Shown here: positions 1-43,238 of the stretch, one piece after another | Numbering within the stretch: position 1 is the first letter of the stretch | How the letters are laid out: each line of letters starts with the position of its first letter | From: Rhodothermus bifroesti | GTDB taxonomy: Bacteria; Bacteroidota; Rhodothermia; Rhodothermales; Rhodothermaceae | Length of the DNA stretch: 43,238 bases | Assembly (NCBI RefSeq): GCF_017908595.1 | Contig: NZ_JAGKTL010000006.1 | Coordinates: forward strand, 1-43,238 | Direction of reading: 5' to 3' | Position numbers and translations under genes: made by a program | The notes under the pieces: model-generated | Seen by the model: only the letters and a program-made list of their open reading frames with translations | What the model was told of the DNA's origin: nothing | Database searches by the model: none

Positions 1-117
1 GCTGCTCAGGACCGGGCCGATAGTCGGCGCACTTGGGACTGGCGGGACGTTGTGCTCACCACCATCGTGCTAGGCCTCGTCCTGGCCATCTACCTCTACT
101 TCTCCTTCTGGGTGTGA
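1..117 (+). CDS. C-terminal end of a membrane protein (partial)
   Basis: The reading frame is open from the first base and stops at TGA 115-117, giving the last 38 residues of a protein that begins outside the window. The visible part is a charged stretch (AAQDRADSRRTWDWRD) followed by about 20 hydrophobic residues ending FSFWV, which looks like one C-terminal membrane helix. The family cannot be told from this fragment. It lies 15 bases before transketolase on the same strand and may be co-transcribed with it. Confidence 0.55.
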   Translation, partial: AAQDRADSRRTWDWRDVVLTTIVLGLVLAIYLYFSFWV

Positions 118-132
118 AATGCAGCACAAAAA

Positions 133-2184
133 ATGAACGTGCAAAAATTTTCTACGGAAGCTGTACAGGAGGCCTTGTGGGTGCCTAGCGAGCTGGATAC
201 GCTGTGCATTAATGCCATCCGCTTTTTAGCCGTTGATGCGGTTGAACAAGCGAAATCAGGGCATCCGGGGATGCCGATGGGGGCTGCTCCCATGGCCTAT
301 GTGCTCTGGATGCGGCATTTGCGGCATAACCCGCGTGATCCAAAGTGGCCGAATCGGGATCGGTTCGTGCTTTCGGCTGGGCATGGCTCCATGCTGCTTT
401 ACGCGCTACTCCATCTGACGGGCTATGACCTTCCGATGGAGGAATTACAACGGTTCCGGCAGTGGGGCTCGCGTACGCCTGGCCATCCAGAGTACGGTCA
501 TACGCCAGGGGTAGAGACTACGACTGGACCGTTAGGCCAAGGACTAGCCAATGCGGTTGGCATGGCTATCGCTGAGCAATATTGGGCGGCACACTTCAAT
601 CGCGAGGGCTTCCCCATTTTTGACCATTTTACTTATGTCATTGCTTCGGATGGGGATCTGATGGAGGGCATTTCGCACGAAGCGGCTTCGCTAGCTGGGC
701 ATTTGGGCTTGGGGAAGCTCATTGTGCTTTATGACGATAATGACATTTCAATTGACGGTCCTACAGATCAGACGTTTACAGAAGACATCGGGGCTCGCTT
801 TGAAGCCTATGGTTGGCATGTGCAGCACGTGGCCGATGGGAACGATCTGGTAGCGATTGATGCAGCGCTTAGGCAGGCGCAAGCAGAAACCGAGCGTCCC
901 TCGCTCATCATCGTACGTACGCATATTGGCTATGGAAGCCCAAATAAGCAAGATACAGCGGCTGCGCACGGTGCACCTTTAGGTCCCGAGGAGGTGCGCC
1001 TGACTAAGCGTAACTTGGGCTGGCCTGAAGATCAGGTGTTTTATGTGCCGAAAGAGGTCTATCGGCACATGCGTCAGGCTATTGAGATAGGTCGGCAGCA
1101 TCAGGAAGCCTGGGAGTCGCTGCTGGCGCAGTATCGAGAGCGTTATCCCGAAGAGGCCGCTGAACTGGATCGATGGCTTGCTCGCCGTTTGCCCAAGGCT
1201 TGGGATGCGGGGCTGCCCACCTTTGAAGCAGGCAAAGCCGTAGCTACGCGTAACGCGGGAGGGGCGGTGCTTGATGTGTTAGCTGCGCGCCTCCCAGAGC
1301 TGGTAGGGGGCTCGGCTGATCTAGCTGAATCGAACAAGACGCACCCGAAGGGCCGCGCGGCATTTAGCCGAACAAACCGCCAAGGCGGCTACATTCACTT
1401 TGGTGTGCGGGAGCATGCTATGGCGGCCATCTGCAATGGCCTGTCGCTCCACGGCCTGCGCGCTTACGCCAGCACGTTTCTGGTCTTTAGCGACTACTTG
1501 CGGCCTTCGCTGCGCTTAAGTGCCCTGATGGAGCAACCTGTTATCTACGTCTTTACCCACGATTCGATTGGTTTGGGCGAAGATGGCCCAACACATCAAC
1601 CGATCGAGCACCTAGCCAGCCTTCGGGCGATTCCTAACGTTGTGGTGCTGCGCCCAGCCGATGCAACCGAAACGGTAGAGGCCTGGAAAGTGGCCTTAGA
1701 ACGTGAACATGGACCCACGCTTTTGATGCTTACGCGGCAAAACGTGCCCGTACTCGATCGCAACCGGCTAGCGTCGGCCGAAGGGGTGCGGCGCGGCGGC
1801 TATGTACTCAAAGAAGCCCAGCGGCCCTTACAGGCGATTTTGCTGGCTTCAGGTAGCGAAGTGCACCTGGCACTGGCGGCTGCCGAACAGCTTGAGGCCG
1901 AAGGCCTCGGTGTACGCGTGGTCAGCATGCCTTCGTGGGAACTCTTTCGTCAACAAGACATCGCCTACCAGGAGCTTGTGTTACCCCCAGAAGTAACCGT
2001 ACGCGTGGCCGTAGAAGCTGGCGTGGGACAAGGCTGGGAGCAGTTTGTGGGATGTCGTGGACGTATCGTGAGCATCGAGCGCTTTGGGGCTTCAGCTCCT
2101 GCTCAGGTGCTCTTTCAGCAGTTTGGCTTTACGCCAGAGCGGGTAGCCCAAGAAGTGCGGGCGCTGCTTCATCAGCAGCCGTAA
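133..2184 (+). CDS. tkt: Transketolase
   Basis: Thiamine-diphosphate enzyme of the non-oxidative pentose phosphate pathway, moving two-carbon units between sugar phosphates in the cytosol. The 683 residues match the usual family length. Visible landmarks: SGHPGMPMG near residue 42, catalytic-pocket His in AGHGSML (H84), the TPP/metal motif GDGDLMEG (about 173-179) with the following Asn in DDNDISIDG, and FGVREHAM carrying the conserved Glu that activates the cofactor. The N-terminal, pyrimidine-binding and C-terminal domains are all present. The start at 133 adds about 20 residues before the conserved core ([17 protein letters not shown]) and has no clear Shine-Dalgarno site. Transaldolase follows 61 bases downstream, so the pair should act together to interconvert pentose and hexose phosphates. 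Confidence 0.97.
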
Positions 2185-2245
2185 GACAGGGAGCCTTATC
2201 GAATAGCAGGGGTAAATTGTAAAAACTAACCAAGCGGCGTAAGTC

Positions 2246-2914
2246 ATGAAATTCTTTTTAGACACAGCGGACCTGGATGAAATCCGCGAAGCAGCGAGTT
2301 TGGGCATTCTTGATGGGGTTACCACCAACCCCACCCTGATCCGTAAAGCCGGTGCACGGGATTTCCACGAGCATATTTATCGCATCTGCGAGCTGGTTGA
2401 GGGCGACGTTTCGGCCGAGGTAACGGCTACGGATTATGAAGGGATGCTACGAGAGGCGCGAGAGCTGGCCCGCATTCATCCGCACGTGGTGGTCAAAATC
2501 CCGCTGATTACCGAAGGGATCCGGGCCATTCGAAAACTTTCGAGTGAAGGCATTCGGACCAACTGCACGTTGTGTTTTTCACCTACGCAAGCCTTGGTTG
2601 CGGCCAAAGCAGGCGCCACCTACATCAGCCCTTTTGCTGGACGGCTAGACGACGTTTCGGCCGATGGCATGCAGGTCATTGAGCAGGTGGTCCGAATTTA
2701 CCGGAATTACGGCTTTAAGACGCAGGTGCTGGCTGCTTCCTTGCGGCACCCTATGCATGTGTTGCAGGCGGCCTTAATGGGGGCCGACGTAGCCACCATG
2801 CCTTTTAGCGTCATGATGCAGCTGCTCAAACATCCACTCACCGACATCGGACTGGAGCGCTTTCTCAAAGACTGGGAAGCTTACCTGCAGGCGCAGCAAA
2901 GCGCGAAGGTGTAA
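2246..2914 (+). CDS. tal: Transaldolase (short TalC/FSA-type fold)
   Basis: Cytosolic enzyme that transfers dihydroxyacetone units in the pentose phosphate pathway by a lysine Schiff base. The 222-residue length and the N-terminus [14 protein letters not shown] with TTNPTL (26-31) place it in the short transaldolase/fructose-6-phosphate aldolase subfamily. The Schiff-base Lys is K84 in VVVKIPL. Two positions that separate the activities read as transaldolase: E58 in SAEV (Gln in the E. coli aldolase) and F130 in YISPFAGR (Tyr in the aldolase). The gene follows transketolase and is closed by a strong terminator, so tkt-tal is probably one unit. The activity call from those two residues is inference. 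Confidence 0.93.
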
Positions 2915-2941
2915 TTGCCGCGTTACGTCTATCAAGATATC

Positions 2942-2980
2942 AACAGGGCAGACGCATGGGTCTGCCCTGTTTTGTATTTT
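2942..2980 (+). terminator. Rho-independent terminator after transaldolase
   Basis: A perfect 12-bp stem (AACAGGGCAGAC, 2942-2953, with GTCTGCCCTGTT, 2960-2971) closes a 6-base loop and is followed by a T-rich run. It ends the tkt-tal unit and separates it from the phosphofructokinase gene. Confidence 0.9.
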
Positions 2981-3039
2981 GTCTAGGCAAGAAGTCGCTA
3001 CACCGCAAGCCAGTACGCTAAACTTCAGTCGCTCTTGCC

Positions 3040-4167
3040 ATGGCTCGACGCTTGCGCATTGGTCTGTTAACCGGAGGCGGGGATTGCCCAGGTATGAACG
3101 CTGTCATCCGGGCTGTTACCAAAAGCCTTATTCTGCAGGCCAATGCTGAGGTTATTGGCTTTGAGGATGGATACGAAGGGTTGATTGAAGGGCGTTTTCG
3201 CACCTTGGAATATGGAGATGTGAGTGGGATCCTGACGCGAGGAGGCACCATTTTGGGGACCAGCAACCGGGCTAATCCGTTCCGCTACTACCGTCGCGGC
3301 GAAGCCGATGTGTCGGCCGAGGTGGTGGCGCTCTACCGAGAGCTGGAGCTCGACGGCATTGTGGCTATCGGTGGAGATGGGACAATGACCATCGCACATG
3401 GTCTTTCAGAACGTGGCCTGCGCTTTGTGGGTGTACCTAAGACGATCGATAACGACATTTGGGGTACCGAGCACACGTTGGGTTTTGATACAGCAGTGCA
3501 CGTTGCTACAGAAGCGATCGATCGGCTGCACACTACAGCCCAGAGCCATCACCGGGTGATGATTTGCGAGACGATGGGACGCTATGCGGGCTGGATTGCC
3601 CTCTACGCTGGGGTAGCAGCTGGTGCCGATGTGATTTTAATCCCGGAGCTGCCCTTCGACATCGAGGTCGTAGCCGAAGTGTGCCGGGAAAGAGAAAGCG
3701 ATGGTCGGCGCTTTACGATCATTGTGGTAGCTGAAGGTGCCCGACCTGAAGGAGGTGCAATGCACGTGCATACGCAAGTCCCCGAAAGCCCTGATCCGCT
3801 TCGCCTAGGAGGGATTGGCTATGAAGTAGAACGCCAGCTTCGGGAGCGGCTGCGCAGTGAAGTGCGCACGACGGTGCTGGGTCATGTGCAGCGTGGCGGT
3901 ACACCTACACCCTATGATCGCAACCTGGCTTCTGTCTTTGGGACCTATGCAGCGGCTTTGGTTCAAGCCGAGCATTACGGCCATATGGTGGCGCTGCAAG
4001 ACGGTAAGATAACCACCGTGCCTTTGGCAGCAGTTGCAGGGCGCACGCGCACCGTGCCTCTAACAGCACCTATGGTGGGTGCAGCGTTGGCCGTGGGTAC
4101 TTCTCTGGGCGTACGTGCGCCCCACTTGCCGCTGCTTGCCCCTGAGCCCACGGCTCCACTTGCCTAA
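3040..4167 (+). CDS. pfkA: 6-phosphofructokinase, group III type, predicted ATP-dependent
   Basis: Phosphorylates fructose 6-phosphate to fructose 1,6-bisphosphate in glycolysis. The 375-residue protein has the family motifs: LLTGGGDCPGMNA (9-21), GGDGT (111-115), PKTIDND (133-139, catalytic base D137) and ETMGRYAGWIA for substrate binding. The donor-deciding positions are mixed: G114 (E. coli G104) is the ATP-type residue, while K134 (E. coli G124) is the lysine of group III and pyrophosphate enzymes. G with K is the pattern of ATP-using group III enzymes such as that of Streptomyces; pyrophosphate enzymes have Asp at the first position. The ATP call is therefore likely but untested. The next gene starts 7 bases after the stop. 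Confidence 0.93.
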   Translation: MARRLRIGLLTGGGDCPGMNAVIRAVTKSLILQANAEVIGFEDGYEGLIEGRFRTLEYGDVSGILTRGGTILGTSNRANPFRYYRRGEADVSAEVVALYRELELDGIVAIGGDGTMTIAHGLSERGLRFVGVPKTIDNDIWGTEHTLGFDTAVHVATEAIDRLHTTAQSHHRVMICETMGRYAGWIALYAGVAAGADVILIPELPFDIEVVAEVCRERESDGRRFTIIVVAEGARPEGGAMHVHTQVPESPDPLRLGGIGYEVERQLRERLRSEVRTTVLGHVQRGGTPTPYDRNLASVFGTYAAALVQAEHYGHMVALQDGKITTVPLAAVAGRTRTVPLTAPMVGAALAVGTSLGVRAPHLPLLAPEPTAPLA

Positions 4168-4174
4168 AAAGGGT

Positions 4175-5101
4175 ATGGCGATGCAGGTGTACTTGACCGG
4201 CGCCACAGGTTTTGTCGGTACCTACGTCCTACGGGCGCTTCGGGCAGCCGGGTACCGCGTGCGTTGTTTAGTGCGTAGGCCTGATCGACGTATGCCTTTT
4301 GAGGATGAGGGCGTCGAAAAGGTGGCCGGCGATCTATTGCGCCCTGAAACCTTTGAAGGCACGCTTGAAGGATGCGAGGCCGTCGTGCATTTGGTGGGTA
4401 TTATCCAAGAAAAGCCTCGGCAGGGCATTACGTTCGATGCCGTGCATCGCCTGGGTACGCTGCATGTGGTAGAAGCAGCACGGCAAGCCGGCGTTTCACG
4501 CTTCATCCACATGAGCGCTAACGGTGCACGTCCTCATGGGGCAACGGCCTACCAGACGAGCAAATGGCAAGCCGAGGAAGTTGTCCGAAAGGCGGGCTTT
4601 ACCCATTGGGTCATCTTCCGCCCCTCGATCATTTTCGGTGATCCGGGACAAGCGCCTCTGGAATTTGTCACCCATCTTGCCCGAACGCTGGTTAAGCCCT
4701 TCCCGGTGCTGCCGGTCTTTGGGGATGGAGAATATGCCTTGCAACCGGTGGCCGTCGAATCCGTTGCTGCCGCTTTTGTCCAAGCGCTGACGCATGCCCA
4801 GGCCTGTGGCCAAACCTACTGCGTTGCTGGGCCGCAACCGCTATCCTACAAGGCCGTGCTGGACGTGATTGCCCAAGCGCTGTTTGGGCGAACAAAGCCC
4901 AAGCTGCATGTCCCTCTAAGCTTGGTGCGGCCGCTGGTGCACACCCTTGGACGCACGGGGCTGCTGCCTATCACGCCGGAGCAGCTGACGATGCTGCTTG
5001 AAGGAAACACCTGCGATCCAAAGGCCTTCTACCATGATTTCGATGTGCCCCAAACGCCGTTTACGCCCGATACGGTGGCCTACGTGCGGCGCTACGTCTG
5101 A
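4175..5101 (+). CDS. NAD(P)-binding epimerase/dehydratase, NDUFA9-like atypical SDR
   Basis: A Rossmann-fold protein of about 308 residues. The start at 4175 is chosen because it gives MAMQVYLTGATGFVGT, putting the dinucleotide motif GATGFVG at the very N-terminus, and because AAAAAGGG lies just upstream; a longer frame from 4079 would overlap phosphofructokinase. Further landmarks are VVHLVGII (as in complex I NDUFA9-like and ubiquinone-linked SDRs), MSANGA, YQTSKWQAE (Tyr and Lys spaced as the YxxxK active site) and FRPSIIFG. The substrate cannot be named; members of this group serve in quinone or lipid metabolism or only as NAD(P)H-binding partners. The 3' end overlaps the convergent small membrane gene by 10 bases. 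Confidence 0.82.
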   Translation: MAMQVYLTGATGFVGTYVLRALRAAGYRVRCLVRRPDRRMPFEDEGVEKVAGDLLRPETFEGTLEGCEAVVHLVGIIQEKPRQGITFDAVHRLGTLHVVEAARQAGVSRFIHMSANGARPHGATAYQTSKWQAEEVVRKAGFTHWVIFRPSIIFGDPGQAPLEFVTHLARTLVKPFPVLPVFGDGEYALQPVAVESVAAAFVQALTHAQACGQTYCVAGPQPLSYKAVLDVIAQALFGRTKPKLHVPLSLVRPLVHTLGRTGLLPITPEQLTMLLEGNTCDPKAFYHDFDVPQTPFTPDTVAYVRRYV

Positions 5102-5412
5102 AGTCGCCGCCAGTGGACGCGATAGACCCCAGCACTCAGCAGTACAAGTGCCAAGTTGACGATAAACCCCCGAATTGCTTGGCGTTTGCTGCGTTGCTGC
5201 TCGAGGTGCGCCATTTTTTCTTGCTCAACCCGATATTGCTTAGCCAGCACGCCGCTTGTGTCGCTAGGCACTGATGCAACAACCATCGGCGGATCGGGCA
5301 GCAGCAAATTTAATCCATGCCGCACCAGCTGCACGCTGCCAATGAGCAGCAGCAGTAGCGCGATTAGGCAAACGAGGTGCAAGTAAAGGCTGCGGGCGTC
5401 TAGCGAGGCCAT
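5092..5412 (-). CDS. Small two-helix membrane protein, function unknown
   Basis: About 106 residues if the ATG at 5412 is used; a start at 5433 would add seven residues and cannot be excluded, since neither has a clear Shine-Dalgarno site. The protein begins MASLDARSL, continues with a hydrophobic helix rich in Leu (LVCLIALLLLLIGSVQLV), a polar loop with a charged, possibly coiled segment (QEKMAHLEQQRSKRQ), and a second helix (FIVNLALVLLSAGVY) near the C-terminus. I recognise no family. It is convergent with the epimerase and divergent from the kinase. The two clear helices separated by a charged segment argue that it is a real gene rather than a shadow. Confidence 0.6.
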   Translation of the reverse strand: MASLDARSLYLHLVCLIALLLLLIGSVQLVRHGLNLLLPDPPMVVASVPSDTSGVLAKQYRVEQEKMAHLEQQRSKRQAIRGFIVNLALVLLSAGVYRVHWRRLQT

Positions 5413-5547
5413 GAGCAAAAATTTATAAAGCAAAATAATCCGCTACCGCATAAACGGCAAGTTGCCCAAACAAAACGAGAGGGATTCCTGTCTTTGCCAG
5501 CGGCATCTTATCTTGTTGCCGAAGTTTCCAAAACGGAATCAACGTCC

Positions 5548-6198
5548 ATGAGCCTTTCGTCGCCTTCTTCGAAAAGATACGTCGCTATTGCCGGAAATAT
5601 CGGTGCTGGGAAAAGTTCGCTCACCCAAGTGCTTAGCGAATACTTCAAATGGGAAGCGGTCTACGAACGCGTTGACGACAACCCGTATTTGGCCGATTTC
5701 TACAACGACATGCGGCGCTGGTCCTTTAATCTGCAGATCTTCTTTCTCTCTAGCCGCTTTCGGCAACAGCGCCGCATTGAAGAGCTGCCGCATTCGGTAG
5801 TGCAAGATCGCTCGATCTACGAAGACGCCGAGATCTTTGCCCGAAACCTTTACGAAATGGGCCTAATGTCGCAGCGCGACTATGAAAACTACATCGCGCT
5901 CTTTGAGATTATGACTTCTTACCTAAAACCGCCGCACCTTTTGATTTACTTGCGTGCTTCTGTGCCTACGTTGGTGCGGCATATCCAGGCGCGAGGTCGG
6001 CCATACGAGACAGCAATTCGGATTGAGTATCTCGAGCGGCTTAACCGCCATTACGAGGACTGGATTGCCCGATACGATCTGGGACCGAAAATGATCATCG
6101 ATGTGGATGAACTGGACTTCGTAAACCGGGAAGAAGACCGGCAAGAAGTGATCCGTCGTATTGAAAGCCGGTTGTTTGGCCTGTTTCCGGATGAATAG
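5548..6198 (+). CDS. Deoxynucleoside kinase
   Basis: Phosphorylates deoxynucleosides, the first step of deoxynucleotide salvage in the cytosol. With the start at 5548 the protein is 216 residues and begins a few residues before the P-loop GNIGAGKS (16-23); an upstream in-frame start at 5494 would give a long unconserved leader. Other landmarks are ERVDDNPYL, the DRSIYEDAEIFA motif with the catalytic Asp-Arg pair, and the RGRPYE lid. The pattern is that of bacterial dGuo/dAdo kinases, but base preference cannot be read with certainty. The following gene starts inside its last codons (ATG 6191, stop 6196-6198), so the two are translationally coupled. Confidence 0.9.
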   Translation: MSLSSPSSKRYVAIAGNIGAGKSSLTQVLSEYFKWEAVYERVDDNPYLADFYNDMRRWSFNLQIFFLSSRFRQQRRIEELPHSVVQDRSIYEDAEIFARNLYEMGLMSQRDYENYIALFEIMTSYLKPPHLLIYLRASVPTLVRHIQARGRPYETAIRIEYLERLNRHYEDWIARYDLGPKMIIDVDELDFVNREEDRQEVIRRIESRLFGLFPDE

Positions 6199-8092
6199 TC
6201 TGTGGTTTTGGAGCGGTGTGGTGGCGCTGCTAACGCTGCCCGTAGCAGCCCAAGTGCCTGCCGATACGGCAGGCCGCCGGGTCGTTGGATGGCCCTTGGC
6301 TGCAGAAGGGATGTTGCTCAGCGATACGCTGCCTGTCCGGCTACCCCTACTTCAATTCACCGATTTGCTAGGACGCGTGCCGGGATCATTCACCTATGCC
6401 TTTCGCCTCTTGGGGTGGCCCGACGGCTGGAGCCCCTGGGGAATGCCCCCACACCTGGTTGGGTTGCGCCTCGATGGACGCGCCTTTACGGATTTACTCA
6501 CCGGTCGACCCCTGTATGAATGGCTTCCACTGTTTTTTCTAGAACCCGTCCGGTTAGGGCAAGGCTTTGAAGGAAAACCGGTTACGGTTTACACCATGTT
6601 GCGCGCCTACGACACCCCTCGGCCGCTGACGGAGCTGCGCTACCGTACCGGCGGCGATGGCCTGCAAAGCATCATGGCGCTTCATGTCCAAAACCGAAGA
6701 CAGGTGCTTTGGGGGCAGCCCGGGCTACTCCAGCTAGCTTTTGGCTATGGCGGACATGCTATGCAAGGGGCGTATCCAGGTAGCCGGTTGCGGCGTGGGC
6801 GCCAGGTGCTCTTGCGCCTACGCTATCAGCAAATAAACTGGGCCTTAGAGCTACTCGCGTTGCACAATCGGGGGCAGGTTGGGGCACATGGGGGCGTGCT
6901 GCCCCACGTAGGCGGCCCTTTTGAAAGCATTTATGAGCCATTCGGCGCCTCGGTGCGCTACAGCTCGGCCCGCCGCCAGACGATCCGCACCGATTTGGCC
7001 CTGACGCTCCGCGCCCGCACAGGTTTAGCCCCTGCCCCTTTCACCCTCACGGCTTATAGTACCGTGCAGCATTTCCGCTATCTCAACCCAGAGCTCGATA
7101 CCCTTGCTGCTCAAGCAGACCGTTACGGCTTTTACGTGCAGCAGCCGTTGCTGGGCATCACTTGGCGTGCAGAAGCCACGCTGGAACGTCTGCGCAGCGG
7201 CCTTACGGGCAGGCGCACCGCCTTTCAGCTTTTGGGAACCGATACCCTGCGCTTGGGCGCTTGGCAGCTTGCCTTGCGGGGACAAGTGCGTCGACGTGCC
7301 ACCCAAACAACCTTAGATGCTGCGTTGCGATGGCAGCAAACCTCTGGTCGCGTGCAACCTTGGCTTGAGCTCGCTCTGGACCATCCCGAGCTACCCTGGC
7401 TTGCGCAGACCGGCCTAGGCGCACTGGTTGTGCCTGCCACCCTTGTCGAAAGGGGACGCATCGCTCAGCTGCGGCTGGGCCTCAAGGTCACCACAGACGT
7501 TTGGGGACTGTCGGCAGAGACCTTTGTGCACCAACGCAAAGGCGTTCCCGATATTTACGCCGTTGGGGCTGCCGATACAGTGCGTTTCGAAGCACCTGCA
7601 AGGCCGATCCTGCAAAACGGATTGGCCTTACGCCTAGAGTGGCGGGACGCGACGTCTCGAGGAGTTTATGCACACCTCCAGCCCACACTGCTGCGCACGC
7701 TCAACCCAGCAGCTTCAATGCTGCATCGCCAGCAAGCCGAGACCTTGCCTAAGCTCTTGGTGCAGGTGCGCTTGGGTGCCCGAATGCTTCTCTTTCAGGA
7801 GTTGGGTACGGATGCATATCTGCTGGGGCAGTTCTGGACATCTTTTCGCAGCCGTGTGCTACATGCGCCTACAGGACTTCTGGCAGTTCCCGAACCCGAC
7901 GCGCGGCGCTTTGGGCCCTCGGGTACGTTGGACTTTTGTGTCGAGGCAAACCTGCGTACGGCTAAGCTTTTTCTCGTGTGGGAAAACATCACCAGCGGCA
8001 CCGTGCTGCAAGCAGGAACGCTGCTGGTCCCTGTCTACCCCTTGGCGGCCCGCCGCTTGCGTTTTGGCGTTTACTGGCCCATCTGGGATTAG
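6191..8092 (+). CDS. Putative outer-membrane beta-barrel protein
   Basis: About 633 residues. The ATG at 6191 gives a good signal peptide (MNSLWFWSGVVALL... with cleavage likely after VAAQ); a start at 6161 would bury it. The first ~150 residues (FTDLLGRVPGSFTYAF, LRLDGRAFTDLLTG, LFFLEPVRLGQG) resemble the plug-like region of Bacteroidota TonB-linked or putative porin proteins; the remainder is a chain of alternating polar/hydrophobic strands with few Cys and many aromatic residues, ending in LRFGVYWPIWD, as expected for a barrel. The substrate is unknown. It overlaps the deoxynucleoside kinase by 8 bases and its stop overlaps the convergent metE stop. Confidence 0.65.
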   Translation: MNSLWFWSGVVALLTLPVAAQVPADTAGRRVVGWPLAAEGMLLSDTLPVRLPLLQFTDLLGRVPGSFTYAFRLLGWPDGWSPWGMPPHLVGLRLDGRAFTDLLTGRPLYEWLPLFFLEPVRLGQGFEGKPVTVYTMLRAYDTPRPLTELRYRTGGDGLQSIMALHVQNRRQVLWGQPGLLQLAFGYGGHAMQGAYPGSRLRRGRQVLLRLRYQQINWALELLALHNRGQVGAHGGVLPHVGGPFESIYEPFGASVRYSSARRQTIRTDLALTLRARTGLAPAPFTLTAYSTVQHFRYLNPELDTLAAQADRYGFYVQQPLLGITWRAEATLERLRSGLTGRRTAFQLLGTDTLRLGAWQLALRGQVRRRATQTTLDAALRWQQTSGRVQPWLELALDHPELPWLAQTGLGALVVPATLVERGRIAQLRLGLKVTTDVWGLSAETFVHQRKGVPDIYAVGAADTVRFEAPARPILQNGLALRLEWRDATSRGVYAHLQPTLLRTLNPAASMLHRQQAETLPKLLVQVRLGARMLLFQELGTDAYLLGQFWTSFRSRVLHAPTGLLAVPEPDARRFGPSGTLDFCVEANLRTAKLFLVWENITSGTVLQAGTLLVPVYPLAARRLRFGVYWPIWD

Positions 8093-10413
8093 GAGGCCAA
8101 CGGGTTTAGCCGCTGGCGTAGTCTGCGGGCTGCTGTGACCATATGCCGCAGGGCCGGCTCGACTTCAGCCCAGCGGCGCGTTTTGAGGCCGCAGTCCGGG
8201 TTAACCCAAAGCCGCTGGGCAGGAATGGTCGCCAATGCCCGCTCCAACAACCCTTCCATCTCTTCCACCGAAGGCACGCGCGGGGAGTGGATGTCGTAGA
8301 CGCCAGGACCGATCGCGTTGGGATAGGCAAACTGCTGAAACGCCTCCAGCAGTTGCATGCCCGAACGGGCTGCTTCGATGGAGATCACATCGGCATCGAG
8401 GGCAGCAATGGCCTCCAAAATGTCTTCAAAGTCGGCGTAGCACATGTGCGTGTGGATCTGCGTTTGGTCACGCACGCCGCAAGAAGCCAACCGAAAGCAT
8501 TCTACAGCCCACGCCAAATAAGCCGGGCGGTCGCGACGACGTAACGGGAGGCCTTCGCGGAGCGCGGGCTCGTCGATTTGGATGATCGCAATGCCGGCAG
8601 CTTCCAGATCAGCAACTTCATCGCGCAGCGCCAGGGCAATTTGACGACAGGTCTCAGCGCGCGGTTGGTCGTCACGGACAAACGACCACTGCAACAGGGT
8701 GATGGGACCGGTCAAGATGCCTTTTACCGGTCGAGCAGTGCAGCGTTGGGCATAGGTGATCCAGCGCAGCGTCATGGGTGCGGGTCGAGATACGTCACCG
8801 TAGAGAATGGGCGGGCGCACGCAGCGGGTGCCGTAGCTTTGCACCCAACCGTTTTGCGTAACCCAAAAGCCTTCGAGCTGCTCGGCAAAATATTCGACCA
8901 TGTCGCTGCGCTCCGGCTCGCCATGTACAAGCACATCCAACCCTATGGCCTCCTGGCGCGCAATGGTTTCGGCAATGGTAGCCTCTAGGAATTGCTCATA
9001 GGCTTGACGGGAAAGGGTGCCGCGGCGAAAAGCGGCGCGTTTTTGCCGCAGCTCTTCGGTCTGTGGAAAAGAACCAATCGTGGTTGTGGGGAGCAGCGGT
9101 AAGCCAAGGCGTTGGCATTGGAGGGTATACCGCTCGGGAAACGGAAGCTTGCGGCAGGTCATCTCAGGCGTGCGCTGCGCTAGGCGTTGGCGCACAGCCG
9201 GGTTAATCCTTCGGGGAGATGCCATGCGTTCGGCCCGGGCTTGGCGTGCTGCTTCAAGCTGCTGGCGCACAGCGTGTGGGCCTTCACGCACTAGGCGTTT
9301 CAGTGTCACCAATTCGTCGAGTTTCTGACGGGCAAAAGCCAACCAGGGGCGGATCTCCGGATCCAGGTCAGGTTCAGCCTCCAGATCGATCGGCACATGC
9401 ATCAGGGAGCAAGAAGGCCCCACCCAGACGCGGTCTTGACCCAAGGCAGCAACAGCTTGCTGCAAAAGGGCGGCTGCAGCGTCTAGGTCGGTTCGCCAGA
9501 CATTGCGGCCGTCGACCAGGCCGAGCGAGAGGATGCGGTCTGGAGGCAACTGCGCCAGTGCCGGCTGGAGCTGCTCCGGTGCGCGTACCAGGTCGAGGTG
9601 CACCGCGACTACAGGCAGAGACAGCGCCAGCGGCAAATTCTCTTCCAACGCGCCAAAGTAGGTGGTGAGCACCAGCCCAGGAAAGTCCGCCCCTGAAAGG
9701 ACCTCATAAGCGTGCCGATAAGCGTTGCGGGCGTTTTCAGAAAGGTCGAGGACCAGGCAGGGCTCGTCGATCTGAACCAGCTGCGCACCCGCTGCTTTGA
9801 GGCGACGCAACAGCTCAGCATACACCGGAAGCAGACGGTCCAGCAATGCCAACGGATCGAAACCCGGCACCACCGACTTGCCCAAAAGCAGAAACGATAC
9901 CGGCCCGAGCACTACGGGTCGCGTTTCGATGCCTAATGCTTTGGCTTCCAGGTATTCGTCCAGTGGCTTTGTAGAGGCCAGGCGAAAGGTTTGTTCAGGG
10001 TGAAATTCTGGCACCAGATAGTGGTAATTTGTGTCGAACCATTTGGTCATTTCCAGCGGGGGGATGCCGGTCCCTTCTACCCCTCGAGCTGCGAGCTCTT
10101 TTTCTTGGGCGCCCCGCGCCATGGCAAAGTAGGTGTCGAGATCCACGCTTGGGCCATGCCAGCCAAAGCGTTGGGGAACGGCACCCACCAAAGCGATGGT
10201 ATCGAGCACGTGATCATAGAGGGAAAAATCATTCGAAGGAATCTGATCGATGCCCGCTTGCTGTTGCCATTGCCAATGCTGCATGCGGAGCTGACGTGCG
10301 GTTTCGTACAGCTGCGCTTCCGTATGGCGACCGGCCCAGTAGCCTTCGACAGCCCATTTGAGCTCACGTCCGAGTCCGATACGGGGAAAACCTAGATTAA
10401 CTGCTTGGATCAT
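8089..10413 (-). CDS. metE: Cobalamin-independent methionine synthase
   Basis: Transfers the methyl group of 5-methyltetrahydropteroyltri-glutamate to homocysteine without B12, the last step of methionine synthesis. The start at 10413 gives MIQAVNLGFPRIGLGRELKW at the N-terminus and 774 residues, normal for the family; the frame is open further upstream but that would run into nrdB. The zinc site is intact: HTHMCY (His and Cys), ISIEAAR (Glu) and VNPDCGLKTR (Cys). Both the N-terminal and catalytic barrels are present. It is the last gene of nrdA-nrdB-metE, 13 bases after nrdB, and so falls under the cobalamin riboswitch upstream of nrdA. Repression of metE by B12 is a known use of that riboswitch. 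Confidence 0.97.
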   Translation of the reverse strand: MIQAVNLGFPRIGLGRELKWAVEGYWAGRHTEAQLYETARQLRMQHWQWQQQAGIDQIPSNDFSLYDHVLDTIALVGAVPQRFGWHGPSVDLDTYFAMARGAQEKELAARGVEGTGIPPLEMTKWFDTNYHYLVPEFHPEQTFRLASTKPLDEYLEAKALGIETRPVVLGPVSFLLLGKSVVPGFDPLALLDRLLPVYAELLRRLKAAGAQLVQIDEPCLVLDLSENARNAYRHAYEVLSGADFPGLVLTTYFGALEENLPLALSLPVVAVHLDLVRAPEQLQPALAQLPPDRILSLGLVDGRNVWRTDLDAAAALLQQAVAALGQDRVWVGPSCSLMHVPIDLEAEPDLDPEIRPWLAFARQKLDELVTLKRLVREGPHAVRQQLEAARQARAERMASPRRINPAVRQRLAQRTPEMTCRKLPFPERYTLQCQRLGLPLLPTTTIGSFPQTEELRQKRAAFRRGTLSRQAYEQFLEATIAETIARQEAIGLDVLVHGEPERSDMVEYFAEQLEGFWVTQNGWVQSYGTRCVRPPILYGDVSRPAPMTLRWITYAQRCTARPVKGILTGPITLLQWSFVRDDQPRAETCRQIALALRDEVADLEAAGIAIIQIDEPALREGLPLRRRDRPAYLAWAVECFRLASCGVRDQTQIHTHMCYADFEDILEAIAALDADVISIEAARSGMQLLEAFQQFAYPNAIGPGVYDIHSPRVPSVEEMEGLLERALATIPAQRLWVNPDCGLKTRRWAEVEPALRHMVTAARRLRQRLNPLAS

Positions 10414-10426
10414 GATCGGCAGGGGT

Positions 10427-11470
10427 TTAATCGTCCCAGGAAAGTGCGGCCGCTTGCTGATACTCAGTGACGCGCGTTTCAAAAAAGTTCTTTTCCTTGG
10501 CGAGGTCGATCGTTTCACTCATCCAAGGGAACGGATTTTTGGAGCCGTAGCGTGCCCGCAAACCGATGCGTTCCAGACGCCGGTCGGCAATGTACTGGAC
10601 ATATTCGCGAAACAGAGGTGCCGTTAGGCCCAGCACGCCCCGCGGCAGGCAATCATAGGCGTAGGCGACCTCGAGTTCGACCGCTTCTTCGATCAGGCGC
10701 TCGACTTCTTGCTGAAATACGGGTGTCCAAAGCTCGGGATTTTCGGCTTTGATGCCATTGATGAGGTCAATGCCAAAGTTCAGATGGATGGTTTCGTCGC
10801 GCAGGATGTACTGAAACTGCTCGCCGATGCCGGTCATTTTGTTTTGCCGGTGGAAGGAAAGGATCATGGCAAAGCCACTGTAGAAAAAGATCCCTTCCAT
10901 GATCACGTAATAGCCAATCAGGTTTTTGAGAAAAGCTTGCGCTCCTTCGGGGGTTGCGGTGGTGAAGTTGGGCTGGAGCACCTGGCGCGTCAGCTCCATC
11001 TCGAACTCGTCTTTGCGGGCTACCGCCGGAATTTCCCGATACATGTTGAAGACTTCACCCTCGTCGAGCCCAAGACTTTCGACAATGTAGAGAAAGGCAT
11101 GGGTGTGAATGGCCTCTTCAAAGGCCTGGCGCAGTAAATACTGGCGGCATTCCGGATTGGTCACGTGCCGGAAAATGGCCAGGACGATGTTGTTGCCCAC
11201 GAGGCTTTCTGCTGTGGCAAAAAAGCCCAGGTTACGCAGGATGACGAGGCGTTCGTCTTCGCTGAGCTGGCCAGAGCGCCACAGCTCGATGTCGCGCGCC
11301 ATAGGGATTTCATGGGGCATCCAATGATTTTTGCACCCATTGAGGTAATGCTCCCAGGCCCAGGCATACTTAATGGGCATGAGCTGGTTGACGTCCACCT
11401 CGTGGCAGTTGATCAAGCGTTTGTCCTGGACGTGGATGCGGCGCGATCCAAAAGCAGGCAGTTCCATCAT
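10427..11470 (-). CDS. nrdB: Ribonucleotide reductase small subunit, class Ic type (Phe at the radical site)
   Basis: Metal-carrying R2 subunit that starts the radical reaction in NrdA during deoxynucleotide synthesis. The start at 11470 (MMELPAFGS; the second Met is possible) gives 347 residues and lies 29 bases after nrdA. The ligand set is complete: E88, E119, H122, E192, E226 and H229. The residue seven after E119, where class Ia enzymes have the radical Tyr, is Phe (F126, in [12 protein letters not shown]). The first ligand is Glu (TAESLVGNN), not Asp. Phe plus Glu, with spacings +31, +3, +7, +73, +107 and +110, matches the chlamydial class Ic subunit, which uses a Mn/Fe centre. The Mn/Fe cofactor here is inferred from that match. 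Confidence 0.95.
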
Positions 11471-11499
11471 GGCGTTGTGGGGTTGGGATTTTTTCGGGT

Positions 11500-14274
11500 T
11501 TACTGGCAAGCTTCGCAGTTTTCGCGATCGGCAGCGCAGGCCGGACCTTCCCGCTGAACGACAATATCGCTGGAAGGCGATCGGCTTTTCATCCAGCGGG
11601 GCTGGATACCGCGGCGGTTGATGTCGAGCGTGGACTTTTCGATCTGCGTGGCAGCCAGGGTGCGGAGGTAATAGGTGGTTTTCAGGCCAAGCTGCCAGGC
11701 CAGCAGGTACATTTCGCTCAGTTTGCGGCCGCTGGGTTCGGCCAGGTAAAGGTTGAGCGACTGGCTCTGGTCGATCCACTTCTGGCGTCGAGCGGCGCAG
11801 GCAATCAGCCACTGCGGCTCGATCTCAAAAGCGGTGCGGTAGCGCGCTTTGAGTTCGGGCGGGATGCGATCGATTTCCTGAACCGACCCGTCGTAGTATT
11901 TCAAGTCTTCCAGCATGGCCTCGTCCCAAAGCTCCAGTGCCTTGAGGTCGCGCACCAGGTAGGGATTCACCTGCGTGAATTCGCCCGAGAGGTTGCTTTT
12001 GACGTAGAGGTTTTTGTAGGTGGGCTCGATCGACGGGCTGGTGCCGCAAATGTTCGCAATGGTGGCCGTGGGCGCAATCGCTAGCACATTGGAGTTGCGC
12101 ATGCCCTGGCGCCGGATTTTTTCACGCAGCGCGTCCCAGTCCAGCCGCGCTGTACGTGGGACGGGCACAGGCTCGCCGCGCTCAGCTTCCAGCAGGTCGA
12201 GCGTATCCAAGGGCAACAGCCCTCGGTCCCACTTGGAACCCTTGAAGCTTGGATAAGCCCCCCGCTCGGCCGCCAGGTCGGAGGAAGCTTCGTAGGCCCA
12301 ATAGGCAATAAGCTCCATCACCTCATCGGCAAAAGTCACCGCTTCCTCGCTGGCATAGGACAAGCCGCGCCGATAAAGCGCGTCCTGAAAGCCCATCAAC
12401 CCAAGCCCAATGGGACGGTGACGCAAATTCGACGTGCGGGCCTCGGGGATGGGATAGAAGTTGAGATCGATGACGTTGTCCAACATGCGAACGGCTGTGC
12501 GGACGGTCTGCCGTAGCTGGTCGCGATCCAACGCGCCGTGCTCGTCCAAATGGGCAGCCAGATTGACCGAACCCAAGTTGCAGACCGCAACCTCTTCGGG
12601 CGAGGTGTTTAGGGTGATTTCGGTGCACAAATTCGAAGAGTGAACCACGCCGACGTGGTCTTGGGGCGAGCGAATGTTGCAGGGGTCTTTGAAGGTCAGC
12701 CAGGGGTGGCCGGTTTCGAAGAGCATAGAGAGCATTTTGCGCCAAAGCTCCGTGGCAGGCAGGCGGCGCCAGTTGCGAATGCGGCCGGCTTCCGCTTCGC
12801 GCTCGTAATGTTCATAGCGTTCCCGGAAGGCCCGGCCATAAAGGTCGTGCAGGTCCGGGACTTCATCGGGCGAAAAAAGCGTCCAGTGACCGCCCTGACG
12901 CACCCGCTGTAAGAACAGGTCCGGGATCCAGCAGGCTGTGTTCATGTCGTGCGTGCGGCGACGCTCGTCGCCCGTGTTGCGGCGCAGTTCGAGAAATTCT
13001 TCGATGTCCAGGTGCCAAACTTCTAAGTAGGCACATACGGCTCCCTTGCGTTTACCGCCCTGGTTGACGGCCACGGCCGTGTCGTTGACAATCTTCAGGA
13101 AAGGGATGACGCCCTGGCTGCGGCCGTTGGTGCCTCGGATATGGGCACCCAAGGCGCGGACAGGCGTCCAGTCGTTGCCCAAGCCGCCGGCCCATTTGGA
13201 GAGCAACGCATTGTCGCGGATGGCCTTGAAAATAGCTCCCAGGTCATCTTGCACAGTCGTGAGGTAACACGAAGAAAGTTGGGGGTGTGGCGTGCCCGCA
13301 TTGAAGAGCGTAGGCGTGGAATTCATGAAGCGGAAGCTCGAAAGCAGCTCGTAGAACTCGATGGCGCGGCGGGTTGGGTCGTCCTCTTCAAGGGCCAGGC
13401 CCATGGCCACGCGCATCCAGAGGTACTGGGGCAGCTCAAAGCGACGGCCTTCGGGCTCGTGCAATAGGTAGCGGTCGTAGAGCGTCTGAAGCCCAAGAAA
13501 GGTGAACTGCCGATCGCGCTCAGGCTTTAGGGCTTCGGCCAGCCGATCCAGGTCAAACCGGCGCAGGCGCCCATCCAGCCGCTCGAGTCGGATGCCGTGC
13601 TCTACGTAGGTGCGAAACCCTTTGCGGCAGGCTTCGGCCTGTTGGGCAAAAGGGATGGCGTAGCCAAAAACCTCTCGGTAGAGCGCGTCGAGCAAAAGGC
13701 GGGCCGCCACGTAGGTATAGTTTGGCTCCTGTTCGATGCGTGCCCGTGCCGCCAAGATCAAGGCGCGGTCCAGTTCGTCTTCGGAAATCCCCGGGTAAAC
13801 GGTCCGCAGCAGTTCTTCGTAGATGCACGCGGCGTCGACGTCCTCCAGTTCCGCGCAGGCCGCTTCGATGCGTGTGCGAAGCATTTCGTGTGGGAAAGGC
13901 GCCTCGCTACCGTCGGCACGCCGATAGGTAAGCTGCTGACGGCGGCGGGCTTCCGCACGGGCCTCGCGGTAGAGGATGTAGCGCCGGGCCACAGCATAGC
14001 GCCCTGCCCGCATGAGCGTGCGTTCCACTTCGTCTTGAATCTCCTCGACGGTGACCTCAGGCCTTCCTTGGCACCAGCGTACGACGGCACCAGTAAGCGC
14101 ATCGAGTTCTTCGGCCAGTTCAGGCGCCAAGGGTGCATCCGAAGGCAAAGCCAGGGTGGCACGGAAGGCGCGTTCCAGCGCAAAGCGAATTCGGGAAGGG
14201 TCAAAAGCCACCCGGCGGCCATCCCGCTTGAGGACTGTAGGCGGTGATGGGGGCGAAATGAGCAATTCGGCCAT
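11500..14274 (-). CDS. nrdA: Ribonucleoside-diphosphate reductase large subunit (class I)
   Basis: Catalytic R1 subunit that reduces ribonucleotides for DNA synthesis. The ATG at 14274 is preferred because GAGGT lies just upstream; the frame is open to 14358 but that part is riboswitch leader. The protein is 924 residues. It starts with an ATP-cone allosteric domain ([16 protein letters not shown], about 13-110), followed by a second cone-like segment and the R1 core. Active-site residues are visible: C336 (SSCYL) and C565 (VCNLGS) as the redox pair, and N548-C550-E552 (NLCTE) for the thiyl radical. The C-terminus carries the CEAC thiol pair that is re-reduced by thioredoxin or glutaredoxin. 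First gene of the nrdA-nrdB-metE unit. Confidence 0.97.
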
Positions 14275-14391
14275 CGTGGTACCTCGGGGTTTGGGTTCTA
14301 AGGTGAGGTTCCCGCGGCCAAAGGTGGGAAAGGCAGCAGCAGCCGATGCGAAAGGCAAGTGCAGTACCTGAGCGCAGCAGCCACACGCAGC

Positions 14392-14444
14392 CGATCACCA
14401 CCCTGTGACGCGCAGGGTGTGCCCGCTTGTGCGGGCCGTGATCG
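14392..14444 (-). other. Structured leader between aptamer and nrdA (possible expression platform)
   Basis: Directly 3' of the aptamer's closing stem the RNA can form a three-way junction: CGATCAC pairs with GTGATCG (plus-strand 14438-14444 and 14392-14398), and inside it stand two perfect hairpins, GCCCGC-ACAA-GCGGGC and CACCCTG-CGCGTCA-CAGGGTG. There is no T-run after these hairpins, so control of translation is more likely than termination. Downstream, ACCTC (plus 14305-14309) could pair with the nrdA ribosome site GAGGT (plus 14281-14285). Which pairing responds to ligand cannot be decided by eye. Confidence 0.5.
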
Positions 14445-14577
14445 CGCTTTCGGGCAGGCATTCGGGCTGTTACCGTTGCGCGACAGCGCCGGAATTCCAC
14501 CGGACTTCCCCTGAGACGCTGGCACCACTTGAGGCGGTCGCCAGCCGCCGTGCCACGACAGCACGGCCCCGAAAGCG
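14445..14577 (-). promoter_or_regulatory. Cobalamin riboswitch aptamer upstream of nrdA-nrdB-metE
   Basis: Read on the minus strand, the leader has the signature blocks of the adenosylcobalamin aptamer: AGGGGAAGTCCGGTGGAATT then CCGGCGCTGTCGCGCAACGG (family consensus GGGAA..GGTG.AA.TCC..GC.G.C.CGC.AC.GT), and the B12 box AGCCCGAATGCCTGCC, one or two bases from the E. coli btuB version. The two ends pair as a perfect 10-bp P1 (CGCTTTCGGG with CCCGAAAGCG). A 7-bp hairpin GCCGTGC/GCACGGC and the P5-like CCGG-TGGAATT-CCGG lie inside. At about 133 bases it is compact: the optional arm between CGGTAA and the B12 box is missing. Expected effect: with B12 present, expression of nrdA, nrdB and metE falls. 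Confidence 0.92.
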
Positions 14578-14589
14578 GCATGGGTCTCT

Positions 14590-14623
14590 AAAAAAAGTAG
14601 AAACGCCTGCATAGCTTAGGCAA
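14590..14623 (-). promoter_or_regulatory. Candidate promoter of the riboswitch-nrdA-nrdB-metE unit
   Basis: On the minus strand TTG (plus 14621-14623) is separated by 21 bases from TACTTTTTTT (plus 14590-14599). This resembles the Bacteroidota -33/-7 promoter (TTTG, about 20 bases, TAnnTTTG) and would start transcription just before the riboswitch P1 stem. The same 21-base spacing occurs before tRNA-Gln. Position fits well; the motif is short. Confidence 0.45.
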
Positions 14624-14643
14624 GAGGTGTGGAAGAGGTGTGG
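14622..14643. repeat. Tandem 11-bp repeat in the nrdA promoter region
   Basis: AAGAGGTGTGG is repeated twice without a gap (14622-14632 and 14633-14643). It lies between the -33 and upstream part of the candidate nrdA promoter, a place where a regulator could bind. Each copy contains TGTGGAA, loosely like a DnaA box, but the match is too weak to name a factor. Confidence 0.6.
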
Positions 14644-14652
14644 AAAAAAACA

Positions 14653-14742
14653 AACGGTATTCCGTTATGCGTCACTTTAGAAGAAGTTTTCAACAGGATC
14701 CAGTGGAGTGTGCGTCATTAATGCCGTTATGACAAATAACGG
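14653..14742. promoter_or_regulatory. Cluster of CCGTTAT half-sites between nrdA and the yceI operon
   Basis: Two inverted repeats share the same half-site: AACGG-TATT-CCGTT (14653-14666) and CCGTTAT-GACAA-ATAACGG (14724-14742). The half-site CCGTT(AT) thus occurs four times within 90 bases, and CCGTTATG is repeated exactly at 14662 and 14724. TGCGTCA also occurs twice (14668 and 14711). This looks like an operator array for a dimeric regulator that could act on either divergent operon. No known box (for example the NrdR consensus) is recognised. Confidence 0.45.
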
Positions 14743-14898
14743 AAATTGGCTTTTGTGCAGGTCTGGGTATTGTGAGGGATTCCCTGACAGGGCTTTTCAG
14801 GAAGGCCGCACTTGTGCATGCAGGTTTGCCTTTCAGCGCTGCATTGTGGTAAGGCGTTATTTGCTAGCGTGATTAAAAAACCCATTGGAGAGCAAGTT

Positions 14899-15495
14899 AT
14901 GCGGAACATACGCTTGGGGTTGGTCCTGCTGAGCCTAATGGGGGTGGTTTTCTCTACAAGTGCCCAACCGGTAACGCTGGTGTTGCCTCCGGAGGGGGGT
15001 ACGTTTCGGGTGACGGGCACGTCGAGTTTGCATGATTGGGAATGCCGGGTGACGAACTGGCGGGGGAAAGTAACCCTAGAGCGGCCAGCGGAGCTGGCTT
15101 CACTTCGGGCAACGGAAGTTATCGTGCCGGTTGCGGCCATCGCGTGCAAGAACGGCACGATGGATGGTAAGATGCGTGAGGCACTGAAAGCCGAGACGCA
15201 TCCGGAGATTCGTTTTGAGCTCACCAGAGTGGATTCGATCGTGGCGCAAAGTAGCGGCTATCGATTGACGGTTGAGGGTCGCTTAACCATTGCTGGCACC
15301 ACTCGGCCGGTAACGCTTCAGGTGAGTGCTGTTCCGGCAGGTGAGGGGTGGCGCTTTCGGGGGCAGCAAGCGCTCTCCATGAAAGCGTTTGGCATCCGAC
15401 CACCGACAGCCATGCTGGGCACGCTGCGTACGGGTGATGAAGTCGTGGTACACTTCGACGTACTGGCGCGTCCAGCTACGGCTTCAGGCTTATAA
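14899..15495 (+). CDS. YceI-like secreted lipid-binding-fold protein
   Basis: 198 residues from the ATG at 14899, which has GGAG eight bases upstream and gives a clean signal peptide (MRNIRLGLVLLSLMG... cleaved near STSAQ). The mature part shows the YceI pattern: FRVTGTSSLHDWECRV, then MREALKAETHPEIRFEL, LTVEGRLTIAGTTRPV and MKAFGIRPPTAMLGTLRTGDEV near the C-terminus. YceI proteins are periplasmic lipocalin-like barrels that bind isoprenoid or other amphipathic ligands; the ligand here is unknown. First gene of a three-gene unit with a second YceI-like protein 15 bases downstream and a porin. Confidence 0.88.
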   Translation: MRNIRLGLVLLSLMGVVFSTSAQPVTLVLPPEGGTFRVTGTSSLHDWECRVTNWRGKVTLERPAELASLRATEVIVPVAAIACKNGTMDGKMREALKAETHPEIRFELTRVDSIVAQSSGYRLTVEGRLTIAGTTRPVTLQVSAVPAGEGWRFRGQQALSMKAFGIRPPTAMLGTLRTGDEVVVHFDVLARPATASGL

Positions 15496-15510
15496 ACTGC
15501 GCAAGGAGCT

Positions 15511-16128
15511 ATGCGCTACGCAGTCTGGGGTTTTGCGTTGTTTCTGGCGGGTTTTCACTTTAGTGGGCTGCCCTGCTATGCGCCGGATTCTGCAGCAAGT
15601 CGGGTTTGGATTGAAGGGCGCTCTACGGTCAATGCGTTTACCTGCGAGGCTCAAGAAATAGAGGGGTTAGGCGCTGTGGAAGCAGGGCAAGCTGTGCAGG
15701 GCCAGCTTTCCGTTCCGGTACGCGCCTTTGACTGCGGAAAGGCGGCCATGAACCGTGATTTGCAGGTGGCGCTCAAAGCCGAGCAGTTTCCAACGATACG
15801 CTTTGTACTGGGCAACGTTCGGGTGCTAGAAGCCGTAGGGGAAGGGGCAGCGCAGTTAGTCGTGTGGGGCCAATTGACGATTGCTGGCCAAACGCGGCCA
15901 GTGCAATTCACGGCAATGGGTAAGTTGCTTCCTTCGGGTAAGGCGCGACTAACGGGCTCGTTACCTTTACGGCTTAGCACCTTTCACATTCCGCCGCCCA
16001 CGGCGCTGCTAGGGTTGATTCGGGTGCGGGACCAGATCACGGTGCATTTTGATCTGCTTGTGCGCCCGCTGCCTATGCAGCCTTGTGCAGTGGTTGCGGC
16101 GGATTCCATCAACCAAAATCAACCTTAA
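15511..16128 (+). CDS. Second YceI-like secreted protein
   Basis: 205 residues preceded by AAGGAG. A signal peptide covers roughly the first 24 residues. The fold signature is shared with the gene before it: IEGRSTVNAFTCEA, MNRDLQVALKAEQFPTIRFVL, VVWGQLTIAGQTRPVQF and LSTFHIPPPTALLGLIRVRDQITV. The two proteins are therefore diverged tandem paralogues. Differences include Cys residues in the mature part (FTCEA and FDCGKAAM) that could form a disulphide. Ligand unknown. The porin follows after 17 bases. Confidence 0.82.
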   Translation: MRYAVWGFALFLAGFHFSGLPCYAPDSAASRVWIEGRSTVNAFTCEAQEIEGLGAVEAGQAVQGQLSVPVRAFDCGKAAMNRDLQVALKAEQFPTIRFVLGNVRVLEAVGEGAAQLVVWGQLTIAGQTRPVQFTAMGKLLPSGKARLTGSLPLRLSTFHIPPPTALLGLIRVRDQITVHFDLLVRPLPMQPCAVVAADSINQNQP

Positions 16129-16145
16129 AACCAAGGAGGTAACCG

Positions 16146-17408
16146 ATGATGCGTGCACGGTTAACGCTTGGGCTGGTATCTGTCCTGCTCTTATGGGCAT
16201 TGCCCGCAGTAGGTCAAGATAAGCCTAAAAATGAAGGTCCGGTGGTGCATGGCTTTATCCGGCCCGACTGGCTCATCCAGAAGGTAGATGATCCGTTCCG
16301 GGATGACCTGCGCGTGTTTCACTTTTTGAGCCGCACGCGCCTGTACTTGAAAGGAACCTATGAAGGCGTACGCTATCGCGTTGAAGTAGGTCTTTCAGGC
16401 CCAGAAGCCGAGATTCCCGTCTCGCGTACGGGTTTCTGGGGTATGCCGCAACTTTTGCAGGACTTCTATGCGGACGTGCCCTTCCCGGGCGTTGAGAACG
16501 TCTATGTGCGTTTGGGACAGTTTAAGGTGCCCGCTGGAGCCGAAGGGCTGACCTATTCTGCCGAATTACCCTTTGTTGAGCGCTCGATTGCCCACAAGTT
16601 CTTGGGCCTGATGCGCGATTACGGCGCCGCGCTGCATGCCTATCCGAGCGAAAATGTCTCGCTGGCATTGGCAGTGCAGACCGGCCTCGGGCGAAGCATT
16701 CCCAATCGGTACTTGCCAGAGGTGTTCGGTTTCCCGTTTGTGACCGCACGTGTGCAGTTCGGTCCCAATCAAGGTCATGACCTCTTCCGGCTCAAACCTG
16801 CCCCTTCGGGCGATGCGGTTGAGTTTCGGTTGGGTGCCAACCTCACCTATTACAAAGATGTGATTGCGGGCCATTCGACAGCACTGAACGTGTGGAATAA
16901 GGAGAAGCCCATTTTGCTGCAAGGGAGCTGGAACGCCTTTGTCGGACGGCGACCTTTTGAGGCCGGTACGCTGCTTATTGCTGGAGGGGACGTAGGGCTG
17001 GGCTATCCGACAGCTCAGGGGGCGCTCTGGGTTGAAGGTCAGCTTACCTACGGCCAGTACAAAAATGACTATGGTGACGTGACAGCCACAGCGGCGCGCG
17101 TGCAGGCGACCTACAGCCTGCAGACCGTGGCCTTCGGGTTGCGGTATGCGTTGGTGCAGCTAGACAACTTAGGAACCGACAAGATCGGCGATGATCCGAT
17201 CCATGAACTCTCGCCCATGCTTTCCTACCGGCTGCGCAAGAACGTGAAGCTGATTCTAGACGGGAGCCTGCTCTTCGATGCTCCAGTGGCCGTTGAAAAC
17301 GGCGTAGGTGCTTATTTGCTGACCGACCATCCAGAGGAGATTAGCCTCGAGACCATCGAGCGGCAGCAGGTGGTAAACGTGCGCGCCGCCGTTCAGATCA
17401 ACTTCTAA
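16146..17408 (+). CDS. Outer-membrane porin (phosphate-selective porin O/P-like)
   Basis: 420 residues with a strong ribosome site (AAGGAGGTAACCG) and a signal peptide ending near ALPAVGQ. The mature protein has the porin O/P style: FIRPDWLIQKVDD, FLSRTRLYLKGTYEGVRYRVEVGL, then LLQDFYADVPF, VYVRLGQFKVPAG and SIAHKFLGLMRDYGA, followed by amphipathic strands to a terminal VNVRAAVQINF with a final Phe, typical for insertion by the BAM machinery. Substrate specificity cannot be read. It closes the YceI-YceI-porin unit, so the secreted proteins and the porin may handle the same small molecule. Confidence 0.8.
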   Translation: MMRARLTLGLVSVLLLWALPAVGQDKPKNEGPVVHGFIRPDWLIQKVDDPFRDDLRVFHFLSRTRLYLKGTYEGVRYRVEVGLSGPEAEIPVSRTGFWGMPQLLQDFYADVPFPGVENVYVRLGQFKVPAGAEGLTYSAELPFVERSIAHKFLGLMRDYGAALHAYPSENVSLALAVQTGLGRSIPNRYLPEVFGFPFVTARVQFGPNQGHDLFRLKPAPSGDAVEFRLGANLTYYKDVIAGHSTALNVWNKEKPILLQGSWNAFVGRRPFEAGTLLIAGGDVGLGYPTAQGALWVEGQLTYGQYKNDYGDVTATAARVQATYSLQTVAFGLRYALVQLDNLGTDKIGDDPIHELSPMLSYRLRKNVKLILDGSLLFDAPVAVENGVGAYLLTDHPEEISLETIERQQVVNVRAAVQINF

Positions 17409-17433
17409 ACTCTCGTAAGGACCAGGTCTTTGA

Positions 17434-17460
17434 GGAAGGGGGAGCAATCCCCCTTCCGTG
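17434..17460 (+). terminator. Terminator hairpin after the porin
   Basis: A perfect 10-bp stem (GGAAGGGGGA with TCCCCCTTCC) closes the tetraloop GCAA at 17434-17457. The T-run behind it is short (GTGTTT), so termination may be partial. Confidence 0.7.
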
Positions 17461-17471
17461 TTTAAAGCGAC

Positions 17472-17507
17472 AAAAAAAACCCGCTGGCTCCGGGGGCAGC
17501 CAGCGGG
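17472..17507 (-). terminator. Rho-independent terminator of porQ
   Basis: CCCGCTGGCT (17480-17489) pairs with AGCCAGCGGG (17498-17507) over an 8-base loop. On the minus strand the stem is followed by eight T (plus-strand A 17472-17479), the classic form. It lies about 130 bases beyond the porQ stop. Confidence 0.85.
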
Positions 17508-17634
17508 GCATAGCACGTCCACGGGGGTGAGGCGCACCTATAACAATAGCACATGACAAGCATCTCGTCAAGCGTTTGCGTGTAAATGACCCCAATAAAT
17601 GCGCCTAAAGCGCAGTCTGAAAGGAGATTCTGGC

Positions 17635-18600
17635 TTAGAGCTGAAAGCGAAGCGTGAGGTAGTGCAGAACGCCGAGGGAAGACCAGGAGCTAAAAGCATA
17701 GTCCACGTACACTGCTGCGATAGCGAGGCCGAAGCCTGCGTTTAGTCCAGCCAAGTCAAGGCGGGGGCGCATTTTCAATATGTCGTGTTGGCGGTAGCTA
17801 TAGCCGAGGCGCAGTTGCAGGGCTGAACTCGGAGTGAGCTCAGCTCCTACGTTCAGGTAGTAGAGCAAGCGGCCAACAAGGGGTTGGTCGGTGGGTGGCC
17901 GGGAAAGGTGCGGCAAGTCGTAGGCGGTAATCAGGAGCGTGAGAGGGAGGTAACGTAGGCGTTTTCGGAGACTTAGGCGTATGTCGAAAGGCAGCCGGTC
18001 GGCGGTAGCGCCCAGGTGTTGCAGGGTTATTCCAAGCGCATGCAGGGTAGCGCTCAAAGAAAGCAAATGCTCAGGAAAATTGTAAAGTACGCCGGCATCA
18101 AAAGCCAGGGCTGTCGCCCGTCGATTGGCTAGGGCTGTATGGATGAAGTGCAGCGCGATCCCATAGCGGGTATTTGCCCCATAGGCGCGGCCAAATCCAG
18201 CGCTTAAAGCTACGTCTAAAGGGCGAAATGTACCTAAACGGTTGCCAGACGCATCGGCTTCGTCGATGCGTCCCCAGTCTACAAAGCGCAGTCCGAGGCC
18301 TAGCGTTCCCCAGCGGCCTTGGTCCCAGCCGTAGGCCAGCGTTGCAAAGCGCACATCCGCCACATGATTTAAATATCCAAGATGCAGGTACCGGTGCTGG
18401 CTGGGGTGGAGCAAGGCAGGATTGAGCAGAAAGAGCGCTACATCGCTATCTTGCACGGCAGCAGGTGTTGTGCTCAGCGCCGCTGCCCGTGCTGAAGGGG
18501 GAAGGCGTAGAAACGCAAACCCCCCCAGTTCGCTTTCTTGGGCTTGCGCTAAAGGGCTTACGCTGAGCAGCAAAGCCGACAGGAGACGCCGTATCCACAT
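17635..18600 (-). CDS. porQ: Type IX secretion system protein PorQ
   Basis: 321 residues from the ATG at 18600, which gives a signal peptide (MWIRRLLSALLLSVSPLAQAQ); the frame is open to 18726 but the extra part is unconserved. The pattern is that of the FadL-like PorQ/PorV barrels of Bacteroidota: FAFLRLPPSARAAAL at the mature N-terminus, DSDVALFLLNPALLHP, a strand with YGWDQGRWGTLGLGLRFVDWGRIDEAD, and LPFDIRLSLRKRLRYLPLTL, which is characteristic of PorQ. In the type IX system PorQ is an outer-membrane partner of the sortase PorZ/PorU attachment complex. No other T9SS gene lies nearby, as is usual for this scattered system. Confidence 0.82.
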   Translation of the reverse strand: MWIRRLLSALLLSVSPLAQAQESELGGFAFLRLPPSARAAALSTTPAAVQDSDVALFLLNPALLHPSQHRYLHLGYLNHVADVRFATLAYGWDQGRWGTLGLGLRFVDWGRIDEADASGNRLGTFRPLDVALSAGFGRAYGANTRYGIALHFIHTALANRRATALAFDAGVLYNFPEHLLSLSATLHALGITLQHLGATADRLPFDIRLSLRKRLRYLPLTLLITAYDLPHLSRPPTDQPLVGRLLYYLNVGAELTPSSALQLRLGYSYRQHDILKMRPRLDLAGLNAGFGLAIAAVYVDYAFSSWSSLGVLHYLTLRFQL

Positions 18601-18804
18601 AAGGATAAACACTGCAGGTGACTTCGGGCGTAGCAATAGGGCAATTCCTGCCGGTTGTGGATTAGACTTTGCCCAATATACCGCCTTTTCAGAAAGAAAG
18701 CGAGCCGGTTGCGCCAGATCTCCCATACGCAGACGGCCAAAAGTGCTAAGCGGTAAGTCTGCTGCCGCATAGGTTTAAGCATGTAACCCAAGCACAACGT
18801 TCGA

Positions 18805-19122
18805 ATGCGACGATCAAGCTTTGTCGGCTTGTGCCTTTGCGGACATCTGGGCGTGGTGGCGGTGTTGGTTGATGGGGTCAGTTACCTGGAGGGTAATCCT
18901 TTATCCCTACTGGAAGCATTTTTGGTGGCGATATGGACGCTTCCCTGCACAGTGTTCGCAGCTTGGTTTCTCGCCGAGGAGCTTTTGAGCCGGATGCCAC
19001 GCACACGATCGTCAAAGCCGTACAGGTCGCGCTCGAGGGCCTCGCGCCCGCCATTGAATACACATCCACAACCGCAAGCGAGATATCCCGCAGGTACAAC
19101 CACAAGCAGTATTGGTCTTTAG
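18805..19122 (+). CDS. Possible small membrane protein
   Basis: 105 residues starting MRRSSFVGLCLCGHL. The first 65 residues hold two hydrophobic segments (about 5-28 and 33-56: VGLCLCGHLGVVAVLVDG and LLEAFLVAIWTLPCTVFAAW), a plausible two-helix membrane protein. The last 40 residues are low-complexity (RTRSSKPYRSRSRASRPP) and look like run-on translation, and another frame (18933-19127) is open across the same part, so a frameshift is possible. There is no clear ribosome site and no family is recognised. It may not be a gene. Confidence 0.3.
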   Translation: MRRSSFVGLCLCGHLGVVAVLVDGVSYLEGNPLSLLEAFLVAIWTLPCTVFAAWFLAEELLSRMPRTRSSKPYRSRSRASRPPLNTHPQPQARYPAGTTTSSIGL

Positions 19123-19158
19123 CCTAGTCGCTTAAAGCAGCTCATATTCCGTGGTTTC

Positions 19159-19240
19159 TCAAGCACGTTAGGGTTGACAGCTACGGTTGCGTGGAACGAT
19201 GCGTTAAGCGACGACGCTTCTTAAGCACGTCGGGGTTGGC
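19159..19240. repeat. Imperfect 20-base direct repeat
   Basis: TCAAGCACGTTAGGGTTGAC (19159-19178) and TTAAGCACGTCGGGGTTGGC (19221-19240) agree at 16 of 20 bases and are 62 bases apart. They lie 150-220 bases before xylulokinase. The role is unknown. Confidence 0.5.
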
Positions 19241-19285
19241 TTTTAGGGCCCAGAAGTAAGCAGTGTGGCAGGGGTTGTGATGAAC

Positions 19286-19308
19286 AATGAATCGCTTTCG
19301 ATTTCATT
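19286..19308. promoter_or_regulatory. Operator-like palindrome upstream of xylulokinase
   Basis: AATGAATCG-CTTT-CGATTTCATT is an inverted repeat with one extra base in the right arm. It sits 18 bases before the -35 element of the xylulokinase promoter, a position suited to a sugar-responsive repressor or activator. No regulator gene is in the window. Confidence 0.35.
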
Positions 19309-19325
19309 TCTTGACGCTTTCTCTA

Positions 19326-19354
19326 TTGAACTAAAGCGACAAATCGTGTATTCT
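19326..19354 (+). promoter_or_regulatory. Promoter of the xylulokinase-isomerase operon
   Basis: TTGAAC (19326-19331), a 17-base spacer and TATTCT (19349-19354) fit a sigma-70-type promoter. It would give a leader of about 25 bases to the ATG at 19384. Confidence 0.5.
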
Positions 19355-19383
19355 CTGTTAACCTGATGATCGGTTAGGTCGCC

Positions 19384-20874
19384 ATGTTACTTCTGGGATT
19401 TGATCTTGGGAGTTCATTTATTAAAGCTGTTTTGCTGGATGCCGAGCGGGCAGTCCCGCTTGCTTCTGTAACGGTTCCAGAGCAGGAATTAAAAATTGAA
19501 TCGATTCATTCTGGTTGGGCTGAGCAGGATCCGGAAGTTTGGTGGCGGTGTGTGCAGGAAGCGGTTGTTGCGTTGCGCGCTCAGCGGCCGTTTGCAGCGG
19601 CTGATGTGCGGGGGATTGGGCTTTCCTACCAGATGCATGGCTTGGTATTGATCGATCGCCAAGGTCGGGTGCTGCGCCCGGCTATCATCTGGTGTGATAG
19701 TCGGGCTGTGCCTATAGGGGAGCGGGCTTTTCGCACGTTGGGGCCAGAGCGCTGCTTGCGTTCTTTGCTCAATAGCCCGGGTAATTTTACCGCTGCCAAG
19801 CTGCGCTGGGTGCGTGAAAACGAGCCCGAGCTTTACCGCCAGGTCTACAAGTGGCTGCTACCGGGCGACTATATCGCCTTTCGCATGACAGGTGAGCCAA
19901 CTACCACGGTTTCGGGGCTTTCTGAAGGGATTTTTTGGGACTTCTTGGAAGAAAAACCGGCCTATTGGCTGCTTGAGCATTTAGAAATTGACCCAGAGCT
20001 TATGCCGCAGTTGGTTCCTACGTTTGGGTTTCAGGGAGCGCTGACCCGTGAAGCGGCTGAAGCGCTGGGGCTGCAGCCAGGAATTCCGGTAACGTATCGG
20101 GCAGGTGACCAGCCTAACAATGCCTTTTCGCTTGGGGTGCTGCATCCTGGTCAGGTGGCAACAACAGCTGGAACATCAGGGGTCATTTATGCGGTGGACG
20201 ACACGCCCCGTTATGATCCGCAGACCCGCGTCAACACGTTTGTGCACGTCAACCACACCCCTGAGCGGCGGCGTTACGGTATTTTACTGTGCCTAAACGG
20301 TACGGGCATTTTGTACCGATGGCTGCGTCAGGAGCTGCTAGGAGGCGCCCTCAATTATGAGGCTATGAATACGCTTGCGGCTTCGGCGCCAATTGGTGCC
20401 GATGGAGTGCAGGTGCTGCCCTTTGGTAACGGAGCTGAACGGATGCTTCAAAACCGCGATCCAGGAGCGTCGATCCATGGCCTGAATTTTAACCGGCACG
20501 GGCGTGCGCATGTGCTTCGCGCAGCCAAAGAAGGTATCGTGTTTGCCCTGGCTTACGGGTTGGAGGTAATCCGGCAGATGGGGCTTACAATTGAAACTGT
20601 TCGGGCGGGTCGTGCCAATTTGTTTTTAAGCCCGCTGTTTGCGCAAATCTATGCCACGGTTAACCGTACGGTCGTCCAGTTGTACGATACCGACGGTGCT
20701 GCCGGGGCAGCGCGTGGTGCAGGCGTAGGCGCAGGTGTATATGCTTCGCCTGAAGCGGCCTTCCAAGGAGTACCCCCGGTTGCGGTCGTGGAACCCGTTG
20801 CCGCTTGGCAAGAAGCCTATGCAGCAGTGTATCCACGCTGGTGTGAAACGCTTTCCCGTCAACTTCAAACCTGA
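19384..20874 (+). CDS. xylB: Xylulokinase (FGGY carbohydrate kinase)
   Basis: Phosphorylates D-xylulose to xylulose 5-phosphate, which feeds the pentose phosphate pathway. The 496 residues match the family. Landmarks: the N-terminal phosphate-binding loop LLLGFDLGSSFIKAVLLD, GIGLSYQMHGLVLID with the substrate-contacting MH pair, IIWCDSRA with the Asp, the catalytic-region YRAGDQPNNAF (GDQ motif), TTAGTSGVIYAV, and a C-terminal AAGAARGAGVGAG segment of the ATPase fold. The sugar preference is taken from overall likeness and from the isomerase 8 bases downstream; other FGGY substrates are possible. Its product is a substrate of the transketolase at 133-2184. Confidence 0.87.
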   Translation: MLLLGFDLGSSFIKAVLLDAERAVPLASVTVPEQELKIESIHSGWAEQDPEVWWRCVQEAVVALRAQRPFAAADVRGIGLSYQMHGLVLIDRQGRVLRPAIIWCDSRAVPIGERAFRTLGPERCLRSLLNSPGNFTAAKLRWVRENEPELYRQVYKWLLPGDYIAFRMTGEPTTTVSGLSEGIFWDFLEEKPAYWLLEHLEIDPELMPQLVPTFGFQGALTREAAEALGLQPGIPVTYRAGDQPNNAFSLGVLHPGQVATTAGTSGVIYAVDDTPRYDPQTRVNTFVHVNHTPERRRYGILLCLNGTGILYRWLRQELLGGALNYEAMNTLAASAPIGADGVQVLPFGNGAERMLQNRDPGASIHGLNFNRHGRAHVLRAAKEGIVFALAYGLEVIRQMGLTIETVRAGRANLFLSPLFAQIYATVNRTVVQLYDTDGAAGAARGAGVGAGVYASPEAAFQGVPPVAVVEPVAAWQEAYAAVYPRWCETLSRQLQT

Positions 20875-20882
20875 ACGCACCA

Positions 20883-22034
20883 ATGGCCAACACACAGACG
20901 TTTCACAGCATCTGTCGCTGGACGTTTAATGCGGGCAAGGGCGGTTTCGTCCCTGCCAACGTACGCCCAGCTTGGGCGTCGAATAGCTTTAGTACCGTTG
21001 ATTTCATCTATCTGGTGAAAGAAAAGATTGCCCCCCGTTTGCCTGAAACCATTACGCTGGGGGTCGAGCTGCACTATGACAACGAGATCAATGAGCAAAA
21101 TGCGGCAGCAGTGGCACAGGCGCTGGCCGATACAGGTCTGTATCTGGCCATGATTACCCCTGGAGCGCACATCCACTTTGCCTATGGCGGCATTTGCTCA
21201 CTGGATCCTAGAGAACGCAGGGCTGCTGAGGCGCTCGGGCAGCGCACGGTAGCGCTGGCTTATGGTCCTTTGCGCCAGGCCTGGCATCCTGATCCGGAAA
21301 AAGCGCCCACGCTGGTGATCTGGAATGGATCGTTTGGCTATGACCTGGCTACCGTGGGCGTCCGCCAAATGTACCGCAATCTGAAAGAAAGTCTGGCCCG
21401 GCTGTGCCAGTTTGAACAAGAGCAAGGTGGGGCGCTGTATATCGGTATCGAGCCCAAGCCGAACGAGGGGCACCCGGCCATGCTGCTCCCTACCGTAGCC
21501 AGTGCGCTGCTGCTTTGGCGCCAGCTTGCCGATGAGTACGGCATTGCACGCGCCAAAAAAGGGGTCAACATGGAGATTGGTCATTCGGAAATGATTGGTC
21601 TGGATGCCGTCTATGACGTGGTAGAGCAGCTCGAAGAGCGGGCTATGGTGCATTTTCATTTGAATAGCCAGGGCTACAACGACGGCATTATTCTGGGCGG
21701 ACCTGGGCGTTACGATATCGATCATGGCACGCGCGTTAACGGCATGAACATTGCGCTCGCTGGATTGCTGGAGCAGGAAGGTTATCGTCGCTGGCTAGGG
21801 CACGATATGCAGCCGCGTCCCTACGACAATGAAGCGCAGGCTATCGATCGGGTTGTGCGCAGCATCCTAAGCTGGGAAGCCTGTCGCCGTGCTGCGCAGC
21901 AGCTTGACGTGCCGCAGCTTTTGGCGCTGTTAGCGGAGCGGGAAACCGCACGGGCCGAAGATCTGATGCGTGCGGCGCTGGTTGAAGCCCAGCGGCAGTT
22001 CGATGCGCTCTATGCGCAGGCCGTAAGTGCTTGA
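20883..22034 (+). CDS. Divergent xylose-isomerase-like sugar isomerase
   Basis: A 383-residue TIM-barrel protein whose motifs follow class I xylose isomerase: W13, H64 (GVELHYDNE), W147 (LVIWNGSFG), E190 and K192 (GIEPKPNEG), E231 and H234 (MEIGHSEM), YDID (D278, D280) and D308 (LGHDMQ). Two departures stand out. The metal-ligand Asp on strand 7 (FHIDLN in known enzymes, 28 residues after the second Glu) is His259 (VHFHLN), as in L-rhamnose isomerase or tagatose epimerase. The GGREGAE segment is replaced by NGSFGYD, and the Asp partner of the catalytic His is replaced by N67. It probably interconverts an aldose and ketose, and the adjacent xylulokinase points to xylose, but the substrate is uncertain. 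Confidence 0.75.
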   Translation: MANTQTFHSICRWTFNAGKGGFVPANVRPAWASNSFSTVDFIYLVKEKIAPRLPETITLGVELHYDNEINEQNAAAVAQALADTGLYLAMITPGAHIHFAYGGICSLDPRERRAAEALGQRTVALAYGPLRQAWHPDPEKAPTLVIWNGSFGYDLATVGVRQMYRNLKESLARLCQFEQEQGGALYIGIEPKPNEGHPAMLLPTVASALLLWRQLADEYGIARAKKGVNMEIGHSEMIGLDAVYDVVEQLEERAMVHFHLNSQGYNDGIILGGPGRYDIDHGTRVNGMNIALAGLLEQEGYRRWLGHDMQPRPYDNEAQAIDRVVRSILSWEACRRAAQQLDVPQLLALLAERETARAEDLMRAALVEAQRQFDALYAQAVSA

Positions 22035-22053
22035 GGCGGATTGTTTACGTACC

Positions 22054-22086
22054 AAGGGGCAGGCTGAGCCTGCCCCTTTTTTGTGT
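22054..22086 (+). terminator. Rho-independent terminator of the xylulokinase operon
   Basis: AAGGGGCAGG (22054-22063) pairs perfectly with CCTGCCCCTT (22069-22078) over the loop CTGAG, followed by a run of T. It also separates this operon from the convergent batD gene. Confidence 0.9.
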
Positions 22087-22096
22087 GGGTTAAGGG

Positions 22097-23803
22097 CTAT
22101 TCCTGCACAGACGGAGTTTTTAGGGATTGCAGCAAGCTTAAGGCTTCTTGGTAATGCTGCATGCGTGCTGTTTCTGTGGTCTGGGGAGCGTAGCCTAGGA
22201 TTTCACAGGTTACAAGTAGGCGAAGCAAATGTTGTAGGGTTGGGGAAGGAAGGCCCTGTCGTTCCAAACGTGCCTTCAGCTGAGCATGAGAGAGACCGCG
22301 TACGTCTTCCCCTAGATAGCGGCTGATGGCCCGCCGGAGCGCAGCATCAAGCTGGGGATAAAAAGCACGGGGGGAGAGTTGGGGGGAAGGCAGATCGAAT
22401 GTCTGCGAAAGGGGGTAGTTCTGGCGCAACGGGCGATGCGTGCGGTACAGCAGCAGCGCAAGCACCAGCAGCGCAAGCAGGCCTAGGCTGCTGTAGAACG
22501 CCCAGCGGTAGTTTGGTGTTGGAGAAGCCGTCGGAATGGAAGTCAAGGAAGGGGTCGCAGGGGAAGCTTCCTCAGGTGCTGCCGTCACCCGGAGGGGAGG
22601 AAGCGTAGCTTCAAGGGCGCGAAAGGTCTGGCTTTCGGGGTCAAAGTAGTGCAAGCGCACGGGAGGAAGTTCAAAGCGTCCAGCTGCCCGGGGTACGAGG
22701 GTGTAGGTTTGGGTGCGGATGCCGTAAAGCTGGTCCTTTTGTCGATCATAGGTGATCTCATGGCCGGCAGCGTAGATGGCAAAGGTGGTATCCACCGAAG
22801 GCGGGGGGAGCGTGAGGGTGGCCAGGTTACCACTGCCGGATAGGCGTAGGGTGAGCGTTACCGGCTCGCCCACGTGCACGGTTGTCGGATGTGCAGCTGC
22901 TTCTAAGCGAAAGCGTCCTACCGCACCAGAGAAATCCGTCGGGGCATTGGGTGGTAGCGGACGCACGTGTACGGTCTGGGCTGGCGCTTCAAGACGCAGG
23001 TACTCAACTTGTGTGGGTCCTGAAAAGAAGGCGGCAAAGGGGTCGCGTGGATCAGGACGGCGGGCCACTTCGCTTTCGATGATGAACGGGTCAATGCGCA
23101 GCGTTCCGCTGCGGGTCGGAAACAGGGCGACGCGCTTGAGCACAAAGGTGTAGTAGGGTTGACCATTACGAAGCACGCGCTCCGGCAACGGCCGATCGTC
23201 TACATGCAGCTCTTCACGCCAGAAGCCCTGCGTTTCCCAGGAACCAACCATACGGCTGCGCCACACCTGCAGCCCTTCATGAAAAAACAGGCGGTATTCC
23301 AGTACGACTTGCTGCTGCTCGTAGGGATTAGCGGGGGTTAAGTAGGCTTCAATGAACAGCTGGTGGGGTACAGGGGGCTCCTGGACAGGTTCGTTCATCG
23401 GTGAAGCAGTGGCGGCGTGTACAATGGTGAGCTCGATAGGCTCGGTAGCCAGCGTCTGCCCGCCAACCGTGAGCTGCGTAGGACCAATCCAGGCTAAGCC
23501 AGGCTGAATGGGGCGGAAACGCCAGGTATATCGCAGACGCTGCTGGATACGTCCGTCAACAAGCGTATAGTACCGCTGCACTGCGGGAAGCGGCTGTAGG
23601 AGCGAGAGGTTTCGAGTATGGGGCGGATCGGGTGTGCGCAGTGGCGGAGAGGTGGCCCCAATGAGCTCGACGGTGTAGACAACCGTTTCGCTCAACCCCA
23701 GTTGGGTTGCTTGTACCTGCGCTTGTACGGTAAGGGAAGACGTTTGGGCCCATGCAGCTGCACTGCTTGCAAACAGCCACAGGCTCCACAGCCAGTAGGG
23801 CAT
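22097..23803 (-). CDS. batD: BatD-like aerotolerance membrane protein
   Basis: 568 residues from the ATG at 23803, six bases after the batC stop; a TTG at 23815 in frame is a poorer start. A signal peptide (MPYWLWSLWLF... cleaved near AWAQ) is followed by repeated Ig-like beta domains, with the BatD family pattern (VQATQLGLSETVVYTVELIG, the early conserved block, and VGEPVTLTLRLSGSGNLATL in a later domain). One membrane helix follows near residue 445 (FYSSLGLLALLVLALLLYR), and a cytoplasmic tail of about 110 residues. BatD works with the von Willebrand proteins BatA and BatB and the TPR protein BatC in an envelope complex linked to stress tolerance. No batE follows. Confidence 0.87.
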   Translation of the reverse strand: MPYWLWSLWLFASSAAAWAQTSSLTVQAQVQATQLGLSETVVYTVELIGATSPPLRTPDPPHTRNLSLLQPLPAVQRYYTLVDGRIQQRLRYTWRFRPIQPGLAWIGPTQLTVGGQTLATEPIELTIVHAATASPMNEPVQEPPVPHQLFIEAYLTPANPYEQQQVVLEYRLFFHEGLQVWRSRMVGSWETQGFWREELHVDDRPLPERVLRNGQPYYTFVLKRVALFPTRSGTLRIDPFIIESEVARRPDPRDPFAAFFSGPTQVEYLRLEAPAQTVHVRPLPPNAPTDFSGAVGRFRLEAAAHPTTVHVGEPVTLTLRLSGSGNLATLTLPPPSVDTTFAIYAAGHEITYDRQKDQLYGIRTQTYTLVPRAAGRFELPPVRLHYFDPESQTFRALEATLPPLRVTAAPEEASPATPSLTSIPTASPTPNYRWAFYSSLGLLALLVLALLLYRTHRPLRQNYPLSQTFDLPSPQLSPRAFYPQLDAALRRAISRYLGEDVRGLSHAQLKARLERQGLPSPTLQHLLRLLVTCEILGYAPQTTETARMQHYQEALSLLQSLKTPSVQE

Positions 23804-23808
23804 GGGCT

Positions 23809-24507
23809 TTACCAATCTTTTTCTACAGCTTCGGGGCGTGCGGGAAGTTGCATCGCGCGGCGCAGCGCTGCTTGTTCTTGCTGCTGCAGCGCTTCTAAAA
23901 GTCGGGCTGCCATTTCGGGCGACAGTCTGCCCATGGGTTCCTCAAAGGATTGCGCTGAGGAAGGTTGTTGCACATTGAGGGAAGCTTCAGGTGAAGCTTG
24001 GGGGTTGCCTTGATCTTTAGCGCCAGTTTCCGGTTGAGGAGAGGGGTTGCCCAAGGCAGAGGTTCCGGTATTGGGAGGAGGTGGGGTAGGTGGCTGGTGG
24101 CGCAGTAGGTATTCGTAGTTAAAGCGGGCGTCTTCAAATGCGGGGTCGGCCAGTAGGGCTATGCGGTAGTAGCGCAATGCCGCGCCAATATCCCCGTCGG
24201 CTACCGCAGCATTGCCAGCGTTGTAGGCCGCGCGGGCACGCTCGGTTTCCGAAGGCGCCAGGCGTAGGGCTGCTTCAAAAGCGGCCCGCGCTTCTGCTAC
24301 ATGCCCCAGCTGCAGCAGGGCTACACCTAGATTATGCTGCAAACCGAAGCGCACCGCAGGGTTTTGGGTAAGCAGTAAGCCTTGTCGGTACGCTTCTGCT
24401 GCTTCCGCATAGCGGCCAGCCCGGTAGGCTTCGTTGCCGTGGCGCCCTCGCCGAGCGCCGTCGTCTGTCAGTACCAAGAGCAGCAATAGGACAAACAGCA
24501 GACGCAT
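23809..24507 (-). CDS. batC: BatC-like TPR protein
   Basis: 232 residues with a hydrophobic N-terminus (MRLLFVLLLLLVL), so exported or membrane-anchored. Three TPR-like repeats are visible: NEAYRAGRYAEAAEAYRQGL, LGVALLQLGHVAEARAAFEA and NAGNAAVADGDIGAALRYYR, with the usual small and aromatic positions. A Pro/Gln-rich linker (TPPPPNTGTSALGNPSP) leads to a helical tail rich in Gln and Ala. The position between batB and batD, with gaps of 3 and 5 bases, makes the BatC assignment firm although TPR sequence alone would not. Confidence 0.85.
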   Translation of the reverse strand: MRLLFVLLLLLVLTDDGARRGRHGNEAYRAGRYAEAAEAYRQGLLLTQNPAVRFGLQHNLGVALLQLGHVAEARAAFEAALRLAPSETERARAAYNAGNAAVADGDIGAALRYYRIALLADPAFEDARFNYEYLLRHQPPTPPPPNTGTSALGNPSPQPETGAKDQGNPQASPEASLNVQQPSSAQSFEEPMGRLSPEMAARLLEALQQQEQAALRRAMQLPARPEAVEKDW

Positions 24508-24510
24508 GAC

Positions 24511-25527
24511 TTAAACAAGCTTGGGCACGCGGCGACCGCCCAGGACAGCTTCCAGTAAAAGCAACAGCACTGCCAGTGCCAGTGGCCACTGATAGCGCTC
24601 AACGTAAGTATCGAACGTTTTAAGGGCAGTAGGAGTTCGGCTAAAGGTATGCAGCTTTTCAACAAGCGCTGAGACGATGTTGCCTGCGTGGTTTAGGTGG
24701 AGGTAGCCTTCGTTGCCAGCGAGTACCTGAAGCGTGGTCGGCTCCAGTCGCGTGTAGACAATGCGTCCTGCTTGATCGCGTTTAAAACCCAAGCGCTGGC
24801 CCTTTTCGTATACTGGAATTGGGGCCCCGGACGTTTCTCCAACGCCAACAGCTAAGCGCGCAATGCCAGCGTTTTCTAGAGCGCGAACCATACGCTCCAC
24901 GTTGGGTGCATGGTTTTCGCCATCGGAAACAACAAGCAGCACGCGGCTGCGTGAGGTAGAGCTCGGCGGGAGGGAGGCGAAGGTTTGCAAAGCTAGCTGC
25001 AGCATGCGCACATAGTCGGTGCCTTGCGTAGGGATTAGCGAAGGATCGGCTATGTCCAAAAACAGGCGTACGGCACCATAGTCTGTAGTAAAAGGACATT
25101 GCAAAAAGGCATCGCCGGCAAACAGAATGAGCCCTACACGATCACCTGCTAAGTGGTCGAGCAAGCGATGCAACGTATAGCGGGCGCGGACAAGTCGATT
25201 CGGCGTGACGTCTTCTGCCAGCATTGAGTTGGATACGTCGAGCGCAATGAGCAGGTCTAAGCCGCGCTGCTCAGCGGTGCGCGGTTGCACCCCAGTGCGG
25301 GGGCCCATCAAGGCAAGGCTCAGGAGCAACACGGCAAGCAGTAGGAACGCCGTGCGAAAAGCGCGCATTGCACGTGACGTTTGCGAGGCCAGGCGATTGA
25401 GCAGTTCTGGATCACCCAAACGGACACGGTCGCGCTGTTGCTGCTGGGCTGCCCACCACAGCAGTAGAGCCACCAGCGGCACTGCAACAAGCGTCCAGGC
25501 GAGTTCGGGATGTAACCAGTGGATCAT
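24511..25527 (-). CDS. batB: BatB-like von Willebrand factor A membrane protein
   Basis: 338 residues from the ATG at 25527, which overlaps the batA stop as ATGA; the longer frame from 25578 lies inside batA. N-terminal helices (WTLVAVPLVALLLWWA and FLLLAVLLLSLALM) anchor a VWA domain with an intact metal-binding MIDAS (DVSNS) and VVSDGENH, and a C-terminal helix follows (PLALAVLLLLLEAVL). The domain order (two helices, VWA, one helix) is that of BatA/BatB. It probably forms the envelope complex with BatA. Confidence 0.9.
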   Translation of the reverse strand: MIHWLHPELAWTLVAVPLVALLLWWAAQQQQRDRVRLGDPELLNRLASQTSRAMRAFRTAFLLLAVLLLSLALMGPRTGVQPRTAEQRGLDLLIALDVSNSMLAEDVTPNRLVRARYTLHRLLDHLAGDRVGLILFAGDAFLQCPFTTDYGAVRLFLDIADPSLIPTQGTDYVRMLQLALQTFASLPPSSTSRSRVLLVVSDGENHAPNVERMVRALENAGIARLAVGVGETSGAPIPVYEKGQRLGFKRDQAGRIVYTRLEPTTLQVLAGNEGYLHLNHAGNIVSALVEKLHTFSRTPTALKTFDTYVERYQWPLALAVLLLLLEAVLGGRRVPKLV

Positions 25528-26495
25528 GCGTCTACCAAACGTCGCAGCCGCGTGCTCCGTAGTCCGATTTCCAAACAAAGCAGCAGCAGTGCTGCCAGTA
25601 AAAACCCTGCGTAGCGCTCACGCACGGCTTCGTAGCGCAACGAAGCAACAGGGCTTTTTTCGAGTCGGTCAATTTCAGCGTAGATGGCTTCTAAGGCCTT
25701 TTCGTCGGTTGCCCGAAAGTACCGCCCACCGGTTAGTTCGGCCACGCGCTGCATCATAACTTCGTCAATTTCTACTGGGACAAGCTGGCGTTGCGGGCCC
25801 AAAGGAGCTTGGCCGTGGCCGCTTAGGCCAATGGTGTAGATGCGAATACCAGCCATCCGTGCTAGCTGGGCTGCAGTGAGCGGATCGATTTCTCCCCGGT
25901 TGTTCTGGCCATCGGTGAGCAGAATGATAACCTTGCTGCGGGCTTCCGCATCTTTGAGGCGGTTTACGGCAGTGGCCAAGGCCGTACCGATGGCTGTGCC
26001 GTCCTCTAGACGGCCGAGCTGAAGCCGTGCTAGCATGGTTTGGAGGAAAGCGTAGTCCAACGTGAGGGGTACCTGCGTAAAGGCCTGCCCTGCAAAGACC
26101 ACCAGACCGATGCGGTCCTGTTGCCGACCCTGTACAAAATGGGCAGCCGTACGTCGGGCCACTTCGAAACGGTTGGGCAGGAAGTCTTGCGCCAGCATCG
26201 ACGAGGACACGTCGAGAACCAGCAACACGTCGATGCCTTCAACCGTGTGCGTTTCGCGTACAAACCGCTCTTGCGGTCGGGCCAGCGCAACTATGCACAA
26301 AGCGAGCGTTGCCAAGCGCAATGCAAATGGCAGCCCCCTCAGGCGGCTCCAGAACGTTTGTGGGACATGGCTAAGGAGGGTCGTGCTGCTAAACTGTACG
26401 TCGCCTTTACGCCGGCGCCAAAGCCACCAGCGCAGTAAGGCCAAGGCAGGAAGCAGGGCCAGTGCCCATAGCCATTCCGGTTGGGCCAGCGTCAT
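25524..26495 (-). CDS. batA: BatA-like von Willebrand factor A membrane protein
   Basis: 323 residues with a first helix (LWALALLPALALLRWWLW), a second near 58-74 (LRLATLALCIVALA), a VWA domain with MIDAS DVSSS and the further metal contacts (LEDGTAIGTALA and LLTDGQNN), and a last helix near the C-terminus (FLLAALLLLCLEIGL). It is coupled to batB by an ATGA overlap and lies 29 bases after the sirtuin gene. In other Bacteroidota batA follows moxR and a DUF58 gene; here the sirtuin and an antiporter stand between DUF58 and batA. Confidence 0.9.
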   Translation of the reverse strand: MTLAQPEWLWALALLPALALLRWWLWRRRKGDVQFSSTTLLSHVPQTFWSRLRGLPFALRLATLALCIVALARPQERFVRETHTVEGIDVLLVLDVSSSMLAQDFLPNRFEVARRTAAHFVQGRQQDRIGLVVFAGQAFTQVPLTLDYAFLQTMLARLQLGRLEDGTAIGTALATAVNRLKDAEARSKVIILLTDGQNNRGEIDPLTAAQLARMAGIRIYTIGLSGHGQAPLGPQRQLVPVEIDEVMMQRVAELTGGRYFRATDEKALEAIYAEIDRLEKSPVASLRYEAVRERYAGFLLAALLLLCLEIGLRSTRLRRLVDA

Positions 26496-26524
26496 GCGAT
26501 GACGGGATTGGGATTAGGCCGTAT

Positions 26525-27301
26525 TTACGAGCCTGCAGCAGGAGCGTTTCGCGAGCGGGCCTGTCGGAGAGTTTCGACCAATACCGGCAGAATCTCGCCT
26601 GCTTTTCCTAGGATAACGGCATCTACTTCGCGGGCAATGGCGCTGGGATGCAGGTTGATTTCGGCTACATAGGCGCCGTGGCGTTTTGCCTCTAGGGGCA
26701 AGCCAGCAGCCGGATAAACAAGGGCGCTGGTTCCGATGCTTAAAAACACCTCGGCCCGCTCGCAGGCGGCATAGGCTTCAGTCAAGGCTTCTTCCGGCAA
26801 AAACTCGCCAAACCAAACCACGTCAGGGCGGATCAATCCCCCACATGCTGGGCATCGCGCCGGTTGGCCTTCAGCGGCAGCCTCCAGGTCAATTTCGGTA
26901 GCTGGACGCCGGCAGTTGATGCAGTAGCTGCGCAGCAGGTTCCCGTGCAGTTCTACGATGCGCTGGCTGCCTGCTCGGCGATGCAAGTTATCCACGTTTT
27001 GCGTAATCAACGTAAAGTCAGGAATCAGGCGCTCCAGCGCTACCAGCGCATAATGGCCAGCGTTAGGTTCCACCTCTCGCACCAGCTTACGGCGGTAGGC
27101 ATACCAGCGCTGCACCAAGTCGGGGTTGCGCAAAAAAGCCTGCACATTGGCGAGTTCTTCAGGCCGAAACTGCTCCCATAGGCCTCCGGCATCTCGGAAT
27201 GTCGGCACGCCGCTTTCGGCACTGATCCCTGCGCCGGTCAGTACTGCAACCGATTGAGCGCCTGCAAGGCGTTCGATCAGGGCTGGAGGAAAAGCTTTCA
27301 T
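26525..27301 (-). CDS. cobB: Sirtuin, NAD+-dependent protein deacylase (class III, CobB/SIRT5-like)
   Basis: 258 residues, cytosolic. It removes acyl groups from lysines with NAD+, giving O-acyl-ADP-ribose and nicotinamide. Visible: GAGISAESGVPTFRDAGG (23-40), TQNVDNLH (100-107), catalytic H119, and a zinc site with C127, C130, C149 and C152. Y67 and R70 (WYAYRR) are the pair that binds acidic acyl groups in SIRT5 and E. coli CobB, so desuccinylase or demalonylase activity is likely. The start codon overlaps the antiporter stop as ATGA, so the two are translated together. Confidence 0.93.
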   Translation of the reverse strand: MKAFPPALIERLAGAQSVAVLTGAGISAESGVPTFRDAGGLWEQFRPEELANVQAFLRNPDLVQRWYAYRRKLVREVEPNAGHYALVALERLIPDFTLITQNVDNLHRRAGSQRIVELHGNLLRSYCINCRRPATEIDLEAAAEGQPARCPACGGLIRPDVVWFGEFLPEEALTEAYAACERAEVFLSIGTSALVYPAAGLPLEAKRHGAYVAEINLHPSAIAREVDAVILGKAGEILPVLVETLRQARSRNAPAAGS

Positions 27302-29790
27302 GAGCGCAGCGTGTGTAGGTAGGTGTGCAACACGGCATACGCTTCTTCGGGTGTACGCGCTTTGCGCAGTTGCGCTATTGTAGAAGGGGTATAAGCCAAA
27401 CGCACCAATTGCTCTATGCGGTGCACGTGGTTTTCTGAAGGCTCAGCATTGGGGCTTAGCAGCACCATAACAAGGTGTACGGGGTGGGCATGCTGAGAAA
27501 ATTGTAATCCCTGAGCATGAATGCCTAAAAACAGCATAGGAGCAGTCAGCGTATCTACATGCGCATGGTAGAGCGCAACGTCTTCTGTAAGGGCAACAAC
27601 CCCTTTTTCTAGCAGCGACGGGATTAGTGTTTCCATGCGGAAGTCTGTTTCTGAGAAGCCTGTTTGGAGCAAATCAGCCAGTGCTTCAGCAGGCTGCTCG
27701 CCCTGCAGGGGTAGGCGAATGCGCTGCGGGGTGAGCAAGGTGCTTAGCGAATCTGTCGAGAGCAGCAGGTCTTTTTGTTCTTCGGTAAATAAAGGGGGAA
27801 AGACGACCAGCAGGCTTTTTTGGGGAAAACGGCGGGCCAAGAGTCGGGGAAGCCGTTCCAGGCTAGGATGCCAGCTTAACGTTCCCGATCGGGCTGAAAT
27901 AAGGCAAAGTAGATCATGGGGCTGGCTTTCGGCTTGGTAGGCAACGATAACTTGTGACCAAGAAGACAGGGGGTGGTAAGTTGTGGGCACCGTAGGCTTT
28001 TGCGTTTTAAGGAGGGTCTGTATCTGGGGTAGACGTTCTTTGGGTGTAAAAACAACAAGCTGCGCGCTTTCCTGGTAGGTCAGGGTTTTTAGGGTGCGGA
28101 TGGCTTCTGTAAACCCAGGTTCGGCTTCAGCATACGGAGGGATCAGAAGAACAACACGGTTGATGGTGGCCAGAGGTTGCTCAATTTTACTGACCAATAC
28201 CAACTCTTGGCTGCGTTCTAACAGTTGATCGAGTACGCTTTCAAAAATGTGGCGACGCCCAATTTTCCCGTTCCATCCAATCACTACTGTAGAAATACGC
28301 TGTTCCTGAATGGCTTGCTGTAGTGCAGTAACCACGTTATGCCCAATGCGGACCAGAGGGGTTACCGGAACGTTGGCTGCTACAGCATGTGCTGTGGCGT
28401 GCCCTAAGAGTTTTTCGGCTTCGACCACAGCGCGGTTGACGTCGCCTCGATTGCGTACAACTGTAATAGGGTATAGCGGCTGCTTGAAGGTAGGCTGGCG
28501 GATCAGCAAAGCCAGTTCCATCAACAAAGGAGCTGTTTCGGGATTGGCCAAGGAAACCATGATGCGCTGGGGCGCGTGGCTTGCCTCTGGTGGGGCATGT
28601 TCCATAGCCCGAGCAATACGGCGACCATAGTGGCCAGCCACCCAGGGTCCCAGCACGCAGGTAATCAGCATCATGAGAATCGTGCCATTCAGCACGTTGA
28701 TGTCAAATAGATTCGCTTGGTATCCGACCAAGACGGTGGCCAGCGTTGCAGCGGCTTGAGGTATGGTTAGGCCAAACACGAGCCAGCCATGATCGGCGCT
28801 GTACCCAAACAGCGGTCGCGTAAGCTGGGCCGCAGACCATTTGGCTACCAAAACCGCTCCGAGCATTGCGAGCGTGACTGTCCAAGCCTGCGCACCCTGG
28901 AAAAACACGCGCACATCGACCAACATGCCTACGGAAAGCAAGAAAAACGGGATAAAGAGAGATTCCCCAACAAAGCGGATTTGATGCATGAGGGGACTGG
29001 GTTCTGGTACCAAGCGGTTCAGCGTGAGGCCCGCCAAAAAAGCGCCTACAATAGGTTCCACGCCTGCTACTGCCGCGAAAAAGGCGCACACGAAAAGAAT
29101 GGTGAGCACAAAGATAAATTCATAGGTGCCTTCGCTGCGGATTTTTTGGAAAAACCACTGCCCAAGTCGGGGAACGGCCCAAAGCACCCCGAGCACGTAG
29201 AGTGTAAGGGCACCGCCAATCTGCAACCAAAACAGCGGGGTAAGCTGTCCGTTAGCAGCTTGAACCACAAGGGCTAAGACCAGCAGTGCTGCCGTATCGG
29301 TCAAAATTGTAGCGCCTACGGCCACGGTCACGGATTCTACGCGTCCGAGCCCCAAGCGGCTCACAAGGGGATAGGCAAGCAAGGTATGGGAGCTAATGAC
29401 AGCCCCCAGAAGCACGGCGCTGGGCCAGCTAAAATGCAGCACCGTAGTGCCAACGAGTATACCTAATCCTTGGGGAATGACAAACGTTAAAATGCCAAAG
29501 AGCAAACTCCGATGGCGCTGGCGCTTGAATTCATTCAGGTCTATTTCTAGGCCGGATATAAACATGATGTAAAGCAGCCCAACTGTGCCGAGCAATTCGA
29601 TGGAAGCATCGCGGGCAAGGATATTGAGGCCATGTGGACCAATAAGCACACCCGCAATGATAAGTCCGATGAGGCCAGGCAGCCGCAGGAGGCGCTGAAA
29701 GATTAAGGGCACGACTAAGATCAGCAGCAACGCTATAGCAAAAACCAAGACCGGGTTCGTAAGGGGCAGCGAAAGCTCAAGGGTGTGCAT
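27298..29790 (-). CDS. CPA2 cation/proton antiporter with USP-like and EIIA-like C-terminal domains
   Basis: 830 residues from the ATG at 29790 (MHTLELSLPL); the frame is open to 29844 but the extra residues are polar and unconserved. About 12 membrane helices fill residues 1-395, with the exchanger motifs GAVISSHTLLAYP, ATILTDTAAL and VEPIVGAFLAGLTLNR. After the membrane part come one or two universal-stress-like alpha/beta domains (MVSLANPETAPLLMELALL; ISTVVIGWNG). The last ~140 residues resemble a PTS EIIA(Fru/Mtl) domain (LIPSLLEKGVVAL, then VALYHAHVD where EIIA has its phospho-His, and VHLVMVLLSPN). The C-terminal parts probably sense or gate. The 3' end is coupled to the sirtuin. Confidence 0.85.
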   Translation of the reverse strand: MHTLELSLPLTNPVLVFAIALLLILVVPLIFQRLLRLPGLIGLIIAGVLIGPHGLNILARDASIELLGTVGLLYIMFISGLEIDLNEFKRQRHRSLLFGILTFVIPQGLGILVGTTVLHFSWPSAVLLGAVISSHTLLAYPLVSRLGLGRVESVTVAVGATILTDTAALLVLALVVQAANGQLTPLFWLQIGGALTLYVLGVLWAVPRLGQWFFQKIRSEGTYEFIFVLTILFVCAFFAAVAGVEPIVGAFLAGLTLNRLVPEPSPLMHQIRFVGESLFIPFFLLSVGMLVDVRVFFQGAQAWTVTLAMLGAVLVAKWSAAQLTRPLFGYSADHGWLVFGLTIPQAAATLATVLVGYQANLFDINVLNGTILMMLITCVLGPWVAGHYGRRIARAMEHAPPEASHAPQRIMVSLANPETAPLLMELALLIRQPTFKQPLYPITVVRNRGDVNRAVVEAEKLLGHATAHAVAANVPVTPLVRIGHNVVTALQQAIQEQRISTVVIGWNGKIGRRHIFESVLDQLLERSQELVLVSKIEQPLATINRVVLLIPPYAEAEPGFTEAIRTLKTLTYQESAQLVVFTPKERLPQIQTLLKTQKPTVPTTYHPLSSWSQVIVAYQAESQPHDLLCLISARSGTLSWHPSLERLPRLLARRFPQKSLLVVFPPLFTEEQKDLLLSTDSLSTLLTPQRIRLPLQGEQPAEALADLLQTGFSETDFRMETLIPSLLEKGVVALTEDVALYHAHVDTLTAPMLFLGIHAQGLQFSQHAHPVHLVMVLLSPNAEPSENHVHRIEQLVRLAYTPSTIAQLRKARTPEEAYAVLHTYLHTLRS

Positions 29791-29887
29791 AAGACTGCAA
29801 CGATGGTTTACAGAAGGCGGGCGTTTGAGCCTTCGGATGCTCAAAAGGCGAAGCGCCTTGTGCTGTTAAACGCAAACGACAAAAGCT

Positions 29888-30832
29888 TCAAGACGGTTCA
29901 GTAGAGGGAGGAAGCCGATCAGCAGCTAGGGTGCGTTCGAGGCGTTCAAGGAGGGTATGCGTTACGGCTAGCATGTGGTGGTTATACGCTGGGGGATATT
30001 CTCGACAGGCAAATTTTGCTAAGTCGGCAGCTTCAAGTACCTGGCGCAAAGGTTCGGCCAGGGCAGCGATGGTCGGTAGGGGGTAGCGCTGCAGATGTGC
30101 AATGAGCTCGCGTGTCGTCATTTTGCGGGCGGCAAGGCCCAGGCGGTCTTCGAGATAGCCCCGTAAGGTTTCGGTAAGACCGACATAAAATGGCTTCACC
30201 GGTATCTGATCCGCCAGCGGCTTTAAGGCCTCCAGATGTTTTAAGGCAACTTCGTAAGGATCAGAAGCAGCGTTGCGCGCAGCTAAAGGAACGCTGGGAG
30301 GTTGCTGACCGCGGCGTCGCCAGAAATAGACGGCCAAGCCTAGCAGCAGGGCCACTACGGCGAGACCAAGCAGCCAGGGCCATTGGGGGGCTGGAAAGTC
30401 GACGATGGGTGCTAAGGCGCGAATGCCTGAGGCATCGGGTGGTACGATGGAGCGCACCACGACCCGCAAAGGTGGGGTGTGGAGCGTTTGGTGTTCGGTT
30501 TCCGTGCGTAGGCGAAGGGATAAGGCCGGAACGCGGGCAGTGTCGAGTGCAAAAGTGGTTACCGTGTAGACCAGGCTGTCGCGCAGGCGGCCTGGGCCGG
30601 CCGGGTAGCTGCGGTGTAGGGGCGTGCCAACGACATAGAGGTCGCCCAGGAGGCTATCGGTTGGCGCCTCAAGCTGCCAGCCCGCGTCGCGCTCTACTAC
30701 CAGCGTCAGCGTAAACCGTTCGCCGATAAGTACCGTGTCGGCCGAAAGCCTAATGGTAAGTTGAGGGGCTTGGGCTGCTGCCGAAGGTAGCCAATAGCCA
30801 ACCCAGAAGCCAATCCAAAAGTACCAACGCAT
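29888..30832 (-). CDS. BatD-like anchored membrane protein next to DUF58
   Basis: 314 residues from ATG 30832, which overlaps the DUF58 stop as TAATG; the longer frame to 30979 lies inside DUF58. A signal peptide (MRWYFWIGFWVGYWLPSAAAQ) leads into a beta-rich domain with ADTVLIGERFTLTLVVERDAGW, a helix near 182-200 (WPWLLGLAVVALLLGLAVYFW), and a cytoplasmic helical domain (DPYEVALKHLEALKPL; FYVGLTETLRGYLEDRLGL). This layout is like a short BatD or a DUF4381-type protein, often found between DUF58 and batA. It probably couples the outside of the membrane to the VWA proteins; no enzyme motif is seen. Confidence 0.7.
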   Translation of the reverse strand: MRWYFWIGFWVGYWLPSAAAQAPQLTIRLSADTVLIGERFTLTLVVERDAGWQLEAPTDSLLGDLYVVGTPLHRSYPAGPGRLRDSLVYTVTTFALDTARVPALSLRLRTETEHQTLHTPPLRVVVRSIVPPDASGIRALAPIVDFPAPQWPWLLGLAVVALLLGLAVYFWRRRGQQPPSVPLAARNAASDPYEVALKHLEALKPLADQIPVKPFYVGLTETLRGYLEDRLGLAARKMTTRELIAHLQRYPLPTIAALAEPLRQVLEAADLAKFACREYPPAYNHHMLAVTHTLLERLERTLAADRLPPSTEPS

Positions 30833-31710
30833 TAGCGGCGACGGTTCCGTTGGTGAAAAAAGTGCAGCAAAGGTTCCACGTAGTCGGTATCGGTACGGAG
30901 GCAGACGTGGTCGATCTGCAATTGGCGGAATTGGGTTTCCAGTGCAGCCTGGCGCGCTTGGGTGTGCGCAGCCAGCCACTGTTGCACGCGTTTGCTACGC
31001 GTATCCAGCCATCGATGCTGGCCTGTTTCGATGTCTACCACTTCGACAAGCCCTACGGCGGGCCATGCCTGCTCAACGGGATCTTGAAGCTGAAGGGCTA
31101 TCACGTCATGCCGGCGTGCCAAAGCGCGCAACGACCGCTCAAAGCTAGGCATGTCCAGGAAATCACTTAAAAGGAGTATAATTGCACGGCGACGCTGCAC
31201 GCGCAGCAGGTAGTCGAGCGCTACGCGCAGGTTGGTGCGATGCGAGCGGGGTGAGCAAGCATACAGGTCACGCAAGAGACGTAGCACATGGCGACGGCCT
31301 TTTCGTGGTGGTACAAATCCTTCAATGCGGTCAGAAAACAAAAGAAGGCCGACTTTGTCGTGGTTTCGAAGCGCGCTAAAGCCGAGCACGGCGCAGACTT
31401 CAGCTGCAAGCTCTTGCTTGGTACGCCTACGCAGGCCAAACCGTTGTGAGCCCGATACGTCGACGACGAGCAAAAGCGTTTGCTCCCGCTCTTCTTCGAA
31501 AAGCTTGACGTAAAGCGTACCCATACGGGCCGAGACGCTCCAGTCGATCGTTCGCACGTCGTCGCCCATCTGATAAGGCCGCACTTCGGCAAACGTGATC
31601 CCCTGGCCTTTGAAGGCGGTGTGGTACTCACCGCTAAAAAGACTGTCGACCAACCCCCGGGTGCGTACCTCTAAGCGACGGATTTTTTGGAACAACTCGC
31701 GCGGGATCAT
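30832..31710 (-). CDS. DUF58 protein (VWA-like, Bat operon)
   Basis: 292 residues from the ATG at 31710 (MIPRELFQKIRRLEVRTRG); the frame is open to 31782 but the DUF58 start pattern is clear here. The family block GEYHTAFKGQGITFAEVRPYQMGDDVRTIDWSVSAR is present, cut here as GEYHTAFKGQG and RPYQMGDDVRTIDWS, followed by a VWA-like fold with a MIDAS-like DVSGS and LLSDFLD. It is soluble. DUF58 proteins usually pair with a MoxR AAA+ ATPase; no moxR is next to it, and an ADP-ribosylglycohydrolase lies upstream instead. Confidence 0.88.
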   Translation of the reverse strand: MIPRELFQKIRRLEVRTRGLVDSLFSGEYHTAFKGQGITFAEVRPYQMGDDVRTIDWSVSARMGTLYVKLFEEEREQTLLLVVDVSGSQRFGLRRRTKQELAAEVCAVLGFSALRNHDKVGLLLFSDRIEGFVPPRKGRRHVLRLLRDLYACSPRSHRTNLRVALDYLLRVQRRRAIILLLSDFLDMPSFERSLRALARRHDVIALQLQDPVEQAWPAVGLVEVVDIETGQHRWLDTRSKRVQQWLAAHTQARQAALETQFRQLQIDHVCLRTDTDYVEPLLHFFHQRNRRR

Positions 31711-31797
31711 ACCGTAGACGCTTACACCTTGCTGCAGCGTAGGGCAACGCGATGCATCCAATTCGGTTCGCCTGTGCGGCAAGCTAGCGTAAATGCG

Positions 31798-32796
31798 CTA
31801 AGACAAAAAGGGGAGTAGCCTTTGAATCAGCGCCCGGGCTTCGGTCTCAAGGAGCTCAGAGGCTTCTAGGCCGCGTCTCCAGGATTCTGGAAATGCAGAC
31901 CATCCGTGGCGCGCGCCTAGCAGTGCTCCGACCATGGCTCCTATGGTGTCGGTATCGCCGCCTACGTTAATGGCCGATAGCAACGTGGCTTCGATCAGAT
32001 CTGGGTTGCGCACAAACATCGCTACGGCAAACGGCCAGCTTTCGTCGGCTTGCGTTCCGGTGCCGTTGCATAGGTCCTGAAGATCTAAAGGAACGTCATG
32101 TAGGTGGGGTTGCAGTAGCCGAAGGCGGCGAGAGCAGGCTGCCGACACGTCGCCTAAGGCCGATTCTGCCCAAGTAGTAAGCTGGAGAAGATGCTGCCAA
32201 AAAAGATGCGCAGCAAAAGCATTGGGCGGTGTGCGCAATACTTCGGCTACAGCAAAGGCCTGGCCGAAGCCGGCCACCAGCGCTGTAGGATGCCGATGGG
32301 TAATGGCAAGGATGGGGTAGATAAAAGCCAGTGCCTCTTGGGGAGAAGCGCCAGTAGCGGCCCACCAAAGGCCTAACGGTGCAGCGCGCATTGCTGCACC
32401 GTTGGTTGGTTGACAAGCATCGCCAGATGCATTCCAGGCAGCGCCCTGCATAAGGCGCGCCACAGCAGCCCGGCTGGTGGGACCCCATCGCCGGGCTTGA
32501 GGGAGCTGTGCGACGTAGGCTGCGGCCAGGCGTTCGCCAAGGGCTGCATCAAAACGCTTAGGGTGTTCGTTGGCCTCTAGCCATTCCGTTAGGACGTGCA
32601 CCAGGGTGAACGTAAACTGCGTGTCGTCGGTCCACTGGCCAGCCTGAAGATCACCGCGGTAGCGGTCAGGCTCATACTGCTTGATGCCCCGGTAGTAGCG
32701 CCGTACGTTGTCGTGACTAAGCCCTTCGACAGGCATGCCTAGGGCGTCGCCTATAGCCGTACCCAGCAAGGCGCCTAGCATGCGATCCGCTGTCAT
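31798..32796 (-). CDS. ADP-ribosylglycohydrolase (DraG family)
   Basis: 332 residues. Enzymes of this family remove ADP-ribose from proteins or small molecules using two Mg2+ or Mn2+ ions. The metal motifs are visible: GDALGMPVEG near the N-terminus, QWTDDTQFT (the Asp-Asp-Thr ligands) and NVGGDTDTIGAMVGALLGA near the C-terminus (GDTDT). The closest use (DraG of nitrogenase control, an ARH3-like hydrolase or a novel target) cannot be decided. It is first in the minus-strand series that leads into DUF58 and bat genes, 87 bases before DUF58, and is divergent from ccmB. Confidence 0.9.
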   Translation of the reverse strand: MTADRMLGALLGTAIGDALGMPVEGLSHDNVRRYYRGIKQYEPDRYRGDLQAGQWTDDTQFTFTLVHVLTEWLEANEHPKRFDAALGERLAAAYVAQLPQARRWGPTSRAAVARLMQGAAWNASGDACQPTNGAAMRAAPLGLWWAATGASPQEALAFIYPILAITHRHPTALVAGFGQAFAVAEVLRTPPNAFAAHLFWQHLLQLTTWAESALGDVSAACSRRLRLLQPHLHDVPLDLQDLCNGTGTQADESWPFAVAMFVRNPDLIEATLLSAINVGGDTDTIGAMVGALLGARHGWSAFPESWRRGLEASELLETEARALIQRLLPFLS

Positions 32797-32819
32797 GTGC
32801 GTTTCCGTGTGGATTGTCC

Positions 32820-32827
32820 TATCTTTA
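32820..32827 (+). promoter_or_regulatory. Candidate -7 box for the ccm operon
   Basis: TATCTTTA resembles the Bacteroidota -7 element (TAnnTTTG) and lies 17 bases before the ccmB ATG in the 47-base gap to the divergent gene. No convincing -33 TTG is at the expected distance. Confidence 0.35.
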
Positions 32828-32843
32828 CATAGATCAAACTACA

Positions 32844-33536
32844 ATGCGCCACAGCGAAATGAAGGTCTGGTTGCGTGGATTTTGGGCCGTTTTCGAAAAG
32901 GATATCAAGCTGGAACTCCGGGCGCGCTATGCCATCCACATGCTCCTGCTGTTTGCACTTAGCGCGTTGGTTGTGGTGGCTTTTGCAGTAGGGCCATCGC
33001 CACTGAGCGCTCAAGTGCAGGCTGCGCTGTTGTGGATGGTGATTTTGTTTGCGGCAGCTGTAGGGTTGGGGCGCGCCTTCATCAGTGAGGAAGAGCGGGG
33101 TACCATTTTGCTTCTTCAGCTCAACGTGCGGCCGGGTGCCGTCTACAGCGGCAAATTGCTGGTAAACTTTGTGCTCCTGTTGGCTTTGAACCTGGTAGCC
33201 GTGGGGGCGTTTGCATTGTTGCTAGGCGCCGAGGTTGCCTGGCCCGGACTGCTTGTGCTGACGTTGATCCTGGGATCTATAGGACTGGCGGGTGCGACAA
33301 CGCTGCTAAGTGCGCTCATTGCCCGGGCAGCTGGAGGGCGCGGCGCTTTGCTTCCCGTGTTGTTGTTTCCTGTGTTGGTGCCGTTGCTGCTGGCTGCTGT
33401 CGACGCCACGCGAAGCGCACTCCTTGTGGCCGAGGGGTGGACGGTAGCTGCCGATGCCTTACTGACGCTGCTGGGGTTTGGGGGCGCTGTGATTACAGCG
33501 GCTGTACTTTTATTTGAGTATATCTGGCTGGACTAG
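32844..33536 (+). CDS. ccmB: Heme exporter subunit CcmB
   Basis: 230 residues from ATG 32844; a second Met at 32859 is an equally fair start, and the frame from 32814 would begin before the likely transcription start. Six hydrophobic segments follow a short charged N-terminus (FWAVFEKDIKLELRARY, typical of CcmB). GRAFISEEERGTILLLQLNVRPGAVYSGKLL is the conserved cytoplasmic block, here seen as EEERGTILLL and SGKLLVNF. CcmB with the ATPase CcmA forms the ABC part of the heme-handling complex of cytochrome c maturation; ccmA is not in the window. Confidence 0.9.
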   Translation: MRHSEMKVWLRGFWAVFEKDIKLELRARYAIHMLLLFALSALVVVAFAVGPSPLSAQVQAALLWMVILFAAAVGLGRAFISEEERGTILLLQLNVRPGAVYSGKLLVNFVLLLALNLVAVGAFALLLGAEVAWPGLLVLTLILGSIGLAGATTLLSALIARAAGGRGALLPVLLFPVLVPLLLAAVDATRSALLVAEGWTVAADALLTLLGFGGAVITAAVLLFEYIWLD

Positions 33537-33539
33537 CCC

Positions 33540-34259
33540 ATGAGCGAAGTTATCAACCTTAGGCGGTATCGCCACATTCGCAACGGGGTTTTGGGATGGC
33601 TGACATTGGTGCTTTTGGGAGCGTTTTTGCTTCGCATCCCGCGTATCCATATTCTGGAGCACACGGCACGCAATCTCTATTTTCACGTGCCGATGTGGTT
33701 TACCTTAATGGCTGCCGCATTGGTTTCGGCTTACCATTCGCTGCGCTATTTGCAATCTGGCGATCCGATCCGTGACGTGCGCGCCCGGGAGGCAGCACGG
33801 GTAGGGCTGGTCTTTGGCCTGTTAGGGCTTATCACCGGTATCGTATGGGCCAGGTTTACGTGGTATTTGGGTACGTCCCTTTGGTGGAATTTTGATCCTA
33901 AGCAATCGTTTGTGCTGATTCAGCTGCTCATTTATGGCGCTTACTTTGTGCTGCGCAGCGCGGTTGAAGATCCTGAAAAACGTGGTCGGGTGGCAGCGGT
34001 CTACAACCTGTTTGCTTGCGTGACGACTCCGTTTTTGCTCTACACGTTGCCGCGCCAGATGGAAAGTCTGCATCCCGGCGCTGAGGGCAATCCAGCCTTT
34101 AGCGACATCACGCACCCGATCATGCGCCTGGTGTTCTACCCGGCCGTAATCGGTTTTATTGGACTCTTCTGGGTGCTCTATACGCAGCGCGTGCGGCTGG
34201 CTCTACTGGAAGCGCGTGCAGTGCTTTTGCGTAAACCGATGCTGGAGGCCGAGCTATGA
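33540..34259 (+). CDS. ccmC: Heme-handling protein CcmC
   Basis: 239 residues with six membrane helices. The heme-binding tryptophan-rich segment reads GTSLWWNFDPKQS (the WWxxD form of the family), and periplasmic histidines are at NLYFHVPMW and in the loop before ITHPIMR. CcmC hands heme to CcmE in the periplasm. It starts 3 bases after ccmB and overlaps the next gene by 4 bases (ATGA). Confidence 0.92.
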   Translation: MSEVINLRRYRHIRNGVLGWLTLVLLGAFLLRIPRIHILEHTARNLYFHVPMWFTLMAAALVSAYHSLRYLQSGDPIRDVRAREAARVGLVFGLLGLITGIVWARFTWYLGTSLWWNFDPKQSFVLIQLLIYGAYFVLRSAVEDPEKRGRVAAVYNLFACVTTPFLLYTLPRQMESLHPGAEGNPAFSDITHPIMRLVFYPAVIGFIGLFWVLYTQRVRLALLEARAVLLRKPMLEAEL

Positions 34260-34528
34260 AGGTGCAACCTGTAAGCGATACAACCGCGGCAGGCATCGCA
34301 ACGCCCTACGACACGATCTGGGCTACAGCAACCGTGCCCACAAAGCCTCCTCAAGGCATTGAGCGCGTGATGCTTGCCGAAGATAAGCTCTACGTAGTGC
34401 TGGCCGTCGTGCTGATTATCTGGCTAGGACTGGCGTTGTTTTTGCTTCGGACCGATCGCAAGCTGGATCGTCTGGAGCGTATGCTTCAGGAACGTCTACC
34501 CGAAACCAACTCAGGAACGTCTCCATGA
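34256..34528 (+). CDS. ccmD: CcmD-like small membrane protein
   Basis: 90 residues with a polar N-terminal half of about 45 residues and a single hydrophobic helix (LYVVLAVVLIIWLGLALFLL) followed by a charged tail (RTDRKLDRLERML) as in CcmD. Its start overlaps ccmC and its end overlaps ccmE, each by ATGA. CcmD proteins help release holo-CcmE from the CcmABCD complex. The assignment rests on topology and position, since CcmD sequence is poorly conserved; the N-terminal extension is longer than usual. Confidence 0.7.
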   Translation: MKVQPVSDTTAAGIATPYDTIWATATVPTKPPQGIERVMLAEDKLYVVLAVVLIIWLGLALFLLRTDRKLDRLERMLQERLPETNSGTSP

Positions 34529-34956
34529 ATAAGCGGGTGCTCAAAACCCTTATGGGCGTTGCCTTGCTCGGCGGATTTTTCTCGTTGGTGCTGCTGAGTT
34601 TTGGCAAAAAAGTAGGAGGGTACATGAACTTTGCCGAAGCGGCCGCTTCGGGTAGTGAAGCACACGTGGTGGGGCAGTGGGCCCGCGAGCAGCCTGTAGG
34701 CTACGACCCCAGTCGGAACGTGTTTACGTTTTACATGCGTGATGCTACAGGCAAGGTGCAGCGTGTAGACTACCCTAACCCTAAACCCGCTAACTTTGAG
34801 GAAGCAGAGCAGCTGGTGGTGATTGGACGCATGGAGGGCGAAGTCTTTCACGCCCGGGAAATCTTGATAAAGTGCCCTTCCAAATATAACGACATGCGTC
34901 AATTGGAAGCGGCTGGGGCCGCATCGCCGCACACCCTTCCTGCACCGCAAAATTAA
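34525..34956 (+). CDS. ccmE: Heme chaperone CcmE, CXXXY variant
   Basis: 143 residues: an N-terminal membrane anchor (LMGVALLGGFFSLVLLSF), then a periplasmic OB-fold with HVVGQWAREQPVGYD and NVFTFYMRDATG. In most CcmE proteins heme is attached to a His in a KHDExY-type motif. Here the segment is FHAREILIKCPSKYN, so the binding residue is C117 and the Tyr is Y121 (CXXXY). This variant is known from Desulfovibrio and archaea, where it comes with Ccm systems lacking CcmG and CcmH. Last gene of ccmBCDE; none of ccmA, F, G or H is in the window. Confidence 0.92.
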   Translation: MNKRVLKTLMGVALLGGFFSLVLLSFGKKVGGYMNFAEAAASGSEAHVVGQWAREQPVGYDPSRNVFTFYMRDATGKVQRVDYPNPKPANFEEAEQLVVIGRMEGEVFHAREILIKCPSKYNDMRQLEAAGAASPHTLPAPQN

Positions 34957-35037
34957 GATGACCGTTCAGGCCGCAGTGTCCAAACCTGGCAGCTGCTGTC
35001 TCATTCTTGCACGATAGGTAGAAAGTCAACTAGCCCA

Positions 35038-36018
35038 ATGACCCTTTTAGAACACGACGTAGCGTTGGCTGCCGTACGGGAAGCGGCTTTGCTGTGCCGC
35101 AACGTGCAGGCTGCACTGAAGTCCGAGGTATTGGAAAAAAAAGACCACAGCCCGGTTACCCTAGCTGATTTTGGCAGTCAGGCGCTGGTATGTCGCTATC
35201 TGGCAGAAGCCTTTCCGGAAGATCCGGTTATGGCTGAAGAAGACAGCGCGGTTTTACGCGATCCAGCGCAGGCAACGTTGCTTGCGCGCGTGGTAGAGGA
35301 AGTGCAGCGCCTCGTGCCCACGGCTACGGCCGCAGAAGTGTGCGCCTGGATTGACCGGGGTAATTTGAAAAGCTATCGACCCCGATTCTGGACGCTAGAT
35401 CCGATCGATGGTACAAAGGGCTTTTTGCGTGGGGACCAGTACGCCATTGCGTTGGCGCTCATCCTTGAAGGCGAAGTGCATGTTGCTGCGCTGGCTTGCC
35501 CCAACTTGCCGCTAAAGGCCGCCCCAGGCGCACCGCGTGGTGTGGTATTTACAGCAGTGCGCGGTGAAGGGGCATGGGCTTGGCCGCTTTGGGAGGAAGG
35601 CGAGCCCGTGCGCATGCATACGAGTGCGGTGACGGATCCCACACAGGCGCGTTTCTGCGAGTCGTTCGAATCGGCACATAGCGCCCATGACGCGGCCGCA
35701 GAAGTTGCTCGGCGTTTGGGTATAGGAGTGCCGCCTTTGCGCCTTGATAGTCAGGCTAAGTATGCACTGGTAGCCCAGGGTGAGGCAGATTTGTACTTGC
35801 GGCTACCTACGCGGCCAGCTTATGTGGAGCACATCTGGGATCATGCTGCGGGAGCACTGCTGGTAACTGAAGCCGGTGGGCGCGTGACCGACATCACGGG
35901 AGCGCCGTTAAGGTTTAACTGCGGTCCGAGGTTAACAGCCAATCGAGGTGTTGTCGTCTCCAATGGTCACCTGCATGCAGCTGTTTTAGAAGCCTTGGCA
36001 GTGGTGGGCGTAGCGTAG
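35038..36018 (+). CDS. cysQ: CysQ/HAL2-like 3'(2'),5'-bisphosphate nucleotidase
   Basis: 326 residues of the Li+-sensitive inositol-monophosphatase superfamily. Metal-binding motifs are present: SPVTLADFGSQ, MAEEDS (Glu) and the core WTLDPIDGTKGFLRGDQYAIAL, plus IWDHAAGALLVTEAGGRVTD near the C-terminus. The insert before the core (about 80-115) and GFLRGDQ are those of HAL2-type PAP phosphatases, which remove PAP left by sulfate assimilation. An inositol or fructose-bisphosphate phosphatase is less likely. It follows ccmE by 81 bases and its stop abuts the stop of the convergent HAD gene with no gap. Confidence 0.85.
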   Translation: MTLLEHDVALAAVREAALLCRNVQAALKSEVLEKKDHSPVTLADFGSQALVCRYLAEAFPEDPVMAEEDSAVLRDPAQATLLARVVEEVQRLVPTATAAEVCAWIDRGNLKSYRPRFWTLDPIDGTKGFLRGDQYAIALALILEGEVHVAALACPNLPLKAAPGAPRGVVFTAVRGEGAWAWPLWEEGEPVRMHTSAVTDPTQARFCESFESAHSAHDAAAEVARRLGIGVPPLRLDSQAKYALVAQGEADLYLRLPTRPAYVEHIWDHAAGALLVTEAGGRVTDITGAPLRFNCGPRLTANRGVVVSNGHLHAAVLEALAVVGVA

Positions 36019-36792
36019 TTATAGCCAAAGGACGGCAACACTGTCGAGAATCAGGTCGGGCCGAATCGGGGTCTCGAGGTCAGATGGCCGAAACTTACCG
36101 GTGCGGACCAGCACGCCTTTGAGTCCTGCCGCTTGCGCTGCGCCCACGTCGGTCAGGATGTCGTCGCCCACCATAGCCACCTGCACTGGAGGCAGGTGCA
36201 GCGTTTCACAGATTGCGCTAAAGAAGCGGCGATCAGGTTTTCCGAAAATAAGGGCTTCTCGGCCAGTAGCATACTCCAGCGCGGCAATAAACGGGCCTGC
36301 ATCCAGCTGCAATCCAGTATCGGTTTGCCAGTAACGCGTACGGCCTAAGCCAATTAAGCCTGCGCCGCCTTCTTGAATGAGACGGAAAGCATGGTTGAGG
36401 CGCTCAAACGTCCATGCCGCCCCTAAGTCGCCCACGACCACAAAGTCTGGTGTGGTGTTGTTCTCCGGAACACCAGCAAAATCCTCTTTGGCAGCTTCGG
36501 GCACAAGTAAGTAGGCTGAAGCGCCTTGCTGGCGCAGGAAGGCCCCTGCCAATGCAGGTGGGCTAAAGATTTGCTCAGGAGCAGCCTTAAATCCAAGCCG
36601 CTGGAGCTTTTCAGCCAATTGGCGACGGCTTTTGGAGGTTGTGTTTGTCGCAAAGCGGACGACTACGCCAGCGCTCTCGAGTGCATGGACCACTTCGACA
36701 GCGCCTGGAAGCGGCTGATTGCCTTGATAGAGCGTACCGTCCAGGTCGAACAGTACGGCACGTACCTCAGCAAGGGCAGGAAGCAGCGCCAC
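36019..36792 (-). CDS. HAD-superfamily phosphatase, subfamily IIA (NagD-like)
   Basis: 257 residues. HAD motifs: LFDLDGTLYQG (motif I with both Asp), FATNTTSKSR (motif II Thr), KPDRRFF (motif III Lys in FGKPDRR) and VGDDILTDVGAA (motif IV). The cap in the middle is type C2, and the pattern NTTSKSRRQLAEKLQRLGF resembles mammalian HDHD2 and LHPP, which act on small phosphates such as phosphohistidine or phospholysine. The substrate is unknown. It lies 6 bases after the racemase on the same strand. Confidence 0.85.
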   Translation of the reverse strand: MALLPALAEVRAVLFDLDGTLYQGNQPLPGAVEVVHALESAGVVVRFATNTTSKSRRQLAEKLQRLGFKAAPEQIFSPPALAGAFLRQQGASAYLLVPEAAKEDFAGVPENNTTPDFVVVGDLGAAWTFERLNHAFRLIQEGGAGLIGLGRTRYWQTDTGLQLDAGPFIAALEYATGREALIFGKPDRRFFSAICETLHLPPVQVAMVGDDILTDVGAAQAAGLKGVLVRTGKFRPSDLETPIRPDLILDSVAVLWL

Positions 36793-36798
36793 GGCAGA

Positions 36799-37566
36799 TT
36801 ACAAAGGTTTGAGTTGTTCTGGGTAGGTTTCCCGAATCAACGCTCGTGCTAGGGCTAAAGCAGGGTCGATCATCGGCAGGCCGTCGAGCTCTGGCTCTGG
36901 AATAGCCAGCGGAAGTTCCGTGCAGCCCAGTACTACAGCTTCAACCCCCTTTTGGCGCAAGTGGGCAATGGCGGTGAGCAGGCTTTGGCGAGCAATTTTA
37001 GACACCGGATGGCTTTGTGCTTTCAGCCCGTAGACAGGGTCAAAAATGGTTCGGTTGACGATTGTTTCTTGCACGTTTTCGTCGGGTACGACAACTTCAT
37101 AGCCTGCTGCCTCTAGGGCGCTGCGATAGAGCCCAAGCCGGTAGACCGCGAGCGTCGAAAGTACACCAACGCGTTTAACGTCAGGATACTGCTCCCGCAC
37201 AAAGCGAACCGCTTCTTCGATGAGATGGAGCACCCGAACGCGGCTGCCGCAGCGCGCCAGCTCTTCTTGAATGACGTTAAAGATGGCCGGCGCGTGGGCG
37301 GTATTGCAAGGAATACCGGCAACCACCACGCCTACGGATTCGGCCATACGAATCTGCTCGGCAATTGCAAATGCCGGATTTTCTTGAGATTTACCAAATA
37401 AAAATATACTGCGGTCTGGGATGCGATCTGGATAAGAGAACATGACAACAGGCAGGTGATCCTGGTCGGTTGTGGCAACGGTTTGGTCAAAAATGTGGCG
37501 AACCAGCTCCAGGCCAGCATGGGGTCCCATCCCACCGATGATGCCGATAGCTTTATCTTTTACCAT
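36799..37566 (-). CDS. Aspartate/glutamate racemase family protein
   Basis: 255 residues from the ATG at 37566, preceded by GGAGG; the longer frame from 37638 covers the promoter. PLP-independent racemases use two cysteines, and both are present: GIPCNTAHA and LGCTELPLA. The N-terminus GIIGGMGPHAGLELV and RVGVLSTLAVY are as in aspartate racemases, so Asp is the more likely substrate than Glu (murI), giving D-aspartate for peptidoglycan or other uses. It is the first gene of the racemase-HAD pair. Confidence 0.87.
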   Translation of the reverse strand: MVKDKAIGIIGGMGPHAGLELVRHIFDQTVATTDQDHLPVVMFSYPDRIPDRSIFLFGKSQENPAFAIAEQIRMAESVGVVVAGIPCNTAHAPAIFNVIQEELARCGSRVRVLHLIEEAVRFVREQYPDVKRVGVLSTLAVYRLGLYRSALEAAGYEVVVPDENVQETIVNRTIFDPVYGLKAQSHPVSKIARQSLLTAIAHLRQKGVEAVVLGCTELPLAIPEPELDGLPMIDPALALARALIRETYPEQLKPL

Positions 37567-37608
37567 AGAGAAAGTCCTCCATACGTCTTGGGGGGTGTAA
37601 ACAACGCG

Positions 37609-37638
37609 ATTATATTCAAAAAACAGGCGTTTCGTCAA
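37609..37638 (-). promoter_or_regulatory. Sigma-70-like promoter of the racemase-HAD unit
   Basis: On the minus strand TTGACG (plus 37633-37638), an 18-base spacer and a perfect TATAAT (plus 37609-37614) precede the racemase ATG by about 43 bases. It is the best canonical promoter seen in the window. Confidence 0.65.
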
Positions 37639-37736
37639 ACGACACTTTTGCGAAGGCAGAAGCCGCTTGGGTTATGCGGCGTTAAAAGGAATGCATGAAT
37701 CCCTGAAGAAAGCGGATCCACAAGGAATTCTTTGCG

Positions 37737-37768
37737 TTGCAGCTGCGCTCTAGGATGCGTTATCTTTA
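37737..37768 (+). promoter_or_regulatory. Candidate promoter of tRNA-Gln
   Basis: TTG (37737-37739), 21 bases and TATCTTTA (37761-37768) resemble the Bacteroidota -33/-7 promoter. Transcription would start about 10 bases before the tRNA. Confidence 0.5.
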
Positions 37769-37784
37769 ACATTCTCAAACCTAC

Positions 37785-37855
37785 TGCCCGGTCGTCTAAT
37801 GGCAGGACAGCGGCCTTTGGAGCCGTATGTGGAGGTTCGAATCCTCCCCGGGCAG
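37785..37855 (+). tRNA. trnQ: tRNA-Gln (anticodon TTG)
   Basis: A full cloverleaf of 71 bases: acceptor TGCCCGG pairs with CCGGGCA, followed by discriminator G; the anticodon stem GCGGC/GCCGT closes the loop CTTTGGA with anticodon TTG at 37817-37819; the T arm is GGAGG-TTCGAAT-CCTCC. CCA is not encoded and must be added. A terminator follows, so it is probably transcribed alone. Confidence 0.95.
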
Positions 37856-37890
37856 CTTAACGTGTGTGGGCTGGCGTGTGCCGGCTGTGC

Positions 37891-37915
37891 CCTGCACCAT
37901 GGGTGCAGGTTTTTT
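37891..37915 (+). terminator. Terminator after tRNA-Gln
   Basis: CCTGCACC (37891-37898), loop ATG, GGTGCAGG (37902-37909), then TTTTTT. A strong intrinsic terminator only 26 bases before the prs start codon, which suggests either that prs has its own very short leader or that read-through from the tRNA feeds prs. Confidence 0.85.
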
Positions 37916-37940
37916 GTTGATCCAAAGTGAGTTCAAGCCC

Positions 37941-38891
37941 ATGTTACTGAGTGCCCGCAATGAGCGGCCGATCATGCTATTTGCTGGCCGCTCAAATCCG
38001 GCATTGGCCAGGCGTATAGCCGAAGCCTACGGCCAGGAGCTGGGTCAGGTAACGATTAAAAATTTTTCAGACGGCGAGATCTACGTTCGCTACGAGGAGT
38101 CCATTCGGGGTGCAGACGTTTTTATCATTCAAAGTACGCATCCTGGAGCGGAAAACTGGATCGAGCTGCTTTTGATGATCGATGCCGCTCGGCGTGCTTC
38201 GGCCGCTCGGATTACGGCGGTGATTCCGTATTTCGGTTATGCCCGCCAGGAGCGTAAAGATCAGCCGCGGGTTTCCATTGCGGCCAAGCTGATGGCCAAT
38301 ATGCTGACCACAGCGGGCATCGACCGATTGCTCACGATGGATTTGCATGCGCCGCAGATTCAGGGTTTTTTTGATGTGCCCGTCGATCATCTCTACGGCT
38401 CGGCTGTGTTTGCTGAATATGTACACCGGCTCCATATTCAAAATCTGGTTGTCGTAGCGCCCGATGTTGGGGCGCTAAAGACAGCCCGTTCTTATGCTAA
38501 GCGCCTGCAGACCGATCTGGCACTGATCGACAAGCGCCGGCCGCGTCAAAACGAAGCCGAAGTAGTGAACATCATCGGGGAAGTCAAAGGTCGGAATGTG
38601 CTCCTGATTGATGATATTGTGGATACAGCGGGGACGCTAACCAATGCGGCGCAGGCGTTACGGGAAGCGGGCGCCAAGGAAATCTACGCTGCCTGCACCC
38701 ATGCGCTGCTTTCGGGTCCGGCCTACGAGCGCATTGAATCCTCTGTGTTGACCAAACTGGTGGTAACCGACACGATCCCGCTCAAGCGACCCTCAGAAAA
38801 GATTGAGGTGGTTAGCGTGGCCGAAATTTTTGCCGATGCGATTCGGCGTATTTATACCGATGCTTCGGTTTCAACGCTATTTGTGGAATAA
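37941..38891 (+). CDS. prs: Ribose-phosphate pyrophosphokinase (PRPP synthase)
   Basis: Makes PRPP from ribose 5-phosphate and ATP for nucleotide, His and Trp synthesis. The start at 37941 gives 316 residues, the normal class I length; the frame upstream runs through the tRNA and is not coding. Landmarks: LFAGRSNPALARRIAE, NFSDGEIYVRYEESIRG, the flexible-loop YARQERKD, DLHAPQIQGFFDVPVDHL, DVGALKTARSYAKRL and the PRPP loop LLIDDIVDTAGTLTNAA. Ribose 5-phosphate comes from the pentose phosphate enzymes at 133-2914. rplY follows 14 bases later and pth after that, a common prs-ctc-pth arrangement. Confidence 0.97.
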   Translation: MLLSARNERPIMLFAGRSNPALARRIAEAYGQELGQVTIKNFSDGEIYVRYEESIRGADVFIIQSTHPGAENWIELLLMIDAARRASAARITAVIPYFGYARQERKDQPRVSIAAKLMANMLTTAGIDRLLTMDLHAPQIQGFFDVPVDHLYGSAVFAEYVHRLHIQNLVVVAPDVGALKTARSYAKRLQTDLALIDKRRPRQNEAEVVNIIGEVKGRNVLLIDDIVDTAGTLTNAAQALREAGAKEIYAACTHALLSGPAYERIESSVLTKLVVTDTIPLKRPSEKIEVVSVAEIFADAIRRIYTDASVSTLFVE

Positions 38892-38905
38892 ACCCTTTGA
38901 AAGCT

Positions 38906-39499
38906 ATGCAGACGATAACCCTTGAAGCTAAGCCGCGCCAGACGGGTAAGCGTGCAGCCAAAGACATCCGGCGCCAAGGCTGGGTACCGTGCATTCTTTA
39001 CGGGCACCACGTAGCGCCTATTCCTTTTCAGGTGCCTGAGTTGGCACTACGGCCGTTGATTTATACGACCGAAACCCACGTGGTGCAGCTTCAGCTCGAC
39101 GGGCAAACGTGGGAATGCATCCTCAAAGACGTGGAGTTCCATCCCGTAACCGATCGTCCTATACATGCCGATTTTCAGGTGTTGCAGCGGGGTGAGAAAA
39201 TTACCGTCTCGGTGCCGGTGCAGGTTTTGGGTAGTGCGATTGGGGTGCAGCGGGGAGGTGTGCTGCACGTGGTGGCGCACGAGCTGGAGGTGCGCTGCTT
39301 GCCACAGCACATTCCGGCCCATATTGAGGTCGATGTAAGCGCATTGGATATTGGCGATGCCATCCATGTCGGCGACCTGAAGCTCGAAGGGCTGGAATTT
39401 GAAGACTCGCCGGATCAAGTGGTTGTGGTTGTGGAGCCCCCAACGGTTAGAGGCCTGTTAGAGGAAGAAGGTGAAGCAGCCCCTGGAGCAGCAGCTTAA
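38906..39499 (+). CDS. rplY: 50S ribosomal protein L25/general stress protein Ctc
   Basis: 197 residues from the ATG at 38906 (MQTITLEAKPRQTGKRAAKD); a TTG at 38897 is also in frame. The N-terminal L25 domain binds 5S rRNA (ARQTGKRAAKDIRRQGWVPCILYG pattern, here from about 9 to 32), and the C-terminal TL5/Ctc domain follows (VPVQVLGSAIGVQRGGVLHVV; VDVSALDIGDAIHVGDL). The tail is Glu/Ala-rich. Between prs and pth, its usual place. Confidence 0.95.
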   Translation: MQTITLEAKPRQTGKRAAKDIRRQGWVPCILYGHHVAPIPFQVPELALRPLIYTTETHVVQLQLDGQTWECILKDVEFHPVTDRPIHADFQVLQRGEKITVSVPVQVLGSAIGVQRGGVLHVVAHELEVRCLPQHIPAHIEVDVSALDIGDAIHVGDLKLEGLEFEDSPDQVVVVVEPPTVRGLLEEEGEAAPGAAA

Positions 39500-39517
39500 G
39501 GCTTTACCAGACTGGGC

Positions 39518-40102
39518 ATGGCGGTACGTGCGTTGATTGTGGGGCTGGGTAATCCAGGGCCACAGTATGCGCAGACGCGTCATAACGCTGGCTTCATGGT
39601 CGTCGACCGTCTGGCTGAGCGGTACGGGATTACCTGGCGATCGGAGCGGGGACCTTCGCTCCTTGGATGGGGGCAACTTGAAGGATGTCCAGTGGGGTTG
39701 ATGAAACCCCTCACGTTTATGAACCGAAGCGGCGTAGCGGTAGGCGAAGTGGTGCGTTACTATCGCCTTCCCCTAGAACGGCTGCTTGTCATATACGACG
39801 ATCTCCATTTGCCTCCAGGGCGAATCCGTCTGCGACCGGGGGGGAGCGCTGGTGGGCATAATGGCGTCGAAGATATCATCCGCGCCTTAGGTACAACGAA
39901 CTTTCCGCGGCTTCGCATTGGCATAGGCCATGCGTATGCCCGAGGGCGACAGGCCGACTACGTCCTCTCGCCTTTTACCCAAGAAGAGTGGCCGTTGGTA
40001 GAAGCCGCACTGGAGCGCGCCTGCCAGGCTGCGGTCACGTTTGCCTGCGAAGGCTTAGCCGCCGCCATGAACCGCTACAACCGTGCGGCGTCGTTAGAAT
40101 AA
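39518..40102 (+). CDS. pth: Peptidyl-tRNA hydrolase
   Basis: Releases peptides from prematurely dropped peptidyl-tRNA. 194 residues. Active-site features: VGLGNPGPQYAQTRHNAGF (catalytic His in RHNAG, Asn in GLGNPG), MKPLTFMNRSG, YDDLHLPPG (catalytic Asp) and GGSAGGHNGVEDI. It lies 18 bases after rplY on the same strand. Confidence 0.97.
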   Translation: MAVRALIVGLGNPGPQYAQTRHNAGFMVVDRLAERYGITWRSERGPSLLGWGQLEGCPVGLMKPLTFMNRSGVAVGEVVRYYRLPLERLLVIYDDLHLPPGRIRLRPGGSAGGHNGVEDIIRALGTTNFPRLRIGIGHAYARGRQADYVLSPFTQEEWPLVEAALERACQAAVTFACEGLAAAMNRYNRAASLE

Positions 40103-40166
40103 CCTCCTTCATGCACTTTTTGCGTAGCTTAAGCAGCCTTTCGATCCAGGAATAGCTTCGGTTTTG

Positions 40167-40173
40167 TATCTTG
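40167..40173 (+). promoter_or_regulatory. Candidate -7 box for hppA
   Basis: TATCTTG in the 156-base gap before hppA resembles the TAnnTTTG element. No good -33 is visible at the right distance, so this is weak. Confidence 0.25.
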
Positions 40174-40258
40174 CCGCGCGGCTATCCTAAGAAACATTCA
40201 AGGCTTGCCGTCTCTGGCAGCATAAACGGTTCGTTTTAGGGACAACTGTGCAAAACTT

Positions 40259-42355
40259 ATGGAAATGGTATTCACGTATCTCGTTCCCCTGGCTGGACTT
40301 TTAGCGCTGTTGTATGCTCTAGGACGCACGCGCTGGATCGCCCGCCAGGATCCGGGCACGCCGGAGATGCAGCAAATTGCATCGGCCATTGCTGAAGGCG
40401 CTCGGGCTTTCTTAAAACGGGAATATCGGGTATTGGCCATCTTTGTGCTTGTGGTGGCCGTATTGCTGGCCATTTTTAATGCCAGGCAACCGGAATCTTC
40501 CTGGCTGATTGCCCTCTCGTTTGTGGTGGGAGCGGTGTGCTCGGCGACCGCAGGGTTCATCGGCATGACGGTGGCTACCAAAGCCAACGTGCGTACAACG
40601 CAAGCAGCACGCCAGGGTTTGGGTCCGGCGCTGAACGTAGCGTTTTCCGGTGGGCTAGTCATGGGCCTAAGCGTAGTTGGCTTAGGGTTGCTGGGCTTGG
40701 GCTTGTTGTTTTTGCTCTACAGCGAAATTCTGATGTGGGATTACGCTAAGGTCGTTAACGTCATTTCGGGTTTTTCGCTGGGTGCTTCGTCGATTGCCTT
40801 GTTTGCTCGTGTGGGTGGGGGGATCTACACCAAGGCTGCCGACGTCGGTGCTGACCTAGCGGGTAAGGTCTATGAAGGCATTCCGGAAGACGATCCCCGC
40901 AATCCAGCAACCATTGCCGACAACGTGGGCGACAACGTCGGCGATGTAGCAGGCATGGGGGCTGACCTCTTTGAAAGCTACGTGGGTTCTATTATCGGCA
41001 CGATGGTGCTGGGAGCCTCGTTTGTGCCGGTTTTCCAACACATACCCGGTGTGCACCCGCTAGCTGGCGTGTTGCTGCCGTTGGTGCTGGCGGCCGTAGG
41101 CATTGTGGTCTCGATCCTTGGAGGCTTTTTTGTTAAGGTCAAAGAAGGCGGCAATCCGCAAAAGGCTTTAAATCAGGGGGAGTTTGGTGCAGCGATCGCT
41201 ATGGCCATCTTGGCCTATTTTGTTATTCGCTGGATGCTGCCCTCCGCATGGACAGCTGAAAGTCCGCTCATTCCATTTACAGACTATACTGCCGCAGGGG
41301 TTTATGTTGCGGTACTCATCGGATTGGCTGCAGGGGTGCTTATCGGATTCATCGCGGAATACTATACCTCTGCGCATACGACCCCTACATTACATATTGC
41401 CCGGCAAAGCGTAACCGGGGCCGCAACAAACATTATTGCTGGGCTTGGCGTGGGTATGTTCTCTACCGGGCTACCGGCACTTGTCTTGGCCTTGGGCATC
41501 ATCGGGGCATATACCGCTGCCGGATTGTATGGGATTGCGATTGCTGCGCTGGGTATGCTTTCGGTAACAGGGGTGCAGCTGGCGGTCGATGCCTATGGGC
41601 CGATCTCTGACAATGCTGGGGGGATTGCCGAGATGGCGCACTTGCCCCCAGAGGTGCGCCAGCGTACCGATAAGCTCGATGCCGTAGGCAACACGACAGC
41701 AGCCATTGGAAAAGGCTTTGCTATTGGATCAGCTGCCTTGACAGCCCTGGCTTTGTTTGCGGCCTACATGCAGCAAGCCCATGTCCCTACGATCGACGTA
41801 TCGCAGCCTAAGATTCTTGCAGGCCTGCTCCTGGGGGCTGCCTTGCCCTACGTTTTTAGTGCAATGGCTATGGGTGCTGTGGGGCGCGCGGCCTCGGACA
41901 TGATTAAAGAGGTAGGGCGTCAGTTTCGTGAGATTCCAGGACTGCGTGAGGGCAAAGCACGTGCTGAGTATGCCCGTTGCGTTGATATTTCAACCAAGGC
42001 AGCGATCCGCGAAATGGTACTCCCCGGTTTGCTGGCAGTAATCACACCAGTGGTGATCGGGCTTATCGACAAAAATATGCTGGGCGGACTGCTAGCTGGC
42101 GTTACCGTCTCGGGTGTGTTGCTGGCCATTTTTCAAGCAAATGCTGGTGGAGCTTGGGATAATGCCAAAAAGCGTATTGAAGGCACCATCGAAATCGACG
42201 GCGTTACATATAGCAAGGGAAGTGACGCTCACAAGGCTGCTGTCGTAGGTGATACCGTAGGTGACCCGCTCAAGGATACTTCAGGACCAAGCTTGAATAT
42301 TTTGATCAAGCTCATCGCGATCGTTTCGCTGGTGATTGCGCCGTTAATTGCTTGA
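40259..42355 (+). CDS. hppA: Membrane-bound ion-translocating pyrophosphatase, K+-dependent type
   Basis: 698 residues with about 16 membrane helices. It couples hydrolysis of pyrophosphate to outward pumping of H+ or Na+. The catalytic loops are complete: [50 protein letters not shown] and the C-terminal [26 protein letters not shown]. The K+ requirement is read from [10 protein letters not shown] (A481 and G484; K+-independent enzymes have Lys and Thr at these places). H+ or Na+ transport cannot be decided by eye. It recycles PPi made in biosynthesis, for example tRNA charging. It has a terminator directly after. Confidence 0.96.
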
Positions 42356-42376
42356 AATATTGAACATTCAGCCACT

Positions 42377-42413
42377 GCCCGGCGTCTGCTTAGGTAAGAT
42401 GCCGGGCTTTGTT
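42377..42413 (+). terminator. Terminator after hppA
   Basis: GCCCGGC (42377-42383) pairs with GCCGGGC (42401-42407), extended by GTC/GAT including one G-T pair, and is followed by TTTGTTGTT. Confidence 0.75.
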
Positions 42414-42427
42414 GTTGAAAATAAGCT

Positions 42428-43073
42428 ATGCGCGCGCTACGCTGGACGTTTGTGGGTATGTTGCTCGCAGGAAGCCTTTGGGTAGGATTCCGCCTAGGGC
42501 GATGGTGGCAACGCGGACACTTGGAAGAGGCGGTGCGCCAACAGGGGATTACTACCTTGCAGCGGGTGTCGGCTGAAGCGTTTTTGGTGGTGGGCAGTCT
42601 CGACATCGTCGCGACGGTCGAAGCCAGCAGCCATAAGCAATGGCTGGGGATTGATTTAGGAACGACCACTGCCCGCGTACGTGTGCCAGGACGGGTTTAT
42701 TACGGCTTTGACGTGCGTGCGCTGCAACCCACCTCCATTCGTTTGACAGCCGACCGCGTAGTTGAAGTAATGCTGCCTCCGCTAACGCTTTATGCTGTAG
42801 AACCCAACCTGGAAGCGCTTTAGATTGAAACCGAAGTCGGGTGGGCACGCCTGTACCGTAGCAGCGGACGTCGTATGGAACAAGCTGCGTTGCGACAGAT
42901 CAATGCTGCACTGAGGGCGCAAGCCGAAGCCTACCTGGCCACGCAGGTGCAGCTGCAGTATCATGCAGCCCAAGCAGTGCTTACTGCGCCTGGTACTGGA
43001 AGGCTTAGGATTGGGTTCGTGGCAGGTGCGTCCAGTGACGGCTTCGCGAATTCTTGTTGAGGAATCGCTGTAG
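42428..43073 (+). pseudogene. DUF4230-like gene broken by an in-frame TAG and a frameshift
   Basis: The first 131 residues (to TAG 42821-42823) have the DUF4230 layout: an N-terminal helix ([17 protein letters not shown]), [41 protein letters not shown] and VEVMLPPLTLYAVE. After the TAG the same frame goes on with family-like helical sequence (EVGWARLYRSSGRRMEQAAL, then AQAEAYLATQVQLQYHAAQAVL). Near 42975-42990 the sensible reading moves by one base to another frame (LEGLGLGSWQVRPVTASRIL), ending at TAG 43071-43073. Two lesions point to true decay, though sequence errors could explain them. Intact members are membrane-anchored proteins of unknown function. Confidence 0.7.
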
Positions 43074-43104
43074 CCAGCTTTCCCCACCCTTTAAACCGTT
43101 GCCG

Positions 43105-43113
43105 TATATTTTA
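43105..43113 (+). promoter_or_regulatory. Candidate -7 box for the E2 gene
   Basis: TATATTTTA lies 40 bases before the E2 start codon and matches the TAnnTTT pattern. The -33 region is TTTCC, not a clear TTG. Confidence 0.35.
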
Positions 43114-43152
43114 CTTCAGCAGACCAACGAGCATACCAAGCAGAGATCTACC

Positions 43153-43238
43153 ATGGCTATTGTTGAGGTTGTGATGCCCAAGATGGGCGAGAGCATTACG
43201 GAGGGGACGGTGGTGACGTGGTTGAAGCGGGTAGGGGA
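43153..43238 (+). CDS. Dihydrolipoamide acyltransferase (E2) of a 2-oxoacid dehydrogenase complex, N-terminus only
   Basis: Only 28 codons are in the window. The sequence MPKMGESITEGTVVTWLKRVG at residues 8-28 is the start of a lipoyl domain, as in SucB, PdhC and BkdB. The lipoylated Lys (usually near residue 42) lies beyond the window edge. Which complex it belongs to (2-oxoglutarate, pyruvate or branched-chain) cannot be told. Confidence 0.85.
   Translation, partial: MAIVEVVMPKMGESITEGTVVTWLKRVG

Follow-up and report, generated by a model that had tools for sequence, protein, structure and literature searches.

Genes at the locus

The window, by which we mean the whole analysed stretch of 43,238 nucleotides from Rhodothermus bifroesti, contains a kinase gene closely followed by a gene for a protein that resembles xylose isomerase (XylA). 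The features discussed below are collected in Table 1. The isomerase-like protein matches the Pfam family AP_endonuc_2 (xylose isomerase-like TIM barrel) with 41.5 bits at a gathering score of 31.1. Its sole NCBIfam match at E 0.01 is the class I xylose isomerase model TIGR02631, for which it obtains 73 bits and misses the cut-off of 447; its identity to class I XylA is 24–27%. Neither the class II D-xylose isomerase model TIGR02630 nor the models for L-rhamnose isomerase (RhaI) matched the protein at E 0.01, and TIGR02630 had no match in the window genome at E 0.001.

Table 1. Features of the gene pair and of the putative active site (window coordinates).
Feature	Position	Strand	Basis
FGGY kinase of a divergent XylB-like subfamily, ending 8 bases upstream of the isomerase start	19384..20874	+	Pfam, NCBIfam, solved matches, tree
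Putative XylA-like pentose isomerase (clade A), 383 aa, predicted TIM barrel	20883..22034	+	ORF, Pfam, model, structure matches
Codons His64-Tyr-Asp-Asn67: ring-opening His retained, Asp57 equivalent lost (clade A N/T/A)	21072..21083	+	alignment, conservation
Codon of Glu190, predicted metal-1 ligand (XylA Glu181)	21450..21452	+	alignments, conservation
Codons Glu231-Ile-Gly-His234: predicted shared Glu and metal-2 His (XylA Glu217, His220)	21573..21584	+	alignments, conservation
Codon of His259, predicted metal-1 ligand on strand 7 (class I XylA: Asp245)	21657..21659	+	MAFFT and profile-profile alignment, conservation
Nine-residue insert GYNDGIILG (264-272) in the strand-7 loop, holding Asp267	21672..21698	+	alignment, conservation
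Codons Asp278-Ile-Asp280, predicted metal-2 ligands (XylA Asp255, Asp257)	21714..21722	+	alignments, conservation; pLDDT <50 at 271-280
Codon of Asp308, predicted metal-1 ligand on strand 8 (XylA Asp287)	21804..21806	+	alignment, conservation, model
Terminator-like hairpin, 11 pairs, then T run, directly 3' of the isomerase gene	22054..22078	+	pattern scan

Relatives of the isomerase are 63–90% identical to it across 11 alignment rows. Relatives with 87% and 89% identity come from two records named Rhodothermus sp. Their contigs appear to be identical with contigs of two genomes in the window's genus, for which six genomes were searched; the gene occurs in all six. We refer to the family as clade A. 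The hairpin pattern alone is a weak hint, because four such sites occur in the region and 4.4 are expected by chance; a promoter scan of the region returned nothing. Downstream of the pair the window carries convergent genes on the minus strand (22097-26495) encoding BatD, a TPR protein, a VWA protein and BatA/VWA, which form an operon of the aerotolerance type with no connection to the use of sugars.

Distribution and phylogeny of clade A

Clade A comprises 17 intact members from Rhodothermus, from other genomes of the same order and the same phylum, from one Omnitrophota genome (record L036, genome G369) and from five genomes of the Armatimonadota phylum. A search with the clade A alignment in 345 genomes from the phylum of the window gave matches in 22, of which nine are strong (G000-G004, G018, G028, G144 and the degenerate G147 with 385 bits) and 13 weak. 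G005 and G006 are further carriers. In the phylum of the Armatimonadetes record L037 (which, like L038, sits in a genome of its own, G370 and G371, respectively) 111 of 291 genomes matched, five with at least 620 bits and 106 with at most 71 bits. Nine of the 391 genomes of the class of G144 matched, three strongly including G147 and six weakly; the genome sets of the genus, phylum and class searches overlap.

Clade A is monophyletic in both trees calculated (support 100/99). This and the wide score gap between the five strong and the 106 weak genomes bear out the proposal of the initial annotation that the protein belongs to a separate branch. In the first tree XylA is the sister of clade A (96/88). 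In the second tree, from which long rows were removed, clade A joins group B (87/74), and a grouping of clade A with XylA is not rejected (p-AU 0.263). A sister relation to XylA was therefore dropped, and we claim only the monophyly of clade A, since the trees disagree on its sister. If RhaI is taken as the outgroup, His would be the older state at the strand-7 position and Asp a peculiarity of XylA, a polarity that is conditional on this root.

Group B consists of XylA-like proteins in genomes of the same order (loci L013, L022-L028, L030, L032, L033; see also L077:8728-10203). It resembles clade A in the strand-7 His and in a HYPNE/HYDNE-type motif; unlike clade A, it lacks the nine-residue insert, and it stands apart in the tree (100/99). 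An FGGY kinase gene adjoins in four of 11 loci (L013, L022, L027, L032) and, in contrast to the partner of clade A, the kinase beside the group B gene in G047 is a XylB over cut-off with 545 bits. The two group B proteins scanned met no NCBIfam cut-off.

Two genomes contain altered copies. The full-length clade A frame of G147 (L063:8256-9374, minus strand) has R, R, A, S, S, G and P in place of His64, Glu190, Lys192, Glu231, His259, Asp278 and Asp308, so that five of the seven predicted metal ligands are lost, in an alignment that is gapped near 259 and 278. This copy adjoins a gene for a glycoside hydrolase of family GH3, and its genome is without a XylB-profile kinase match. It is a candidate pseudoenzyme or decaying gene. 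G037 (L029/L078), a genus-mate of G018 and G028, holds a clade A remnant with a frame of 114 residues, counted among the 13 weak matches of the phylum, which suggests loss of the gene. We found no published description of the family in a search that mostly covered literature outside subscription; a prior description is possible.

The partner kinase

The upstream kinase contains FGGY_N and FGGY_C domains over the gathering score. Its best family is XylB (TIGR01312) with 308.1 bits, missing the cut-off of 380.25, and its two best solved matches are xylulokinases, with XylB of E. coli (PDB 2itm) at the top. With that enzyme it shares the nature of an FGGY kinase with a QMHG motif; unlike XylB, the partner kinases stay below the XylB cut-off. 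They are 41–60% identical across lineages and 25–31% identical to E. coli XylB. The XylB profile matches two further proteins in the window genome; one exceeds a cut-off for glycerol kinase and the other a cut-off for ribulokinase.

The searches for kinases and for XylA covered 17 genomes: the clade A gene is intact in 16 of them and degenerate in G147, and G884 lies outside this set. The best XylB-profile match lies between 280 and 327 bits in 15 of the 16 intact genomes and reaches just 231 bits in G371, and the XylB cut-off is passed in none of the 17; this co-occurrence is a raw count, without background rate or significance value. Kinase and isomerase genes adjoin in 12 genomes: seven of Rhodothermus together with G018, G028, G488 and G489 on the same strand, and G492 in divergent orientation. 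In G144 the two are separated by about 11 kb within one same-strand gene run, and in G369 and G370 they lie on different contigs. Twelve clade A-linked kinases form one clade (99/98) in a tree that left out the kinases of G001, G004 and G005 (82–83% identical to that of the window) and the weak match of G371.

The strand-7 histidine and the putative ligand set

The initial annotation had placed His259 at the position of the metal ligand Asp245 of class I XylA. Both alignment approaches lead to the same result: in the MAFFT alignments of 32 and 39 rows His259 falls in the column where the FHIDLN motif of class I has its Asp, and the profile-profile alignment with class I XylA assigns it to this column as well. 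The profile comparison with E. coli XylA ends at residue 239, and a comparison of His259 with class II is outside its reach. Between clade A and RhaI the profile comparison gave a match of 10 columns only, of no significance; the RhaI His is placed in the His259 column by the 39-row MAFFT alignment.

In that alignment the strand-7 column holds His in all 17 clade A rows, in all 10 rows of group B and in all three RhaI rows, the last having L-rhamnose isomerase as best family at 579–644 bits (cut-off 646.75). The column holds Asp in all nine class I XylA rows, two of which were scanned and found over the class I cut-off, as were class I genes in the genomes of four further rows. As all 17 intact members share the His, it is not a chance occurrence. 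It is, on the other hand, no novelty in itself, because it is also the state of the RhaI rows and of group B, and Asp is found only in class I XylA. Being common to several groups of aldose-ketose isomerases, the strand-7 His says little about the substrate.

According to the accessible text of PMC11194214, metal 1 of XylA is bound by Glu181, Glu217, Asp245 and Asp287, and metal 2 by Glu217, His220, Asp255 and Asp257. For the L-rhamnose isomerase of L. rhamnosus (L-RhI), the part of PMC10908623 available to us lists Glu228, Asp261, His288 and Asp328 together with His264, Asp296 and Asp298, so the His expected from the rhamnose isomerases by the initial annotation is a metal ligand there. The equivalents in the window isomerase are Glu190, Glu231, His259 and Asp308, and His234, Asp278 and Asp280. 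These seven residues, as well as Lys192 and His64, are invariant in the 17 intact members of clade A. Judged from the alignment, the full ligand set of clade A would be a mixture of those of XylA and RhaI.

The spacing is that of XylA. Glu231 and His259 are 28 residues apart, as noted initially and as are Glu217 and Asp245, and after subtraction of the nine-residue insert the distances from Glu231 to Asp278 (38) and to Asp280 (40) equal the XylA values; from Glu231 to Asp308 there are 68 residues compared with 70. The insert precedes the motif GPGRYDID, again in agreement with the initial annotation. Its GYNDG part is invariant in the rows of the 11 relatives and its Asp267 in all intact members of clade A.

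The position of the Asp57 partner of the catalytic His gives a less uniform picture. It had been proposed that Asn67 replaces this Asp. The Asp is indeed absent, but Asn is not its conserved replacement: among the 17 intact members the column contains N 11 times, T four times and A twice. We rejected the idea of a conserved replacement, and the N/T/A mixture leads us to regard position 67 as a lost Asp and not as a conserved Asn.

Clade A is thus like class I XylA of the Streptomyces/Thermus type (TIGR02631) in the Glu/Glu/Asp of metal 1, in Glu/His/Asp/Asp of metal 2 and the catalytic Lys at the sequence level, in the ring-opening His and in the PGRYDxD motif. It is unlike class I in having His259 and the insert. 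The class I metal-1 set Glu/Glu/Asp/Asp with its strand-7 Asp is not found, and the ring-opening pair His54/Asp57 is only half kept. With the L-rhamnose isomerases of P. stutzeri and L. rhamnosus it would have in common the strand-7 His in metal 1 of a two-metal isomerase. It differs from them in the second metal-1 ligand, which is the invariant Glu231 and in RhaI an Asp, and in an identity of 13–14%.

The D-tagatose 3-epimerase family has a single-metal site composed of Glu, Asp, His and Glu. Clade A differs from this site in its strand-8 Asp and in its predicted second metal set, a comparison made at the level of the site composition.

Predicted structure

The AlphaFold2 model calculated from the 32-row alignment has a mean pLDDT of 82.4, a pTM of 0.86 and eight strands, and it shows the TIM-barrel fold of XylA. 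In the model His259 is located on strand 7 (255-261), Glu190 at the end of strand 5, Glu231 on strand 6 and Asp308 at the end of strand 8. The pLDDT falls below 50 at residues 15-26, 238-240 and 271-280, and part of the insert loop together with Asp278 and Asp280 is therefore poorly placed.

XylA structures are the best solved matches of the model in Foldseek. The overlay suggested in the initial annotation, carried out with VIA-align 2, yielded Z 31.1 for XylA (318 aligned, 2.7 A) and about one unit less, Z 29.9, for P. stutzeri RhaI (325 aligned, 2.8 A), the latter aligning along residues 1-383. A putative sugar isomerase of Erwinia from structural genomics (3ktc) reaches Z 30.1 with the model; it differs in having 330 residues, 20% identity and no function in its title.

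Genome context

In none of the 17 searched genomes, which belong partly to one genus and are partly metagenome assemblies, was a class I or class II XylA found over cut-off; this is again a raw count without background rate. Class II models gave no match at E 0.001, and the class I matches under the cut-off are the clade A genes, RhaI in G001 and G004, and weak hits of 26–30 bits in G488 and G489. Among comparison genomes, all picked for weaker, second-tier query matches, class I XylA is present in four of five from the same order and in three of three from the Armatimonadota phylum. The exception is G016, which carries a group B gene and is also without class II over cut-off.

A further hint towards the substrate arises from G144, where one same-strand run encodes the kinase, an SSF symporter, a GH38 enzyme, a GH3 enzyme, a XylF-like and a XylG-like protein, a sugar permease and the isomerase. 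The XylF-like protein reaches 338.5 bits (cut-off 389.55; next other family 188.8) and the XylG-like one 620.6 of 699 on the xylose ATP-binding model, compared with 589.1 for GguA. The permease has the general sugar permease GguB as best model (284.7 of 450), with no XylH model listed. A GH3 gene also adjoins the clade A gene in G884, as in G147. Beta-xylosidase is the best model of all three GH3 proteins, ahead of the beta-glucosidase BglX by 613 to 602 bits in G144, 606 to 530 in G147 and 584 to 572 in G884, and none of them passes a cut-off.

Next to their clade A clusters, G884 and G144 carry genes for GH38 alpha-mannosidases (L123:232-3411 and L124:3671-6076), and G884 has a URO-D family gene there as well. 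N-glycans that bear xylose would be in keeping with this as a sugar source, which is a guess. The window genome has a further sugar cluster on contig C1 (L068:6186-9982), in which a gene for an isomerase with the fucose-isomerase fold stands ahead of those for a ribulokinase and AraD, the last two both over a cut-off. This isomerase has sulfoquinovose isomerase as its best NCBIfam model (94 of 700 bits), with no family over cut-off, and is a candidate for an unusual arabinose isomerase. The genus-mates G001 and G004 of the window genome possess a separate RhaI and a rhamnulokinase-like match, both of which are absent from the window genome in the same searches.

R. marinus is stated in the accessible text of PMC9590192 to be able to live on xylan as its only source of carbon, which speaks for D-xylose; the accessible parts of the literature examined do not mention that Rhodothermus grows on free xylose. 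For Melioribacter roseus a putative xylose isomerase and a neighbouring xylulose kinase are named in the part of PMC3534657 available to us.

Proposed function

We propose, with a probability of roughly 70%, that clade A represents a third line of D-xylose isomerases in addition to classes I and II of XylA, and that it has a kinase of its own. As a two-metal aldose-ketose isomerase it would convert D-xylose to D-xylulose, and the kinase encoded upstream would form D-xylulose 5-phosphate. Metal 1 would be held by Glu190, Glu231, His259 and Asp308, i.e. the XylA set with a RhaI-type His, and metal 2 by Glu231, His234, Asp278 and Asp280. By homology to XylA, His64 may aid ring opening. Metal 1 would hold the sugar, metal 2 would move with the catalytic water, and a hydride shift would take place between C2 and C1 with the help of Lys192. 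The neutral His in place of an acidic Asp could reduce the negative charge at metal 1, with Mn or Co over Mg as a possible preference. For the invariant GYNDG insert, a role as a lid over the pocket or as the source of an additional ligand is conceivable.

The initial annotation had expected another substrate range despite the xylulokinase neighbour, an expectation that finds no support here. The context instead favours D-xylose as the most likely substrate, given the kinase partner, the XylF/XylG-like and GH3 neighbours in G144 and the missing class I and II XylA. While this is an argument for D-xylose, one must keep in mind that the XylF, XylG and GH3 proteins of G144 stay below cut-off, that the kinase of G371 reaches only 231 bits and that the Asp partner of His64 is not conserved; our confidence is slightly lowered because the GH3 and permease matches are not very specific.

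Isomerase and kinase could have drifted together from the xylose pathway to another pentose, e.g. D-lyxose, D-ribose or an L-pentose, because both miss the curated xylose cut-offs (73/447 and 308/380 bits). Each partner has diverged from the xylose enzymes that have been characterised, the two track each other over distant genomes, and the hybrid metal site, the invariant insert and the sub-threshold transporter and GH3 matches of G144 would also fit such a change. We nevertheless consider it unlikely: the neighbours in G144 are XylF- and XylG-like, the searched clade A genomes contain no other D-xylose isomerase over cut-off, and the window genome has its separate ribulokinase/AraD cluster with its own isomerase.

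The strand-7 His and the match of the model to P. stutzeri RhaI would agree with an enzyme that isomerises rhamnose or a hexose as RhaI does, or that epimerises ketoses at C3 like D-tagatose 3-epimerase, the ketose then being the substrate of the kinase. This is very improbable in view of Glu231, which is as in XylA, of the lack of any RhaI family match at E 0.01 and of the xylulokinases found as best solved matches of the kinase. The assignment as rhamnose isomerase was rejected, as G001 and G004 own a separate RhaI, that of G001 adjoining genes for an alpha-L-rhamnosidase and a rhamnulokinase-like protein, so that the coexisting clade A protein is not the rhamnose isomerase of this genome. 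It is scarcely credible that the protein is a common XylA in which an Asp-to-His exchange is tolerated and which is otherwise unremarkable: fold and most ligands are the same, but the family is discrete with a wide score gap, forms its own clade, and has its own kinase subfamily and an invariant insert.

Returning to the proposal of a third line of D-xylose isomerases, a more far-reaching version, to which we would give even odds, is that of a third enzyme class whose metal site combines XylA and RhaI features and whose invariant loop insert contributes an additional Asp. Together with its co-evolved kinase subfamily it would have spread among distant bacteria as a xylose module of two genes that replaces xylAB. 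The His ligand and the lost His-Asp dyad would then have altered metal preference and substrate range, e.g. towards ribose- or allose-type sugars as in RhaI.

Significance

Industry makes wide use of xylose isomerase, of which two classes are known. Clade A is a real, well conserved and apparently uncharacterised lineage of XylA-like isomerases with its own kinase subfamily, and a small number of distant groups of bacteria have related isomerase-kinase pairs. It makes testable whether the strand-7 Asp is a late peculiarity of XylA. If the proposed function is true, a lineage from thermophiles with a different metal site and a kinase of its own would provide a new starting point for the industrial enzyme, and it would explain the possible use of xylose by genomes without a recognisable XylA.
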